64,000 nucleotides of DNA, from NCBI RefSeq assembly GCF_004103715.1, contig NZ_CP035282.1, positions 248,001 through 312,000 on the forward strand, given 5' to 3'. Every line of letters begins with the position of its first letter. The first letter of the stretch is position 1. The notes beneath the pieces were generated by a model. It made no database searches. It worked only from the letters and a program-made list of their open reading frames with translations, and was not told where the DNA came from. Positions 1-64,000 of the stretch are shown in pieces. The position numbers and the translations under genes are program-made. This stretch comes from Acidilutibacter cellobiosedens. GTDB lineage: Bacteria > Bacillota > Clostridia > Tissierellales > Acidilutibacteraceae.

Positions 1-3000
1 AAAGCAAGAAGAATATTAATTGAAAAAATAGATAAAGATGGCTTTGATGAAACTATAGAAGAGGTTGCTTATACATGGTTTAACCGTTTTATTGCCATAA
101 GATTTATGGAAGTAAATGGATATATACCTAGCCATATAAGAGTTTTCACTTCAGAAAATAATGAGTTTGAACCTCAGATTCTGTCAGAAGCTATACATAT
201 TGATTTACCAGGGCTTGATAAGTCAAAGGTTCTAGAGCTTTATAATGCTGGTAACAAGGAAGAGGAACTTTTTAATTATTTATTTATTACTCAATGTAAT
301 GCTTTAAACGAAGTTCTTCCAGGAATGTTTCAAAAACTAAATGACTACACAGAGCTTCTTCTCCCAGATGGGCTTTTAAGAGATGATTCTGTAATAGATG
401 TAATGATAAGTGAAATACCTGAGGAAGACTGGAAAGAACAAGTTCAGATAATAGGATGGCTTTATCAGTATTATAATGAAGAAATAAAGGCTGAAGTTAT
501 TAATGTTACAAAGAGGAAGAATATTGAAAAAAAAGATATCCCAGCTGCTACACAAATATTTACTACTGATTGGGTAGTTAGATATATTGTTGATAATTCA
601 TTAGGTAAGTATTGGATTGAACGAAATCCCGGTAGTGATTTAAAAGAAAAGCTTGAATTCTTTATAGTGCCAAAGAATGGTGAGATAGAATATATTGATG
701 AAAAAATAGAGCCAAGAGATTTAAGGATACTTGACAACTGTGTTGGTTCAGGTCACTTTCCTTTATATGAATTTGATGTTCTTATGGAGATATATAAGGA
801 ATGTGGATATAGGGAAAGGGAAGCTGCTGAATATATTTTAAGAGAGAATCTATATGGTCTAGATATAGATGAGAGAGCAAGGCAACTTGCATATTTTTCA
901 CTTATGATGAAAGCACGTTCTTACAGTAGGAGAATTTTAAATAAAGGTATTGAGCCACATATATATGCAATACCTGATTCTAATAATATAGATAGAAAAT
1001 ACTTTGAAATATTTGGGAATAGCTTAGCAGTAGAAGAAAAAGAAGAAGCAAGGAAATCAATAGAAAAACTATTAGCTACTTTTAAAGATGGAAAAAACTA
1101 TGGATCCATTTTAAAAGTTGAAAAAGTTGATTTTGAGCTTTGCAGAAAATATATAGAAGATATGGATGGAGGACAGATAGATTTATTTACTTACAATTTT
1201 GACGAGTTCCAAAAGGAGATAAAGAACATTATAGACGTAACTGAAGTCATGACTATGAAATATGATATAGTAGCTACAAACCCACCATATCTGAATAGAA
1301 TGAATGGACAACTTAATGAATATGTAAATAAAAATTATAGAGATTATAAAACGGATTTATTTTCAGTATTCATGTATAGAAACTTCGATTTTTGTAAACC
1401 AAATGGATATTCAGGTTTTATGACACCCAATGTATGGATGTTTTTAAAATCATACGAGGAATTGAGAAAGTTCATTGTTGAAAACAAATCGATAGACTCA
1501 TTAATACAGATAGCAAAGGGGGCTTTTTTTCAAGAAGCAACAGTTGATGTTATCGCATTTGTTTTTAAAAATTTGACTTCAAATACTCCGGGTAAATATA
1601 TAAGGCTAGAGGAATTTAAGGGTGGTATGGAAGTTCAGAAAGAAAAAGTTCTTGAAGCAATAGAAAACCCACATTGTGGATATTTCTATGAGACAAACAC
1701 AGATAATTTTTTAAAAATCCCTGGAATGCCGATAGTTTATTGGGCAAGTGACAGTATAATCAAAGATTTTGAAGTTGGAATTTTAATGGAAGAAGTGTTA
1801 GATGTAAGGCAAGGTTTAGCAACAGCAGATAATAATAGATTTTTAAGATTATGGTATGAAGTAGAACAAGAAAAAAGTAAATTTGATTCAAAAAATGCTG
1901 AAGATTTAATTGAAAGTAAGAAAAAATGGGTTCCATATAATAAAGGTGGTCAAAGAAGACAATGGTATGGAAATTATGATTATATTGTGAACTGGGAAAA
2001 TGATGGGGTTGAAATTAAAAATTTTAAAGATAGTAAAGGTAAGTTGAGGTCACGCCCACAAAACACAGGATATTATTTTAAAGAAGCTATTACTTGGTCG
2101 GATATTACTTCAGGAAAATTTGCAATAAGATATAGAATGCCAGGAGGGATACACGATGTAAAAGGTATGTCGGCATTCTATACAGGAAAAGAAAATCTTA
2201 AATATATATTAGGATTAATGAGTACACCTATTGCAAATCATATTTTTAAAATGTTAAACCCTACAATAAGTTTGCAGGTTGGTGATTTTAAAAATTTTCC
2301 GGTTATTAAAGTTGATGCTTTGATGGAAAAAAAGGTTATGAACGTTTCGAATGAAAATATTTATCTTTCGAAACAAGATTGGGATATGCATGAGACTTCA
2401 TGGGACTTTCAAAAGTCTCCATTACTTTCAAATAAGGTGGATGGCAGAGTCGAAACTGCTTATGAGAGTTATAAAGGTGAAGTAAATGAAAGATTTGCAA
2501 AACTTAAAGAAAATGAAGAAGAATTGAATCGTATGTTTATAGAAATCTACGGACTTGAAGATGAGCTTACTCCTGAAGTATCTGATAGAGATATTACAGT
2601 AGCTAAAATCTTTGATAATAAAAAAGATATAGATGATGAAATAAAAGGTAACAAGTATGTAATGACTCGTGAAGATGTGGTGAAGAATTTCTTATCCTAC
2701 TTTATTGGTTGTGCCATGGGAAGATATTCTCTAGACGAAGAAGGTCTTGTATTTGCTGGTGGAGAGTTTGATTTATCAAAATATACTATTTTTAAAGCAG
2801 ATGGAGACGGTATTCTTCCAATAACAGATCAGGAGTATTTTGAAGATGATATTGTAGAGTTGTTTGTTAAGTTTTTAAAAATTACATTTGGAGAAGAACA
2901 CCTAAATGAAAATCTTGATTTTATAGCATCAGAGCTTAAAGGTAAGAAGAGTGATAGTAGTAGGGAAAGAATAAGAAATTATTTCTTAAATGATTTTTAT

Positions 3001-3381
3001 AAAGACCATTGCAAGATATATCAAAAGCTTCCTATCTACTGGCAATATGATTCTGGTAATAATGACGCTTGTAGGGGCTTGTTTTATCTCCATAGATACG
3101 ATAAAGATATGTTTGCAAGAATAAGAATCAAATATATTTTTGAAGTACAGGATAGGTATAAACAAGATCTTGTAAGAGTAGAAGATACTATTGCGAAATC
3201 AAGTGGAAGTAAAAAAATAGAACTTCAAAAACGTGCAGATGAACTTAAAAAGAAAATCATAGAATCGCAACAATTTGAAGAGAAAGTTCAGCATATAGCA
3301 GATTCTTATATAGAGATAGACTTGGATGATGGGGTAAAAGAAAACTATAAGATATTCAAAGATGTACTTGCGAAAATTTAG
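1..3381 (+). CDS. pglX: BREX adenine-specific DNA methyltransferase PglX (5' partial)
   Basis: PglX is the site-specific N6-adenine methyltransferase of type 1 BREX; it marks host DNA and is required for phage exclusion. The reading frame is open from base 1 (KARRILIEKIDKDGF) and runs into the first ATG at 106, so the true start is outside the window and about 1,126 residues are visible. Motif I is seen as DNCVGSGHF near residue 245 and the catalytic motif IV as NPPY near residue 424. The C-terminus has a charged coiled-coil stretch. The following genes (an inserted gene, pglZ, brxL) match type 1 BREX order, so brxA, brxB and brxC should lie just upstream. Family assignment is very secure. 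Confidence 0.95.
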   Translation, partial: KARRILIEKIDKDGFDETIEEVAYTWFNRFIAIRFMEVNGYIPSHIRVFTSENNEFEPQILSEAIHIDLPGLDKSKVLELYNAGNKEEELFNYLFITQCNALNEVLPGMFQKLNDYTELLLPDGLLRDDSVIDVMISEIPEEDWKEQVQIIGWLYQYYNEEIKAEVINVTKRKNIEKKDIPAATQIFTTDWVVRYIVDNSLGKYWIERNPGSDLKEKLEFFIVPKNGEIEYIDEKIEPRDLRILDNCVGSGHFPLYEFDVLMEIYKECGYREREAAEYILRENLYGLDIDERARQLAYFSLMMKARSYSRRILNKGIEPHIYAIPDSNNIDRKYFEIFGNSLAVEEKEEARKSIEKLLATFKDGKNYGSILKVEKVDFELCRKYIEDMDGGQIDLFTYNFDEFQKEIKNIIDVTEVMTMKYDIVATNPPYLNRMNGQLNEYVNKNYRDYKTDLFSVFMYRNFDFCKPNGYSGFMTPNVWMFLKSYEELRKFIVENKSIDSLIQIAKGAFFQEATVDVIAFVFKNLTSNTPGKYIRLEEFKGGMEVQKEKVLEAIENPHCGYFYETNTDNFLKIPGMPIVYWASDSIIKDFEVGILMEEVLDVRQGLATADNNRFLRLWYEVEQEKSKFDSKNAEDLIESKKKWVPYNKGGQRRQWYGNYDYIVNWENDGVEIKNFKDSKGKLRSRPQNTGYYFKEAITWSDITSGKFAIRYRMPGGIHDVKGMSAFYTGKENLKYILGLMSTPIANHIFKMLNPTISLQVGDFKNFPVIKVDALMEKKVMNVSNENIYLSKQDWDMHETSWDFQKSPLLSNKVDGRVETAYESYKGEVNERFAKLKENEEELNRMFIEIYGLEDELTPEVSDRDITVAKIFDNKKDIDDEIKGNKYVMTREDVVKNFLSYFIGCAMGRYSLDEEGLVFAGGEFDLSKYTIFKADGDGILPITDQEYFEDDIVELFVKFLKITFGEEHLNENLDFIASELKGKKSDSSRERIRNYFLNDFYKDHCKIYQKLPIYWQYDSGNNDACRGLFYLHRYDKDMFARIRIKYIFEVQDRYKQDLVRVEDTIAKSSGSKKIELQKRADELKKKIIESQQFEEKVQHIADSYIEIDLDDGVKENYKIFKDVLAKI

Positions 3382-3429
3382 GAAAGTGGGGTAATTAAAA
3401 CGAAAAGTTATAATGGAATAGCTGATATA

Positions 3430-4329
3430 TTGAACAATCCAGCTATGAAGATTATTGAACAGACTGAAAAAATGAATAGAATTTTTAACAGTCCTTCTAT
3501 GCAAATTATTCAGCGACAACAAAAAAGATGTGAAGATCTTATGGGATTTACTTCAGCTATAGAAAGTATGATGCAGGCACAGGAAAGAATGAAACAGATA
3601 ACAGCACCACTTGAAGGACTATATGATTTTAATAATAGAATGAATTCAATAGAATATGTTATGAATAGTATTCCTAATATAACAAATAACTTCTTGGTGG
3701 GTATTGTTAATTGCAATGAAATATTTCCTGCTTTGGATTTGTTGAAAGATGCCGAGAGGATTAAGCGATGTTTTGGGAATTCATTATTATATAAATTTAT
3801 TGAAGAAGAAATTCGAGAGATTCCCATAGATAATATACCGGAGACATTTAACAATTGTATTGATTGGGAAGGGTTTACACTATCTGATGTAGATTCAAAA
3901 AACCCAACTTTAAACAATCAAGTAGAGGAAAAATGTAACGAGAAGCATGAATATATAAAACTATTTTTAATTGTATTTTTAATGCCATTGATAGTTAATA
4001 TTCTTTCTAACACTATTTATGATAATACTATTGCTAAAAATAACAAAATTGTGTTTATAAGTACGGAAAATATTATTGAAGATTATTTTGTAGTTGAGTC
4101 TGTATTAAATAATGAAAATAGAATATTTTTTGTAGGGGATAAAGTGATTAAGCCGAGGGTAAAACCAGATTGTTCTTCTGCTGTAGTAGGAAATTTAGAA
4201 CCTGGAAGAGTTGTTTATGCAATAGAAAAAAAGAAAAAATGGATTCATATATTGTGGAAAAATGAAAAAGGTGAAGAATGTTGTGGTTGGATTCAAAACT
4301 GGAAATTGGAATATCTTATTTTAGAATAG
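3430..4329 (+). CDS. Unknown membrane protein with C-terminal SH3-like domain, inserted in BREX operon
   Basis: About 299 residues, of no family I recognise. The N-terminal 120 residues are amphipathic helices with a repeated N-x-P-x-M-x-I-I motif (NNPAMKIIEQ and NSPSMQIIQR). A single hydrophobic segment (KLFLIVFLMPLIVNIL, near residue 180) predicts one membrane span. The last 60 residues (PDCSSAVVGNLEPGRVVYAI, then WIHILW and CGWIQ) look like a bacterial SH3 fold. The start is uncertain: TTG at 3430 has no good ribosome binding site, while GGAAAGTGGGG at 3382-3392 points to an in-frame non-ATG start a few codons further upstream. It lies between pglX and pglZ on the same strand, so it is probably co-transcribed. 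It may be a BREX accessory or an independent membrane defence effector; this is inference. Confidence 0.6.
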   Translation: MNNPAMKIIEQTEKMNRIFNSPSMQIIQRQQKRCEDLMGFTSAIESMMQAQERMKQITAPLEGLYDFNNRMNSIEYVMNSIPNITNNFLVGIVNCNEIFPALDLLKDAERIKRCFGNSLLYKFIEEEIREIPIDNIPETFNNCIDWEGFTLSDVDSKNPTLNNQVEEKCNEKHEYIKLFLIVFLMPLIVNILSNTIYDNTIAKNNKIVFISTENIIEDYFVVESVLNNENRIFFVGDKVIKPRVKPDCSSAVVGNLEPGRVVYAIEKKKKWIHILWKNEKGEECCGWIQNWKLEYLILE

Positions 4330-4358
4330 AATAGCCAAAATAAAAGGAGGTGGCAAGT

Positions 4359-6953
4359 TTGGATTTAGAAGAAATTTTAAAAGATTTGCAGAAAAGATTT
4401 AAAGAACCCTATCCTGAATTTTATAATAGGAGAATTATCTTTTGGATGGATAGGGATAGAGAATTTGAAGATGAAATTGATAATCTTGAAATTCCAGATG
4501 TAAAAACAATAAAAGTGTCTGAAAACAATAAGTTCAGAGTAAAAAAACTACTATCCTTTGATGACCAGGAGTCAGACTTTCTTGTATACTGCCCTCTTAT
4601 TTTCAATGAAAAAGAAGATAATTGGATAAATGATGTTATGAGATACAGTGAGGAATTTAGGGCGGATATTGTATCTATACAGATTGACGAAATGAATTTA
4701 CCAGATAGCATTGCTATTAGAAAGTCTGTAAAAGTTTATAAGAAGTTCTTTAATGCTAAAGCAAGAAGAGAACTTATAAAGAAAAAGGCAAGTAGAATTG
4801 AAAATCCCGCACATTTAGAACTTGCTATTATGGGTGAGATTGCAGGATGTGAAATGCAGCCAGGACTTATTATCAGAGAAGTTTTGAAAGCAGGCATTGA
4901 AAATGATGAGAATGATATTTATCAGGAATTTATAAATTATGAAATAGATGAAACTTTTTGGAGAATGGTAGGACAAGGAACAGGTTATCAAAGTGAAGAA
5001 AAGAGCCTAGAAAATTTATCTATTCATATACTGCTTACTGCAGCTTCAAGAAATATAAATAAAGAAGCATTTATAGGACTTGATAATTTTATTTCCAGTC
5101 CACATGAAGCTTTTTGTTTTCAATTTGTCGAGGACTGGCTTAGAAATGCTAATGAGAAAAGGAGCCTATATGAACTTGTCCGTTATGTAGAGAAAGAAAT
5201 TCAACTTGATGAAAGACTGATGAATCTTGATATAGCTCATTTTGAGAGCAACGAAGCTTTTCCATGTGTTGATGAAATTATACTTATAAAGCTTATGACA
5301 AACATTAAAAATGACATAATAGATCCTGAAGATATTTCAGATATATGTGATAAAAGAAGAGTTGGAGCCTGGTATGAAGAATTTAATTCATACTATGAAG
5401 GCATTTATAACATGGGCAAAATGAAGGATTTCTATAATAAAAACCAAGCATCATTCCATATGACAAGTGCGAAGGAAGTTTGGAAATCCTATACAGATAA
5501 ATTTTATTTAATGGACACTTATTATAGGAAGTTTCAGAGGGCATATCAGAAAAGCCTTAGAAATTCAAATGCTAAGCTTGATGATTTATTTAAATTTACG
5601 GTAGATAGGGCTGAAGGTATATATAAGCATTGGTTCCTAGATGATCTCCTTACTAACTGGTGTAATGTTAGCGGTAGAGAGTTTGAAGAGTATGGAAAAA
5701 TTTCTGAGATTAAACAGCAGGTTGACTTCTATGACAATAATATTAAAAATGCTAAGACAAAAGTCTATGTAATTATTTCAGATGCAATGCGTTATGAGGT
5801 GGCAAAAGAGCTTTCTATAGAATTAAAACAGGATATGCAATGTAAGATAGAAATTGATGATATGTCGGGGATATTCCCTACTATTACACCTTTTGGAATG
5901 GCTGCATTGCTTCCTAATAATGGGCTTCAAACTGAAATTAGAAATAATAATCTCAAAGTTCTTATTGATGGCGAATCAACAGATATGCCTAATAGAGAAA
6001 AGGTTTTACAAAAGGCTAATAAGGACTCTAGAGTGCTTAAATATGACGATTTGATTCATATGAAGAGAGAAGAGAGAAAAGCTCAAGCAAAAGGTATGGA
6101 AGTTGTTTATGTATATCATGATCAAATAGATGCAGCCAGCCATACATCAGATTCTAGGGTTTTCTCTGCCTGTGATAAGGCTATAGATGAAATTAAGAAT
6201 CTGGTTAGAATTCTTGTGCATGAGTTTTCAGCTGTAAATATAATGATTACCTCAGATCATGGTTTCCTCTATACTTATGAAGAGTTTACTGAGGATGATA
6301 AGGTATCTAAAGAAGGCTTTGAAGGTGTTGTTGATTATGGCAGAAGGTATGCAATAATGGATGAATCTGCTAATCCAAGTTTCTTGATGCCTATAAAATT
6401 TGTTGATGAAGAATCAGGGCTTAAAGGATTTGCACCGAAACAGAATATCCGTATTAAAAAGCAAGGTGGAGGAATTAACTTTGTTCATGGAGGAATCTCA
6501 CTTCAGGAAATGGTTGTTCCACTAATTAGATACAGACATTTAAGAAATGATAATAAAGAATATCAGAGAAACAGGAGTAAATATGATGTTAAACCTGTAG
6601 AACTTAATATTCTTTCAACAGGAAGAAAAATAAGCAATATGATATTCAATCTGTCTTTCTATCAAAGTGAAATGCTTTCAGTAAATAGAGAAGCCGCGAA
6701 TTTCCTTCTTTATTTTGTTGATGAATATGGAGAAAAAGTTTCTGATGAAGTCCGTATTATAGCTGATAAGAATACTGATAATGAGCAAGATAGAGTATTT
6801 AATGTAACATTCAACTTGAAAGCTGGAAAATATGATAATAAAAAGACTTATAACCTTGTTATCTATGAAGAGTCAGGTCAGATTCTTCCAAAGAAGATTG
6901 AGTTTGTAATAGATATTCCCTTTGCCACAGGTGAATATGATTTCTTTAGTTAA
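4359..6953 (+). CDS. pglZ: BREX alkaline-phosphatase-superfamily protein PglZ
   Basis: PglZ is a core BREX protein with an alkaline-phosphatase-like fold that acts with PglX and BrxL; its substrate is not settled. About 864 residues, normal for the family. Metal-site motifs are visible: VIISDAMRYE near residue 471, DAASHTSD near residue 590 and ITSDHGFLYT near residue 631. The GTG at 4350 overlaps the Shine-Dalgarno AGGAGG (4345-4350), so the TTG at 4359, 8 bases downstream of it, is the better start. brxL follows 15 bp after the stop, indicating one operon. Confidence 0.95.
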   Translation: MDLEEILKDLQKRFKEPYPEFYNRRIIFWMDRDREFEDEIDNLEIPDVKTIKVSENNKFRVKKLLSFDDQESDFLVYCPLIFNEKEDNWINDVMRYSEEFRADIVSIQIDEMNLPDSIAIRKSVKVYKKFFNAKARRELIKKKASRIENPAHLELAIMGEIAGCEMQPGLIIREVLKAGIENDENDIYQEFINYEIDETFWRMVGQGTGYQSEEKSLENLSIHILLTAASRNINKEAFIGLDNFISSPHEAFCFQFVEDWLRNANEKRSLYELVRYVEKEIQLDERLMNLDIAHFESNEAFPCVDEIILIKLMTNIKNDIIDPEDISDICDKRRVGAWYEEFNSYYEGIYNMGKMKDFYNKNQASFHMTSAKEVWKSYTDKFYLMDTYYRKFQRAYQKSLRNSNAKLDDLFKFTVDRAEGIYKHWFLDDLLTNWCNVSGREFEEYGKISEIKQQVDFYDNNIKNAKTKVYVIISDAMRYEVAKELSIELKQDMQCKIEIDDMSGIFPTITPFGMAALLPNNGLQTEIRNNNLKVLIDGESTDMPNREKVLQKANKDSRVLKYDDLIHMKREERKAQAKGMEVVYVYHDQIDAASHTSDSRVFSACDKAIDEIKNLVRILVHEFSAVNIMITSDHGFLYTYEEFTEDDKVSKEGFEGVVDYGRRYAIMDESANPSFLMPIKFVDEESGLKGFAPKQNIRIKKQGGGINFVHGGISLQEMVVPLIRYRHLRNDNKEYQRNRSKYDVKPVELNILSTGRKISNMIFNLSFYQSEMLSVNREAANFLLYFVDEYGEKVSDEVRIIADKNTDNEQDRVFNVTFNLKAGKYDNKKTYNLVIYEESGQILPKKIEFVIDIPFATGEYDFFS

Positions 6954-6968
6954 GGGGGGTGACTAGGT

Positions 6969-9017
6969 ATGGAAGATGTAAGTTCAAGAACTGAAATAAA
7001 ACAAAAACTTAGAGAAAATTTTGATGGAAAAATAGTAGCAAAAGATTTGACTAAAAAAATCAAAGAAGGGGCTAATGTTCCCGTATATGTTCTAGAGTTT
7101 TTGCTTGGGCAGTATTGTAGTAGTGATGATGAAGAAATTATTGAAAAGGGTATAGGAACAGTTAAAAAGATTCTTTCAGATAACTTTGTTAGACCTGATG
7201 AAGCTCAGAAAATACTTTCTATTTTAAGAGAAAAAGGTAGCTTTTCCATTATAGATAAGGTAACAGTAAAACTAAACATAAGAAAAAATAGGTATGAAGC
7301 GGAGTTTTCAAACCTAGGACTTAGTGATATTCCAGTACCAGAAGAATATCCAACAAGATATGATAGGCTTCTTTGTGGTGGTATATGGTGTATGATTCAA
7401 CTTGATTATGATTATGATGAGAATGAGCAGAACAAAAATCCTATTAGCATTACAAGGCTTACACCTATTCAAATGCCACAGGTGGATATAAAAGAGCTTA
7501 AAGAAGGTAGAAGCAAATTTACAAAAGAAGAATGGATAGATGTTATGCTTCGTTCTATTGGTATGGAGCCTGATGAATTTGAAGAAAGAGAAAAATGGTT
7601 GTTGCTTACAAGATTAATTCCACTTGTGGAAAATAATTTTAATCTATGTGAATTGGGTCCCAGAAGTACAGGGAAATCTCATATTTATAAGGAGATTTCC
7701 CCTAATAGTATTCTTGTGTCTGGAGGACAGACTACTGTTGCAAATTTGTTTTACAATATGGGAAGAAAGACAATCGGTCTTGTAGGGCTTTGGGATTGTG
7801 TAGCATTTGATGAAGTTGCAGGAATAAAATTCAAAGATAATGATGGTATACAGATTATGAAAGACTATATGGCATCAGGCTCTTTTGCAAGGGGAAAAGA
7901 AGAAAAAGCCGCATCGGCTTCAATGGTATTTGTAGGTAATATTAATCAAAGTGTAGATGTACTTTTGAAAACTTCCAGCTTGTTTGATCCATTTCCAGAG
8001 GAAATGGCAATAGATACAGCTTTTCTTGATAGAATGCATTGTTATCTTCCGGGTTGGGAGATTCCTAAATTTAGACCTGAGCATTTTACAAATGATTACG
8101 GTTTTATTACTGATTATCTTGCAGAATTTATGAGGGAACTTCGCAAGGATCAGTATGGAGATAGCTTAGACAAGTATTTTAGATTAGGCAAGAATCTCAA
8201 TCAAAGAGATACTATTGCAGTTAGAAAAATGGTTAATGGATATTTGAAAATTGTATATCCACATGGTGAATTTACAAAAGATGATCTTGAAGAAATACTA
8301 TGCTTATCTCTTGAGATGAGAAGAAGAGTGAAGGAACAACTAAAGAAAATAGGTGGTATGGAATTTTATGATGTGAACTTCTCATATATAGATTTAGATA
8401 CTTTTGAGGAAAAATATGTAGGTGTTCCTGAACAGGGAGCTGATAAACTAATTCCTGATGGTATGCTAAATCCAGGACAAGTTTATACAATTGCTAGTGG
8501 AGGAAATGGAATGATTGGTTGCTATAGATTGGAGTCTCAAATGCTTCCTGGTAATGGAAAATTTGATAGAACAGGACTTGGGACTAATCGTGAATCTAAA
8601 GAAGCAAGTAATACTGCTTTTAATTATCTTAAAGCTAATGGTAATAGGATTAGTGCTTCAATAAGTACAACTACAAAAGATTATATTATAAATTATCAAG
8701 ATTTACAGGGTATAGGAATGACAGGGGAGTTGGCTCTTCCTACTCTAATTGCATTATGCTCAATTGCACTTGGAAAACCTGTTATAAGTAATTTGGCGGT
8801 GCTTGGAGAAATAAGTATCGGTGGAAGTATTATGAAGGTTACAGAAATTGCAGATAGTCTTCAAGTTGCACTTGATAGTGGAGCAAAGAAAGTTCTTATA
8901 CCTAGTACATCTTTTGTGGATTTTGGAACAGTTCCTGCAGAACTTATGAGTTCATTTCAAATAATTCCATATCAAAGTGCCGAAGATGCTGTATTTAAAG
9001 CTTTGGGGGTGGAGTGA
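6969..9017 (+). CDS. brxL: BREX AAA+ / Lon-like protein BrxL
   Basis: BrxL is the AAA+ ATPase of type 1 BREX, with a C-terminal domain related to Lon protease. 682 residues. Walker A is seen as GPRSTGKSH near residue 230, with SGGQTTVANLFYNM just after it and SGSFARGKEE further on, both typical of the family. The Lon-like part starts near residue 580 (TGELALPTLIALCSIALGK). Aligned by eye with Lon, the positions of the catalytic Ser and Lys are not Ser and Lys here, so proteolysis is doubtful. The gene is preceded by GGGGGGTGA and ends the visible BREX operon. Confidence 0.93.
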   Translation: MEDVSSRTEIKQKLRENFDGKIVAKDLTKKIKEGANVPVYVLEFLLGQYCSSDDEEIIEKGIGTVKKILSDNFVRPDEAQKILSILREKGSFSIIDKVTVKLNIRKNRYEAEFSNLGLSDIPVPEEYPTRYDRLLCGGIWCMIQLDYDYDENEQNKNPISITRLTPIQMPQVDIKELKEGRSKFTKEEWIDVMLRSIGMEPDEFEEREKWLLLTRLIPLVENNFNLCELGPRSTGKSHIYKEISPNSILVSGGQTTVANLFYNMGRKTIGLVGLWDCVAFDEVAGIKFKDNDGIQIMKDYMASGSFARGKEEKAASASMVFVGNINQSVDVLLKTSSLFDPFPEEMAIDTAFLDRMHCYLPGWEIPKFRPEHFTNDYGFITDYLAEFMRELRKDQYGDSLDKYFRLGKNLNQRDTIAVRKMVNGYLKIVYPHGEFTKDDLEEILCLSLEMRRRVKEQLKKIGGMEFYDVNFSYIDLDTFEEKYVGVPEQGADKLIPDGMLNPGQVYTIASGGNGMIGCYRLESQMLPGNGKFDRTGLGTNRESKEASNTAFNYLKANGNRISASISTTTKDYIINYQDLQGIGMTGELALPTLIALCSIALGKPVISNLAVLGEISIGGSIMKVTEIADSLQVALDSGAKKVLIPSTSFVDFGTVPAELMSSFQIIPYQSAEDAVFKALGVE

Positions 9018-9080
9018 TTTTGAATATATTAGTAATAAAACTTGTCATTATAAAATGTTGAAAGGGGTTGACTTAATTTT

Positions 9081-10037
9081 ATGATTTTTACTGAAGAACA
9101 ATTAAAAGATTATGCTAAGCCACTTAGTGAAACTGAAGAAAATCAATGTAAAAATGCTATAAGAATGGTATCAAATGCATTAAAAGATTTGGGTCTTAGT
9201 GAAAATGAAATGGAGACTATATATGGTGCTTCTACAGCATATCAAATTAGAATGAGTGGTGGTCTTAGTGGGTATGATATTAAATTGTTTTTGCAAGGTT
9301 CTTATGCAAATAATACAAATGTAAGAGGACATAGCGATGTTGACATTGCAGTAGTACAGGAGGATATATTTCGACCTGCATACAGATTAAATGTATCTGG
9401 AGCAGACTATGGATTTACAAATGCAACTCCCAGGATAAAAAGTTTTAAAGATGAAGTTGAAGATATATTAAGAAATCACTTTGGTAAAGATGTTGAAAGA
9501 AAAAATAAATCAATAAAAATTAATGGGAATTCATACAGAAAGGATACCGATAGTGTACCATCAATGAGACATAGAGACTATAGGCAAGATTATACATTTG
9601 ATAAAGAAAACTATATCGGTGGTATTTTAATAAAAGCTGATGATGGCCAAGAAATAATTAATTACCCAGAGCAGCATATAAAAAATGGTGTCGAAAAAAA
9701 TAATGCTACAAATTATTACTTTAAAAAGATGGTTAGAATTGCTAAAGAACTTAGATACCAAATGAAAGATTTAAGATATCCATATGCCCAAAAAGCAAGT
9801 TCTTTTGGTGTAGAATGTCTTTTGTGGAATGTTCCAAATGAATACTTTACCAAATACAGTACCTATCGTTACGCTTTTGATGAGATTGTTGGGTACTTAT
9901 ATGATAATAGATATTCCACTCTTAATTTTATGGAAGTTAATAATATAAAAAAATTATGTGATGATTCACCTGATAGACGAGATATTTACAAAGGGTTTAT
10001 AGAAGAGTTGAAAGGTTTTTATGAATATGAAATCTAA
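9081..10037 (+). CDS. CD-NTase (CBASS cyclic oligonucleotide synthase)
   Basis: A cGAS/DncV-like nucleotidyltransferase that would make a cyclic di- or trinucleotide on phage infection. 318 residues. The signature is clear: GSYANNTNVRGHSDVDIAV near residues 72-90 gives the GS motif and the D-x-D metal ligands, and TDSVP near residue 155 supplies the third aspartate. The next gene, overlapping its 3' end by 17 bp, is a two-helix membrane protein typical of the Cap15 effector, so this is a minimal type I CBASS operon without Cap2/Cap3 or HORMA/TRIP13. The gene has its own GAAAGGGG-type ribosome binding site at about 9060-9066. The clade and nucleotide product cannot be read from sequence alone. 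Confidence 0.88.
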   Translation: MIFTEEQLKDYAKPLSETEENQCKNAIRMVSNALKDLGLSENEMETIYGASTAYQIRMSGGLSGYDIKLFLQGSYANNTNVRGHSDVDIAVVQEDIFRPAYRLNVSGADYGFTNATPRIKSFKDEVEDILRNHFGKDVERKNKSIKINGNSYRKDTDSVPSMRHRDYRQDYTFDKENYIGGILIKADDGQEIINYPEQHIKNGVEKNNATNYYFKKMVRIAKELRYQMKDLRYPYAQKASSFGVECLLWNVPNEYFTKYSTYRYAFDEIVGYLYDNRYSTLNFMEVNNIKKLCDDSPDRRDIYKGFIEELKGFYEYEI

Positions 10038-10617
10038 AATAAATAATTTATTAAAATTATCGGCAATATTTTGTGTAATTATTTTTTTAGTTTTAAAATA
10101 TTTAAAAGGTTCGGAGACATTGTTAGACAACTGGGAGTTAATTACACAAGCTGCAGGATATAGTGCCATATTAACGTTGGTATATGAAAAATGGATTTGG
10201 AGGATAAATCCTTTAATCAAAATACCTAAATTCAAAAAAGAATATGGTGGTTTAATAAAATATGAATATAATGGAATCCAAGGAACTAAAAATATAGATA
10301 TAAAAATTTCTCAAACATTAACTAATGTATATGTTTCGATAAAAAGTGATGAGATTACAAGTAAAAGTATAACAAGTGAGTTAGTAGAAGAAAATAATAA
10401 ATATGTGTTATATTATACTTATATCACTCAACCCAAAAGTGAATTTAGTGATGAGAATCCTATCCAATATGGCACCTGTAAAGTGCTTGTTGACGATGTA
10501 AAGGAGTTTCATGGAATTTATTGGACAACCAGTAAAACCAAAGGCGACATTTACTTTGTAGAAAATAAAAAAGATAGCCAAGCAATTTTTTATCGCTCGA
10601 CCTCTTTCCCTAAATAG
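10021..10617 (+). CDS. cap15: CBASS effector, Cap15-like (2 TM plus beta-barrel)
   Basis: 198 residues: two N-terminal hydrophobic helices (about residues 9-28, AIFCVIIFLVLKYL, and about 38-58, QAAGYSAILTLVYE) followed by a beta-rich soluble domain with regular strands. This is the layout of Cap15, a CBASS effector that binds the cyclic nucleotide through its barrel and oligomerises to damage the inner membrane. Position directly behind the CD-NTase supports the call. The ATG at 10021 lies inside the upstream gene with GAAAGG 7 bases before it. Its 3' end overlaps the convergent relaxase gene by 28 bp. A different 2TM effector is possible, but the pair layout fits well. Confidence 0.75.
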   Translation: MNMKSKINNLLKLSAIFCVIIFLVLKYLKGSETLLDNWELITQAAGYSAILTLVYEKWIWRINPLIKIPKFKKEYGGLIKYEYNGIQGTKNIDIKISQTLTNVYVSIKSDEITSKSITSELVEENNKYVLYYTYITQPKSEFSDENPIQYGTCKVLVDDVKEFHGIYWTTSKTKGDIYFVENKKDSQAIFYRSTSFPK

Positions 10618-11933
10618 GTATCATAGTTTTTCTTATACTGATATAGTTTCTTTTGTTCCTGGCGGGACTGATTGAGTTTCTCAATGAGAGACTCTTTTTT
10701 TGTATTTAATTTTTCAAGTTCTTCAAATATCTGTTTTGTGGTAGGAAGAGTATTGGAGTTCTGAAAACTTTCGGTAACTGCTTTTTTATAAAGCAAAAGT
10801 TGAGCATTATACTCGTTAGTAAAAGCCTTATCCTCGGGATGATTTTTAGCATATTTATAAATTTCTTTATACTGCTCAATGATATATCTGTTTTCCATAG
10901 TCTGCTTTTTTTCTTCAATTAGTTTTTCTATCTTCTTGTTTTCTGAAAGAAGATTTTGAATTTCAGAAGCTTTATCCTGGAGTGCTTTTTCTAACTGTTC
11001 TTGTGTTTTGAAGCCTTCACTTCTAACCTGGTTGATTGTATCTGCCATAGTATAAAGATTATGCTTTACTGCCCAATGCTTGTATCCAGGAGAGCCTTTA
11101 ACCTTCTCGTTAGCATTAATATCAATAATATTATCCAAGGCCTTAAATGGAGATTTAGGACGTTTTCCTCGTATCTGAATTTCCTCTGAAATACGTTCTT
11201 TTAATCTTTCCTCAGTATAATCTTCTCCAATTCGCATAGCTCTAGTGAAACGCTTTTGACCCTCTTTTTTCTTGAAAGCGATATGCTTTCCATGTTTAAT
11301 TTCATATCCATACTGCTCCATAAGATAGAGGAAATCTTTCCAGTCTTTAGCTTTCTTAGCAGCTCTATCAATATCAAACTGGAGTCTTCCCTTCCATGAA
11401 GTGCCTTCCTTTCTCTCCTGATATTCCCTATAGGATTTACCTTTTGTCTTATACTTTTTCTTGTATTTTTCATAGTATTCATCTATGACAACAAGATTAT
11501 TTTCCTTACATAGCTTATCACTTTGGTAGCGGATTTTGTGGTAACTTCGTTTATTTGATTGATAGCATTTACCTGTTTTCCAGTTTACATTATTAAAAAT
11601 AATGTGATTATGAATATGGTTACGATCTACATGGGTTGCTAGAACATATTCGTATTCACCATTTAAAACTTCTTTAGCCAGAGCAAGACCTATCTCGTGT
11701 GCCTTTTCAGGACTTACCTCTTCAGGAACAAAGCTTTGTATTAAATGTCTAGCTAAAACTGTTCCTCTAGTATCATTGACTTCCCTTGTATTCATAAACT
11801 GTAAATGGGCAGTTGAAGGAGAGCAGCCATCAGAACTTATCAATATTTGCTCATCAGTTTTATCATTACTAGTAATATAATTAATAGCAAGATTTAGAGT
11901 AGATTTGATGGGGTGTATTTTTGTAATAGCCAT
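10590..11933 (-). CDS. Relaxase / mobilization nuclease (MobA-like)
   Basis: Relaxase that nicks oriT and leads the transferred strand during conjugative mobilization. 447 residues. The three-histidine metal site is explicit: H101-VDRN-H106-I-H108-N-H110-IIF, and Y19 (INYITS) is a candidate nicking tyrosine. The C-terminal third is a charged coiled coil. It follows mobC with one base between stop and start, and no type IV secretion or coupling gene is visible, so this is a mobilizable rather than self-transmissible element. The 3' end overlaps the CBASS effector tail to tail. Confidence 0.92.
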   Translation of the reverse strand: MAITKIHPIKSTLNLAINYITSNDKTDEQILISSDGCSPSTAHLQFMNTREVNDTRGTVLARHLIQSFVPEEVSPEKAHEIGLALAKEVLNGEYEYVLATHVDRNHIHNHIIFNNVNWKTGKCYQSNKRSYHKIRYQSDKLCKENNLVVIDEYYEKYKKKYKTKGKSYREYQERKEGTSWKGRLQFDIDRAAKKAKDWKDFLYLMEQYGYEIKHGKHIAFKKKEGQKRFTRAMRIGEDYTEERLKERISEEIQIRGKRPKSPFKALDNIIDINANEKVKGSPGYKHWAVKHNLYTMADTINQVRSEGFKTQEQLEKALQDKASEIQNLLSENKKIEKLIEEKKQTMENRYIIEQYKEIYKYAKNHPEDKAFTNEYNAQLLLYKKAVTESFQNSNTLPTTKQIFEELEKLNTKKESLIEKLNQSRQEQKKLYQYKKNYDTYLGKEVER

Positions 11934-11934
11934 A

Positions 11935-12288
11935 TCAATCAGGCCTATTCATATATTTTCTTGTCAGGATATTTTGAATTTTTATTATTTCTCTTGAGAT
12001 ATCATCATTCTCTTTTTTAAGATCTTCAATATCTTCTCTATAGATTATTCCTGTACTATTTACTCTCTTTGCAATTTGGTTAAGGTTGTTAGAGTTTTTC
12101 CCTATAAGAGTTTGTAGCCTTCTAAAAATATTCATATCAATTACAAATATAGGGGCTTCAAGGACACTTTTCCTTATAAAATGTCCCATTGATTTTGACT
12201 TGCTCATTTCAAGTTTTTTCTTAAAAAGTTCCTTTTCTTCATCAGTAACCATTACATGAATATCATTTTTTCTAAGTCTATTTGCCAT
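11935..12288 (-). CDS. mobC: MobC-like relaxosome accessory protein
   Basis: 117 residues. The N-terminus (RKNDIHVMVTDEEKELF) and a middle stretch (IDMNIFRRLQTLIGKNSNNL) are typical of the MobC/ribbon-helix-helix family that binds oriT and helps the relaxase. AGGAGG sits a few bases before the ATG. It is the first gene of a two-gene mobilization operon with the relaxase, transcribed away from the hairpin-rich candidate oriT. Confidence 0.85.
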   Translation of the reverse strand: MANRLRKNDIHVMVTDEEKELFKKKLEMSKSKSMGHFIRKSVLEAPIFVIDMNIFRRLQTLIGKNSNNLNQIAKRVNSTGIIYREDIEDLKKENDDISREIIKIQNILTRKYMNRPD

Positions 12289-12320
12289 ATAAATCCTCCT
12301 TTTCTTTCTTCTTTATAACA

Positions 12321-12440
12321 GGGTATTAGGGGTGTCCCCTAAATCATTCCGATAGGAACAAGTAGAAAATTGGATAAAAAGAAGCGAACCTAAATGGGTC
12401 CGCTTCATCAATTTTCTCGTAAGTGTGTCTACACTTACTG
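12321..12440 (+). other. Candidate origin of transfer (oriT), hairpin cluster
   Basis: About 350 bp without a gene upstream of mobC holds a dense set of inverted repeats: TTAGGGG/CCCCTAA (12326-12332 and 12336-12342), TTCC/GGAA (12347-12350 and 12355-12358), and AGAAAATTG/CAATTTTCT (12364-12372 and 12410-12418) enclosing GAAGCGAACC/GGGTCCGCTTC. A further perfect repeat GTAAGTGT/ACACTTAC lies at 12419-12438. Position next to a relaxosome operon and repeat density suggest oriT; the nic site cannot be placed. One hairpin could also be a terminator. Confidence 0.5.
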
Positions 12441-12644
12441 TGCTTGCTATTAAAGTTATTTTAAAAGCAGGCATTAAGCTAAGTATTTGATTTATATATT
12501 TATATTACCGCACTCTATGGCGAATGTCAGCGTGAATTATAAAATTTCCATGTTATATTAGCAAGGTATGATTTATTTGGTACAATAGTAGTTAATAAAT
12601 TGACTTATTATTTTAAGTATGTATCAGGAATGGGGGGATAATTT

Positions 12645-13649
12645 ATGATAGTAAGTCCAGAAACATATATCAGTCTTTTACAGGATAAAAACTATGAAGA
12701 ACTTATAAAAGAAAGAGATAGTTTAATAGATGAAATAAAAGAATATGAGAAAACATTGGATGACTCCATAGATATGGGTATGAATCCTTCAAGGGAAGTC
12801 GTTTATAAGTGTAACCATTTATATTTATCGAAAATATGTGAACTATTATATGAGAGGTTTGCAATTAAGGATTTAAGCAGTATCTCAAATAACTTTAAGA
12901 ACAATGATTGGATACATATATTAAAGGAGTATTTAGTAGCAAATAATTTATTTGAGATATGGACAAATGATAATATAGAGCAACGAAAAAATGGTAGAGA
13001 ATTTACTTTATCAGATCATGTAAAAGGATTAATTTATTCTTTATTAAGCAATCAAAGACCTTGGAAAGGGATCGTCGCTAACATGGATAAAATAGAGAAT
13101 ATATTTTATAACTTTGATGTTGATAAGATTAAAGCTGAAAAGCCTGAGAGATTTATAAATGAAATTCGTCAAATTAAATGTGGAAATCGAGATATAAGTC
13201 AGCAAATGAAAAGCCTTTCTTCAAACATTGCAATAATGGAAAAAATCGAAAAAGATTATGGAAGTATGGATAATTTTGTTACCTCAGTCCCTACATATGA
13301 AATAGTAAAGCAAATATCGGATAATAAATCAAAATATAAAATTCATAGAGTAGGGGAAGCTTTAGCTTGGGAGTATTTAAGAAATGTTGGAATAGATGGC
13401 ATGAAACCAGACGTTCATTTATGTAGATTTTTTTCTGGAGAACGTATGGGAAGAGGAAATAACACACCAGCAAGGATAAATGAAGTTTTTGAAACGGTTT
13501 TAAAACTATCTGAGGATACAGGAGTTTCTATGTCAGAAATAGACTCACTGGTTTGGAATTTTTGTTCATCTGGATATGGAGAAGTATGTACCTCGAATCC
13601 TAGATGTGAAATATGTCCTATAAAAAAATATTGCAATAAATACTCTTAA
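12645..13649 (+). CDS. HhH-GPD DNA glycosylase / endonuclease III-like protein with Fe-S cluster
   Basis: 334 residues. The C-terminal half resembles the HhH-GPD base-excision family: KIHRVGEALAWEYLRNVGID looks like the helix-hairpin-helix, followed by a conserved Asp (KPDVHLCRF). Four cysteines C315-x5-C321-x2-C324-x5-C330 are the spacing of an endonuclease-III-type [4Fe-4S] loop. The N-terminal 100 residues are a separate helical domain. GGGGGGATAA precedes the ATG. It may excise modified phage bases or serve general repair; placement beside nuclease-like and defence genes favours defence, which is inference. Confidence 0.75.
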   Translation: MIVSPETYISLLQDKNYEELIKERDSLIDEIKEYEKTLDDSIDMGMNPSREVVYKCNHLYLSKICELLYERFAIKDLSSISNNFKNNDWIHILKEYLVANNLFEIWTNDNIEQRKNGREFTLSDHVKGLIYSLLSNQRPWKGIVANMDKIENIFYNFDVDKIKAEKPERFINEIRQIKCGNRDISQQMKSLSSNIAIMEKIEKDYGSMDNFVTSVPTYEIVKQISDNKSKYKIHRVGEALAWEYLRNVGIDGMKPDVHLCRFFSGERMGRGNNTPARINEVFETVLKLSEDTGVSMSEIDSLVWNFCSSGYGEVCTSNPRCEICPIKKYCNKYS

Positions 13650-13766
13650 GAGGATTAGTTTAGGATTATAAAATAATAATATTAGATTTGTAGAAAGCAA
13701 TAGAAGTTTAAATTATATTAGCAAATAATATTAAGTGGTTATGAGCATAAACAAGGGGGTGTAAAT

Positions 13767-14327
13767 TTGCTGGACTTAAAAAAATTAGTGTCTAAACTTT
13801 TTTCCTATGCAGAAATAGAAAAGATCGAAGTATATAATGAATTCAGTTTCCAACATGAGCTAGGCATATTTTTAAGAAAAGAACTAGACAGTTATATAAT
13901 TCAGTTTGAAAGAAATGTATCTTATTTTTCAATAGGAAGTAAGACAATCAAAAAAGAAATTGATATCTCTATCTTTAATAATGATAAAACAGAGAAATAT
14001 GCCATCGAATTAAAACATCCATTAAATGGTCAGTATCCTGAGCAGATGTACTCATTTGTTAAAGATATAAAGTTCATGGAAGAGCTAAAAGAAAATGGAT
14101 TTGCAAAAAATGCAGTAGTAATATTGGTATCGGATAGACCTTTTTATGCAGATCAAAGGAATAATGGAATCTATAAATATTTTAGAGATGAATACAGGGT
14201 CTATGGAGATATATTCAAACCAACAGGAGCAATGAAGGGGAAAGAATTTATTCCTATAAAAGGAGATTATAATTTCACCTGGCAATCTCTAAATAGAGAG
14301 AAAAAATATTTTATTGTAGAAATTTAA
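13767..14327 (+). CDS. PD-(D/E)XK nuclease-like protein
   Basis: 186 residues. The core KKEIDISIFN then EKYAIELKHP (about residues 72-90) has the D and E-x-K arrangement of restriction-endonuclease-fold proteins, and an upstream helix (FQHELGIFLRKEL) supplies a possible Glu. The start is TTG at 13767 with GGGGG seven bases upstream. The next gene begins 23 bp after the stop, so the pair may be an operon. No specific family recognised. Confidence 0.6.
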   Translation: MLDLKKLVSKLFSYAEIEKIEVYNEFSFQHELGIFLRKELDSYIIQFERNVSYFSIGSKTIKKEIDISIFNNDKTEKYAIELKHPLNGQYPEQMYSFVKDIKFMEELKENGFAKNAVVILVSDRPFYADQRNNGIYKYFRDEYRVYGDIFKPTGAMKGKEFIPIKGDYNFTWQSLNREKKYFIVEI

Positions 14328-14350
14328 AGAAGTGAAAGGGAGGTGTTGAT

Positions 14351-15364
14351 GTGGATAGAATTATTTATATAGGACAAGAGAATGTAAAAATAATTAATAA
14401 TGAAGAATTTTCTTCTGATATTTCTGAATGTTTTTCTGATATTCCAGATTTGGGACATCCTTTGATAAAGGGTGCAAAAGCTACTTTATCTAGTATAGAA
14501 AAGATGCTTTATTCAGCTCCAGCTTTTATAAGTTTAATAAAATCATCAGTACCTAAAGAAACTTTTCAAGCAGTGTTAACTGACGAACAAAATAGAAAGT
14601 TAGCCGAAGGATCATTAAAATTAATGACTAGGAAAGATGGTTCTTTGATGGCAAACTTGGTTAACCCAAAGACTAAAAAAATAGTATCAACTATATCTTT
14701 AGAAAAAACTAATATTACACCAGATATAAGTCAAGCCATGACAAATTATGCAACTCAGATGCAGATTGCTCAAATTGCAGAACAAATTCAGTTAATACAA
14801 ATATCCGTTGAAAAAGTAAGAAAAGGACAAGAATATGATAGATTAGCTTCTGCATATAGTTGCAAACAGAAACTTTTACAAGCGATGGTTATAAAGAATC
14901 AAAAGTTAAAAGAATTAGCTTTGATGAGAATTGCTAGTGATTCTGAGGATAGTAGAAACCTTTTAATGTTAAGCCAAAATGCAAGTTTGGATTTTATCAA
15001 AAATCAGCCAGAATCATTTTGGGGGAAGATACTACCTACATCAAGTCCTGATAAGATGGATGATAGAATAAATGAAATAAGAGAAAATTTATATGCAGTT
15101 AACATGGTTTCATTTGTAGAGGCAATGGCATATTTTGAGATGGGTGAAGCTGAAGCTGCTCAACAAAGTTTACAATATTATGCTGAATACATCCAAAAAA
15201 CTTATTTAGATATTGAAGGGCTAGTTCAACGATTAGATATGCTAGATCCATCACCAGAAAACTACTGGTCAAAGGCATTACCAGATATAAAGAAAAGGAT
15301 CATGGAACTGCCATTTAATGTAGAACAAAAAATATTGGAAGGAGAAAAATATGGAGATGAATAA
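14351..15364 (+). CDS. Unknown protein, helical
   Basis: 337 residues, not recognised. The N-terminus has a small beta-rich part, then a segment DGSLMANLVNPKTKKIVSTI that looks like a two-stranded hairpin, then long helices with Gln-rich coiled-coil character (MQIAQIAEQIQLIQIS). No membrane span and no nuclease motif seen. The start is GTG at 14351 behind GGGAGGTG. It overlaps the following small gene by 14 bp, and follows the PD-(D/E)XK gene by 23 bp, so the three form a likely operon. Confidence 0.55.
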   Translation: MDRIIYIGQENVKIINNEEFSSDISECFSDIPDLGHPLIKGAKATLSSIEKMLYSAPAFISLIKSSVPKETFQAVLTDEQNRKLAEGSLKLMTRKDGSLMANLVNPKTKKIVSTISLEKTNITPDISQAMTNYATQMQIAQIAEQIQLIQISVEKVRKGQEYDRLASAYSCKQKLLQAMVIKNQKLKELALMRIASDSEDSRNLLMLSQNASLDFIKNQPESFWGKILPTSSPDKMDDRINEIRENLYAVNMVSFVEAMAYFEMGEAEAAQQSLQYYAEYIQKTYLDIEGLVQRLDMLDPSPENYWSKALPDIKKRIMELPFNVEQKILEGEKYGDE

Positions 15365-15545
15365 ATGTAAAAATAAGAAATGCCAAAGAGACTTGCCTGA
15401 GGGCTATAAGCATAGATATTGTGAACATTGTAGAAATAAATATGCTAAGAGGACTAAGGATGGGATAAAAGCAGTGGGTGGCGTTGTAGGAAGCTTTGCA
15501 CTTCTGATTTTAACTAAAGGAAAATTTGATTCTAGGGATAAATAA
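15351..15545 (+). CDS. Small zinc-ribbon protein with hydrophobic tail
   Basis: 64 residues. Cys pairs C-x4-C and C-x2-C (CKNKKC and CEHC) form a zinc-knuckle, followed by a Gly-rich hydrophobic stretch (AVGGVVGSFALLILT) that could anchor in the membrane. It overlaps the 3' end of the preceding unknown gene, implying translational coupling and a shared function. No family recognised. Confidence 0.55.
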   Translation: MEMNKCKNKKCQRDLPEGYKHRYCEHCRNKYAKRTKDGIKAVGGVVGSFALLILTKGKFDSRDK

Positions 15546-15633
15546 TTTAGAGAAATAGTTTTATAATTTCACCTAGCAACTTTTAAATATAGATAGAAAA
15601 CATTTTATTATTGAAATTTAGGGGGATAAATAA

Positions 15634-15958
15634 ATGTTTTTAATAGATAAAAAAATGAAGCTATATCTATAAGTAAAAAACTTTTCAAGAGCTAGAATTT
15701 AAGGAACGTCAACATATACAAGAATGGATAAGCAAAAACACAGACATTCTTGGGGAGAGTCTTCTCATAATACAAAAAGAGTTTAGCGGGTTTGATGATA
15801 CTAAGGAAAGACTCGATTTATTAGCTATCGATGAAAATGGCAGCCTTCATATTATTGAAAATAAATTAGATGACAACAGTATTTCAAAAAAAATAGAAAG
15901 AGTGAATTGGTTATGGAGATATTATTTAATGCAAAATCATTTGGAGAGCAGTCTATAG
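15634..15958 (+). pseudogene. Broken DUF91/DUF4268-type nuclease gene (N-terminal fragment)
   Basis: A ribosome binding site (GGGGGAT) precedes ATG at 15634, but the coding text is spread over three frames: MFLIDKK, then KNEAISISKK, then FQELEFKERQHIQEWISKN. The last frame continues with ERLDLLAIDENGSLHIIENK, the D..(I)E-x-K core of endonuclease NucS/RecB-like proteins, and stops at 15956-15958. At least two frameshifts and loss of the 3' part make it a pseudogene. Its decayed end runs into the start of the metallopeptidase gene. Confidence 0.7.
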
Positions 15959-16917
15959 AAAAACAACAGATAGAAGCTTATAGCCAAGCAATATTCTCGA
16001 TTTATAATACATTAAGGGAAACTTTAGATTTATCGTTACTAAATTCAATTATTATTCCAGAAGATTATAAAGAAGGTTTATTTGATTTTCAACGAATTAA
16101 TGGACATAGAGAGTTTATTACTGAAAATGAATATGGTAAAGGGATGGCACAAGTAGTGTCTAGTGATAATGAAAGTGGAGAAACAGTATATAACATAATC
16201 ATTGATAAAAATATAATATTCACATTAGTGGGTGAAGAGCAATTACAAGCTATAGAAGATAGTCTTAACTCTGAAGAAAAATATGCTTTGTTTTTATCAT
16301 CAAGACAGTTGGCTATTAATACATTGTACCATGAATTTGGGCACATTCATGAATATAGCTCAAATAGAGAGATAGAGTGGATCCAAAATAAAGAGGTAAA
16401 AACTGATTTGCGATCACAATATATTCTTTTAGCCATGCAATGCTGGAGCGAGTATTTTGCTTGTAGAACTTCATCAACGACATTTCCTTTTGGGGAATCG
16501 GATGCTTTAGAAATAATCAAAACCTGTAATGATACTGAGGATGGATTACAAAAACAACGAAGTAAATACAATAGAAGAATAATAGGATTAAATGAATTTG
16601 TTTTAGAATTTCATGATTATACTGGTTTTATTTTAAAAAAGATAGCTAGTGCTCATGGCAATTTATATTGTTTAGGTGATTCTAGGGAAAAAATAATAGA
16701 TGCTATTGAAGAAGGGTTTGGAGAATCATATACAAAAGCTATCTGGAAGGATTATGGTAAAGCTTTAGATAAATTATATCTGGATTATCCAGATTGGAAA
16801 GATGATACTGTTTTCAATGATATATGTGATGTGATTATTAAATATTATAATCAATATGAGATTTATATAAGTGAAACACCTCAGGGGATATATTATGACA
16901 TACCCGTAAGGCTGTGA
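15913..16917 (+). CDS. Predicted zinc metallopeptidase (HEFGH)
   Basis: About 334 residues. Zinc motif H-E-F-G-H (TLYHEFGHIHEY, near residue 140) is followed about 35 residues later by CWSEYFACR, whose Glu would be the third ligand of a gluzincin. No signal peptide or membrane segment, so it should be cytoplasmic. The start is uncertain: ATG at 15913 (or TTG at 15907) lies inside the decayed upstream nuclease gene and lacks a clear ribosome binding site, so the original N-terminus may have been lost. Role unknown; standalone proteases in such islands can be regulators or effectors. Confidence 0.6.
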   Translation: MEILFNAKSFGEQSIEKQQIEAYSQAIFSIYNTLRETLDLSLLNSIIIPEDYKEGLFDFQRINGHREFITENEYGKGMAQVVSSDNESGETVYNIIIDKNIIFTLVGEEQLQAIEDSLNSEEKYALFLSSRQLAINTLYHEFGHIHEYSSNREIEWIQNKEVKTDLRSQYILLAMQCWSEYFACRTSSTTFPFGESDALEIIKTCNDTEDGLQKQRSKYNRRIIGLNEFVLEFHDYTGFILKKIASAHGNLYCLGDSREKIIDAIEEGFGESYTKAIWKDYGKALDKLYLDYPDWKDDTVFNDICDVIIKYYNQYEIYISETPQGIYYDIPVRL

Positions 16918-16959
16918 TTTAAATATCACTTAATCAAGAATAGTAAAGGAAGATGTAAA

Positions 16960-18042
16960 ATGAAAGATTTACATGAAGTTTTGACAAGTTTTTCAAAAGA
17001 ACTTACTAGAGTAAATCAGGATAATGTTCTAACAAAAAAGGAACTATGTGATAAATTATATTCATTTATAGACCCTAAATTAGAAGGGGAAAATGTTGAT
17101 AAGGAGATTTTTATATCCAATTATATTTATATTTTACAAAAGATAATAGCTGACTTATGCGAGATAAATGAGCGTTTACAAGATCTGAAGCACTTAGATG
17201 CTACTATTCCAGCAGAGAAAGACTATGAACACAGGAAGTTAAGATACTTTGCTAATCTAAATAAGCGGGCAAGGGATGAAATAATTAATTTTCTAAGTAT
17301 CAGATTACTAGATTATTTAATAGAACATAAGTCTGTAGATTATGCTTCTAGACAAGATGATAAAGGTCTTAATTTAATGCTACAAAGTTGTTATGAATAC
17401 AGTTTTTTTAAAAAATATTATGATCCTGATTATGATTTTTCAACAGAAGCGAAAATTAGATTTATTCCTGGAGTAAAATTAGAGAATTTCTTAGATGTAA
17501 TCAATGGTTACATAAAGTTAAAGCATGAAGATTTAAATGCATATCAGATAGAACTAAGCAGAATCGTAAGAGAAAACAATGTATTGGACTATCTATGTGG
17601 AAAAATAGAAGTACATAATATAATGAATCGTCGGTTAGAAGTATTTAATACTTTGGAGACCTTATATGAGGATAAAAAATGGCAACCTTTTATATCCCTT
17701 GCAATATTGCAGATTGAAGGGTTATTTTATGACTGCTGTAATGTTTTAAAAGTAAATGAACTAAGTGGTTTGGCAGGAACTTTGGTTGAGAAAGTAGATA
17801 AATCGTTCCGTGATAATCACATATTGATGTTATCCGTGTATCCATATTATATGTTTGAAATCCCGGAGATAAGAAATGAAATTGCACATACAGGATTAAT
17901 AGAATCCGAAAATTTAGAACATATAGCTAATGAATTGATACTTGATCTAAACACTGTAATTTCATGGATTTATGAGATATCACATGAAAAATATAAAATT
18001 TTGATGATGATATCAGATGCACTAGTGTTTATGCTAATCTAA
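16960..18042 (+). CDS. HEPN-domain protein, 3' end cut by IS21 element
   Basis: 360 residues as read, but the last codons (ATGCTAATC and the stop) belong to the inserted IS21 end at 18032. The protein is all-helical, and IRNEIAH near residue 305 is the R-x4-H motif of HEPN ribonucleases used in toxins and abortive infection. The ATG is preceded by GGAAGATG. The likely missing C-terminal part is the open frame just beyond the IS (20582-20984). Whether the truncated protein is active is unknown. Confidence 0.6.
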   Translation: MKDLHEVLTSFSKELTRVNQDNVLTKKELCDKLYSFIDPKLEGENVDKEIFISNYIYILQKIIADLCEINERLQDLKHLDATIPAEKDYEHRKLRYFANLNKRARDEIINFLSIRLLDYLIEHKSVDYASRQDDKGLNLMLQSCYEYSFFKKYYDPDYDFSTEAKIRFIPGVKLENFLDVINGYIKLKHEDLNAYQIELSRIVRENNVLDYLCGKIEVHNIMNRRLEVFNTLETLYEDKKWQPFISLAILQIEGLFYDCCNVLKVNELSGLAGTLVEKVDKSFRDNHILMLSVYPYYMFEIPEIRNEIAHTGLIESENLEHIANELILDLNTVISWIYEISHEKYKILMMISDALVFMLI

Positions 18043-18134
18043 AAATAGGTCAGCTGGCTCATTGAAAATTAGGTCACTTTCTTAAGAAAATATGGTATCC
18101 TTTCAGTATAAACTGGGAGGAGGAAGAGAAGGAA

Positions 18135-19718
18135 GTGATAAAATTGAATCAAAAACAAAAAATCATACTTAAACATATTGACGGTATGAGCAATCGAAGC
18201 ATTGCCAGTGAGCTTCACATGAGCAAGGATACTGTAAATAAATATGTAAATGAGTATGAAAATCAAAAGCAAGAACTTTTAGCAAAAAATCCTGAAACAG
18301 ATACAAAAGAATTAATTCAAGCAATTGTTGAAAAACCAAAATACAATTCTGAAAACAGAGGGCCAAACAAGGTAACATCTGAGATGATTGAAGTAATTGA
18401 AGAATGCTTAAAGGTTAATGAATGGAAGCGTGCTAACGGTATGTCAAAGCAGCAAATGAGAAAAATTGATATTCATGAATACTTGTTAAAGAAAAATTTT
18501 AATATTAGTTATTCATCAGTTAAAAGATTAGTTAAAACAATCGAGGATAGGCATCGTGAAGCTTTCATAAGACAAGAATATGTTCTTGGAGATGTATGTG
18601 AATTTGACTGGGGTACGGCAAAATTAGATATAGGGGGAGAAGGATATAAAGCTTATCAAATGGCAGTTTTTACTCCTGCTAAAAGCGGAATCAGATATTC
18701 AATGCTTTTTAAATCTCAAGATACTCCAGCATTTCAACAATCACATGCAGAATTTTTCTCATTTTGCAAAGGTAATTTTAGAACAATGGTCTATGATAAT
18801 ATGAGGGTTGCAGTTAAGAAATTTGTTGGATTGTTCGAAAAAGAGCCAACAAAAGCATTGACAGAATTATCAATATACTATGGATTCAACTTTAGGTTCA
18901 CGAATATTGCAAAAGGCAATGAAAAGGGCCACGTTGAGAGAAGTGTAGAATATGTTAGAAGAAAAGTATTCAGTGAGCCGGGTAATGACAAATTCGACAC
19001 TCTTGCAGAAGCAAACAAGTTTCTTTTTGAAGAATGTATGAAGCTTAATAATAAAGAAACATCTAACGGATTGGTGCCGATGGAAATCTTTAAAGAAGAG
19101 CAAAAACACTTGTTTCCTAACTTACCTAAGTTTGAAAGCAGTATTTATTCAGAAAACCGTGTTGACAAATATTCGACCGTAACGGTAAGTCAAAATCATT
19201 ATTCTGTGCCGGATACATTAGTTGGTAAAATGGTAAAAGTGAAGATGTTTACAGATAAGATAATTATCTACTACGATAACAGCATTGTAGCTAAACATGA
19301 CCGCAGTTTTAAACTGCATGACTGGAAAATTGAGATTCATCATTATCTTAGAACTCTACATAAAAAACCAGGTGCCCTCAAAGGAAGCACAGCACTGCTC
19401 CAAACGGACACCCAGATCAAATATATCTATGAACAGTATTATACCAAAGATGCCAAGACATTTCTACAAGTTTTAGAAATTATTTATGAAAAAGGAATCC
19501 ATGCTGTGACAGAAGCTTTAAGGGAACTTGAAAAACTGTCACCAATGGATATGAGTGCTGATAAGGTTAAGGTGATTTGTGAAAGTAGAAAGGAAAAAGA
19601 AATTTGCGTTACTGTTCCATTAAATGATCATCTAACTGAAAAATCAAGGAGCACATTATCGATTTATGATAAACTTGCAGCACTCCAATCAAGAAAGCTT
19701 AACAAGGAGGCTGTATAG
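18135..19718 (+). CDS. istA: IS21 transposase IstA
   Basis: 527 residues. N-terminal helix-turn-helix (SNRSIASELHMSKDTVNKYV) binds the element ends; the DDE integrase core begins at VCEFDWGTAKLD (first Asp), continues through RTMVYDNMRVAV (second Asp) and KGHVERSVEYVRR (Glu). The start is GTG at 18135 with GGAAG upstream (TTG at 18144 is an alternative). istB begins one base after the stop. Confidence 0.92.
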   Translation: MIKLNQKQKIILKHIDGMSNRSIASELHMSKDTVNKYVNEYENQKQELLAKNPETDTKELIQAIVEKPKYNSENRGPNKVTSEMIEVIEECLKVNEWKRANGMSKQQMRKIDIHEYLLKKNFNISYSSVKRLVKTIEDRHREAFIRQEYVLGDVCEFDWGTAKLDIGGEGYKAYQMAVFTPAKSGIRYSMLFKSQDTPAFQQSHAEFFSFCKGNFRTMVYDNMRVAVKKFVGLFEKEPTKALTELSIYYGFNFRFTNIAKGNEKGHVERSVEYVRRKVFSEPGNDKFDTLAEANKFLFEECMKLNNKETSNGLVPMEIFKEEQKHLFPNLPKFESSIYSENRVDKYSTVTVSQNHYSVPDTLVGKMVKVKMFTDKIIIYYDNSIVAKHDRSFKLHDWKIEIHHYLRTLHKKPGALKGSTALLQTDTQIKYIYEQYYTKDAKTFLQVLEIIYEKGIHAVTEALRELEKLSPMDMSADKVKVICESRKEKEICVTVPLNDHLTEKSRSTLSIYDKLAALQSRKLNKEAV

Positions 19719-19719
19719 T

Positions 19720-20484
19720 ATGAAGGTTAAATTAAATGAAGAGATTAAAGAATACTGTAATATATTGAAACTTAAAGGAATTAAAACTCACTATGAAGAA
19801 GTAATATCTGAAGCGGCTGATTATGAGGATTTTCTTCATAAGCTTTTAACTTATGAGATGGAAGAAAAGGATAAGCGTTCCATTGAATGTCGTATTCGAA
19901 ATGCACATTTGCCTTACAGGCAATATATTGAAGATATTGAAATTGACTGTCTCCCAGTAGATATGCAGAAAAGACTTCCTGAGTTAGCAACACTTGATTT
20001 TATCGAAAAAGGCAAAAATATCATAATGACCGGTAACCCGGGAACCGGAAAAACTATGGTTAGTATTGCTTTAGCATTAAAGGCTTGCATGGCAGGTTAT
20101 AAGGTTCTGTTCACGACAATTCCACTACTGGTTACTACATTGAAGGAAAGCAATAGCGCTAAGACCTTGAGATATTTTGAGAATAGATTTGAAAAATATG
20201 ACCTTGTAGTGGCAGATGAACTTGGGTACACCTCGTTTGACCGGGAAGGGACAGATCTGCTGTTTAATAATCTTTCTTTAAGGGCAGCAAGGAAATCAAC
20301 AATAATTACTTCTAACCTTTCATTTGAGCGTTGGATTGAGGTTTTCGGTGATCCGACAGTTACAAGTGCGATGATAGATAGACTTACTTACAAGGCAATT
20401 CTTGTCGACATGGAGGGTGATTCTTATCGGCTAAGAGAAACATTAAGAGAAAATGGTGCATCTATTAAATCTTTAACAGCTTAA
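19720..20484 (+). CDS. istB: IS21 ATPase helper IstB
   Basis: About 254 residues. AAA+ ATPase that loads IstA and selects targets. Walker A GNPGTGKT near residue 105 and Walker B VVADELGY near residue 165 are both present. The ATG at 19720 follows AGGAGG (19705-19710) inside the end of istA, showing coupled translation. Intact length for the family. Confidence 0.92.
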   Translation: MKVKLNEEIKEYCNILKLKGIKTHYEEVISEAADYEDFLHKLLTYEMEEKDKRSIECRIRNAHLPYRQYIEDIEIDCLPVDMQKRLPELATLDFIEKGKNIIMTGNPGTGKTMVSIALALKACMAGYKVLFTTIPLLVTTLKESNSAKTLRYFENRFEKYDLVVADELGYTSFDREGTDLLFNNLSLRAARKSTIITSNLSFERWIEVFGDPTVTSAMIDRLTYKAILVDMEGDSYRLRETLRENGASIKSLTA

Positions 20485-20581
20485 AGTATTTGTGCCTTTG
20501 TACACAAATTTTAGAGGCACATTTATTTACAAGAAAGTGACCTAAAATTAAATGGTCTTTTGACCTAATTTTCGGTTGACA

Positions 20582-20984
20582 AATACAACTAGATAATAAG
20601 AATAGTGAAGACATAAATGTACTGGCTTCAACACTTGTCTATGAGATGGTTTTATGGATGGATATCGCAGATTTCAAATATCTGGATATACTAAAAAAAC
20701 CATCAGATTATTTCGATGAAATAGGATGTATGAAAACACCGATAGGATATTGGGAGGCTATCATCGATAAAATAATGAATATTATTAAAACGGAAACATT
20801 TTGGAGTATAATTGATGAGCATATTGATGAAACTGAGAATTTTGAAACTAATAAACCATTTAATTTACTAGTTCTTGCTGATAAGCTAAAAAACACCTTT
20901 ATTCCCATTTTAGATAAAGATTCACCTGAAAAATTAGCTTGTCAACGTGTAGCTGCAAAGATACATGAAATGAAACAACGGTAA
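20582..20984 (+). pseudogene. 3' fragment of the HEPN-type gene beyond the IS21 insertion
   Basis: An open frame starts right at the IS right end (IQLDNKNSEDINVLASTLVY) and runs to a stop at 20984. It has no ribosome binding site of its own. It most likely continues the gene cut at 18031, giving an original protein of about 490 residues. The join cannot be proven without an uninterrupted homologue; it could also be the tail of a different deleted gene. Confidence 0.5.
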
Positions 20985-21012
20985 TGGAGTGTTTATACTT
21001 TAAAAACAAATA

Positions 21013-21060
21013 AAGCGATTACTATAAGAATAATTTCTCTTAAGGTAGTCGCTTTTTCTT
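21013..21060 (+). terminator. Intrinsic terminator
   Basis: AAGCGA with ACTA pairs with TAGTCGCTT across a loop, followed by TTTTTCTTT. It would end transcription of the upstream defence cluster. It also lies just beyond the stop of the convergent membrane gene. Confidence 0.65.
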
Positions 21061-21072
21061 TGCTTATTTATA

Positions 21073-21588
21073 TTAAAATTCTTCAAGCTTGCTCATTCTG
21101 TATCTCCATACTGGAAGGGCAATAATTCCAAAAACCATATATTTTAGAAAAAGACTAAGCATATGATTCTGGGACAAAACAATATCTCCATTAAATGTGA
21201 AGCTTTGATGGAAGAACTGAATTACAGGAGTTAGAAGTCCTATTGTAAACGGTACTGCTATGCCTACCCCTACAAATGTTATAAACAAATTAAGTATATT
21301 GCTTACTCTAGGGAAAGTATCATTGATAAATAAAATCAAGAGTCCATAAAGAATTACTGCAAGGATTCCAACACCTGCATCAAGTAAATATTGAAGTTTT
21401 CCTTCTACAAGCTTTGTGGCTACATTAGGATGGAAGAAATAAATTGAATAAAATAAGATAACAAAAAAGTCAATTCCAAATGCCATTGTCTTGAAAGAAA
21501 ACAGGGTAATATTCTTATAAAGTTTTATAAAAAGAACTAATATTGTTAAACATATTCCTAAAAACAATCCTATAAACATAGCAATCAC
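21073..21588 (-). CDS. Unknown multi-spanning membrane protein
   Basis: 171 residues with four or five hydrophobic segments, for example MFIGLFLGICLTILVLFI, ILAVILYGLLILFI and FITFVGVGIAVPFTIGL. No family recognised and no catalytic motif. It is transcribed divergently from the LexA-like regulator, so the palindrome between them could control both. It may be a superinfection or entry-exclusion-type protein; this is only a guess from context. Confidence 0.6.
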   Translation of the reverse strand: MIAMFIGLFLGICLTILVLFIKLYKNITLFSFKTMAFGIDFFVILFYSIYFFHPNVATKLVEGKLQYLLDAGVGILAVILYGLLILFINDTFPRVSNILNLFITFVGVGIAVPFTIGLLTPVIQFFHQSFTFNGDIVLSQNHMLSLFLKYMVFGIIALPVWRYRMSKLEEF

Positions 21589-21728
21589 CTGATAAATTAT
21601 TTTTTTATTTCCTATATCTATAAATTAATTATATCACTCTAATATGGCTGGTGGCCAGACCTAAAATAAAAATTACCATATTTTTTGAAAGAACTATTGC
21701 AATATTTTCCTATAGGCATTATAATAGT

Positions 21729-21753
21729 AATCACCAACAGTTCGTTGGTGATT
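21729..21753 (+). promoter_or_regulatory. Palindromic operator upstream of lexA-like gene
   Basis: Perfect 10-bp inverted repeat AATCACCAAC / GTTGGTGATT separated by AGTTC, 16 bp before the ATG and just ahead of AGGAGG. It is not the usual Gram-positive SOS box, so it is probably the regulator's own site. Confidence 0.65.
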
Positions 21754-21769
21754 AGAAAGGAGGTAGAAC

Positions 21770-22375
21770 ATGAGAACAAAAAGTCCAAAACGTATGAAAG
21801 AAATAATTGATTTTGTCAATGAATACACAAATCATTATAGGACTTCTCCTTCTACCAGAGAAATTGCAAAAGCTGTAAAAACTGATAATGGTACTGTATA
21901 CCGTTATCTTGTAGAGATGGATGAAAAAGGTATGCTCGAATATAATGGAAAAGAAATCATAACGCCAACCATTAAAAAAATGGAAACTGACATGATACAA
22001 GCGGCTGTCCTTGGATCAGTATCTTGTGGGGTTCCTCTTTTAGAAGAAGAGTATATCGAAAGCTATGTATCCTTACCTGTAAAATTCTTTGATAAGGGAG
22101 ATTATTTTATCCTTAGAGCCAATGGAAATTCTATGATAGAAGCTGGAATTGAAGATGGTGATTTGGTAGTTGTGAGGAAACAGAAAGAAGCTAATGAAGG
22201 TCAGATTGTTGTTGCTCTTCTTGAAGATGGAAGCACTACATTAAAAAGATTATATCTTGATAAAGGAAATAAGTGCGTAAGGCTTCATCCTGAAAATAGG
22301 AATATGTCAGATATAGTAATAGCAAACTGTTCTATTCAAGGGGTAGCTGTAAAAATTATGAAAGATCTAATTTAA
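21770..22375 (+). CDS. LexA-like repressor (S24 self-cleaving)
   Basis: 201 residues. The N-terminal winged helix is LexA-like (SPSTREIAKAVKTDNGTVYRY). The C-terminal S24 domain has the catalytic Ser in ANGNSM near residue 122 and Lys in STTLKRL near residue 159. The cleavage bond appears as Cys-Gly (SVSCGVPL) in place of Ala-Gly. It likely represses element genes and links excision or transfer to DNA damage. AGGAGG precedes the ATG. Confidence 0.88.
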   Translation: MRTKSPKRMKEIIDFVNEYTNHYRTSPSTREIAKAVKTDNGTVYRYLVEMDEKGMLEYNGKEIITPTIKKMETDMIQAAVLGSVSCGVPLLEEEYIESYVSLPVKFFDKGDYFILRANGNSMIEAGIEDGDLVVVRKQKEANEGQIVVALLEDGSTTLKRLYLDKGNKCVRLHPENRNMSDIVIANCSIQGVAVKIMKDLI

Positions 22376-22395
22376 TTTCTAGGGTAAAAAATTAT

Positions 22396-22439
22396 GTTTA
22401 TTGTTAGAAATTGATATAAGTCAATTTCTAACAATAAAC
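22396..22439 (+). other. Perfect 19-bp inverted repeat (hairpin)
   Basis: GTTTATTGTTAGAAATTGA at 22396-22414 is the exact reverse complement of 22421-22439, with loop TATAAG. It lies just after the repressor gene. No T-run follows on this strand, so it is either an atypical terminator or an RNA-processing or recombination structure. Confidence 0.75.
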
Positions 22440-22459
22440 TTAGAAAAGAAGGATTTAAG

Positions 22460-22495
22460 ATGAAGAAAAAAATGATAGCCTTCTGTGGTATGTAG
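22460..22495 (+). CDS. Possible 11-residue leader peptide
   Basis: GAAAAGAAGGATTTAAGATG and the following gene's GAAAAGAAGGATTGCAGATG are near-identical start regions about 110 bp apart. The first opens a short frame MKKKMIAFCGM that stops at 22493. Between them GCCTTCT (22478) can pair with AGAAGGC (near 22546). This resembles a leader-peptide attenuator, or a decayed duplicate of the downstream start. Confidence 0.35.
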   Translation: MKKKMIAFCGM

Positions 22496-22571
22496 GTGTT
22501 AGATTAGTAACTCATCTGTAGTTTTCTTTCCCTAATCCACTTAGAAGGCAATAAGAAAAGAAGGATTGCAG

Positions 22572-22796
22572 ATGAAAAAAAGAAAAAAATATATTATAGG
22601 ATGCCCATATTGTGGGAAGGAGTTATGTAAAAGTGGTTTTACAAGTAGCTTTAATGATATGGAAATTAAATGCTCCAAATGTGGGGCAAACATAGAAATT
22701 GAAATTACCAATGGGATGATTATTTTTCATCCAGACAAGAAGATATCCATGGTAGCTGAAGGCTCAGTAGGATATAAAGAAAAAGAAAAAATATAA
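22572..22796 (+). CDS. Small Cys-rich zinc-ribbon protein
   Basis: About 74 residues. Two C-x2-C knuckles (GCPYCGKELC and KCSKCGANIE) separated by about 20 residues make a zinc ribbon. The ATG at 22572 is 8 bases behind AAGGA. Such proteins are frequent next to the maintenance modules of clostridial mobile elements; the role is unknown. A long structured RNA region follows. Confidence 0.6.
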   Translation: MKKRKKYIIGCPYCGKELCKSGFTSSFNDMEIKCSKCGANIEIEITNGMIIFHPDKKISMVAEGSVGYKEKEKI

Positions 22797-22820
22797 GGAA
22801 TATTAAGTGAGTTTCTGTGA

Positions 22821-23199
22821 AATTTATGTTGTAGCCATTGGACTGAGCAAAGAACTCTTAAGAATGGGAACATAAATTAAAAATCTATGGAGGACTGTAT
22901 TCGGCCTGTACCGTTAGGAACCACATAGATAAAATACTTTGAACCTGGAATCAGAATCCAGGAATAAGTCAAAGTTCTATACTTACATATTTCAAAGAAA
23001 ATTTAATAGATTGAGGTTTATACAGAGATGTTGAACTGGGCTAGAACCCTTAAGAACAACAGTTATAAATCAAGAGTTTGTTGAATGATCTGAACTGGAC
23101 AAGCATTCAATTATAAATTGAACAAGAATCCTTAAGAGTCACGCAAAACGGAAGTATTTATCTGAATAGATAAATCTGTTTTGTGTGGCTCTTTTTTTA
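22821..23199 (+). ncRNA. Candidate structured RNA: tandem hairpin array with terminator
   Basis: About 380 nt without a gene folds by eye into consecutive hairpins: AATTTATGTT/AACATAAATT (22821, 22869), ATCTATG/CATAGAT (22883, 22924), ACTTTGA/TCAAAGT with inner CCTGGA/TCCAGG (22936, 22969), TTTATA/TATAAA (23017, 23064), and TTGAATG/CATTCAA (23081, 23104). The motif GAAyyCTTAAGA recurs at about 22853, 23045 and 23127. TTCAATT/AATTGAA (23106, 23116) competes with the fifth hairpin, as in a switch. The array ends in a strong terminator. No known RNA family recognised. Confidence 0.6.
23136..23199 (+). terminator. Strong intrinsic terminator
   Basis: GAGTCACGCAAAAC (23136-23149) pairs with GTTTTGTGTGGCTC (23178-23191) with two G-U pairs; inner stem ATTTATCT/AGATAAAT; followed by CTTTTTTTATTT. 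It ends the hairpin-array transcript. Confidence 0.88.
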
Positions 23200-23350
23200 T
23201 TTCCCAAATACTTTCGTTATATGCGTCGGCTCTTAAACAAAAGAAAGAGCAGGTGCATATGAAAAAACGATGGGAAACCTACATTGCTAGATATCCATAA
23301 TCTCTAATTTTAAAAACTTATTGATTTTTAAAATTAGGAGGTTATGGAAA

Positions 23351-23782
23351 ATGAAAGAAAATAAAAAGAATTACTATCTCTTTGTAGGAGATAAAAAGAT
23401 AGATGTATCAGAGAAAATTTATAAAGAATATTGGCAAGAAACCAATAGAGAAAATTATCTTAAAAGGCTAGATAGAAAGAATAAACTAAGTTATTTCTCA
23501 GAACTTGTTACAGAAGAAAAAGATAGAACTATTGAGGAGAGATTTGCAGATAAAAGTATTGACATCGAAAAATTAGTAGCTGTAAAAATGCAGATTGCAG
23601 CTCTTCATGAAGCCTTGAATAAGTTAAACCCTGAAGAAAGGGAAATTATTCAGGCTCTTTTTTTTGAGGAAATACCACAAAGAGACTTGGCTAAAAAACT
23701 GAATATAAGCCAAGGAGCTGTCTTTAGAAGAAAAGAAAAAACCTTAAAAAAGTTAAAAGAATTCTTAATAGATTGGGAGTAA
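23351..23782 (+). CDS. Sigma-70 region-4-like regulator
   Basis: 143 residues. The C-terminal part is a sigma region 4 helix-turn-helix (LNPEEREIIQALFFEEIPQR then DLAKKLNISQGAVFRRKEK). No region 2 is visible, so it resembles the small sigma-like regulators of Gram-positive mobile elements. The ATG at 23351 follows AGGAGG (23336-23341). It probably controls the recombinase genes downstream. Confidence 0.8.
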   Translation: MKENKKNYYLFVGDKKIDVSEKIYKEYWQETNRENYLKRLDRKNKLSYFSELVTEEKDRTIEERFADKSIDIEKLVAVKMQIAALHEALNKLNPEEREIIQALFFEEIPQRDLAKKLNISQGAVFRRKEKTLKKLKEFLIDWE

Positions 23783-23889
23783 AATAAAAGTTTTTTAAAA
23801 AATAGCGAATCAGAGGGGCAGTTTTTTCACTGTTAAATATAAGGGGTAATTTAAGCAATTCCCTAAATAATAAAAGATATTTTTATAAA

Positions 23890-24236
23890 TTAATTTGAAC
23901 TTTGATAACTGAATAGACCAAGACAGGACAATATCCGTTTATGGAGCCAGTAGAAGCTACGCCATGACCACTTTGCTGAAGTATACCTTCGGTTTAAATA
24001 AATACTTGCATAACGCTAAATGCAAAGGAAACAAAAGTGAAAGCGATAGATAGTTTGCTACAGGAAAGGTCTGGTAGGCCTTTTTGCGAAGATATAAATG
24101 GTGATAATGATACTTCTATACGTTGTTGCTTCCCACCGAGAAAAGGGGAGAGGTGAAATTCCTATGTAGCTACCAGGCACTTGTCAATGTCATTAAACTT
24201 AAATTTAAAAATATTAAAGAAAGAAGAGGTATCGAA
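23890..24236 (+). other. Gene-free, structured leader region
   Basis: No convincing gene. Several nested pairings are visible: CTTTGC (23971) with GCAAAG (24022) enclosing AAGTAT/ATACTT (23979, 24002) and GCAT/ATGC; GTAGAAGCTAC near 23950; CTTCCC/GGGGAG near 24129-24150; and the palindrome GTAGCTAC near 24165. It may be a structured leader or small RNA for the recombinase operon. Confidence 0.4.
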
Positions 24237-24467
24237 ATGAAAACTATTAAAGATAAAAATGAGAACTCTTCTTCTGTCAATCATAAATGTAAAGATGAAT
24301 TATCAATGGGAAGATACATAGATCAAGAACTAGCAGAAATTCCTGAGGATAAAAAGAACATATTTATTCAGGTAGGTAATGTTCTTGTTAATTGTTGTAT
24401 AGGAGATACAAGAGTTAGTATGGATGATTTTGTATCAGATTTATGTAAATTAGAATTAAGGATTTAG
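24237..24467 (+). CDS. Small conserved-looking acidic protein
   Basis: 76 residues from ATG 24237 (behind AAGAAGAGGTATCGAA). Sequence MGRYIDQELAEIPEDKKNIF then VLVNCCIGDTRVSMDDFVSD. No family recognised. It sits directly ahead of the three recombinases, where accessory or directionality factors often lie. The upstream in-frame extension to 24123 has no ribosome binding site and is rejected. Confidence 0.55.
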   Translation: MKTIKDKNENSSSVNHKCKDELSMGRYIDQELAEIPEDKKNIFIQVGNVLVNCCIGDTRVSMDDFVSDLCKLELRI

Positions 24468-24567
24468 GGTGCTGACAGATATATATAAGTGCGGTAAGAT
24501 GAAAATATAAAGTTTCTGAAATCCTTAATAAATTGCACCCAAAATATTTATTAAGGAGAGAAGAGAA

Positions 24568-26244
24568 ATGAATAAAACTAAAGCTTATATGTATCTTCGT
24601 TTATCAAGAGATGATGGGGATGAAGGTGAAAGCAATTCTATCACAAATCAAAGGGAACTTATAAAAAGCTATGCTGATAAGGCAGGCTTTAAGCTTGTCA
24701 AGGAATTTATTGATGATGGTTATACAGGTTCCAACTTTCATAGGCCAGATTTTAAAAGAATGCTTAATGACCTTGAAAAGAAAGACTGCAAAACGATTAT
24801 TGTAAAAGACCTTTCAAGATTTGGAAGAGATTATATTGAGTCGGGGAAGTTTCTTCAGAAAACTTTTCCTCAAATGGGAGTTAGGTTTATATCAGTTAAT
24901 GATAACTATGATAGTGAAAATGCTGATGTAAGTGACACACATCTTATTCTTCCTATAAAAAACTTTATTAATGATAGTTACTGTAGAGATATATCTATGA
25001 AAGTAAAAAGTTCTCAAAAAACTAAAAGACAGAGGGGAGAATTCATAGGAGCATTTGCACCATATGGATATAAGAAAAATAAGAAGCAAAAAAATCATCT
25101 TATAATTGATAGAAAAGTATCTCATATAATTAGGAAAATATTTGAAATGAAAATTGAAGGTTATTCTTCAAAGGCTATAGCAGATGAACTCAATAAACTT
25201 GGAGTCCAAACTCCTGGGGCCTATAAAGAAAGCCAAGGTTCTAATTTTACAACAGGCTTTGCCACAAATAAAAGTAAATGGCAGGCCAAGATGATAAATA
25301 GAATTATTGAAAATAGAATTTATATAGGAGTCCTTGAGCAAGGAAAAAGGACAAAGCTAAATTATAAGTCTAATAAGGAGATTAAAGTTCTTGAAGAGGA
25401 CTGGATTAGGGTAGAAGGAACTCATGAATCTATTGTTACGGAAACAATGTTCAATGTAGCAAATAAGATGATGGGAAGAGATATTCTAAATAGGAAGTCA
25501 AAACCTGATTTTCTAACAGGGCTTCTTTATTGTGCAGATTGTGGAAATCAACTTGTAAGAAGAACTCAGAAAACAAAAAACGGACAAAGAATTTATTATA
25601 TATGTGGCTTATATAATCGTGGTAAAGGTTGTTCAAGACACAGTATAATAGAGGAAGATATTTTATCCTCATTAGATTTTATTCTTAGGCAACATATTAA
25701 GTACCAAGAAGAGCTATTTGCAAGAATCAGAGAAACTGATTTAAGCAAAACAGAATACGAGCTTGATTTAGATGACCTACTTGCTGATAAAAAGAAATAT
25801 GAAACTCTTAGGAGATCTCTTTACATTGATTTAGAAGAAGAGCTTATTGATGAAGATGAATTTCAATCCTTTAGAAAAAGCTATCAATTAAAAATAAAAG
25901 AGATAGACCAGCAGATTATAATTAGGAAGAAAGCTTATGAAGATTTAGGAGATATACTTGCTTCTAAAGAAAACTGGCTTACAGACCTGGAGAAGTATAA
26001 AAATATTGAAAGCATAGATAGGCAAACACTTGCTTTATTTGTAGATAGAATTCTGGTAGAGGAAAAAGACCAAGAAGGAAGACCTAGAATAGCAGTATTT
26101 TTTAATGATATGGAGAAACTGGACATATTAAAGAAAATAATAAATGGAGTAAAGAAAAGTAATACTTCTAATCTTATTTCCTTTAATACCATGGCTATTA
26201 AGAACCTATCCGCTCAAAGAGAGGGGGTAGCTGTTAATGGCTAG
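24568..26244 (+). CDS. Large serine recombinase 1
   Basis: 558 residues. Resolvase-type catalytic domain with Ser in YLRLSRDDGD and the SITNQRELI motif, recombinase domain, then a zinc ribbon (CADCGNQLVRR ... CGLYNRGKGC) and a C-terminal coiled coil. It integrates and excises the element at a short att core. AAGGAGAG precedes the ATG. Its end overlaps the next recombinase gene by 8 bp. Confidence 0.95.
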   Translation: MNKTKAYMYLRLSRDDGDEGESNSITNQRELIKSYADKAGFKLVKEFIDDGYTGSNFHRPDFKRMLNDLEKKDCKTIIVKDLSRFGRDYIESGKFLQKTFPQMGVRFISVNDNYDSENADVSDTHLILPIKNFINDSYCRDISMKVKSSQKTKRQRGEFIGAFAPYGYKKNKKQKNHLIIDRKVSHIIRKIFEMKIEGYSSKAIADELNKLGVQTPGAYKESQGSNFTTGFATNKSKWQAKMINRIIENRIYIGVLEQGKRTKLNYKSNKEIKVLEEDWIRVEGTHESIVTETMFNVANKMMGRDILNRKSKPDFLTGLLYCADCGNQLVRRTQKTKNGQRIYYICGLYNRGKGCSRHSIIEEDILSSLDFILRQHIKYQEELFARIRETDLSKTEYELDLDDLLADKKKYETLRRSLYIDLEEELIDEDEFQSFRKSYQLKIKEIDQQIIIRKKAYEDLGDILASKENWLTDLEKYKNIESIDRQTLALFVDRILVEEKDQEGRPRIAVFFNDMEKLDILKKIINGVKKSNTSNLISFNTMAIKNLSAQREGVAVNG

Positions 26245-27904
26245 AATATCCAGAAGGGATCTTATAAAGACAGAGGAAGCAAAAATTATCAGTTCAATTA
26301 GGGCTGGAATTTATACTAGGCTCTCACAAGAGAGAACAGAGGAATGGAGGAACAAATCATCTTCCATTGAAACTCAAATAGAAATCTGTCAGGAATATGC
26401 CAATAAGGAAAACATGAATTTAGTCAAGGTTTATACAGATTATGAGTATTCTGGAACAAATTTTGATAGGCCTGGATATATTGAAATGATGTATGATGTG
26501 AGAAACGGTATTATAAATTGTATTATAATAAGAGACCTATCACGACTTGGTAGAGAACATCTTGAAATGGGCAGGCTTGTAGATAAAGTATTTCCCTTTC
26601 TGAGAGTAAGATTTATTTCTGTTGTAGATAAGATTGATACAGAAAAGGGTATTGATGCAAAATTATCCTTTGAAATGTTAATAAAGAACCTTATAAATGA
26701 TATGTATGCAAAAGATATTGGTCAAAAGATTAAGACTAGTAAAACAGTAAGTGCCAAGCAAGGATTCTTTATAGGTTCAAATCCGCCATTTGGTTATAGG
26801 GTAGTAGAAAAGGATGGTGGAAGAAAACTTGAGCCTGATGAAGTAAGCATGAAAGTAGTAGAGAGAATTTTTACTAGGTATGTAGCTGGTGATAATACTT
26901 TAAAAATAGCTAAAGAGCTTAATGAAAACAATATCTCTACATCAAGCTCCTATAATAAAACAGGCAATATCTTACGTGAGCCAGGAGAGCCACAATGGAG
27001 AAAAGGTACAATAGCCAATATGCTTAGGCAAAGGGTCTATACAGGTTGCCTTGTTCAAGGGACTAAGGAGAATGTTCCAGGAAAAAAGTCTGGCCACTAT
27101 AGGCAAAAACCTAAAGATGAATGGATAATTGTTAAAAACTCTCACGATGCCATTATTTCAAATGATTTATTTTTGGCAGCCCAGGAGATACTTGATAACA
27201 ATAAAAAGAAAGAACACTTTAAAATAACAAGACATGATATGAAAAGAGAGCCAATTAATAAATACAAAGGTGTAATTTTTGATGCAAATACCAATCTATC
27301 TTTAAGAAGAAATAGTATTAGAAGTAATAAAAAAGACGCTAAATTTTATTATTATAAGTTTACAAATGAAGAAAATAATGGAATGGTGCTTGAGACTCCA
27401 TATATTTCTATTATGGAAGACGATATAGATGAGCTAGTAATAAAAAAATTAAGAAGTGTACTGAGTATTGACGCAAGTGGAGCAGATTGTAAAGATAGAA
27501 TAATTGAAATAAGCAAAATGGAAACTGAGCTAGCAGAAAAACATCGTAAGTCTTTTTCCCTTAAGATTTCAAAACTTAATTCGGACTTGAAAAAATTATA
27601 CGAAGGCTATAGTTTAGGAAAGATTGAAAAAGAAGATTATCTAGAGGAAAGAGAATTTAATAGAGAAAGTTTAACCACTTATGAAAAGCAGCTAAGTAAT
27701 CTTGACCTAGAAATTTTATCAATAGAAGCTAAGGCAGAAGAAGAGATAGAATTATTTGACTATCTGTTTTCAAATAAAGATATTAAGCTAGATGAAGAGA
27801 TTATCAAGAAGTATATTGAACGCATTGATGTATATGATAATGACACTATAGAAGTTAGTTTAAAAGGTTTTTTAGGCGGAAAGGAGATGAGGTCAAGTGA
27901 ATAA
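26237..27904 (+). CDS. Large serine recombinase 2
   Basis: 555 residues. Catalytic Ser in YTRLSQER and SSIETQIEICQEY. The usual zinc-ribbon cysteines are absent: the region after residue 340 (GVIFDANTNLSLRRNSIRSN) has none. This suggests a specialised subunit that depends on its neighbours for DNA contacts. It overlaps the flanking recombinase genes by 8 bp on each side, so the three are one translationally coupled unit. Confidence 0.93.
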   Translation: MARISRRDLIKTEEAKIISSIRAGIYTRLSQERTEEWRNKSSSIETQIEICQEYANKENMNLVKVYTDYEYSGTNFDRPGYIEMMYDVRNGIINCIIIRDLSRLGREHLEMGRLVDKVFPFLRVRFISVVDKIDTEKGIDAKLSFEMLIKNLINDMYAKDIGQKIKTSKTVSAKQGFFIGSNPPFGYRVVEKDGGRKLEPDEVSMKVVERIFTRYVAGDNTLKIAKELNENNISTSSSYNKTGNILREPGEPQWRKGTIANMLRQRVYTGCLVQGTKENVPGKKSGHYRQKPKDEWIIVKNSHDAIISNDLFLAAQEILDNNKKKEHFKITRHDMKREPINKYKGVIFDANTNLSLRRNSIRSNKKDAKFYYYKFTNEENNGMVLETPYISIMEDDIDELVIKKLRSVLSIDASGADCKDRIIEISKMETELAEKHRKSFSLKISKLNSDLKKLYEGYSLGKIEKEDYLEEREFNRESLTTYEKQLSNLDLEILSIEAKAEEEIELFDYLFSNKDIKLDEEIIKKYIERIDVYDNDTIEVSLKGFLGGKEMRSSE

Positions 27905-29381
27905 TATTGCTATTTATCTGAGAATATCTGTACTTGAAAAAGGAAATCCAAGGCATGCAGAAGATACTATAAATTCTCAAAGAAATATTATTAAGAACTT
28001 CATCTTCAATGATCCAGACCTCAAAAAGGCAAATATAGAAGAGTTTATTGATGAGGGTTATAGTGGTAGCACTACTTCAAGACCAGGACTAGATAAGCTC
28101 CTTTTAAAGGTAAGACAACAGAAAATAGACTGTATTATAGTAAAAGATATGTCACGTTTTATGAGGAATTATATTGAAATGGGTGATTATCTTGAAAATA
28201 TCTTTCCATTTATGGGGGTAAGATTTATAGCAATTAATGATGGCTATGACAGTAGTAAAGAAACTCAAAATGGAACAGAACTTGATATACAATTTAAAAA
28301 TCTTCTTAACGACTATTATAGTAGAGACATTTCAGAAAAGATGACAACTGCCCTCTATACTGCTAGAAAACAAGGAAAATATACCACAGGAACACCACCA
28401 TATGGATATCTAAAAGATCCTAAAGATAAGTACAAACTTATCATTGATGAAGCAGTTTCAGATAATGTTAGATATATATTTCAGCTTATCCTTGAAGGAC
28501 ATACTTTAAATGGAACTGCAAAAATCCTTAATGATGAAGGTGTTATTACAGCCAGAGCAAGGAGAAAAGAGATAAAAGGCTATGATGCCTATGCTAATAG
28601 GTGGGAATCTACTGTAGAAGAAACAATATGGTCTGCTAGTATGGTTAGAAGAATAGTAAAAAATGAAGCATATACAGGAACTTTTGTATTTAATAAATCA
28701 ACCAAAAGTAAGCTTGATGGTGGTAAGGTTATTTACCATCCCAAAGAGGACTGGATAAGAATCTATGATAATCATGAGGCTCTTATAAGCAAAGAAACAT
28801 TTGATGAAGTTGGAAAAGCATTAAAATCAAGGCATAGAAATAGTTTCAGAGGAAGTAAGAGTAAATACAAAAATAGTCCTCTTGCAACTTTTGTAAGATG
28901 TAATAAGTGTGGTTACAAAATAAGGTTTGGTAAAAGCTCTAATGGAAAAGAGTTAATAGGAATTAATCTTTACTGTTATCACTGTAGAATGCTTGAGCAG
29001 GAAGAAAAACTACCTCATTATAAAGAACTAGAAAAAGAAGTATTTGAAATTTTAAAGGATAAATTTCATATAGATAAGGCGGAAAAGAAGAAACTTCTTG
29101 ATGAGCAAAAAGAACTTTATGATAAGAATGACCAGCTATTAAAAAAGAAAAGGATAGAGTTTGAAAACTATAAGTTTGGTAAGATTTCAAGAGAAGACTT
29201 TGTAGAAATAAAAGACCTGTTACAAGAGTCTAGTGAAGAAAATAATAAACGTATAGAAGCTATTGATAAGGAGTTTAAAGAGAGCGGAAGTATAGAAACC
29301 CTTACTGAAGATGTAGTAGGTAAATATATTAAAACAATTTACATTTCTAGTAAAGGTATAGAAAGAATAGAATATCAATAG
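27897..29381 (+). CDS. Large serine recombinase 3
   Basis: 494 residues. Catalytic Ser in YLRISVLEKG, with INSQRNIIKNF. A zinc ribbon is present (CNKCGYKIRFG ... CYHC) and the coiled-coil tail is short. The start is GTG at 27897 behind GGAGATGAG. Last gene of the recombinase operon; a terminator follows immediately. Confidence 0.94.
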   Translation: MNNIAIYLRISVLEKGNPRHAEDTINSQRNIIKNFIFNDPDLKKANIEEFIDEGYSGSTTSRPGLDKLLLKVRQQKIDCIIVKDMSRFMRNYIEMGDYLENIFPFMGVRFIAINDGYDSSKETQNGTELDIQFKNLLNDYYSRDISEKMTTALYTARKQGKYTTGTPPYGYLKDPKDKYKLIIDEAVSDNVRYIFQLILEGHTLNGTAKILNDEGVITARARRKEIKGYDAYANRWESTVEETIWSASMVRRIVKNEAYTGTFVFNKSTKSKLDGGKVIYHPKEDWIRIYDNHEALISKETFDEVGKALKSRHRNSFRGSKSKYKNSPLATFVRCNKCGYKIRFGKSSNGKELIGINLYCYHCRMLEQEEKLPHYKELEKEVFEILKDKFHIDKAEKKKLLDEQKELYDKNDQLLKKKRIEFENYKFGKISREDFVEIKDLLQESSEENNKRIEAIDKEFKESGSIETLTEDVVGKYIKTIYISSKGIERIEYQ

Positions 29382-29389
29382 TACAATAG

Positions 29390-29418
29390 AAGGAGATCCA
29401 CTGTTAGGGTCTCCTTTT
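29390..29418 (+). terminator. Intrinsic terminator after recombinases
   Basis: AAGGAGA-T-CC pairs with GGGTCTCCTT across a 7-base loop and runs into TTTTCT, 9 bp after the third recombinase stop. Confidence 0.8.
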
Positions 29419-29500
29419 CTACAGAATTTTAGGAATTTTGTATATTCTATCCAAGTTTTACAATCAACTGATATTTTTGATGGCTAGGAGGGTGTATTTA

Positions 29501-30622
29501 ATGAGTGGGTGTTTAATTAAAGGAAATGTAATCATATTTAAAGGCATACAAAAGCAGGAACCAAAAGTTACAATAAGATTCAATGATTCAGAATTTTCTT
29601 ATGTTAGTACAAGTAGTTTTCAATCAGATGATAGTGTGTTAAATAAATCTTTTGAATTATTGCCTTCAATATATTGTACTATAAAGAAAAGATGGGATGA
29701 CGACATTTTCACAAGATATTATAATGAATATAAAGATACAAATAATTTTATTAAGAAGTTATTTATTACTCTTTCTATATTAATAATTAAATATAGATTC
29801 AATAATCAAAGTGTAGAAATAATTTTAGAGGTAAGAAACAAAAGGGATAATATAGAAATATTAGAGGGAGTCTTTAAAAATACTACTTCAAGATTCAAAA
29901 ATAAAGATGAAAGTCTATATGAAAAAATAGAAAATGATAAGAATGAAAGTTGTTATAGAGGATCTGATCCGAGAGGTATGTATGTTGACACAAAAAAAGT
30001 ATTTTATCCTACAACAATGGGTGGAGGGGCTGGTCGATGTGTGGTTTGGGATATATTCCAGACATTAGACTTAATGAATACATTCAAAGAAGATTATAAA
30101 GTTTTTGATGTTGAAACTATGCTAGAGGGTTCTAGTTATAATGAAGGAATTTTAGAACTATGTTCTAATTATGGAACGTGCGGGTATTTGCTTGAAAAAT
30201 TTAAAAGTGATAGTTATTGTACTTCAGAAGAATTATATGATCAAATAGAATTAATAGAATACAAAGGACATTACTTTCCACATGAAGGTAAACATAGAGT
30301 ATGTATTGCAAAACGATTTAAAATTCCTAAAATTTATGCTAAAGTTACAAAAAGTATTAATATAGAGAAAAGGCAAATAGATAAAGATGCAAACTCAATA
30401 AGTATAAAAAATAACTATACTAGAAAAATTGGGGAAAATGATATTTTGAATGCTTATTATAAAGTATTTAGGGATATAGGATTAGAGGATGAGAACGTAA
30501 GATATATAACAGAGGAGGGATTATCTGATGCAGAAGTAATTAACTATATTGAAAAAACCACTAAAAAATCTCTATTAGAATTATCAAAAGAAGTTGCAAA
30601 AAAGGAAAAAGATGATATTTGA
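29501..30622 (+). CDS. ParB/sulfiredoxin-fold domain protein
   Basis: 373 residues from ATG 29501, which follows AGGAGGGTG. The C-terminal half has the ParB-like signature YKGHYFPHEGKHRVCIAKR followed by KIPKIYAKV, matching the G.HR..A...G...V pattern of ParB nuclease-like or sulfiredoxin folds. The N-terminal 200 residues are not recognised; they include a Gly-rich stretch (PTTMGGGAGRCVVWD). Possibly a DNA-modification or defence protein rather than a partition protein, since no ParA is near. Confidence 0.6.
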   Translation: MSGCLIKGNVIIFKGIQKQEPKVTIRFNDSEFSYVSTSSFQSDDSVLNKSFELLPSIYCTIKKRWDDDIFTRYYNEYKDTNNFIKKLFITLSILIIKYRFNNQSVEIILEVRNKRDNIEILEGVFKNTTSRFKNKDESLYEKIENDKNESCYRGSDPRGMYVDTKKVFYPTTMGGGAGRCVVWDIFQTLDLMNTFKEDYKVFDVETMLEGSSYNEGILELCSNYGTCGYLLEKFKSDSYCTSEELYDQIELIEYKGHYFPHEGKHRVCIAKRFKIPKIYAKVTKSINIEKRQIDKDANSISIKNNYTRKIGENDILNAYYKVFRDIGLEDENVRYITEEGLSDAEVINYIEKTTKKSLLELSKEVAKKEKDDI

Positions 30623-30802
30623 TGTTAGTATATAGGCATGGATAAAAAATACTAAACTTTAAGTCTCTAAAAAAGATTAAAAAAACTTATATAAATGATA
30701 TAAACAATATTAGTAGAACTAGTATTATCAGGGAAAAGAATTATTTAAGTAGAATGTTTTTAGATATAAAACTAATAAAATCTGTGGAATATTGGAGGAT
30801 AA

Positions 30803-31570
30803 ATGAGGAAAAAGATTAAAGTTAATGAACATATTATAGACAAAGTTCAGAGTAAAATTGATTCTAGAGGAGATATTAACCAATTTGCTATGCGATTTCT
30901 AATAAATTTTGGGATTTCTTATGAGGTATTAAAATTAAGCAAAGAGAATTTTGTAAAAAAGGAATATATAGAATATTCAATGAAACAGTGCATTGTATCT
31001 CTGATTAGCTATATAGAAACTTTATTAAGAGATATATTTATATTTATCTTAAAAGAAAGACCAGGATATTATGATCTAGTGACTAAAGAATATAGTTTAA
31101 CAATAAGTGGTGAGTTGGATAAAGGAAATAAATATTTGCTTGCAGAAATATTCAATTTTCAAAACATTAAAGATATTGAGAGAGCTTTTAAAGTTCTTTT
31201 TGAAAGTGAAACATTTTTTGAAGAAATAGGTAGTTTTGTTGTTAATAAATATGATAGTTCTGATAAAATAATAAAAAAATTTTCTTTAGATAAATCATTA
31301 CCAAATTGGCTTGAAAACTTGAATGAAGTTATAAAAACAAGACATAATATTGTGCATGATGGAAATTACAATCTAATTTTCTCTGAGAAAAAATTAAATG
31401 AATACCAAAAATGTATTTTATGTTTTGGACAAATTTTTTCACTTTATGTAGCTTATAATTTTAACTTACCAGTTATAGTTATTGAATATGATAAAAGAAA
31501 AAAGCCAATACCTTATTTCTTAGGTCTGGAAGATTTTGAGCATGAATGGATAGAAATAGATGAAGTTTAA
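30803..31570 (+). CDS. HEPN-domain protein
   Basis: 255 residues, all helical. RHNIVHDGN near residue 181 is the R-x4-H catalytic motif of HEPN ribonucleases, in the context KTRHNIVHDGNYN seen in the RiboL-PSP-HEPN type. The ATG follows TGGAGGATAA. It is the last gene before the presumed element junction and has no obvious partner antitoxin. A role in abortive infection is inferred. Confidence 0.65.
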   Translation: MRKKIKVNEHIIDKVQSKIDSRGDINQFAMRFLINFGISYEVLKLSKENFVKKEYIEYSMKQCIVSLISYIETLLRDIFIFILKERPGYYDLVTKEYSLTISGELDKGNKYLLAEIFNFQNIKDIERAFKVLFESETFFEEIGSFVVNKYDSSDKIIKKFSLDKSLPNWLENLNEVIKTRHNIVHDGNYNLIFSEKKLNEYQKCILCFGQIFSLYVAYNFNLPVIVIEYDKRKKPIPYFLGLEDFEHEWIEIDEV

Positions 31571-31612
31571 AGTTATTGTAGCCAGTATTATTGTATCATA
31601 CCCTTGACACGA

Positions 31613-31636
31613 TAGGGCTCTGGAAAGACTTTAATT
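31613..31636 (+). other. Presumed right junction of the mobilizable element
   Basis: In frame with the downstream helicase, codons just before ATG 31637 read stop-GSGKTLI, so the Walker A motif is preserved only from its Gly onward. All coding text before 31613 is unrelated. This is what insertion of a site-specific element into the Walker A codons would leave. Confidence 0.55.
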
Positions 31637-34336
31637 ATGCATGTAAACATTCTGCAATTTCTGCACTATTTAAAGCAATATGAAAAGATGCGAGAAATTA
31701 ATCGCATTATATTACTCACTCCCAATGAGGGATTGTCAGCCCAACATAAAGAAGAACTAGATTTATCAAATTTAAAAGGGTCACTATTTGATAAAAAGGC
31801 TGGAGGATTGTTTACCAGCTACGATAAGCAAATCGATATTATAGATATTCACAAGTTAAGGGATGAATCAGGGGACAAAACTGTAGCTGTAGAGTCTTTT
31901 GAAAGCAACAATCTAGTCTTGGTTGATGAAGGGCACAGGGGTTCGAGCGGAGTAGAATGGAAGGATAAAAGAGATAGAATATGTGAAAACGGTTTTTCCT
32001 TCGAGTATTCTGCGACCTTTGGTCAAGCTATAAAATCTGCGAAAAAGAAAGAACTGGAGCAGGAATATGCAAAATCTATCCTTTTTGATTATTCTTATAG
32101 GTACTTCTATGGAGATGGCTATGGAAAAGATTATAGCATTTTAAATTTAGCTGATGATACGGATGAGGATAGAAGAAAGCTTTACCTTACTGCCTGCTTG
32201 ATGTCTTACTATCAACAGCTTAAGATTTATGAGGAAAACAAAAGAGAGCTAATACCATTCTTATTAGAAAAACCTCTACTTGTTTTTGTCGGTGGAACAG
32301 TTAATGCGGTATATAGAAGGAACAAAAAGGATGTCTCGGACGTAGTAGATGTGCTGTTACTTTTTTCTGACTTTATACAAGATATTGATCAGAGTATAGG
32401 CAACATAGAGAGGCTTTTAAGCGGAAGCCCAGGGCTACTGGATCAAAAAGGAAGGGAAATATTTAAAGATAGTTTTTCTTACATTATAAGCAAAAACATG
32501 ACCCATGAAGCAGTATATATGGATATGCTAAAAACAGTTTTTAATGCTGATGTTCCAGGAGCACAACTTCATATCGATAATTTAAAGGGAATCGAAGGCG
32601 AAATCGGATTAAGAGTGGGAGAAGAAGAGTATTTTGGTGTTATAAATGTTGGTGATGATACTAAACTTATTAAACTGTGCGATAATAATGGCTTGCTAAC
32701 GGAGACTAGGGAATTTTCCAACTCTCTTTTTAGACATCTTAATGAAGAAAGTTCGAGTGTAAATGTATTAATTGGTTCCAAGAAATTCACAGAAGGCTGG
32801 AACAGTTGGCGTGTAAGTACAATGGGGCTACTCAATATTGGGAGAAGTGAAGGTTCAGAGGTAATTCAGCTATTTGGCAGAGGGGTAAGACTGAAAGGCT
32901 ATCAGTTTTCTTTAAAAAGAAGCAGTAGGTTAGAAGATATAAATGAAAAACAAATTCCCAAAATCATTAAACCAGTTGAGACCCTTAATATCTTTGGCGT
33001 AAGAGCAGATTATATGCAACAATTTAAAGAGTATCTGGAAGAAGAAGGTTTGCCAAATAATGAAGGTAAAAAGGAAATTACCTTGCCTGTTATTAGAAAT
33101 ATAAAGGGTGAAATTACAAACAAACTTAAAACACTTAAGGTAAAAAGCAATTTAGATTTTAAGAAAAATGGTCCTAAACCAATATTAGGTTTTCCCGAGG
33201 GCTTAATGGAAAAAAGACCAATAGTCGTGGATTGGTATCCTAAATTGCAATTAATAAAAAGTGGAAACAGGGAGAAAGCCAAAGAGCAAGGTTACAAGAA
33301 TACAGGAAAATTATCTGAAAAGCATATTGCGTTTATTGATTTTGATGAAATTTATTTTGAGATTCAAAGATATAAGAATGAAAAGTCTTGGTACAATTTC
33401 AATATTTCTAAAGATATGTTAAAAGAGTTGCTCGCAAGCCCTACCTGGTACAAGCTGGAGTTACCCGAGGAAGAGCTGGAATTTACTAATTTTAAAAATT
33501 ATAGACGCTGGCAGGAAATTGCTACAGTACTTCTTAAAAAGTATTGTGAAGCTTATTATCATTACAAGAAGTCAGCTTGGGAATTGCCAAGATTAGAATA
33601 CAAAGGTTTACAAGAAGATGATCCTAACTTTATAAAGGAATATAAAGTGACTGTTTATGATGATGACGAGACAGAGTCATTGAAATATAAAATTAACCAG
33701 TTATCAAAGGAAATAGAAAAGGGTTCTTTGAAGGATATAGATATGAGTAGATTTAAGCATGGTGGATTTGAACCTTTTGATTTTAGACGTCATTTTTATA
33801 CACCACTTATTTTTATAGCTAAAGGCGAAACCCAGGTGGAAGTCAGTCCTGTTAACCTTAACGAAGGAGAAAAGAATTTTGTAACTGATTTAAAAAATTA
33901 TTATGACAGCAATTCCTCATTCTTTGAGGATAAGGATCTTTATTTATTAAGGAATAAAAGCAAAGCAGGAATTGGTTTCTTTGAAGCGGGGAATTTTTAT
34001 CCAGATTTTATTATGTGGATACTTTATAAGGATAAACAGTATATTACTTTTGTTGATCCAAAGGGTATTCGATATCTTGAAGGCGGAGAGGAAAACCCTA
34101 AAATCAAATTTTATAAAAAGATAAAAGATATTGAGAAAAGGATAGGAAATAGCAGGATAATCTTAAATTCATTCATACTGTCATTTACAACATTTACAGA
34201 TATAAGGAATACTTGGCGGGGCAGCATAACTAAAGAATTTCTAGAAGAGAAGAATGTGTTGTTCCAACAAGATGACAGGGATAAATATATTGGGAAAATG
34301 ATAGATACTATTTTAGCGAGTAGTATTAATCCTTAA
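31637..34336 (+). CDS. Type III restriction-like helicase-nuclease, 5'-truncated
   Basis: 899 residues from the first ATG. SF2 helicase Walker B is LVDEGHRGSSG near residue 95; later motifs are SATFG, GSKKFTEGWNSWRVS and QLFGRGVRL. The C-terminus has a restriction nuclease core, PDFIMWILYKDKQYITFVDPKG, read as PDF...D-x-K. Walker A lies only in the codons just before the ATG and the normal N-terminus is missing, so the product should not hydrolyse ATP. There is no ribosome binding site at the ATG. It was probably a defence helicase-nuclease encoded with the following OLD and UvrD-like genes. Confidence 0.8.
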   Translation: MHVNILQFLHYLKQYEKMREINRIILLTPNEGLSAQHKEELDLSNLKGSLFDKKAGGLFTSYDKQIDIIDIHKLRDESGDKTVAVESFESNNLVLVDEGHRGSSGVEWKDKRDRICENGFSFEYSATFGQAIKSAKKKELEQEYAKSILFDYSYRYFYGDGYGKDYSILNLADDTDEDRRKLYLTACLMSYYQQLKIYEENKRELIPFLLEKPLLVFVGGTVNAVYRRNKKDVSDVVDVLLLFSDFIQDIDQSIGNIERLLSGSPGLLDQKGREIFKDSFSYIISKNMTHEAVYMDMLKTVFNADVPGAQLHIDNLKGIEGEIGLRVGEEEYFGVINVGDDTKLIKLCDNNGLLTETREFSNSLFRHLNEESSSVNVLIGSKKFTEGWNSWRVSTMGLLNIGRSEGSEVIQLFGRGVRLKGYQFSLKRSSRLEDINEKQIPKIIKPVETLNIFGVRADYMQQFKEYLEEEGLPNNEGKKEITLPVIRNIKGEITNKLKTLKVKSNLDFKKNGPKPILGFPEGLMEKRPIVVDWYPKLQLIKSGNREKAKEQGYKNTGKLSEKHIAFIDFDEIYFEIQRYKNEKSWYNFNISKDMLKELLASPTWYKLELPEEELEFTNFKNYRRWQEIATVLLKKYCEAYYHYKKSAWELPRLEYKGLQEDDPNFIKEYKVTVYDDDETESLKYKINQLSKEIEKGSLKDIDMSRFKHGGFEPFDFRRHFYTPLIFIAKGETQVEVSPVNLNEGEKNFVTDLKNYYDSNSSFFEDKDLYLLRNKSKAGIGFFEAGNFYPDFIMWILYKDKQYITFVDPKGIRYLEGGEENPKIKFYKKIKDIEKRIGNSRIILNSFILSFTTFTDIRNTWRGSITKEFLEEKNVLFQQDDRDKYIGKMIDTILASSINP

Positions 34337-34427
34337 AGCAGAGATGTTAAGGCAGGCCTTATATTGAAGGCTTGTCTTAACTTTGAATTAATATTATTGA
34401 GAAATGATTTAAAATGGGGGGAAATCC

Positions 34428-36446
34428 GTGTATATCGCCAAAATAAGAGTTCAAAACTTTAGATGTTTTCAGGATATAGAAATAGAGTTTAATGAAGGTC
34501 TAAATGTAATTATCGGGGAAAACAACAGCGGGAAAACAACGATAATGAAGGCTATTCAGTATATATTTAACAATTCTCATATAAACAATCCGACTGTTGA
34601 TGATTTTAATAAATCAATACCAATTGAATTTGAACCACCATTTATAAGAATTGTATTAACATTAAGATCTTCAAAAAAAGAAAAAATTGAAGATAAAGCT
34701 ATTGTTTCAAGTTGGTTAACCAAGCTGGAAAGTCCATGGGAAGCAACGTTAACGTATAAATTTTTTCTTCCCGAAAACAACTTAAATGAATATCAAGAGG
34801 ATTTAGAAAAGGCAAAAAGAGGTAAAAAAGACTGTTGGGATGTATTAGAAAAGCATTTAAAAAAGTATGTTTCGAGAATATATGCAGGAAATGAAGATAG
34901 CAAAAATAGAGCTGAACCAGAATACATAAAAAAGTTTCATTGCGAGTATTTAGATGCATTAAGAGATGTTGAAAGTAAAATGTTTATGGGGAAAAATGCA
35001 ATGCTAAAGCAAGTCCTAACTCATTTTATTGATTCAGATATAAAACACAAAAAAGAAGAAGAAAAAGCTTTATTGTTAGAAAAAAGAGAAAAAGAGTTTA
35101 ATAAAGGGGCAGACATAGTTGTATCCAATATGATAAAAAGGGTGCAAACCAGTAACATATTTGAACTTGCAGAAAAGACAGGAGCAACAGTTGGAGGTAA
35201 ACCCATTTTTGGTGGTAATCTGGCAAAAAAAGATGTCATATCCGTTTTAAAATTAATGATAAAGAAAAAAACGGGAATTGAAATACCTATTATTAATAAT
35301 GGAATGGGCTACAACAATTTAGTGTATATATCACTAATTCTATCAAATTTTAAAATGTTGATGTCTAGTGATTTAGGGGAAAATGCGAAAGCCTTTCCGA
35401 TGCTTTTAATTGAGGAGCCTGAAGCGCATTTACATCCAGCGCTACAATATAACTTTTTAAAGTTTTTAAAAGAAGAAATAGATAATCAACAAATAAGCAG
35501 ACAGATATTTATTACTACTCATTCTACTCATATTACTGCCGCAGTAGGATTAGACCCAATAATATGTATGAATTATAATGAGTCTGGAGAGATTGTTCCT
35601 TCCTATCCTGGGAGAGTTTTCTCCAAAACAGATAAAGAAGATATAAAATCAAAAAAGTATGTAGAAAGGTATCTGGATGCTACAAAATCAGAGATGCTAT
35701 TTGCTAAATCGGTAATTATGGGAGAAGGAATAGCCGAGCAGCTTATTTTCCCTATTTTAGCAGAGTATGATAATAAAAGTTTTGAAAAAAGCCACGTGGC
35801 AATGGTCAGAGTGGATGCTTTGACTTTTAAACATTTTATTAAGATGTTTGGGGCAGGAATTAAAAAAGAGAACAAGAAATTCGCATTAAAAAGAAGAGTA
35901 GCTTGTGTAATAGATACAGATCCTTGTAGACGGGAAATTGATACAGACAAATCTAAAAAAAAGAGAAGGTGGGTAAAATGCTATCCATTCCAATTAGAAT
36001 TCGAAACAGACAAATACGAATTTAAACCCATATCCGATGCTGCTCTAAATCTTAAAAAAGTAACAGAAAAAACTAACAATGTTAGGGTCTTTTATAATAC
36101 TTCTGGTAAAGGTAAAACCCTGGAATATGATTTAGCTTTTGAAAATAGTGATTCTGCTATATTGTTTAATAAAGAAGTAAAGATAAAAAAACCTGGAGAT
36201 ATCGAAGGGCTTGCCCAATCTAATTGGGGTAAAAAGGAAAAACAAAAAGCTTTAAAAGCAGTTTCGTTTTTGCTTTATGCCGAAAAAGGTAAGGGAGAGG
36301 TAGCTTTCGATTTGGCCGATAAATTAAAAGATAACATCCAGAAATTAGATAACGATAAAACCAAAGAAAAGTTCATTATCCCTTCTCATATTAAGGACGC
36401 ATTTACATGGGTATGTGGTGCGGAGAGTGAGGATGAACTTAAATGA
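34428..36446 (+). CDS. gajA: GajA-like OLD-family ATPase / TOPRIM nuclease
   Basis: 672 residues. N-terminal ABC-type ATPase: FRCFQDIEIEFNEGLNVIIG with Walker A GENNSGKTT (residues 28-38) and Walker B LLIEEPEAHLHP near residue 326. C-terminal TOPRIM: Glu in MGEGIAEQL near residue 431 and the acidic pair in CVIDTDPCRR near residue 494. It partners with the UvrD-like gene, overlapping it by 4 bp (ATGA), which is the Gabija layout: GajA nicks DNA when nucleotide levels fall during infection. The protein is about 90 residues longer than the best-known GajA, so a related class 2 OLD system is possible. The start is GTG at 34428 behind GGGGGG. Confidence 0.8.
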   Translation: MYIAKIRVQNFRCFQDIEIEFNEGLNVIIGENNSGKTTIMKAIQYIFNNSHINNPTVDDFNKSIPIEFEPPFIRIVLTLRSSKKEKIEDKAIVSSWLTKLESPWEATLTYKFFLPENNLNEYQEDLEKAKRGKKDCWDVLEKHLKKYVSRIYAGNEDSKNRAEPEYIKKFHCEYLDALRDVESKMFMGKNAMLKQVLTHFIDSDIKHKKEEEKALLLEKREKEFNKGADIVVSNMIKRVQTSNIFELAEKTGATVGGKPIFGGNLAKKDVISVLKLMIKKKTGIEIPIINNGMGYNNLVYISLILSNFKMLMSSDLGENAKAFPMLLIEEPEAHLHPALQYNFLKFLKEEIDNQQISRQIFITTHSTHITAAVGLDPIICMNYNESGEIVPSYPGRVFSKTDKEDIKSKKYVERYLDATKSEMLFAKSVIMGEGIAEQLIFPILAEYDNKSFEKSHVAMVRVDALTFKHFIKMFGAGIKKENKKFALKRRVACVIDTDPCRREIDTDKSKKKRRWVKCYPFQLEFETDKYEFKPISDAALNLKKVTEKTNNVRVFYNTSGKGKTLEYDLAFENSDSAILFNKEVKIKKPGDIEGLAQSNWGKKEKQKALKAVSFLLYAEKGKGEVAFDLADKLKDNIQKLDNDKTKEKFIIPSHIKDAFTWVCGAESEDELK

Positions 36447-38227
36447 ATAGGGAAAATGTAATAGAAATAACTTCTGATTATGTGATGGAAGATGTTGATT
36501 GCAACTTCAAAATTATTGCTGGGCCAGGAGCTGGGAAAACATACTGGTTAATTAACCATATTAAAAATGTTTTAAAGAACTCTAAAAAGCTACATATTGT
36601 GGCAAAAATAGCATGTATTACTTATACCAATGTTGCTGTTGAAGAAATTCAGGATCGATTAGAAATTAATGATGATAGAGTAGAGGTATCTACAATTCAT
36701 AGCTTTTTATATAAGAATGTTGTTAAACCATACATATATCTATTAAAGGATGATAACGGAGAATGTATAGTTAATTATCAAGAATTGGGTGGGCATGATG
36801 AGCATGTTCCTAGTAAGGGCAAAGTTATGCTTAATAAAGAGCTTTGTGCAGAGGTCAAAAAAAGGAAAAGACTAGAAACATCACTTATACAAATATTAGG
36901 TGATTTAGATTGGTCATTTGAATCTGGTAAAATAGTACTCGAACCAAGACATGATTGGACTAAAAGAGCATGTGGTAAGCTGATAGATACGGAATTCTTT
37001 ACTAAATATAAACGATTATTTTGGGATGAAGGAATAATACACCATGAAGACGTTTTATATTTTTCATATAATATTTTAAAAAAATATTCAATTATAAGGA
37101 ATTTCATTTCTGCAAAATACCCGTATATCTTCATTGATGAATTTCAAGATACCAATCCAATTCAGACCCAAATAATAAAGTGGATAGGTGAACAAGGTTC
37201 TATTATTGGGGTAATTGGGGATCCAGCTCAATCAATTTATAAATTTCAAGGTGCATCGAGGGACGATTTTATAAAATTTAATTTACATAATCAAAAGGAT
37301 TATATTATGACGCAGAATAGAAGAAGTACAAAAGAAATAATAAACTTACTCTCTCATATGAGAGGCGAAGATATAATCAAACAAAGTTGCTATAGAAAGG
37401 AACAAGGTAAACCAATTTATTATATAGAATATGAAAATATTAAAGAAGTGGAAAATATTTTTCATGAAATAAGAGAAGAATTTTGTTTAAACAAAGATTA
37501 TTGTGTTATAACACCATCTAATAAGGCTGTTTCTAAATTAAAATCTAAAACGAATCAATGTAATAGTGTTATTTGGGATGAAATATATAAAAAAGATTTA
37601 GATAGAGGAAGATTACTTGAGCATATTTTTTCTGCACAAGAAATAGCCAAGGAATTGAGGTATGAAGTTGCCATTAAAGAGATGTTAAAAGTATTCAAAA
37701 CAGATAAAGATGGTAACTTAAAAGGCTGTTTTAGAAATTGTGCGATAACAAGTAAGTTGTTAAAAAGAAGTTTGGCAGTAGCCCTTTTAGAATATATGAT
37801 TAATAATATGGAAACTAACATGGAAAAATCAGTATTAAATTTTTATAATGATTTAAATGATGAATTTTTTAATCAGTTTGATCTTAAGTTAACTAAAGCA
37901 TCTAGGGGAGCATTTAAAGACTTTGCAGAAACATTACAGGTCAAAGAACTTGTAGATAATTTAAAGCTTAAAGAAGAAAAGAAAGCTACTATTAGAACAA
38001 TTCATAAAGCAAAAGGGGCTGAATTTCAATCGGTTTTAGTTTTTATAGAAAACATAAATGACATAGAATACTTATTTGATCCAGACATCAATCATGAAGA
38101 AGATAACAGCAGATTATATTATGTGGCTTTTAGCAGAGCAGAAGATTTTTTGTGTATTGCAGTACCAAAAATGAATAAAAAGAAAAGTGAAAGAATGAAT
38201 AAATTAAATATAAAATGCAGTAATTGA
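36443..38227 (+). CDS. gajB: GajB-like UvrD/PcrA-type helicase
   Basis: 594 residues. SF1A motifs: Walker A GPGAGKTYWL near residue 30, motif Ia ACITYTNVAVEEI, Walker B FIDEFQDTNP near residue 232, motif III GDPAQSIYKFQGA, motif V TIRTIHKAKGAEF, motif VI YVAFSRAEDF. It is co-translated with the OLD-family gene. In Gabija the helicase senses DNA ends produced during infection and stimulates GajA. Confidence 0.82.
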   Translation: MNRENVIEITSDYVMEDVDCNFKIIAGPGAGKTYWLINHIKNVLKNSKKLHIVAKIACITYTNVAVEEIQDRLEINDDRVEVSTIHSFLYKNVVKPYIYLLKDDNGECIVNYQELGGHDEHVPSKGKVMLNKELCAEVKKRKRLETSLIQILGDLDWSFESGKIVLEPRHDWTKRACGKLIDTEFFTKYKRLFWDEGIIHHEDVLYFSYNILKKYSIIRNFISAKYPYIFIDEFQDTNPIQTQIIKWIGEQGSIIGVIGDPAQSIYKFQGASRDDFIKFNLHNQKDYIMTQNRRSTKEIINLLSHMRGEDIIKQSCYRKEQGKPIYYIEYENIKEVENIFHEIREEFCLNKDYCVITPSNKAVSKLKSKTNQCNSVIWDEIYKKDLDRGRLLEHIFSAQEIAKELRYEVAIKEMLKVFKTDKDGNLKGCFRNCAITSKLLKRSLAVALLEYMINNMETNMEKSVLNFYNDLNDEFFNQFDLKLTKASRGAFKDFAETLQVKELVDNLKLKEEKKATIRTIHKAKGAEFQSVLVFIENINDIEYLFDPDINHEEDNSRLYYVAFSRAEDFLCIAVPKMNKKKSERMNKLNIKCSN

Positions 38228-38304
38228 TATCAGGAATTATTAATGAAGATTATTATTTAACATAAAGAATATATAGATAGGTTACAATGGGGGTTGATGC
38301 TATA

Positions 38305-39864
38305 ATGGAAAGCAATTTTGATAAAGATAGTTTTCTAAATGCTTTAAAAAAAGCTGTGATACAAGTACCTGTTTTGATAAACGGTATTGAGTATAAACTC
38401 CCGATATATTACAGTTTAAGTGCTTGTAAAGAATATGAGTATCGCTATAAAGAGTATCAGGATTATCGAAAAGCATTCTGTGCAATGGTCTATCATATTT
38501 GCGAATCAAACTGGAAACTCATTTATGAAGAACAAGAATTTAATATTTCATTAGAGGAGATAGAACAGCTATCGGATGAGGAACTGTGCAAAATTTTCAA
38601 AGCGATAACAAAAGGCAATAAGTATTTCCGAAGGTATGAGAAGGATATTGACTTTGAAACAGAATCCTGTTTCGAAGAATTTTATATGCTTCATAAAAAA
38701 GAATGGGGGGAATACCAAAAATACGCAAAAGCTATTGCAAATAAAATGCTTGTGATGGAAAAGAGCCTAATTCCAAAGGGAATTCCAGAAATAGTGCGGT
38801 TTTATGACAATATAGGTCGTATAAACCAACATTCGGAAATGATTAGCAAAGCTGCGGAACTTTACGATAATGAAGCTATGAAGATTTTAAGAAATTCCGC
38901 TTTAAGTAAACTAAATTTAGGTATTGCACCAGATATTACCGCTACTAGCCAATCTATTACTTTAGGGGTTCAAAATGCACTGAATAATATCAATAACTTT
39001 AATGAATTACTACAGCCTTCTGTTATAGAGTTAACAAGAAAATCTATTGAATATAATGCGGGAATAACAAAGGCAATTGAACAGCAACAAAAAATATTCA
39101 AAGAAGCATTTATGGGCTTTAGAAGTATATTTGAATATAAAAATAAAATTAATCAATTTACAAATTTAGCATTTGAATTATCGCAAAGAATCAAACCTTT
39201 TCTCTATGATATAAACACTATAGCATTTGAAAGATTTAATATTAGGGAAGATTTAAAGGAAAAAGCTGAAGTTCTATATAAATTTGGTTGGTGTGCAATA
39301 TTACCTTTACCTATTTCTCTGATTAACAAAATATATAACAATAGAGATACTTTAACGGAAGAAGAAGTAAATATAATGATTTGCGATTATTATGAGGCAA
39401 ATGACTATAAAGCTTTGGATGACATGTTACAGGATTGGAATGAACTATCTTACTTTAATAGTTTTAAAGATAAAGCAAAAGATTCAGTTGAGTTTTATAA
39501 AGCAGGGAAGTATTGGCCTGGAGTTAATGCTTTTACCAGTATTATGGAGGGAATTATTAGATTTTTTTTAAACGATAGATACGGTATATTTGAACGCAGC
39601 ATATGGAAATATATCAACCTACTGCAAAAAGAAAGCGAGGAATTGGAGCTTTTTCTCACAGACTATGTATTTAAACAATTTGCGGAGTATTACAAATCTT
39701 TTGCTCCAAAAGATGTTGATAAAATACCTGATTTTAATAGAAATAAAATAGAACATGGATATACATCAGATTATGACAAAAAGGAATATGCACTTAAATT
39801 AATTCTTATGACAGATGAGATGATTAGAATAATTTCAGCCATCAATGAAACAAAAGCCGCATAA
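38305..39864 (+). CDS. Large HEPN-domain protein
   Basis: About 519 residues. ATG 38305 is preferred to 38287 because GGGGGTTG lies between them at a normal distance. Helical throughout, with a Gln-rich coiled middle (GITKAIEQQQKIFKEAF) and a C-terminal HEPN-like motif FNRNKIEHGYT (R-x4-H) near residue 477. It begins about 80 bp after the UvrD-like gene on the same strand, so it may be a third member of the defence operon. No established family recognised. Confidence 0.6.
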   Translation: MESNFDKDSFLNALKKAVIQVPVLINGIEYKLPIYYSLSACKEYEYRYKEYQDYRKAFCAMVYHICESNWKLIYEEQEFNISLEEIEQLSDEELCKIFKAITKGNKYFRRYEKDIDFETESCFEEFYMLHKKEWGEYQKYAKAIANKMLVMEKSLIPKGIPEIVRFYDNIGRINQHSEMISKAAELYDNEAMKILRNSALSKLNLGIAPDITATSQSITLGVQNALNNINNFNELLQPSVIELTRKSIEYNAGITKAIEQQQKIFKEAFMGFRSIFEYKNKINQFTNLAFELSQRIKPFLYDINTIAFERFNIREDLKEKAEVLYKFGWCAILPLPISLINKIYNNRDTLTEEEVNIMICDYYEANDYKALDDMLQDWNELSYFNSFKDKAKDSVEFYKAGKYWPGVNAFTSIMEGIIRFFLNDRYGIFERSIWKYINLLQKESEELELFLTDYVFKQFAEYYKSFAPKDVDKIPDFNRNKIEHGYTSDYDKKEYALKLILMTDEMIRIISAINETKAA

Positions 39865-39878
39865 ATTGGTAGTAAAAG

Positions 39879-39905
39879 AGGCGAGAAACCCTATTTTCCC
39901 GCCTT
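39879..39905 (+). terminator. Weak hairpin after the HEPN gene
   Basis: AGGCGAGAAA pairs with TTTTCCCGCCTT with one mismatch, 15 bp after the stop. A clear T-run is absent, so termination may be weak. Confidence 0.45.
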
Positions 39906-40238
39906 GAAAATCAAATATAATTTTTATATCTAATTGATTTTGAATATTCGATACAAAAATAATATTACCTAAAAATAGCTTCTTAATTTTTATTTTCCCT
40001 ATGAGAAAGAATCAGTTTGATTATATTTTCTATAAGCGACAGTTCATTTTTTGAGCACTTATTGAGCAGGGTATTAGTCCTGCTTTTTTCTATGTCATTT
40101 TTAGGGTTTTACCCTATATAAGATAGTGTCGGTGTGGAATATACAGGTAGTCAGAAACTTAACCAGTGTATCAAGGTTCATCTGTCTTTCTCCTCTTCTA
40201 ATTGTCATTATAAAGAAGCAAAAAGCTCCAGTATTTTT

Positions 40239-40311
40239 GTAGTATTTACTACACTGTATTATTTATTAAAATACTACATTGCTACACTATATTTTTTACT
40301 ACATTGTAGCA
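40239..40311 (+). repeat. Iteron-like direct repeats in a gene-free stretch
   Basis: Between 39906 and 40474 I see no gene. TACTACAYTG occurs at 40247, 40272 and 40297, exactly 25 bp apart, with a variant GCTACACTAT at 40281 and an inverted copy TGTAGTA at 40239. Regular helical spacing suggests protein binding, as in replication iterons or a partition site. Confidence 0.5.
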
Positions 40312-40400
40312 TTTACTTCTTTATATTTCCATATTAAAAAATCATATCAGCTTTTTTACTTTTGGGTAAAAAATTACTCGACTTCATATTGAGTTATAAA

Positions 40401-40424
40401 AAAGAACCCTTATGAGGGTTCTTT
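40401..40424. terminator. Bidirectional intrinsic terminator
   Basis: AAAGAACCCT pairs perfectly with AGGGTTCTTT around a TATG loop; A-run and T-run flank it, so it can work for the convergent minus-strand gene and for the plus strand. Confidence 0.8.
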
Positions 40425-40474
40425 ATATAGCTAATTATGGCCTATTTTATGCTATAGATACATACATTTCCTTC

Positions 40475-40777
40475 CTAAATTTTTCTTAAAATAGCAGATT
40501 TAGTCCGCCAAGAGAAAAACTTCTTTATTTCTTCGTCCATAGCAGTGCAACTATAACACTCAACGGTGTATTTAAAAACAAGTCGTTTGAATTGTTCATT
40601 TTCCTCGGTTGTCCATCTATCGCCTTTTTTACTTACAAAAACTTTATTAGGCTTATTTAGGTAATCAATATACGGCTGGGTCTTTTTTTGGATTTCTTCA
40701 GGTGTAAAATTAGGTTTTTTTGAATTCACCGTATTTCTCTTTCTCTTATAACTTTTTAAGTCAATTATATTACTCAT
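40475..40777 (-). CDS. Small unknown basic protein
   Basis: 100 residues from the ATG at 40777, 5 bases after GAGGTGG; a GTG at 40786 is too close to that site. Basic N-terminus (LKSYKRKRNTVNSKKPNFTP) then a segment DRWTTEENEQFKRLVFKYTV and SWRTKSAILRKI that resembles a small helix-turn-helix or SANT-like fold. Possibly a DNA-binding regulator; no family recognised. Confidence 0.5.
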   Translation of the reverse strand: MSNIIDLKSYKRKRNTVNSKKPNFTPEEIQKKTQPYIDYLNKPNKVFVSKKGDRWTTEENEQFKRLVFKYTVECYSCTAMDEEIKKFFSWRTKSAILRKI

Positions 40778-40899
40778 TCCATCCACCTCTTCCTGGAAAC
40801 TAAAGTATATGTGTAATCTACAAGGATTACGCTTACATTTAAATTAGCATAGTAGAAAGGGGGGACGGAAATTATTTATCTTTCCGTCCTAAAAACAAC

Positions 40900-41211
40900 T
40901 TAAGCTTCTTGAATCCTATCGGAAAAGTATTCTTCAATGGCTTCGGTTTTGTTATACTCTTCTAACCACTCATAAGCTTCATCGGGGCTTAAAGGAATTA
41001 TTTCACTAGAACCCCATGTGCTTTTTCCGTTACTTTTAGCGTAATTTGTCATTGCACCTCCACTACCGTAAAGGAAAAATTCTCCCCTTTTTGTGATGTA
41101 GAGTTCTTCAGAAAAGTAACGGAAATCTGAACTGCCAAGACCATTCCAGTATTCATCAACCAGAATTGCCTTATCGGTATCATACATTTTTTTATTTATA
41201 ATTTTTTTCAT
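40900..41211 (-). CDS. Conserved small protein of mobile elements, function unknown
   Basis: 103 residues. The pattern KKIINKKMYDTDKA ... EELYITKRGEFFLYGSGGAM ... IIPLSPDEAYEWLEEY matches a short protein I recall as common on clostridial plasmids and integrative elements; I know no experimental function. Typical regular beta strands then a helix. AAGGAGTG lies before the ATG. Confidence 0.6.
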   Translation of the reverse strand: MKKIINKKMYDTDKAILVDEYWNGLGSSDFRYFSEELYITKRGEFFLYGSGGAMTNYAKSNGKSTWGSSEIIPLSPDEAYEWLEEYNKTEAIEEYFSDRIQEA

Positions 41212-41356
41212 AAAGCACCACTCCTTAAAATTTTTATTTTAACTCTCACAAGTTATTTTTTTATTCCTTGTGAGCTTTCTAATATCATCATAAAATTTTA
41301 TAAGTCAAAATCCCATTTCTACTGTTGGCGTTTATTGTAGATGATTATGAAATGAA

Positions 41357-41393
41357 AAAATCACTGTGTTTTTTAGATGTACACAGTGATTTT
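41357..41393. terminator. Intrinsic terminator, 12-bp stem
   Basis: AAAATCACTGTG pairs with CACAGTGATTTT. On the minus strand it follows the stop of the 41416 gene and continues into a T-rich run. Confidence 0.8.
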
Positions 41394-41415
41394 ACTTTAG
41401 GTTTTTCAGTTTTGG

Positions 41416-42597
41416 TTAAATATCAATACCACGATATACCTCTCGCGATAAAGACAAAAGAAAACAAATATCAGTTTGTGATATATGGCAATTATTTAAT
41501 TTAGCTTGTTTTAATAGGGACTTAACTCTTTTTTGTATTAGTTCCTTATTTGAAGATCCTTTAAATGTCTTAAAGTTATCGTCATTAAAAAGGTTTAATG
41601 GAATTGCTTTCATAGCATTTTGTTCAATCGTTTTATGTTTTTTTAGAGATTTGCTTTTTAAACGAAACAAAATAGTATCATCATCTAAATGTACTGCATT
41701 GTGGTTACTTTCGTAATCTGTGATACTTTTACCGATTTTTTTAGATACTTTTTTAAAGTCGCCATAGCTTGGATGTAAGAAAGCAATGGCCTTACACATG
41801 ATTTCTAATGGAGAAACAGTTATAAGACATTGGTTAAAAAAGTATCTAAAATAAGCATTAACTATATCCTGGTGTTTTTTATATAAATCTGTGTATTCAA
41901 GCTGCTGCATATTAGGGATAGATAATCCTTCGATTAGTACTTTAGAAGCTTTATTTTTAAAAATTATGGCTAATATGCAGACCATCATTTCTAATAACAT
42001 CCATTGTATTTCACTCCAAGTAGAATATGTGATCCAACATAAATTTATTATAGAGGAGGGGTTGACTGGTTTTAATAAAAAATTTTTTGTTAGCAATTTT
42101 TCTAATATGTGGGTTTTTCTCGATGGTAAACTGGCTTTGGCATATGGGATGGGATTAAAACCTGTATCCTTACAGTCTTTTACCCATCGGAAAACAGAAT
42201 TTGTAGTGGCACAGGTGAGAAAAGCAAGTTCACGATAGCTAAATTTTTTATTTTGTACCCAAGCCTCTTCAGCAAAACGTATAATTCGTTTAATTTTTAA
42301 CAGGGCGAAACTTGAAAAAGTATCAAGAAACTCAAGATCATCAAAGGTGTATGTAGTTACTTTGATATTTTTATATATAACTTGAGCGGGTGTTCTAGTG
42401 CCAATACATTTTGGTATGACTCGTGATAAAATATATCCCCAAAAATATGTTTTATTTAGTGTATTTGCCTCGAAGGATGCCATATAGTTGGCTCTCGGCT
42501 TAAATATAGGATAAGACATTTTGTATTTTAGGTTCCATAACCTATCATTTAAATCATTACTTTCAAAAAGATCAATGGAATTAAGAGTATCCAACAT
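41416..42597 (-). CDS. Unknown protein with two helix-turn-helix-like segments
   Basis: About 393 residues from the ATG at 42597, ten bases behind GGGAG; the in-frame TTG at 42633 is less likely. A helix-turn-helix-like segment is seen as FSYRELAFLTCATTNSVFRW and another near the end (ISQTDICFLLSLSREVY). The middle is hydrophobic (MLLEMMVCILAIIF). Overall it resembles DUF1670-type proteins of mobile elements, with low confidence. Confidence 0.5.
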   Translation of the reverse strand: MLDTLNSIDLFESNDLNDRLWNLKYKMSYPIFKPRANYMASFEANTLNKTYFWGYILSRVIPKCIGTRTPAQVIYKNIKVTTYTFDDLEFLDTFSSFALLKIKRIIRFAEEAWVQNKKFSYRELAFLTCATTNSVFRWVKDCKDTGFNPIPYAKASLPSRKTHILEKLLTKNFLLKPVNPSSIINLCWITYSTWSEIQWMLLEMMVCILAIIFKNKASKVLIEGLSIPNMQQLEYTDLYKKHQDIVNAYFRYFFNQCLITVSPLEIMCKAIAFLHPSYGDFKKVSKKIGKSITDYESNHNAVHLDDDTILFRLKSKSLKKHKTIEQNAMKAIPLNLFNDDNFKTFKGSSNKELIQKRVKSLLKQAKLNNCHISQTDICFLLSLSREVYRGIDI

Positions 42598-42710
42598 AAT
42601 TTGACAACTCCCAATTAGAAAACTTTTTATCAATTATATCATAAACAAATAACACCAACAGTAAAAATTAAATTAATCTATTGAGAAATATACGATTAAA
42701 TCAGGCGGTA

Positions 42711-42792
42711 TTTTGGAATCGGATAGACTAGAAAAATGGAAAGTAAAGATAAGTTTTAATATAACTTTTGTTATTTTTATCAAAAAGGAATT
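42711..42792 (+). repeat. Direct repeat, copy A (upstream of initiator-like gene)
   Basis: About 82 bp that recurs at 44716-44795. It begins TTTTGGAATCGG, contains a 27-bp identical core at 42743-42769 with an inner AAGTT/AACTT inverted repeat, and ends TCAAAAAGGAAT. It directly precedes the initiator-like gene. Confidence 0.75.
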
Positions 42793-42837
42793 ACAAATTA
42801 TTTGGCCGCCGAATTATTTTTTATCGGAGGTGGTATG

Positions 42838-43617
42838 ATGGGAAACAAGTTCCAGGCAAAAATAATAAAAATTGAACAAGAAAGTGATGGATATCGCATT
42901 TTCCATCAAAATAAAGAAAAAGTGGTTGATTCATATAAACTTCACTATGGTTTATTAAACTTTACCATTAACGAACAATACAACATAAACAGAAGAGGAT
43001 TTTATACGGCAGTATATATTGAGGATTCGGTTATTTTCTCGGAGGAATTAAGTCTTACAGAAAAATTAACTTATATTCTAGTAAAATCTTTTTGCAATAC
43101 TCAAAAGACTGCATTTCCATCTATTGAGTATTTATCGAAAACGTCAGGGCACTCACACACTACTTTAGTGGAGGCAATAGATGGGCTAACAAAAAAGGAA
43201 TGTATTTCGGCCGCTCGAAGGCGAAAGCGGCCAGATGATAAACGATACCTTAATAACATTTATACTTTTGATAAAACAGGATCCCAATATAAGACTTACG
43301 TACCTTTAAATATAGTCTTTGCAAAGGGCTTAAATATCAGAGCAAAAATGTTATATGTTTTTCTTTTGGCAAAGGTTAAAAATGGTTATATGGTAGTATT
43401 ACCAAAAAAAGAACTTAAAAAGTTTCTCGGCATAAAATCTTGGAAGACAGTAAGCAATCATATTAAAACATTACATCGATTAGGCTTTATATATACTTTT
43501 TGTAATGGAACCAAAGAGGTTGAAAGGGAAAAATCTATTTGCTTCTTAATAAGACGAATATGCCCGAAGGAACTAGTTATTACAGATGAAGACTGGGATG
43601 TATTGGAGGTGATATAA
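42838..43617 (+). CDS. Replication-initiator-like winged-helix protein
   Basis: About 260 residues. A helix-turn-helix domain (AFPSIEYLSKTSGHSHTTLV then EAIDGLTKKECISAARRRKR) resembles plasmid and phage initiator proteins, and a second winged helix follows (LKKFLGIKSWKTVSNHIKTL). ATG 42838 follows GGAGGTGG at a normal distance. The primase gene starts one base after the stop, so this is a replication operon. It is a predicted initiator or transcription factor; the upstream repeat could be its binding site. Confidence 0.6.
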   Translation: MGNKFQAKIIKIEQESDGYRIFHQNKEKVVDSYKLHYGLLNFTINEQYNINRRGFYTAVYIEDSVIFSEELSLTEKLTYILVKSFCNTQKTAFPSIEYLSKTSGHSHTTLVEAIDGLTKKECISAARRRKRPDDKRYLNNIYTFDKTGSQYKTYVPLNIVFAKGLNIRAKMLYVFLLAKVKNGYMVVLPKKELKKFLGIKSWKTVSNHIKTLHRLGFIYTFCNGTKEVEREKSICFLIRRICPKELVITDEDWDVLEVI

Positions 43618-43618
43618 A

Positions 43619-44710
43619 GTGATAAATAAAAAAATAGAACGAGAAGTAATCAGAAAAATAGATACGATTGAACTTATGGAGGATTTAGATATTTGCTTTA
43701 AATATTTTGGTAATGAGATACGCATAGTATGTCCTTTTCATGTTGGGGCTGATGGATATAATTTATCTATAAATATAAATAAAAAGGTTTTTAAATGTTT
43801 CAGCAATAGCTGTGAGCAAAATGGCTATAACTTGGTAGATCTAGTGATGCGTCTTAAAAGATGTAATGAAAGAGATACAGTTATTAGGTATATGGCAAAT
43901 CTTGCGGGAATTAGTATTGATTATTTGGGTCGAAATGTAAAGGAAGTAAATAATACTAAAAAAGGTTTGGCCTTTAAGGAAAATACCCTGCAATATATAA
44001 GGGAATTGAACTCTATAAAAGAAAAAGGAAACGCTTATTTTAAAGAGAGACAAGCTAGAACTTGGCATAAAGAATTGTTGCAATGTAGGTATGCTATGAA
44101 CTATCTTACTAAAGAGCGTGGGCTCACGGAAGGGGACATAGAGGATTTTTATTTAGGCTTTGACTCAAATGGAAAAGAAATAATCTTTCCCGTGTATTCA
44201 ACCGAGGGAAAAATCAAATCCGTCATAAAAAGAACTTTATCAGAAGAAAAAGCCGAAATTGGTGGAAAATATAGGGTTTTTGGTACTAAAAGCGAATGCC
44301 TGTATGGCCTAAAAGAATTATTCAATAAGGGTTTTGATATAAGCAAATTAATTTTAGTGGAGGGCGCCTTCGATGCTATTGCGTTACAGAGAATAGGGTT
44401 TTCTGCTGTTGCAGTTCTGGGAGATTCTTTAACAAAATACCAAATTAAAATTCTAAATAGATTACTTCCAAAGGAAATAGTTTTATGTCTTGATTGTGAT
44501 AGCGTGGTAAAGGCAGATGACCCTGGAAAGGAAGGAATGCTGCGGATGATTAATCAGTTTTCCAAGGCGGGTTTTGACCTTGATAATATAAGAGTAATTC
44601 AGTTAACAGGCTTTCAGGATCCTGATGAAATTCCAGAAGCTGAATTTAGGCAAATGTATGAAAGGCGTATTCCTGCACTATATTTTTATCTTACTCAACA
44701 AATAAGATGA
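43619..44710 (+). CDS. DNA primase, CHC2 zinc finger plus TOPRIM
   Basis: 363 residues. N-terminal CHC2-type zinc finger: CPFH near residue 39, then CFSNSCEQNGYNLVDLVM. TOPRIM core: LILVEGAFDAIAL near residue 247 and VLCLDCDSV near residue 293. Shorter than DnaG and without the C-terminal helicase-binding domain. The start is GTG at 43619 behind GGAGGTGAT. With the initiator-like gene before it and the DnaB-like gene at 45887, it forms a small replication set. Confidence 0.88.
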   Translation: MINKKIEREVIRKIDTIELMEDLDICFKYFGNEIRIVCPFHVGADGYNLSININKKVFKCFSNSCEQNGYNLVDLVMRLKRCNERDTVIRYMANLAGISIDYLGRNVKEVNNTKKGLAFKENTLQYIRELNSIKEKGNAYFKERQARTWHKELLQCRYAMNYLTKERGLTEGDIEDFYLGFDSNGKEIIFPVYSTEGKIKSVIKRTLSEEKAEIGGKYRVFGTKSECLYGLKELFNKGFDISKLILVEGAFDAIALQRIGFSAVAVLGDSLTKYQIKILNRLLPKEIVLCLDCDSVVKADDPGKEGMLRMINQFSKAGFDLDNIRVIQLTGFQDPDEIPEAEFRQMYERRIPALYFYLTQQIR

Positions 44711-44715
44711 GAAAG

Positions 44716-44795
44716 TTTTGGAATCGGTTTTGGGCTATAAATGGAATGTAAAGATAAGTTTTAATATAACTTTTAGTTTTTTCTCAAAAAGGAAT
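44716..44795 (+). repeat. Direct repeat, copy B (downstream of primase)
   Basis: Second copy of the 42711-42792 repeat, with the same 27-bp core at 44748-44774. The two copies bracket the initiator-primase operon. Confidence 0.75.
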
Positions 44796-44863
44796 CGAGG
44801 ATGCGAAGCGATTTGACAAAAACTCTTTTTTCATGGATTTATATTATGAATATCTTAAATAGA

Positions 44864-44889
44864 GGAAGGGGCTTTCCCTTCCTTTTATT
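44864..44889 (+). terminator. Intrinsic terminator of the primase operon
   Basis: GGAAGGG pairs with CCCTTCC across GCTTT and runs into TTTTATTT. Confidence 0.82.
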
Positions 44890-44980
44890 TCATCAGGAAA
44901 AATAAGGTTAAAAATATCGACACTTATACAGTTTTTTGCGCTATAATGGAATCTAAATTAAACTTTAGGAGGGACGGAAT

Positions 44981-45154
44981 ATGTTAGCTGATAAATATGG
45001 TCAAAAAAAATGGAATTCGGATGAAGTAATAGAGGAGATAATTTATCTTGTGCAACATGAACGTGATATGGCGGAATTTGGAATCAATGTAGCGGGAGTT
45101 TTGTTTGAGTTTGGCTGTATAGATGAGGCGGTCTATCATACGTTACTGGGGTAG
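44981..45154 (+). CDS. Small unknown acidic protein
   Basis: 57 residues, MLADKYGQKKWNSDEVIEEI then YLVQHERDMAEFGINVAGVL. AGGAGGG lies 8 bases before the ATG, and TATAAT at 44942-44947 could be its -10 box. Its own terminator follows. No family recognised; the strong expression signals argue that it is real. Confidence 0.55.
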   Translation: MLADKYGQKKWNSDEVIEEIIYLVQHERDMAEFGINVAGVLFEFGCIDEAVYHTLLG

Positions 45155-45184
45155 TAAAAAATCATTTATTAAAAGTAATACATA

Positions 45185-45222
45185 ATGCCATACCCCGTAT
45201 TAGATGGTATGGCATTTGTTTT
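45185..45222 (+). terminator. Intrinsic terminator
   Basis: ATGCCATACC pairs with GGTATGGCAT and runs into TTGTTTT, just after the 57-residue gene. Confidence 0.8.
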
Positions 45223-45259
45223 GCACAGGAGTTATATTTAAGAAAATTTAAAAAGGGTT

Positions 45260-45613
45260 TTAATCAGATAAGCAATTTGTATGGTTGGTGTAGATTTTTA
45301 GAAGATGCTTTAATTGCTTTAGATCATTATTTTTCAATTTGTCACACAAATTACAAATTTTAATACCATTGATTAGTCCAAGCTTATATAAGGTTTCAAA
45401 TGTTAATGTTTGTCGCATTCCAATTACATCTTCATATTTATCAAGAAATTTTTTGTGTTCTATTGGTAGGTTATTTCTAATATTATCATATGATTTTTTT
45501 ATTTCTTGAGTAAGTTGCTTATATGTTTTATTACTTACAGCAATATCGTTTACGACCTCCACAGCTCTTTCATTTGCAATTTCGGTAAGAAGCTGGTATA
45601 GGTTTTTGACCAT
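45260..45613 (-). CDS. Small unknown helical protein
   Basis: 117 residues, helical (LYQLLTEIANERAVEVVNDI). One C-x2-C pair (CNLCDKL) is present. GGGGGC lies a few bases before the ATG. No family recognised. It faces the small gene at 44981 tail to tail. The 270 bp between it and the next gene (45614-45886) holds only promoters as far as I can see. Confidence 0.45.
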   Translation of the reverse strand: MVKNLYQLLTEIANERAVEVVNDIAVSNKTYKQLTQEIKKSYDNIRNNLPIEHKKFLDKYEDVIGMRQTLTFETLYKLGLINGIKICNLCDKLKNNDLKQLKHLLKIYTNHTNCLSD

Positions 45614-45886
45614 AGGATAGCCCCCTTCATCTTCTTGAAAATTTATTATATACCTTAAGAAGATGATTTCATAAAGTATTCCCTATTTTCAAGAAGAATT
45701 AAGATAATAGTGTAATTATGGAGGATTGAAGTCTGTTATATTCATACTATTTATTTCTTATATGAAAAGTAGAGTTATCCTTAAGCTGTAATATTAATGA
45801 AAATTTGATATGATGAGTTAAAAGGGAATATTCACTTTTTACCGTTTTTTATAAGGGAAAAACATATTAGAGGTGAGGGTAAAATA

Positions 45887-47074
45887 ATGGATGACAGATT
45901 CTATATTTATAAATTTTTAGATGAAGATGGTAACATACTTTATATTGGTAGAACTAATGATATTAGTAGAAGAATATTAAAGGAACACTTTACTGCTCTA
46001 GGGCATCTTCCATTTAACTGTTATAAATCTATAGAAAAGATCCAATATGCAGAGCTAAAAAACGAATCGGAACAAGTGGCATACGAAGCCATTTTAATTA
46101 ACAAATTAAAGCCACAGTATAATGTTCAATTTAAAGATGATGGATGTTTTGATGTTGAGTTACCAGAATTCCAGTGGTTAGATTTCAAATTACCACATGA
46201 CCATTACTTGGAATATTTAAAGGGCAGAAAAGACAAAACTCAAGATATACAGGATTTTCTATCTAATCATATAGAAAATTGGGACGAAAATGATGACACA
46301 TTAAAGACAGGTTTTATTGCATTTGATGAACTTATACCAATTGGTTCAACAGATCTTATTTTACTTGCAGGTGATACTACAATTGGGAAAACGGCATATG
46401 CACTAAATATTTGTGCTTTTGTGGCAAGTAAATTAAATAAGAAGGTATTATATGTTAATTTAAAAGAAGACGGTGAAATTTTAACAGAGAAGCTGATTGC
46501 CACTAAATCAAAATTGCCTTTAGATAAAATTAGGAGATATCAACTTCTTGAGCATGAGTTTCAGGCATATTATAATGCTGTAAATGAATTATCCAAAAGC
46601 AATATACAATTTACTAACCTAGATTATGAAAATAAAACTATAGATAAAATTATTAATGTAATAAAATCTAGTTCTTATGATTTGATAATCATTGATGATC
46701 TCCAATCCATTATTAATGACAAGGATATTTATATTAAAGATAAAACACTTGAGATTATGCAAAAACTAAAGAGTCTTACAACAGATCTAAAGACTCCATT
46801 GATTTTAATATCAGGAATTCCATCAGAAAAAATGAGGTCTAGAGTAGATCATAGACCATGTCTTTCTGACTTAGAATATGATAGTATGAGAACATTTCCA
46901 GACATAATTAAGTTATTATATAGAGATGAAGTTTATGAAGTGGATTCAGAGAAGAAAAACATTCTCGAAGTTATTGTAGCTAAAAATTTGTTATGTATAA
47001 ATTGTATAGTTGAACTAGTTTTTCTAAAAGAAAGTTCTGCTATAGTTAATATTGAAAAGAAAAAGAGTCTATAA
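45887..47074 (+). CDS. GIY-YIG nuclease domain fused to DnaB-type RecA ATPase
   Basis: 395 residues. Residues 5-80 are a GIY-YIG domain: YIYKF and LYIGRT, R29, and EAILINKLKPQYN with E67 as the metal-binding Glu. From residue 139 the protein is a DnaB helicase C-terminal domain: TGFIAFDELI, Walker A GDTTIGKTAYAL (162-173) and Walker B LIIIDDLQSI near residue 270. The usual DnaB N-terminal domain is missing. GAGGTGAGG precedes the ATG. Near the initiator and primase genes it could act in element replication, or as a nuclease-helicase against foreign DNA. The fusion is in one uninterrupted frame. Confidence 0.82.
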   Translation: MDDRFYIYKFLDEDGNILYIGRTNDISRRILKEHFTALGHLPFNCYKSIEKIQYAELKNESEQVAYEAILINKLKPQYNVQFKDDGCFDVELPEFQWLDFKLPHDHYLEYLKGRKDKTQDIQDFLSNHIENWDENDDTLKTGFIAFDELIPIGSTDLILLAGDTTIGKTAYALNICAFVASKLNKKVLYVNLKEDGEILTEKLIATKSKLPLDKIRRYQLLEHEFQAYYNAVNELSKSNIQFTNLDYENKTIDKIINVIKSSSYDLIIIDDLQSIINDKDIYIKDKTLEIMQKLKSLTTDLKTPLILISGIPSEKMRSRVDHRPCLSDLEYDSMRTFPDIIKLLYRDEVYEVDSEKKNILEVIVAKNLLCINCIVELVFLKESSAIVNIEKKKSL

Positions 47075-47108
47075 GAAAGATATATATGCCAATGATGTCT
47101 TTCTTCTT
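47073..47108 (+). terminator. Intrinsic terminator
   Basis: AAGAAAGA pairs with TCTTTCTT and is followed by CTTT, overlapping the stop of the GIY-YIG gene. Confidence 0.65.
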
Positions 47109-47141
47109 TAGTGCTATTTTATTATATGGTATTACCAATAT

Positions 47142-48023
47142 TTAAAGCATATTGAGTTTATTTACAGCGTCCATTTTGTTTTTGCGGGAAACATTTACAT
47201 AGAAATTTACCGTTGTTTGTATACTGCTGTGACCTGCAAGTTTAGATATTATAGAAATTGGGACGTTTTTGGACATTAGGCGGGTACAAAATGTATGACG
47301 GAGGGTATGTGCAGAAAAGCTTTCTATTTCGGCAATACGGCAATATTTTTTAATGATCTTATCTATTGTTTCACGACGTAGGGGACCTCTTTGACCTAGA
47401 AACAATTTTTTATGATGGTAATTTCTATTGGAAGTGTATTCCTCTATAGCTTTTTTTGCTTGTGCATTCAAGGGAACTTCCCTGTATTTACCGCCTTTTC
47501 CGTTTCTGATAATGATGTAAGAATAATTTTGGCTGCCATTTCGCTGGGTAATATGTATATCATCCAATGTTAATGAAACAAGTTCTGAAACTCGTATGCC
47601 TGTATTTATTAAAAGCTCTATTATTGCAATATCCCTTTTATTACCATTTGAGTATACTGCACGCCTGAATCTATTTAGTTCGTTTCTTTCTATAGTTTGT
47701 ATTTCCCTATCATGAGTATCAGCTATAGAAATACCGTAAATGGCCGTTTCTGTGCCAGTTCCTAAATTAATTAGGAATTGGTTATAACTTTTCAGAGCGG
47801 TCATTTTTCTGTTTACGGAGGATGGTTTTAGCTTTATGACATTGTGCAAGTAGTTTCGGTATTCACGAGCGTCCTGTTCAAGAATTTTGCCATCGAAATT
47901 TTTTGCATATGTATCCATAAACCAAATCAAATACTCTCTAATATCGGAACAATAATTTATAACGGTATTATGGCTTTTGCCATCTTTTTGTAAAGCAACC
48001 CTAAACTCTTCTATCCAGTCCAT
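47142..48023 (-). CDS. Tyrosine recombinase (XerC/D-like integrase)
   Basis: 293 residues. Full catalytic set: R144 (TGIRVSEL), K177, H239 and R242 (HTLRHTFC), H265 (LAGHSS) and nucleophile Y275 (NFYVNV). N-terminal SAM-like core-binding domain. It lies beside an intergenic region rich in inverted repeats (48100-48192), probably its recombination site. It could be the integrase of a separate element or a resolvase for the Tn7-like transposon. Confidence 0.92.
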   Translation of the reverse strand: MDWIEEFRVALQKDGKSHNTVINYCSDIREYLIWFMDTYAKNFDGKILEQDAREYRNYLHNVIKLKPSSVNRKMTALKSYNQFLINLGTGTETAIYGISIADTHDREIQTIERNELNRFRRAVYSNGNKRDIAIIELLINTGIRVSELVSLTLDDIHITQRNGSQNYSYIIIRNGKGGKYREVPLNAQAKKAIEEYTSNRNYHHKKLFLGQRGPLRRETIDKIIKKYCRIAEIESFSAHTLRHTFCTRLMSKNVPISIISKLAGHSSIQTTVNFYVNVSRKNKMDAVNKLNML

Positions 48024-48099
48024 CTACAGCATCTCCTTCCGCTGTTTGCTTGTTAGAAAATATCCAAGCTCATCACATAATTTGGCTTCATAATGATAT

Positions 48100-48192
48100 A
48101 TTATGTAGCGAGTTTTACGTTTTTGAAAACGAACTTATGCGGATAATTCGTTATTAAAATCGAATTAAGACTTAAAAAACTGGCTACATAAT
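48100..48192. other. Inverted-repeat cluster, possible recombination site
   Basis: ATTATGTAGC (48100-48109) and GCTACATAAT (48183-48192) are perfect inverted repeats enclosing CGTTTT-TG-AAAACG (48118-48131) and TAATTCG/CGAATTA (near 48145 and 48160). It lies directly upstream of the tyrosine recombinase gene. Confidence 0.5.
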
Positions 48193-48746
48193 TATTTAGC
48201 TCTGTTTAAATTCAGTTTCATAAAATCATATAATATATTGTTCATAGTTTTTATGACTTCCGATAATGTTTCATTATGAAGAGTTAATATCTTTGAATGA
48301 AAGTCTGAATTAGAAACTGTAATATTCGAATAGGCTAAATCGTTGAAGTAAATAATTATTTCATTAATGACTTTTAATAGCATTTGTAGAGACTCTTCAT
48401 TTACCTTTTCCTTATTGTATGCTTCTAAAGAAGATGTAAGATTTTCGATTACAAATTGCATATTTGAAGGATCACCCATATTAATTGATTCAAAACCTTT
48501 TAATAAGCTATTTAGTATATTAGATTTTTCCACTATCTTCTTGTCTCTTATATTAGTCCTCCCCATTAGAAAGTCTAAAGAAACATTAAAAAAGTCAGCC
48601 ATCTTAACAATGTTATCTAGTTTTGGTTCAGCTTCATTTTTTTCATACTTGTTCCAAGCCGAAATAGAAAGATCAAACATTTCAGCCATGTCTTTCATTG
48701 TCAACCCTTTTTCACTTCGGAGCATTTTAATGCGTTCTCCAATCAT
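48192..48746 (-). CDS. XRE-family transcriptional regulator
   Basis: About 184 residues. N-terminal helix-turn-helix (MLRSEKGLTMKDMAEMFDLS, ISAWNKYEKNEAEP) followed by a helical C-terminal domain for oligomer or ligand contacts. ATG 48746 is chosen because 48752 abuts the Shine-Dalgarno GGAGGG. Divergent from a second small XRE gene, with three operator-like repeats between them. Confidence 0.87.
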   Translation of the reverse strand: MIGERIKMLRSEKGLTMKDMAEMFDLSISAWNKYEKNEAEPKLDNIVKMADFFNVSLDFLMGRTNIRDKKIVEKSNILNSLLKGFESINMGDPSNMQFVIENLTSSLEAYNKEKVNEESLQMLLKVINEIIIYFNDLAYSNITVSNSDFHSKILTLHNETLSEVIKTMNNILYDFMKLNLNRAK

Positions 48747-48761
48747 AACCATCCCTCCTTG

Positions 48762-48873
48762 TTACACTAAAAGTATAACATAAAAAATATCACATAAAAA
48801 GTAAAAAAAGTAGGGAGTAAAAGTTGCAATTACACCTTTAGTATAATATAATTAAATTACACTAAAGGTGTAA
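48762..48873. promoter_or_regulatory. Three XRE operators between divergent regulators
   Basis: TTACACTAAAAGTATAA (48762-48778), TTACACCTTTAGTATAA (48830-48846) and TTACACTAAAGGTGTAA (48857-48873) are copies of one near-palindrome. One overlaps the promoter side of each gene, as in a cI/cro-type switch. Confidence 0.75.
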
Positions 48874-48889
48874 GAAAGGTGATGATAGT

Positions 48890-49111
48890 ATGGAAAAGTC
48901 AGTAGACAAACTATATAATGTCAAAAAAATAAGATTGGAAAGGGCAAAACAAGGCAAAAATATCCGAGAACTTGCCGACTTGGCAAAGCTGGATCCTAAA
49001 ACAGTATCCCGAATAGAAAAACAAAAGGTAATACCAAGACCACAAACAATCGGGAAAATCGCAGCAGCTTTAGGAAAAAATTATGAAGATTTTTTTTGTC
49101 AAGTCCGCTGA
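48890..49111 (+). CDS. Small XRE-family regulator
   Basis: 73 residues, one helix-turn-helix (NIRELADLAKLDPKTVSRIE). GAAAGGTGAT precedes the ATG. Cro-like in size and position opposite the longer XRE regulator. Confidence 0.85.
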   Translation: MEKSVDKLYNVKKIRLERAKQGKNIRELADLAKLDPKTVSRIEKQKVIPRPQTIGKIAAALGKNYEDFFCQVR

Positions 49112-49197
49112 ATTACTGATAAGGTGAGAAGAAAACATATCAGTTAATATAGACAATTAAATAATTATATAAAACAAAATTAGAAAGGATGATAGCT

Positions 49198-49722
49198 ATG
49201 AAAAATAAAATTGAGCAAAACGAAAAAGGCATTCAGATAAAGGTGGATTCACTACTATATGAGACTGTTAGGCAATACTGTTCCTCTAATTTATATCCTT
49301 TGGAGAGTTCAGAAGAAATAGAGAAAATGGCTTCTATAGAAGATAAAAGTATGTATATTAAAAACAAAATGCGCAATATGATTTTTGCGCTTACAGGACT
49401 ATTTAATATGACAAGGAAGGAACTTGAGGGATATTTTAGTGCAAGAGAGGCCTTTCTTTTGGTTCGTATTTGTTATAATGGTCTATTTCATGTTAAGAGG
49501 ATTAATCCTAAACTCCTTATTATCATGAAACTTGAGGATAGTTTGAAATATGAACCTACTGCGTTTACAGAAGAAGATATTGAAATTGCTAAAACGCTAA
49601 AAGAAAAGCTTCAAGCTTTAACTACTTTCCAAGCTTACACTATAATGATGCTAGCTTGTTCATTCAAAGGGAAACAAAATTTTACAATTGATGATGTCGG
49701 AGAAGCTTTTTTGGCTGCATAA
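49198..49722 (+). CDS. Unknown helical protein upstream of tnsA
   Basis: About 174 residues. ATG 49198 is preferred since 49189 abuts AAAGG. Helical, with a segment MRNMIFALTGLFNMTRKELE then YFSAREAFLLVRICYNGLFH. No family recognised. It sits between the XRE switch and the transposition genes and has its own terminator. Confidence 0.55.
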   Translation: MKNKIEQNEKGIQIKVDSLLYETVRQYCSSNLYPLESSEEIEKMASIEDKSMYIKNKMRNMIFALTGLFNMTRKELEGYFSAREAFLLVRICYNGLFHVKRINPKLLIIMKLEDSLKYEPTAFTEEDIEIAKTLKEKLQALTTFQAYTIMMLACSFKGKQNFTIDDVGEAFLAA

Positions 49723-49765
49723 AACGCTTCAAGTTTGTGAAGAGAAAACTCTATAAATGCTTATT

Positions 49766-49796
49766 AAGGGGCTTATATTTTATATAGCCCCTTTAA
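49766..49796 (+). terminator. Intrinsic terminator ahead of tnsA
   Basis: AAGGGGCT pairs with AGCCCCTT across TTATATTTTATAT-type loop bases, followed by TAAATTAATTT. Confidence 0.8.
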
Positions 49797-49802
49797 ATTA
49801 AT

Positions 49803-50633
49803 TTGATTAAGGTGGTTGATAACATTGGGAAATACAATACCGAATGGACTAAAGAAAAATATGAGCGATTTATAAAGGAAGGGCGTGGGCTAGGAGAAGG
49901 AGAGAGTTACAAACCTTGGCTCACAATACAAGATTTTCCCTCTATGGGTAGGGCCACGAGGATAATGGGATGGAAAACAAAGCGTATTCATCATTTTTTC
50001 TCTGATTTGCAACTGAAGTATTTCTACCTTTTAGAGTGGGAAGAAAGTGTTGTAGATATTAGAGAACACTATCCTCTTTTAGATTTTGATGAGGTAATTG
50101 AGGATAAAATGGATTTAAGACTTGATAAATTTATAGATAGAAAAACCAAGGTGCCATACGTCTTGTCTACTACATTTCTTATTACGTTATTTAAGCCAGG
50201 AAATAAGGTAGAATTTGTGGCTAGGAGTATAAAAATAGCTTCAGATTTGCAGAAAAAAATAACTATAGAAAGATTAGAAGCGGAACGGCGATATTGGAGT
50301 GCCAAAGGGATAGATTGGGGCATTGTAACAAATAAAGATATTAATACTGTAATGTCAAAAAATGTTGAATGGTTACATTCGACTATGAACACAGAAAGTT
50401 ATAACGGGATTAAGGAGGAACAATTGGATGAACTGGCGGAAGGGTTATTATATAGATTAAAAAGTTCAGAGTCTGTTCGCAAAATAATAAGGAAATATGA
50501 GAAGGACTATTGTCTTGATGCTGGAACAGGTATTTTACTTTTTAAATATTTATTATTAAAGAGGAAAATATTTATCAACATGAATGAGCCCATAAAGTTT
50601 AATATACCAGGCCAATCCCTTTGGTTACCTTAA
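49803..50633 (+). CDS. tnsA: TnsA-like endonuclease
   Basis: TnsA makes the 5' strand cuts that let Tn7 transpose by cut-and-paste. About 276 residues. Family hallmarks: YLLEWEESVVDIREHYPL (E78 candidate ligand) and FVARSIKI (K144). The catalytic Asp, expected in a motif like MTTDFL, appears as Thr: VLSTTFLIT (T124). If the alignment is right the protein may not cut. The start is unclear: TTG 49803, GTG 49812 and ATT 49824 share the frame, with AAGGTGG at 49807-49813. Confidence 0.82.
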   Translation: MIKVVDNIGKYNTEWTKEKYERFIKEGRGLGEGESYKPWLTIQDFPSMGRATRIMGWKTKRIHHFFSDLQLKYFYLLEWEESVVDIREHYPLLDFDEVIEDKMDLRLDKFIDRKTKVPYVLSTTFLITLFKPGNKVEFVARSIKIASDLQKKITIERLEAERRYWSAKGIDWGIVTNKDINTVMSKNVEWLHSTMNTESYNGIKEEQLDELAEGLLYRLKSSESVRKIIRKYEKDYCLDAGTGILLFKYLLLKRKIFINMNEPIKFNIPGQSLWLP

Positions 50634-50657
50634 AAATGATGGAAGGGAGGTTAGCAA

Positions 50658-52823
50658 ATGAGATTTACAGTTAATACAATAATAAAGTGGGAAGTTGAAG
50701 ATGAAAAACAGAGTTTAGAACGAATTCTTTTTCTTGATCAGGATTTATTGTATGTAATAAATATAAATGATAACTCGCTACCCTTTCCAAGAAAAATTTC
50801 CGATATAAATGAAGCACTATTCGACGAACGAGCACAAATTGTTAACGAAGATCCTTATTTATTACTAATATCAGATGAAGAGCTGCCACCAAAACATAAA
50901 GAAAAAAGGGATAAAGCATGGAAGATAATTAAAAATTTTGTAAGAAATGAGCCCGAAATATTTGAACCAACATATCGCAGAAAACTTATTAAGAAAACTG
51001 TTGAACAGTTTGATGTTAGTGAAAATACTGTTGCCAGCTATCTAAAAAGATATTGGAAAAGAGGGAAAACCCCTAATGCTTTAGTTCCAGATTATAGATA
51101 TTGTGGAGGTCCAGGAAAAGAGAGAACGGCTGGAAAAGTAAAAAGGGGTAGACCTCGAAAACACCAGAACATAACTGGAGAAGGAATAAATATTACGGAA
51201 GATATAAAAAAAACCTTCCGTATTGCTATAAATAAATATTATTACACCACGGCAAAAAACTCTTTGGTTTTAACCTATGAACTGATGAGGAAAGAATATT
51301 TTGTAGATGGTTTTATAGAGGCAAATGGAGTGAAAATACCTATTATAAAGCCTCAATCGCAGATTCCGAGTTTTGGGCAGTTTCGATATTGGTTTGAGAA
51401 AGAAAGAAACATCAAAAGAGAGATTACCAGCCGATATAGTAATAAAAAATATCAAAAGCAATATCGACCTATTATAGGAAACACTGCTAGTGACGTTCTG
51501 CAACCTGGGACTTTTGAAATAGATTGCCAGGTGGGGGATGTCTATTTAGTATCAAGGTTTAATAAAAATTGGGTTATTGGTAGACCTGCTATCTATGCGG
51601 TTATTGATAAATTTAGCCGTGTCATATGTGGAATATATATTGGCCTTGAAACAGGTTCTTATGTTGGTGCAATGATGGCACTTTTAAATGCAACTATGGA
51701 TAAGGTTAGATTTTGTAAACAGTATGGCATTGAAATACATGAAGAGGATTGGCCCATTCATTATTTACCAGAAACTATTATTGCAGATCGAGGAGAATTA
51801 GAGGGCGGAAACATCGAGGACTTAATCAATATATTAAATGTTAAAGTACAGAATACCCCTCCCTACCGTGCAGACTTAAAATCAGCAGTGGAAAGGTTCT
51901 TCGGGCTTACAAATGAGAGAGTGAAACCATTTTTGCCAGGAGTAGTAGATTTGGACGGGCGAGAAAGAGGAGATAAGGATTACCGACTAAAGGCAAAGCT
52001 TGATTTATATCAGTTTACCCAAATTATGATTAAGTGTATTTTATATCACAACAACTATTATAACTTGAACTACTATAAAAGGGATGAAATGATGATCGCA
52101 GATGATGTTCCCTGTATTCCCATTAAGCTTTGGAGTTGGGGGATTGCAAATAGAGGTGGAACACTGCGCACCGTTCCTGAAGATGTAGTAAAGTTGGCTC
52201 TGATGCCTTCTGATACAGCAACCGTTACAGCAAAAGGGGTAAAATATAAGGATATGTATTATGCATCTACTTCAATGCTAAAGGGACAAGCTTTTGTTAA
52301 TGCCAGAACAAAAGGGACTTGGAAGGTAAAGATAAGTTTCGACCCTAGGGATATGAACTATATTTATGTACATGGTAAAGGGATTAATGATTATGAAAAA
52401 TGCTATCTAATAGATGGAAACAGCAGGTATAAGGATAAGGCGATAGAGGAGATTGAATATTTGCTTGCCGTGGAGAGAATGCAGAAAGAAAAAAGTGAAG
52501 ATGCAGTGGCACAAGCAAAGACACAGCTGATTGTAGAGATAGAGGATATTGTTGAAGAAGCAAATGATGATTACAAGAGAGAGACAAATCCTATAAAAAG
52601 TGATAAACAAAGGGTAAAAAATATAAGAGAAAATCGTAAAGCCGAAAAAACAGTGAGAAGGACGGAAGAAGTTTTTGAATTAGGACATGAAGATGAAAAT
52701 CATTATAGCAGTATTATTTCTAGTAAGAAGGGTTTTGAGGAAGAAAAAAGCACTTTAGATTTGTTCTTTAGAAAACAAAAGGAGGGCTTGGCAAATGGGG
52801 GAGGTTTGGATTCCAAGTGGTAG
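50658..52823 (+). CDS. tnsB: TnsB transposase (Mu/rve DDE family)
   Basis: 721 residues. DDE catalytic triad: Asp in FEIDCQVGD near residue 288, Asp in IIADRGELEG near residue 376 and Glu in KSAVERFFG near residue 412. N-terminal helix-turn-helix segment (TVEQFDVSENTVASYLKRYW) binds the transposon-end repeats. The lysine-rich C-terminal tail probably contacts TnsC. GGGAGG lies before the ATG; the gene overlaps tnsC by 29 bp. Confidence 0.95.
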   Translation: MRFTVNTIIKWEVEDEKQSLERILFLDQDLLYVININDNSLPFPRKISDINEALFDERAQIVNEDPYLLLISDEELPPKHKEKRDKAWKIIKNFVRNEPEIFEPTYRRKLIKKTVEQFDVSENTVASYLKRYWKRGKTPNALVPDYRYCGGPGKERTAGKVKRGRPRKHQNITGEGINITEDIKKTFRIAINKYYYTTAKNSLVLTYELMRKEYFVDGFIEANGVKIPIIKPQSQIPSFGQFRYWFEKERNIKREITSRYSNKKYQKQYRPIIGNTASDVLQPGTFEIDCQVGDVYLVSRFNKNWVIGRPAIYAVIDKFSRVICGIYIGLETGSYVGAMMALLNATMDKVRFCKQYGIEIHEEDWPIHYLPETIIADRGELEGGNIEDLINILNVKVQNTPPYRADLKSAVERFFGLTNERVKPFLPGVVDLDGRERGDKDYRLKAKLDLYQFTQIMIKCILYHNNYYNLNYYKRDEMMIADDVPCIPIKLWSWGIANRGGTLRTVPEDVVKLALMPSDTATVTAKGVKYKDMYYASTSMLKGQAFVNARTKGTWKVKISFDPRDMNYIYVHGKGINDYEKCYLIDGNSRYKDKAIEEIEYLLAVERMQKEKSEDAVAQAKTQLIVEIEDIVEEANDDYKRETNPIKSDKQRVKNIRENRKAEKTVRRTEEVFELGHEDENHYSSIISSKKGFEEEKSTLDLFFRKQKEGLANGGGLDSKW

Positions 52824-54495
52824 TATGGCCGTAGAAGCAGAATATAAAGAGCAGATAATACCAGATTATAAAGACAATCCTTTTATAGAAGCCCTTCCGA
52901 GCCTTATGGCTCCAGATGAAGTAATAGAAAAACTGGCTTTTTATCCTCAATATAATTCCAGTGAAAGACAGTTAGAGAGCCACTATAGAATACACATGAT
53001 AGATAGGATGTTCCAAGTGTTTCAGCCCCTACCTATGAGTATAGAATTGGAAAGCAAGATTGCCCGTGCTGTTCGTCAGGGATATCTATCCAGAAATCCC
53101 TTTGGGAGAGAGCTAGTTTGGGGATTTCGTCAGGATTATTATAGAAAAAATAATATTAATTTAAGCGCTGATAGCGGATTTTATTCTTCATCTTTAGGTT
53201 TTACCTTAATAGGTATATCGGGCCTGGGGAAAACTTCTTCACTTCAGAGGATACTTAATTTGTATCCTCAAATTCTTGTCCATTCGGAGTATAAAAATAT
53301 GCATTTTTCGGTGTATCAAGTCGTCTGGATGAAACTGGAGTGCCCACACGATGGTTCTATAAAAGGTTTACTATATGAATTTTTTTCCGAAACAGATAGA
53401 TTGCTCGGGACCAACTATTACCAGAAAATGATGAAAATAAGAGCGACAACGGATGCTATGATGACGGTAATGAATCAAGTGGTAAGGAATTGTTCATTGG
53501 GATTGCTTGTAATAGATGAAATTCAGCATTTAAGTATGGCAAAATCGGGTGGTAGTGAAAAGATGTTAAACTTTTTTGTAAACCTTGTAAATAATGTAGG
53601 TGTTCCAGTGATTTTAGTGGGAACTCCCAAAGCAATTGCTGTGTTTCAGGGAGATTTTAGACAAGCAAGAAGAGGAGCGGGTCCAGCAGGCGATATGATC
53701 TGTGATAGGATTCAGAAGGATGGGGTATGGGATTTATTAGTTAACTCTATTTGGCGTTATCAGTGGACGAGGAAAGAAACTCCTCTTACTCCTGAAATAA
53801 ATAATGTGTTATATGAAGAAACACAGGGCATTCCAGATTTATTAAAAAAAGTTTATGGTATTGCACAGGCCTATACAATTTCTACAGGCAAAGAAGAAAT
53901 AACTCCTTATATTATTAAAAAAGTGGCTAAACAAAACTTAAAACTGGTGCAGCCAATGCTTACTGCCTTAAAAACTGGCAATGTCAGAGAAATTGCTAAA
54001 TTTGAAGATATATGTATGTTAAATATAAATTTCAATGGTTTTTTGACTAGAACAAAACAGTCTATTACTTTAGATTTAAAAGCTAAAGCAATTAAAAAGC
54101 AGGAAAAAGAACAAAAGAAAGAAGATATGATGGATAAGAAAAAGGAGGCAGTTTTGAAGCTTATAGATCTGGGATTTGATGCTAAAAAGGCTCAAAAAAC
54201 TATCGATAAGATGGATTATGAGCAAGGTAACGAGAATGTAAGTATAAATAGTATAGTATTAGATGCAATAAAACTTCTTACAGATGGAGAAAAGAAAAAC
54301 AAAGCAAGTGGTGAAGGGAAGGTTAAATATGATGCATCTGATATTCGGTATATAGTTGAACAGGGTAAAAAATATAATAAAAGTGCATATGAATCGCTAT
54401 TAGAGAAAGGTTACATTAAGACATTTCAAAATGATGTCTTTTCTTTTCAGAGGAGATGGTGCAGTGAACTTTTTTCCAACACCATATCCAGATGA
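52795..54495 (+). CDS. tnsC: TnsC AAA+ regulator
   Basis: 566 residues. Walker A GISGLGKTSS near residue 141 and Walker B LLVIDEIQHLS near residue 238. It links target choice by TnsD to the transposase. AGGAGG precedes the ATG inside the tnsB end, so translation is coupled. A charged C-terminal extension (KAIKKQEKEQKKEDMMDKKK) follows the ATPase. Confidence 0.94.
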   Translation: MGEVWIPSGSMAVEAEYKEQIIPDYKDNPFIEALPSLMAPDEVIEKLAFYPQYNSSERQLESHYRIHMIDRMFQVFQPLPMSIELESKIARAVRQGYLSRNPFGRELVWGFRQDYYRKNNINLSADSGFYSSSLGFTLIGISGLGKTSSLQRILNLYPQILVHSEYKNMHFSVYQVVWMKLECPHDGSIKGLLYEFFSETDRLLGTNYYQKMMKIRATTDAMMTVMNQVVRNCSLGLLVIDEIQHLSMAKSGGSEKMLNFFVNLVNNVGVPVILVGTPKAIAVFQGDFRQARRGAGPAGDMICDRIQKDGVWDLLVNSIWRYQWTRKETPLTPEINNVLYEETQGIPDLLKKVYGIAQAYTISTGKEEITPYIIKKVAKQNLKLVQPMLTALKTGNVREIAKFEDICMLNINFNGFLTRTKQSITLDLKAKAIKKQEKEQKKEDMMDKKKEAVLKLIDLGFDAKKAQKTIDKMDYEQGNENVSINSIVLDAIKLLTDGEKKNKASGEGKVKYDASDIRYIVEQGKKYNKSAYESLLEKGYIKTFQNDVFSFQRRWCSELFSNTISR

Positions 54496-56182
54496 GCTAT
54501 TATACAGTGTATTGGGGCGTTACTGTATTAGAAGTGGAAACATAAGAGAAATACATAATATTCAAGATATGTTTGGGTCACGAAATGTGATTGCATCTAT
54601 GGAATTGCCAACACAACTGGAAGCATTAATTGCAAATATGCCCGTAAATACAAAATATACGGCGGAACAATTTATATATAAGCATACTTTGTTTCCTTTT
54701 TATGCTGCTTTTATTCCTTCCAAGCGAGCTAAAGAAATTGTACAAGCAATGAAAAACGGAGAAGGGAAAACAATCTATATAAAAATTGGGTTAGTGTCAA
54801 ACACCGTAATATTAAACAGGTTTTTTAGATTTTGTCCTGAATGTTTTAAAAAAGATATAGAAACATTTGGAGAACCATATTGGCATAGAATTCACCAGGT
54901 TACAGGGGTATTTGTATGTTTAAAGCATAAGATGCCTCTTTGTGACAGCACAGAACTCATAAGGGCAGGCAACAGACAGAGATTTATTAGTGCATCCCAT
55001 GAGAACTGTATAGTAGAAAAAGAAATAAGTTATTCAAATGATTTGATGGAAAAGATGCTTTGGATAGCAGAGGATACAGAAATACTTCTAAATAATCAAT
55101 TTGGGTTTAGGGAAGGTCAATGGTTTAAAAGTCAGTTTCGGGTTAAGTTGATTGAAAAAGGCTATGCTAGGATGAACAATTATATTCATCAAAAGAAGTT
55201 AAAACAAGACTTTGTGGATTTTTATGGTCAAGAATACTTGGCACTTGTTCAATCCCCTGTATCAGTTAATAGTGGAGGTTGGCTACCTGATATGGTTAGA
55301 AATAATGATAGGACAACCTATTCAATAAGGTATCTATTATTAGCGAGGTTTCTCGGAATTCCAATCGTTGATTTATTTAATACAAAACTTGGCTCGAATG
55401 ATGAAGATGAAAACAATATTGATGCTTATCAGGAACTGTGGGACCAGAGGTTGATAGAACTTGCTCAATCAGGGCTATCAATCCGAGAAATATCAGATAT
55501 ATTAAAGTCATCTACAAAAACAATTAGGAAGGCTATTGATAGATTAGGAATAGAAGAGTTTTGGAAATTTAATGGCGGTGGAAAATATCTTCATAGCAAG
55601 TTTACTGATACAGAAGAATTCAGAATGAAAAGAGAAAGGTTAAGGGAAGAGTGGCTTGAACTCCATGCTCAATATCCTGATAAAAGCAGCAGTCAAATTC
55701 GTAAAAATAACGATGGAGTCTATGCTTGGTTAAAAAAATATGATAGTGAATGGATGGAAGAAAACTATCGCAGAATAAAAACAGTAGTTAATACTGTTGA
55801 TTGGGATAAAAGAGATGCTGAATTGCTTCCAAAAGTAAAAGAAGTGGTTAAAGAAATGAAACAAGGTAAGCCTGAAAGGATAACGTGGGGTGGTATAGGA
55901 AGAAAATTAGGGATTAGCGGATGGTTTGCAAAGAGCAAAAATAAGCTGCCATTTACTAAAAAGTATGTAGATTCCGTAGTAGAAAATCTGCAAGAATTTC
56001 AAATAAGAAAGATACAATGGGGTATGAGTCAATTAGAGGGGGAAGGAAAAGAAATCAAGTTGTGGAATTTAGTAGAAACGGCAGGAGTTAAGCCTAGATA
56101 TATGAAGAATATTAGTAAAGAAATAAAAAAAATATTAGAAGAAAAAGGCTATGATACAGATTTTTTATCTAACTTAAAATAA
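54464..56182 (+). CDS. tnsD: TnsD/TniQ target selector
   Basis: About 572 residues. Classic N-terminus FFPTPYPDELLYSVLGRY and the TniQ zinc motif FCPECFKKDI near residue 124 with H-containing partner YWHRIHQ and CLKHKMPL. The C-terminal half carries helix-turn-helix segments (SIREISDILKSSTKTIRKAI and ITWGGIGRKLGISGWFAKSK) that would read the attachment site. GTG 54464, behind GGAGATG and inside the tnsC end, is the likely start. Its size suggests a TnsD-type site-specific selector. Confidence 0.9.
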   Translation: MNFFPTPYPDELLYSVLGRYCIRSGNIREIHNIQDMFGSRNVIASMELPTQLEALIANMPVNTKYTAEQFIYKHTLFPFYAAFIPSKRAKEIVQAMKNGEGKTIYIKIGLVSNTVILNRFFRFCPECFKKDIETFGEPYWHRIHQVTGVFVCLKHKMPLCDSTELIRAGNRQRFISASHENCIVEKEISYSNDLMEKMLWIAEDTEILLNNQFGFREGQWFKSQFRVKLIEKGYARMNNYIHQKKLKQDFVDFYGQEYLALVQSPVSVNSGGWLPDMVRNNDRTTYSIRYLLLARFLGIPIVDLFNTKLGSNDEDENNIDAYQELWDQRLIELAQSGLSIREISDILKSSTKTIRKAIDRLGIEEFWKFNGGGKYLHSKFTDTEEFRMKRERLREEWLELHAQYPDKSSSQIRKNNDGVYAWLKKYDSEWMEENYRRIKTVVNTVDWDKRDAELLPKVKEVVKEMKQGKPERITWGGIGRKLGISGWFAKSKNKLPFTKKYVDSVVENLQEFQIRKIQWGMSQLEGEGKEIKLWNLVETAGVKPRYMKNISKEIKKILEEKGYDTDFLSNLK

Positions 56183-56502
56183 GGTAGATATGAATTTGAT
56201 TCGATATAAAGAAGACACTATAAAAGTATCTAGATTTTTTGGTAGTGCCTTGATAAGGGAACGAGTGGTAGAATTGTGATTTTACTCAATTCTATTATTC
56301 GAACCATTATGTCCAAAAATTTGCTTTTTTAGAGTATAATATAGATAGATTAAGATTAGTCGTTTATAGATACGAGAATATGTGACTAAATAAAGAAAGA
56401 TACTTATTTTTTGGCAATGAATTAATAAATGAATGAATTAGTATTTTCCTCCAGAAAACCTATAAAGATTTTTAAGTATAAACAAAAAAGGGGGAGATAG
56501 AA

Positions 56503-56589
56503 ATGCTTGTATTTTGGAGTGCAGTAATCGGAATTATTTTGATGACATTAACGGCCATTTACAGCATAAAATTAATGAGTAAAAAATAA
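56503..56589 (+). CDS. 28-residue membrane peptide
   Basis: MLVFWSAVIGIILMTLTAIY then SIKLMSKK: one transmembrane helix with a basic tail. GGGGGAGA lies 7 bases before the ATG. The upstream 320 bp (56183-56502) holds no other gene. It resembles small holin-like or type I toxin peptides, but could be a chance frame with a good start. Confidence 0.45.
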   Translation: MLVFWSAVIGIILMTLTAIYSIKLMSKK

Positions 56590-56688
56590 TAAATAGATAG
56601 GGTTAATAGTTGGGATTAAGATATTATATCGGTAACTTTTGTTATCAAAATTAGAGTTTTTCATGGAAAAAACGTTGATATAACAGAC

Positions 56689-56778
56689 TTAAGAGGGAAA
56701 ACGGATGATAAGAATAGTCCTTTTTCCCTTTTTCTATATGCCTTGCTCTGCTCTCACGATATGACTTTATTGCTTTTT
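56689..56778 (+). repeat. Transposon-end repeat, copy 1 (degenerate)
   Basis: About 90 bp matching 63018-63111: TTAAGAGGGAAAACGGAT, a GGGAAAA/TTTTCCC terminator hairpin, CTATATGCCTTG, then a TnsB-like site TGACTTTATTGCTTTTT. The distal terminus is missing here. The rest of 56590-57013 shows no gene. Confidence 0.7.
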
Positions 56779-57013
56779 AAAAAAAGTGCTAGGATAAAAA
56801 GGCTATAATACGGGCTTTTAAAGTATTGATAATTATAATGGTATAATAGAAGAAACAGGTAAAAACTTGTTCAATATAGTAGTTGGAAATTGATAGGAGA
56901 TAGATTCACATATAAAGGATAAAGTAGTAGTAGGTCTACAATGCAACTAATTCATTTGCCTTTAAATAATGTTAAAAAACAAACAGATAATTACTGAAAG
57001 GGGGTTAGATATT

Positions 57014-57823
57014 ATGTTTAAAAAAATCCTGGGAGTATTTGGTATAAATAAGAGAAAAGACTCTTTAAGAAGTAACCCGAAGGAAGAAGGTAAAAATGCT
57101 TTAGAACAAGAAGTTGGTAAGGCAATTGATGAAATAAAGGACGAAATATTTACAGTTGATTTTATTAGCATTAGGGAAAATAATGAGACAATTAAAAATG
57201 CAGAAGTTGTGTTTCCTGCCAAAAATCAATACATAATAATTAATGGTGAAAAAACATATTTTGATGCTTACTATATTAGGGACGAAGGAAAGAGTAGCGA
57301 TAACCTATATAATAGGATAGCGACTCCTGATTTTAAGTTTTGGATTCTGCCTAAAGACTATAAGCGCTTCATGGTGATAGCCAATCATCGCCATGATATA
57401 CTCATTGAAAATAGGAAGAAACGTGATGAGATAATTAAAATTGATATGAATACTCCTTGTGAATATGATTCCATAGATAAAGATATATATAAATGTTTTA
57501 TCTCAAATAAAGCTGGAATGTGCGATGCTATAGGGACATGGGAACAATTTAGAAAAGTGGAAGAACAAATAGCAAAAATATGTGAAGAAAATAGTGGCAG
57601 ATATTTTAAGACACAGGCTAAAACTGCTAATTTTGCAATTATTTTTGATTACATAGCTAGAACATATTCAAATGTAAGCAGTCTTAAGGAAAAAGGATAT
57701 AAAGTTACGACGTTTGAAATGGCACTTGAGTTTTTTGGGCTTTCTCATATGTGGAATTTGAGCAATCTTAAGAAAATGGAGAAAAAGCATAAAGAATTTA
57801 TAAAGGAAAGTTACAATAAATAG
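57014..57823 (+). CDS. Unknown cargo protein
   Basis: 269 residues from ATG 57014 (AAAGGGGG upstream). Basic N-terminus MFKKILGVFGINKRKDS, then a mixed alpha/beta protein (YIIINGEKTYFDAYYIRD, DFKFWILPKDYKRFMVI). No catalytic motif or family recognised. It is the first gene of the cargo after the tns operon and is followed by about 300 bp without a gene, then the IS110 element. Confidence 0.55.
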   Translation: MFKKILGVFGINKRKDSLRSNPKEEGKNALEQEVGKAIDEIKDEIFTVDFISIRENNETIKNAEVVFPAKNQYIIINGEKTYFDAYYIRDEGKSSDNLYNRIATPDFKFWILPKDYKRFMVIANHRHDILIENRKKRDEIIKIDMNTPCEYDSIDKDIYKCFISNKAGMCDAIGTWEQFRKVEEQIAKICEENSGRYFKTQAKTANFAIIFDYIARTYSNVSSLKEKGYKVTTFEMALEFFGLSHMWNLSNLKKMEKKHKEFIKESYNK

Positions 57824-58125
57824 GTAAATCTTGTTTTATTAAAGTATAACCATGGGTTTGGTCAAAATACAGTTATTTTATTTTGTATAAATATCATCAA
57901 CATACAGTAAGAAGAATATTTATTTAATTCTGTATAGCAGATATAATGTAAAATAAATAAGACCAGCTAATTAAAGTCAATAGATTTTAGCAAAATAATA
58001 TTAAATATTTTTTGAAAAATTAATAATAAAAAAATGCACACCTAATAAACCAATGATTATTGGTTTAAAAAACGAAGCTGTTATTTAAAATTGTTCTTTG
58101 AAAACTAAACATTAAATACAGATCA

Positions 58126-59415
58126 TTAGGCTACTGAAGACCTAGTAAGAAGTAGTTCCTCATGCTCTTCTGGGGTTCTTAGCTCAAAAGGCTTTTTGTC
58201 TCTCATGACGGCGAATATAATATTTACTAATTTTCTCATTACAGCACCTAATGCAACCTTTTTGGGCTTGTTTGTACACTTTTTTTGGTAGAACTCATAG
58301 AGCACTGGATTAGTTTTGTCACCATTTCTCTTACTTCGAATATTGGCTAAAGCAGTTGTAAAGATGACCCTACGAAGCAATCTAGAGCCCCTTTTAGACA
58401 TTTTGTTACGGGTTCCGGTGAATTCACCCGATTGATTAACAGAGGGGTCAATTCCAAAGAAAGCTACAAGTTTATTGGGGCTAGAAAATGCAGAAAAATC
58501 ACCAACCTCAGCAAGTATCGTGGCAGCAGTTAGTATCCCGATACCAGGAATACTGCATAGCAGATTAATAATAGGTGCCAATACAGGATTATCTTCTAAA
58601 GAATCTGCTAAAATAATTTCATTAATTGCGTCAAGTATGTCTTTTTGGGCATCTTGTAAGGTTCTTACCATGGAAATATTAACTTTGAGAATGGCTAGAT
58701 TTCCAGGGTTATTGATGCTTAAATCTTTAAATTCCTTAGCTTTTAAAACCAAAAGTTCATATTTTTCAGTGGACCACGCTAAACCTTTTTTAGAAGTTTT
58801 TTCAATAAGTGATATTAATGTTTGTTTGTTAGCCTTTAGAATTTGCTTAGGTGAAGGATACCTATCAAGTACTGCTAAGGCAGTGTTTGAATATACATTT
58901 TGGAAGACATCTGTAAAGTTTAGCATTACTTGATCAATAATGCCAATAAGCCTATTCTTGTAAGTAGTAAGTTCATCACCTAACTTGTAATATTGGCGAC
59001 AAAGGCTTTTAAGGCAGTCAATAACATCATCAGGAACAACAGTAGTCTTAATAAAAGAAAACCTATAAAGCAATGCAATCTTATGGGCATCAAATTTATC
59101 ATTTTTTACTTTCCTTATTCCAATATTTTTGATAGAATCAGATTGGATGGGGTTTATGATAGAGACCTCAAATCCAGAATCAGAAAGATAGTGGAAGAGG
59201 ATTTTGTGATAGTGCCCAGTGGATTCTAAGACTACGACAGGCCTAATTGCAAAATCCTTTTCTGCTTTTTGCAATAGACCTATAGCCTCTTTAATACTGT
59301 CAATTGAATCATGATAGATCTTAATACGATGATAAATCTCATTATTAGGGGACAAAATACACATCTCACTAAAATTTTTACCAACATCAATTCCAGCTAC
59401 AGGTGGATAATCCAT
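58126..59415 (-). CDS. IS110-family transposase (DEDD)
   Basis: 429 residues from ATG 59415, which follows AGGAGG. N-terminal DEDD RuvC-like domain: VAGIDVGKNFSEM, LESTGHYHKILFHYL, RKVKNDKFDAHKIA. C-terminal Tnp_20 domain: LLCSIPGIGILTAATILAEV and FFGIDPSVNQSGEF with the catalytic Ser region. It is guided by a bridge RNA in this family. Gene appears intact. Confidence 0.93.
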   Translation of the reverse strand: MDYPPVAGIDVGKNFSEMCILSPNNEIYHRIKIYHDSIDSIKEAIGLLQKAEKDFAIRPVVVLESTGHYHKILFHYLSDSGFEVSIINPIQSDSIKNIGIRKVKNDKFDAHKIALLYRFSFIKTTVVPDDVIDCLKSLCRQYYKLGDELTTYKNRLIGIIDQVMLNFTDVFQNVYSNTALAVLDRYPSPKQILKANKQTLISLIEKTSKKGLAWSTEKYELLVLKAKEFKDLSINNPGNLAILKVNISMVRTLQDAQKDILDAINEIILADSLEDNPVLAPIINLLCSIPGIGILTAATILAEVGDFSAFSSPNKLVAFFGIDPSVNQSGEFTGTRNKMSKRGSRLLRRVIFTTALANIRSKRNGDKTNPVLYEFYQKKCTNKPKKVALGAVMRKLVNIIFAVMRDKKPFELRTPEEHEELLLTRSSVA

Positions 59416-59640
59416 AAGAAACCTCCTAAATAAAGTATTTGGATTTAGAAATCCATTCCTTCTCAAATAAGTACACAACCTTGCATGTGACACGAGGAAC
59501 CAGTGTTAACTGGCCTCAACCAGCCAAATAATGTAATCTTATGAGAATGGATAGATACTCTTTTTTACAGGTAGTCGCATAAAGGCGTCCTAGGAGGAAT
59601 TGCATCAACCTCCAAATCCATAAATTAATTATACAATATT
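59416..59640 (-). ncRNA. Candidate IS110 bridge RNA region
   Basis: About 225 bp upstream of the transposase with no gene but several pairings, such as GGCTGG...CCAG around 59500-59525 and GGAGG...CCTCC near 59590-59615. In IS110 elements the bridge RNA comes from this end. The exact RNA limits and target loops are not determined. The rest of the gap to 59807 shows only a promoter-like AT-rich stretch. Confidence 0.45.
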
Positions 59641-59807
59641 GTTCATGGTTCAGGCCAAATTAAACTGGCTTTATGGCTAGGGTGAGAAGCCAAAGAAATG
59701 TATTTAATGATTAGAAAAGAAGACTATATTATTATTTAAGAAATTGATAATTATTACAGTGGAAAACTGTAATTTGATTATAACTATATTGTACAAGGAG
59801 GGATATA

Positions 59808-61877
59808 TTGAGTGTAGTAAATGATATACAAGCTATATTTGCCAGAGAAGCAAAAATGTCTCCTATGCTTTTAGCTGATTTAGCAAATATGGAAAAATAT
59901 ATTGCCGAAAGTTATCAATCACGTTCTGTTGTAGAATTGCTTCAAAATGCTGATGATGCAAATGCAAAAAGATTTTTTATTAGGTCTAATAACGATTGTA
60001 TTATAGTAGCCAATGATGGAAGAAAATTTAATAAAGATGACGCTATGTCTATTTGTAGAAGTGGAGTATCTACAAAAAAGAGAGATGGAAAAACCATTGG
60101 ATATAGAGGAATTGGTTTTAAGTCCGTAGTTAATCTGGCAGAAAGAGTACATATAATAAGTGGTACAATCAGGATGACGTTTTCAAGAGAATTGACGAAA
60201 AATTATCTTGAAGTTAGCAATAAAGTGCCGCTGATAAGAATACCGCATATATATACACCTATATCAAATCATGAAGGAACTATTAATAAGTTAATTGAGA
60301 AGAATTTTAACTCCATATTTATTTTCGAGCATCCTAAATTAAATAACTTGAATGAGGATTTAGGTTTATTAGATTCGAGCATATTACTTTTTTTAAAAAA
60401 TATTTGTGAATTGGAAATACATTCGGTCGTATCAAAAAAAATAAGTGTTTCAAGAAAAGAATTAGATTATAAAGAAATTATAGTTATTAATGATAATGAT
60501 AACGAGCAAGAAAGATGGTTGGTTATTAGGGATGAAAAATGTAATGCTTTAGCTTTTCTGTTAAATGATTGTAATGAAATTATAGAATTAGGGGAGGATA
60601 GGGCTGTAATTCATTCGTTTATGCCGACAAAAGACAAAGTTGGTTTGCCAATAAAAATTAATGGTGATTTTTCTACAGACCCTTCTAGAACAAGAGTTGT
60701 ATATGATGAAATATCAAAACAGACATTATTGTCATGTAGTAGATTAGTAATTAATTCTTTAAAAGATTGTATATCTAATAAAGAGCAATATGATGGTTTA
60801 GGCCTTTTTAGCGTTTTTGCAAATTTCAAGAAAGATAGAGTTAGTGGTTTTACATTAGGTGTTAAGATTAAGGAATATTTTTTTGATTGTATTAAAAGTG
60901 AACTAAATAATATTAAGTGGTATAACGGGGTTGAAACGGAGAATCTTCGAGTAAATCCTGAATGGCTAAATTCATATGATTTTAAAAAATTTTGCAGACA
61001 GTTAAAGTATACACCGCTATGTAAAGAACTAGAAAAAGATTATCCAGGGATATTAAAATTTTCAAATTTGTTTGAGTTGAAAACTTTAGATTTGGATCAA
61101 GTCTTGGATTTGTTAAATAATCTTAAACCTACAATTAATGGTAGTGTGGATGTTATATGCGAAATTATTCGTCAGTATAGATTTAATTGCAATTCAAAAA
61201 TCAAAGTAAAAATTAAAAATGCTAATTTAATATATTTTAAGTCAGGTATATATTCATCAAATTCAAAAATAAATGATTTTAACTTTGACCCTGATTTTTA
61301 TGATGCTTTAAATATGAGGATAAACGATGATAATGATTTAAAATGGTTTATAAAATTATATTTTGAAGATTTGAGTATTCAAGTTTTAAAAGCAAACAAC
61401 ATATTACAGGAGGAACATAAGCAAGTAAAAGGTAATGATACACAACTTTTAAAGCTTGAGGTTAGTAGGTATACTAGTAAAGCAACTTTGCCACCTATAA
61501 ACAAATGGAGAAGTGTAGAACAAAATCTTGCTGCTTTTCTAGAAAGAGATTCGGCAGTTAAAAAAGTTATTGATGTTAGTAAAAGTAATTTGGGTTATGA
61601 TATAGAAGTTCATTATAATGATGATAGAGTTCGATATATAGAGGTTAAAAGCGTTGAAAGGTTGGGAGCACCCATTTCGTTGACAAATAATGAGTATTCA
61701 ACTGCAAATGAATTAAAAGAAGAATATTTATTAGCCATAGTGGAGCAAACAGATTTATGTATGGAAGTATGCTATATTGAGAATCCAATAAATCATCTAA
61801 ATTTAATTAAAAGAGTAACTAGATGGGAATGGATTTGTGATGATTATAGTGGTACTTTTTTAAACTATTCATTTTAA
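59808..61877 (+). CDS. Sacsin-like GHKL ATPase fused to DUF3883-like nuclease domain
   Basis: 689 residues. N-terminal Hsp90/MORC-type ATP site: VVELLQNADDANAK (N47), VANDGRKF (D70, G71) and GYRGIGFKSV (98-107). Near residue 225 and beyond there is a second unknown region. The C-terminal about 90 residues (NLGYDIEVHYNDDRVRYIEV then KSVERLG) are like DUF3883, a PD-(D/E)XK-type fold with D and E-x-K. The start is TTG 59808 behind AAGGAGGG. Such ATPase-nuclease proteins occur in defence islands. The next two genes follow closely, so the three are probably one system. Confidence 0.8.
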   Translation: MSVVNDIQAIFAREAKMSPMLLADLANMEKYIAESYQSRSVVELLQNADDANAKRFFIRSNNDCIIVANDGRKFNKDDAMSICRSGVSTKKRDGKTIGYRGIGFKSVVNLAERVHIISGTIRMTFSRELTKNYLEVSNKVPLIRIPHIYTPISNHEGTINKLIEKNFNSIFIFEHPKLNNLNEDLGLLDSSILLFLKNICELEIHSVVSKKISVSRKELDYKEIIVINDNDNEQERWLVIRDEKCNALAFLLNDCNEIIELGEDRAVIHSFMPTKDKVGLPIKINGDFSTDPSRTRVVYDEISKQTLLSCSRLVINSLKDCISNKEQYDGLGLFSVFANFKKDRVSGFTLGVKIKEYFFDCIKSELNNIKWYNGVETENLRVNPEWLNSYDFKKFCRQLKYTPLCKELEKDYPGILKFSNLFELKTLDLDQVLDLLNNLKPTINGSVDVICEIIRQYRFNCNSKIKVKIKNANLIYFKSGIYSSNSKINDFNFDPDFYDALNMRINDDNDLKWFIKLYFEDLSIQVLKANNILQEEHKQVKGNDTQLLKLEVSRYTSKATLPPINKWRSVEQNLAAFLERDSAVKKVIDVSKSNLGYDIEVHYNDDRVRYIEVKSVERLGAPISLTNNEYSTANELKEEYLLAIVEQTDLCMEVCYIENPINHLNLIKRVTRWEWICDDYSGTFLNYSF

Positions 61878-61893
61878 ATAATAGGGGGATATT

Positions 61894-62247
61894 ATGGCAA
61901 ACAAAAATAGAATTGAAGTGAGCAAAATACAGCGATTAATTAGCATTGAAAAGAAATATGGGATAGATGATATGAATCTATTCGCATATATGCCAAATTC
62001 TAAAGAGCTAATTATTTATGGAGAAATTTATGGTGAAAGGTTAACTAATAGCATTAAGATGATGTGTAGTGTATATGATAATGAAGGAGATATAATAGCA
62101 TCAGGAGAAAATAGTAGTTATTCAAGTGGATTGGTAACAAGTTATATAGAACCACAATGTTTTGAAGGAATATTTCCATTTGAGATACAAGTAAATATAC
62201 CAAATGGGAACAAGATTGATAAAATACGTATTTACCCCATAAATTAG
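61894..62247 (+). CDS. 117-residue protein, paralogue A
   Basis: Predicted all-beta protein beginning with a helix (RLISIEKKYGIDDMNLFAYM). Shared with the next gene: K(Y/F)GI(D/E)DMN, YGEIYGERLTNSI, Y/H-N-E-G/D-I-I, GIFPFEIQV, and a KIRIYPI end. It starts 16 bp after the ATPase gene behind AGGGGGAT. Function unknown; adaptor, sensor or inhibitor are all possible. Confidence 0.6.
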   Translation: MANKNRIEVSKIQRLISIEKKYGIDDMNLFAYMPNSKELIIYGEIYGERLTNSIKMMCSVYDNEGDIIASGENSSYSSGLVTSYIEPQCFEGIFPFEIQVNIPNGNKIDKIRIYPIN

Positions 62248-62267
62248 TATATGTAAGGAGGATACTC

Positions 62268-62621
62268 GTGGAAAAAGATTTTAAGTATCCAAAAAATATT
62301 GTTGAACGATTGGATGTTTTTGAAAGAAAATTTGGAATAGAAGATATGAATGTAAGTGTTTTTCAAGATTCTTGGTATGACGGGGATTCAGGGGTAAAAG
62401 TTATAGGAGAAATTCTAGCTGAAAATTTAACTGAAAACATATTAATAATAATAACAGTACATAATGAAGATGGACAAATTATTGGTGCTGATTTTAATGA
62501 AAAAATTGATGCAGCAGATTTTGGCGGTATTTATTCATTTTCTCAAAGTCTGCGCGTTGCTAGTGGAGAAAACATTTATAAAGTACGTGTATATCCCGTA
62601 AAAAATCCAGCAAGTTGGTAA
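62268..62621 (+). CDS. 117-residue protein, paralogue B
   Basis: Same length and fold as the preceding gene: FERKFGIEDMNVSVFQDSW, GEILAENLTENILIIITVHN, GGIYSFSQSLRV and KVRVYPVK. The start is GTG 62268 behind GGAGGATA. Identity between the two is modest, about a third by eye, so the duplication is old. The next 250 bp (62622-62871) have no gene. Confidence 0.6.
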   Translation: MEKDFKYPKNIVERLDVFERKFGIEDMNVSVFQDSWYDGDSGVKVIGEILAENLTENILIIITVHNEDGQIIGADFNEKIDAADFGGIYSFSQSLRVASGENIYKVRVYPVKNPASW

Positions 62622-62871
62622 TTTGATAGTATTGGTTATTTCTGCTTTACAAGAAAAAGCCAGTAGCTTTAATAAAAAGAGTGTAATAATTGAGAGTTTT
62701 TAGAATGGCGGGCACAGAAGTTGTTGCAAACGATTATTATTGACCAGTAATATTTATTATATGAAATTTATTTAATTATATCAAGAATAATAATGTTTAA
62801 ATTCATATAACAAATTCAGGTATAAAGTAACATCTTAAGACATTAATCCTTACCCCTTAAAACTGTAACTA

Positions 62872-62920
62872 TGTATAACCAAAATAAAGTCTTGTGACGG
62901 AAAATAAAGTTTTGTCATGT
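62872..62920 (+). repeat. Tn7-type terminus candidate (rightward)
   Basis: TGTATAACCAAAATAAAGTC at 62872 has the spacing of the Tn7 end TGTGGGCGGACAATAAAGTC. A second TnsB-like site, AAAATAAAGTTTTGTC, begins 20 bp further at 62901. Confidence 0.6.
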
Positions 62921-63017
62921 TTATTAGGGAGCAAGGCTCAAGAATCAATGAATAAGGATATTTTTAAGAAGGATTTAGAGACAATCACAATAGACTAAAA
63001 CCATTGATAGTAAAGAT

Positions 63018-63111
63018 TTAAGAGGGAAAACGGATTATGATAAGAATAGTCCTTTTCCCTTTTTTCATATACCTTGATCCTGCCTTTACAACAGAACTTT
63101 ATTTACTTTTT
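63018..63111 (+). repeat. Transposon-end repeat, copy 2
   Basis: Matches 56689-56778: terminator hairpin GGGAAAA/TTTTCCC followed by the TnsB site ACAGAACTTTATTTACTTTT. Here it continues into an intact terminus. Confidence 0.72.
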
Positions 63112-63268
63112 CAGAGAGCATTAAGGGGCATTTGAGGGCAAAAAATAATAGGAAGTAAAAAAGAGGTAAAAAGGAAGAAAAATACAAAGGTAGAGATACC
63201 AATGGTTAGCGGGTTGTGCGTGACAGAACTATATTTGCTTTTTGACAGAACTTTATTTTGATTGCACA
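63091..63268 (+). repeat. Tn7-like left-type end with three TnsB sites
   Basis: TnsB-like sites at 63091 (ACAGAACTTTATTTAC), 63221 (TGACAGAACTATATTTGC) and 63243 (TGACAGAACTTTATTTTG); the last two are exactly 22 bp apart. The element terminates GATTGCACA at 63268. Three sites over about 180 bp resemble the Tn7 left end. Confidence 0.72.
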
Positions 63269-63273
63269 TATAA

Positions 63274-63340
63274 TGTCTCCATCAAATAAAGTCCTATCAT
63301 TTTGCAAATTCATTTTAAAATGCAAATAAAGTTGTTTCAG
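63274..63340 (+). repeat. Second Tn7-like terminus, back to back
   Basis: TGTCTCCATCAAATAAAGTC begins at 63274, five bases (TATAA) after the previous terminus, and runs rightwards. A further site GCAAATAAAGTTGTTTC follows at 63322. Confidence 0.7.
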
Positions 63341-63534
63341 GAAACATGGTTTATTAGGGATTAGGAATCTCGGGTAAGCCATGTTTTTTTATTAGAGGTT
63401 TGCGAGGGATAGAGAAAAGGATACAAGGCAAAAGTCAGGTAAATCAAGGGATTGAAAGATTGAATGGAAAAGAAAATGGAGAGGAGAAATGGATAGAATT
63501 CTCCTTAAACCTTCTCCCTTAACCCTCAATCCTA

Positions 63535-63936
63535 ATAGAACTTTATTTTCATTTTTTGCCCTAATTTTTAAGAAATACAAGGACTTTAAAAGATAAATTA
63601 AGGGGAAAAGGGCATAAATGGGGAATTAGGGATAAAAAAACAAGCCGGTGTTTTCAAGGGTTTGAGGGGTGTTGGTGAGAGAACTTTATTTGAAAAAGGA
63701 GAGGAGTTTGTTTGATGAACACATAGTTAGGAACAAGGAAAAAGGGGTAAGGAATATAGGAAATAAATTAGGCAGGATATAGGGGTTAATTAGTTGTTGT
63801 AAAAAGAAAATAAAGTAGTGGTATTAGAAGGGATAAGGAATAAGGGAAGGCATTGGTAATACAGGGTTTAGTTCAGTTTTAAGGTTAAAAGAATATGGAT
63901 ATTAAAGGGAATTTGTGAAAGGACTTTATTTACTTT
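63535..63936. repeat. Scattered TnsB-like motifs in gene-free tail
   Basis: AGAACTTTATTTTC at 63535, GAGAACTTTATTTG at 63679, TGTAAAAAGAAAATAAAGT at 63798 (terminus-like spacing) and GGACTTTATTTACTT at 63921. I see no gene from 62622 to 64000. Confidence 0.5.
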
Positions 63937-64000
63937 TACTATACAACATAGGCCTTTTTTTCTGTTTCTAAAAATGATGTGGTGAAAAATATTAGAAATA

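Follow-up and report, generated by a model that had tools for sequence, protein, structure and literature searches.

A GHKL ATPase-DUF3883 protein and an adjoining small beta-sandwich protein as a candidate two-component defence system of bacteria

Three adjacent genes of Acidilutibacter cellobiosedens encode a GHKL ATPase joined to a DUF3883 domain and two small, related proteins predicted to be beta sandwiches, and they belong to a widespread bacterial system that is apparently undescribed. We suggest, with a probability of about 0.5, that this is a two-component system in which an ATP-gated GHKL-DUF3883 nuclease is paired with a beta-sandwich sensor or adaptor, likely destroying phage or other foreign DNA. 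Domains, invariant residues, genetic linkage and a swap of partners were computed directly; gating, nuclease activity, binding and defence are what we infer. The genes lie on the + strand of the window, by which we mean the whole stretch of 64,000 nucleotides analysed, with intergenic gaps of 16 and 20 bases, in the following setting (ribosome binding sites were read from the sequence):

49803 to 56182, + strand: Tn7-like TnsA, TnsB, TnsC and TnsD genes of the presumed host element, upstream of the trio
58126 to 59493, - strand: IS110-family transposase, upstream of the trio
59795 to 59801, + strand: ribosome binding site AAGGAGG of the ATPase gene
59808 to 61877, + strand: GHKL (sacsin/MORC-like) ATPase and DUF3883 (NOV_C) protein, 689 aa, TTG start
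59895 to 60170, + strand: ATP-binding GHKL/SACS part, residues 30-121, with the ELLQNADDA N-box (N47), NDG and GYRGIGFKS; Pfam SACS
61542 to 61751, + strand: DUF3883/NOV_C predicted nuclease domain, residues 579-648, with D598 and E612-V-K614; Pfam NOV_C
61883 to 61888, + strand: ribosome binding site AGGGGG of small gene A (weaker)
61894 to 62247, + strand: small beta-domain partner A, 117 aa, ATG start
62255 to 62261, + strand: ribosome binding site AAGGAGG of small gene B
62268 to 62621, + strand: small beta-domain partner B, 117 aa, GTG start
62870 to 63270, + strand: inferred repeat-bearing end of the Tn7-like element (repeats and a 98% copy)

An earlier note on this DNA had described three close genes on one strand, and all three open reading frames are indeed present; it had also called their ribosome binding sites strong, which holds for the ATPase gene and gene B but not for the weaker site of gene A. 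What that note observed was confirmed overall, while its interpretation found support in part only.

The ATPase matches the Pfam model SACS (5.7e-13) and the NCBIfam model P_loop_sacsin (1.3e-23), and its C-terminus matches Pfam NOV_C/DUF3883 (PF13020; 1.3e-14, 54.4 bits against a curated cut-off of 22.1); the earlier note had described a sacsin/MORC-like ATPase fused to a restriction-like domain. Residues E43, N47, D49, D50, N69, G71, G98, G101, G103 and K105 are invariant in 46 of 46 aligned ATPases, and judged by its N-box (E..N) and glycine motifs the protein is a sacsin-like member of the GHKL ATPase superfamily. When residues 16-425 of the ATPase model were compared with known folds, sacsin SR1 came out best (Z 15.1, rmsd 2.8, 172 residues), MORC3 gave Z 14.4 (rmsd 5.7, 270 residues), and Hsp90 was also among the closest; a PDB sequence search with the ATPase returned a single match, at E 0.56. 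In DUF3883, termed a novel REase domain in a passage of PMC3710099, residues D598, E612 and K614 are likewise invariant in all 46 aligned ATPases, and the strands and helices of the predicted structure follow, by our reading, the order alpha-beta-beta-beta-alpha-beta. The invariant residues and this PD-(D/E)xK-like order of predicted elements back the earlier proposal of an ATPase with a predicted nuclease, and DUF3883 is here probably a PD-(D/E)xK-like DNA nuclease.

Proteins A and B align with 29% identity over 109 positions (E 3e-16) and are thus paralogues, in agreement with the two related 117-residue proteins of the earlier note; in a small-domain tree, whose columns are too few for dating the A/B duplication, they are mutually nearest by path. 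In an AlphaFold2 model of B (112 of 117 residues, pLDDT 95) the chain folds into a beta sandwich and a single short helix, and for the single-domain form the modelled sandwich is Ig-like. Neither protein has a convincing family match in Pfam or NCBIfam, and no Foldseek match to the small domain reached 0.001 or better; from the best fold match (Z 9.1, part of a GH2 enzyme) no function was drawn. The FxLYD model NF038353 weakly matches 5 of 59 small domains at E ≤0.05 (best 8.6e-4), but A and B are unmatched at E 1, B again in the scan of the 59 domains, and a family name is not justified. One weak match of the small-domain profile falls in a protein read as an FxLYD-type lipoprotein. The small domain exists alone or fused to HIRAN, ankyrin or a zinc ribbon, and 32 of 61 partner open reading frames exceed 150 aa; the matches to extra domains reach 4.7e-14 and 9.8e-8 for HIRAN, and 5.3e-16 and 5.9e-14 for ankyrin.

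The small domain adjoins the ATPase relative in 50 of 83 loci, with 61 accepted matches that all have iE ≤2.2e-19; no other open reading frame in the 83 loci gives a strong match. The trio is an instance of a genuine multi-gene unit that has been conserved. Of the 61 small-domain frames, 52 are no more than 100 bases away from the ATPase gene, and the remaining nine are second copies, the first copy of each such locus again lying within 100 bases. Assuming the longest open reading frames, the gap or overlap does not exceed 30 bases in 44 of the 50 loci and is a 4-base overlap in 16; the two genes overlap in 23, one of these on opposite strands. The small gene usually lies upstream on the same strand (43/50), the reverse of the order in the window, and on the opposite strand in two loci (L044 and L076). 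Inhibitor-toxin pairs, too, are laid out with a small gene upstream that overlaps a larger one. Two small proteins per locus are a minority layout (11/50); on this point and on gene order, the earlier picture of the unit found no support in the form in which it was given. In these counts, L019 and L026, which have the same matches and scores as L018 and L025, are included in the 50 and the 83 but left out of the A4 rows and the ATPase tree, and L085, a distant match of 1924 aa to part of the ATPase profile only, is among the 83 but absent from the tree.

Judged by the titles of their records, which two loci lack, the 50 loci span seven named phyla and Candidatus Hydrogenedentota. Five genome samples searched with the small domain gave strong matches in 11 genomes, 10 of them beside the ATPase and one an orphan. 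Only two of the 11 (G508 and G982) are outside the data from which the profile was built, G837 and G665 being 100% identical to loci L030 and L017 inside it; in G982 the adjoining ATPase is broken, and in G508 there is no ATPase on the examined stretch, which reaches the contig end. The proposal that the small proteins occur mostly with the ATPase thus passes the co-occurrence check, with the two independent genomes split 1:1; the weight that we give to the two-component reading comes from the 83 loci. Spread is patchy: the ATPase is found at E ≤1e-20 in 2 of 398 genomes of the phylum, the window's own included, and protein A, across 150 related genomes, only in the window's own. Viral contigs scanned singly with B and with the ATPase gave no match, nor did tblastn of A and of B against plasmids; the ATPase search of plasmids returned 27 records.

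A different, helical-looking partner is carried by 19 of the 33 loci without the beta small domain, and no operon holds both classes. In an ATPase tree of 70 rows, from which frames below 600 aa were excluded, partner class follows a deep split, with one change among the rows with known partner. The best plasmid match to the ATPase (H1, on a Planococcus plasmid) has the helical-looking partner and no beta one; the same class is found at a related viral-contig locus, the only such locus (L105). Partner duplication sometimes occurs in both classes. We can tentatively go a step further and picture a bacterial immune platform, in which a conserved, ATP-gated GHKL-DUF3883 executor would offer a plug-in slot for sensors from two unrelated families, beta sandwich or helical-looking, with partners recruiting HIRAN (DNA ends), ankyrin or a zinc ribbon; we regard this as possible, though on balance it may well be wrong.

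The earlier note had also placed the trio as the terminal cargo of a transposon in a defence-rich region. Cargo status is favoured by the Tns genes upstream and by GAACTTTATTT-like repeats clustered directly downstream, where 62870-63270 has a 98% identical copy about 109 kb upstream (G000:201458-201858); the match stops at 63270, which fits an element end near this position. On the other hand, there are no GAACTTTATTT-like repeats within one mismatch just upstream of tnsA, neither a left end nor a target duplication of the Tn7-like element was found, and 56668-56778, a segment that separates tnsD from the cargo genes, likewise matches part of the end region (79%); the picture is thus not a simple one. 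A looser repeat pattern was not enriched in the window (171 vs 165 by chance). Defence genes are plentiful, as the note had it: seven of eight window proteins scanned match PADLOC at ≤1e-8 (PglX, PglZ, BrxL, CD-NTase, type III restriction, GajA and GajB). From 223 proteins of at least 170 aa neighbouring the loci, 119 were picked without a control set, and among those scanned singly, again without one, 5 of 10 match PADLOC at ≤1e-8.

The nearest demonstrated analogue is VcSduA (GHKL-DUF4263), the type I-D Shedu or paraMORC3 of Vibrio cholerae, a GHKL-nuclease fusion that, according to passages of PMC12137116, protects against phages and carries an N-terminal GHKL ATPase and a C-terminal PD-(D/E)xK nuclease. 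The nuclease of VcSduA is DUF4263, whereas the window protein has DUF3883, and VcSduA is described as a self-contained system (PMC12137116), whereas the ATPase studied here mostly has a partner gene next to it. A Pfam search of the window ATPase at E 1 returned no DUF4263, and it does not qualify as a Shedu protein. Its N-terminal part also aligns with the PADLOC models of TmtA (PDLC03964, 1e-57), which we take to be Tiamat, but the matched models are 1302-1782 positions long against 689 aa; the best match spans just 13-636 of 1538, and we rejected this assignment. No paper on TmtA was found in the open-access literature, and the passages on Tiamat in PMC12629846 are silent on its domains. With MORC, sacsin and Hsp90 the window protein shares the ATP-binding domain and residues, but it has no CW, DnaJ or HEPN in Pfam and carries DUF3883 instead. 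This C-terminal domain, common to the NOV_C proteins (PF13020), does not by itself define the system, and it also occurs elsewhere, for example on a SNF2 helicase in restriction-modification operons in the relevant passage of PMC3710099. The text on DefensePredictor (PMC13092281) does not mention DUF3883. Among PADLOC models and in the open-access literature, no named system of an ATPase-DUF3883 protein with a small beta protein was found, and within this scope the view of the trio as undescribed is upheld.

MORC, Hsp90 and MutL undergo ATP-driven dimerisation, closing like a gate or clamp. We suggest that the GHKL ATPase would likewise dimerise on ATP, and that its C-terminal DUF3883, a PD-(D/E)xK-type nuclease, would be kept inactive for as long as the gate has not closed on the right substrate. 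The beta-sandwich protein would bind the ATPase as a sensor or adaptor that times gate closure, and could be extended with HIRAN, ankyrin or a zinc ribbon; two copies, as in the window, might broaden or tune sensing, and in the sister branch of ATPases the helical-looking partner would substitute for it. The system would probably serve to destroy DNA of phage or other foreign origin.

It could instead be that the small protein neutralises the ATPase-nuclease, as in a toxin-antitoxin-like pair, until phage infection removes it, with the partner classes as alternative antitoxins. The upstream position of the small gene on the same strand, its frequent overlap with the ATPase gene and the strict separation of the two classes are what such a pair would lead one to expect; the reversed order in the window, the many partners above 150 aa, some with HIRAN or ankyrin, which is unusual for simple antitoxins, and the recurrence of second copies speak against it, and we consider it rather unlikely. 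A slightly more doubtful view is that of modification- or structure-dependent restriction, with the small proteins as DNA-binding specificity subunits that bring the ATPase onto particular DNA ends or onto DNA that is modified. HIRAN on the partners at L006 and L010 would suit this, as would a neighbour at L065 that matches a type IV restriction enzyme model and the linkage of MORC and paraMORC ATPases to restriction-modification systems noted in part of PMC2292703; yet HIRAN was seen in just 2 of 10 long partners scanned, out of 32, the single-domain form is an Ig-like sandwich in the model, and a Pfam search with A and B returned no DNA-binding family.

The trio might also have nothing to do with defence: the GHKL ATPase would then be chaperone-like or a housekeeping protein, the beta protein would resemble a co-chaperone, and both would have come to lie on mobile elements by chance. 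The likeness to Hsp90 and sacsin folds would agree with this, as would ordinary genes (aconitase, transporters) among the locus neighbours, but the patchy spread, the presumed carriage by a Tn7-like element, known defence genes in the same window, and DUF3883 residues invariant in 46 rows make it very improbable.

If the two-component reading is true, the trio would represent a new, multi-phylum defence family, not named as such in PADLOC 2023, in which sacsin/MORC-type gates are tied to a DUF3883 nuclease whose partner is defined. The extra domains of the partners offer direct, testable guesses on what is sensed, and the partner classes would be a natural experiment in sensor swapping. On the more tentative view of a plug-in platform, a single change of partner class close to the base of the ATPase tree would imply that one clamp-nuclease had been connected to another type of trigger. 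In Pfam the domain is called 'Protein NO VEIN, C-terminal', after a plant protein, and an activity of bacterial DUF3883 could thus aid the reading of the eukaryotic protein as well.

Three genes on the forward strand make up the trio:

59808-61877, +, ATPase gene
61894-62247, +, small gene A
62268-62621, +, small gene B

These ORFs lie where the earlier note placed them. The ATPase ORF, which begins with a TTG start and encodes 689 aa, combines a sacsin-type GHKL ATP-binding part (SACS, 5.7e-13, and P_loop_sacsin, 1.3e-23; Pfam and NCBIfam) with a C-terminal DUF3883/NOV_C domain (Pfam, 1.3e-14). A and B are, as had been proposed, related to each other: they are 117-aa paralogues with 29% identity over 109 positions (E 3e-16). 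Neither matched a Pfam or PADLOC model at E 1, and in NCBIfam each gave a single, chance-level match (E 0.043 and 0.15). The ribosome-binding sites, described as strong for all three genes, are good before the ATPase gene and B, and weaker before A.

The small domain is tied to this ATPase. Scanning genome_contigs with a three-row ATPase alignment gave 81 relatives, from which 80 loci were kept; adding the window, L003 and L005 brings the total to 83 loci, including truncated ATPases and one distant one (L085). An iterative profile seeded by A and B, run over the 4,163 ORFs of these loci, reached convergence with 61 ORFs, spread over 50 of the 83 loci, all at iE ≤2.2e-19 (the near-copies L019 and L026 are counted within both locus figures); the only further matches below E 1 in the 83 loci were two second segments within ORFs already counted. 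Of the 61, 52 are no more than 100 bases from the ATPase gene, compared to 72/857 of all non-ATPase ORFs of at least 100 aa in those loci, and the remaining nine are second copies in loci where the first copy lies within that distance. The nearest small gene is on the same strand and upstream in 43/50 loci, on the same strand and downstream in five (the window among these), and on the opposite strand in two; the gap or overlap is at most 30 bases in 44/50, with a 4-base overlap in 16/50. In L099, L051 and L078 the ATPase gene, in the same setting, is in two ORFs, possibly through decay or assembly error.

Because this search set out from the ATPase, a reverse search from the small domain was added. 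Five genome samples (398, 301, 240, 236 and 219 genomes, each centred on a domain-carrying genome and possibly overlapping) were searched with the 59-row small-domain alignment A4. Strong matches (E ≤4.9e-17) were found in 11 genomes, with the ATPase adjacent in ten. Nine of the 11 are sources of profile sequences (G665 and G837 correspond to L017 and L030 at 100% identity), and the other two split one each: in G982 the adjacent ATPase is broken by a stop or frameshift, while in G508 the fetched stretch, which runs to the end of the contig, contains no ATPase, and a transposase gene adjoins. The wholly independent support is therefore small; at this search sensitivity, the small domain seldom occurs without the ATPase nearby. 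Weak matches in G689, G1138 and G1177 have no ATPase alongside within the fetched stretch, and we read the one in G1138 as part of an FxLYD-type lipoprotein. The earlier note would have taken its candidate operon as refuted if the small proteins occurred mostly without the ATPase; the test leaves it standing, with both present in 50/83 loci and in 10/11 strong-match genomes. Locus L090 (2193-3960) carries an orphan small-domain gene with two genes before it, the first HEPN-like in our reading, and a transposase gene downstream; the ATPase was not found there.

Pairing of small proteins is not the rule: two ORFs with this beta domain occur in 11/50 loci, a minority layout. The 61 ORFs comprise 29 of at most 150 aa, 29 longer forms with a C-terminal domain and three with an N-terminal domain. 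Ten of the 32 long forms were scanned: HIRAN and ankyrin repeats are present in two each, one has a zinc ribbon barely over its cut-off, one a DUF5067 match under its own cut-off, and four were blank.

Of the 33 loci that lack the beta domain, 19 have a second partner family of ~200 aa, which from its sequence we read as helical:

L003:7358-7987, helical-looking partner
L029:5377-5967, helical-looking partner
L032:5303-5923, helical-looking partner
L047:5322-5963, helical-looking partner
15 further loci, helical-looking partner

It adjoins the ATPase gene in 17/19, with one gene intervening in L064 and L066, and the one member scanned had no Pfam match. At times it lies within a longer protein or is duplicated, as in the tandem pair of L067. 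None of the 83 loci holds both partner classes in one operon, and 14, some truncated, have neither by these profiles. A short remnant of the helical-looking partner (L021:10757-11017) lies on the other strand, ~2.7 kb from a beta-class operon. When 70 long ATPases were placed in a tree (LG+G4, quick search), a branch with SH-aLRT 100% separates 42 beta rows and L013 from 18 other-class rows and nine with neither, and one partner change suffices for the rows with a known partner. The putatively helical partner goes with a sister branch of the same ATPase.

The trio had been described as transposon cargo, and TnsA, TnsB, TnsC and TnsD-like genes with an IS110 transposase upstream, together with a probable repeat-bearing end after B, agree with this; the element's left end was looked for and not found. 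In the 19-kb stretch from window 62000, GAACTTTATTT-like repeats give 17 matches (≤1 mismatch) vs 2 expected, 12 of them within the first 2.3 kb. By own-genome search, 62870-63270 has a 98% copy ~109 kb upstream and 63273-63723 a 94% copy ~16 kb downstream; two different repeat-bearing ends apparently join at 63270-63273. Most simply, an element would end at ~63270, directly against a second end. Several findings complicate this: no left end turned up, no repeat within one mismatch occurs just before tnsA, and a 115-base part of the end region is matched at 79% by 56668-56778, in the interval from tnsD to the cargo genes, so the cargo may have a history of its own. Another cargo protein (56969-57823, 284 aa) has no convincing family match.

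The case for a defence role is circumstantial. The trio is presumed cargo of a Tn7-like element in a region that is indeed defence-rich: of eight other window proteins scanned, seven hit models for BREX, CD-NTase, type III restriction or Gabija. Its spread is patchy, with the ATPase at E 1e-20 in 2/398 phylum genomes, the window's own included. Neighbours in other loci match models for MADS, Mokosh, AriA, HerA, type IV restriction, Hhe and AbiE, and 5/10 neighbours scanned singly match defence models at ≤1e-8 (ten hand-picked genes, without a control set); housekeeping genes are also present. Overall, the initial observation of the trio was right.

With regard to mechanism, the GHKL residues and D598, E612 and K614 of DUF3883 (window ATPase numbering) are invariant in 46 aligned ATPases. 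The AlphaFold2 model of the ATPase (pLDDT 87) is closest in fold to sacsin SR1 (Z 15.1, 172 residues at rmsd 2.8) and MORC3 (Z 14.4, 270 residues at rmsd 5.7), followed closely by Hsp90. In our reading of this model, the predicted DUF3883 elements run helix, three main strands, helix, strand, and D598 would immediately precede the second strand with E612-x-K614 within the third, both as in PD-(D/E)xK enzymes; PMC3710099 names DUF3883 a novel REase domain. The anti-phage protein VcSduA is a GHKL-nuclease fusion, and its ATPase is hypothesised in PMC12137116 to control the nuclease; the window ATPase is also GHKL, with a predicted nuclease domain. The main rival is that the partner neutralises the ATPase-nuclease, and the upstream, overlapping small genes form a layout that is typical of such pairs too. 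Because of the invariant residues, the fold matches, the DUF3883 element order, the REase label and the VcSduA precedent, we favour an ATP-gated nuclease, in which ATP would gate the putative nuclease of the GHKL-DUF3883 protein and the partner protein may sense or license.
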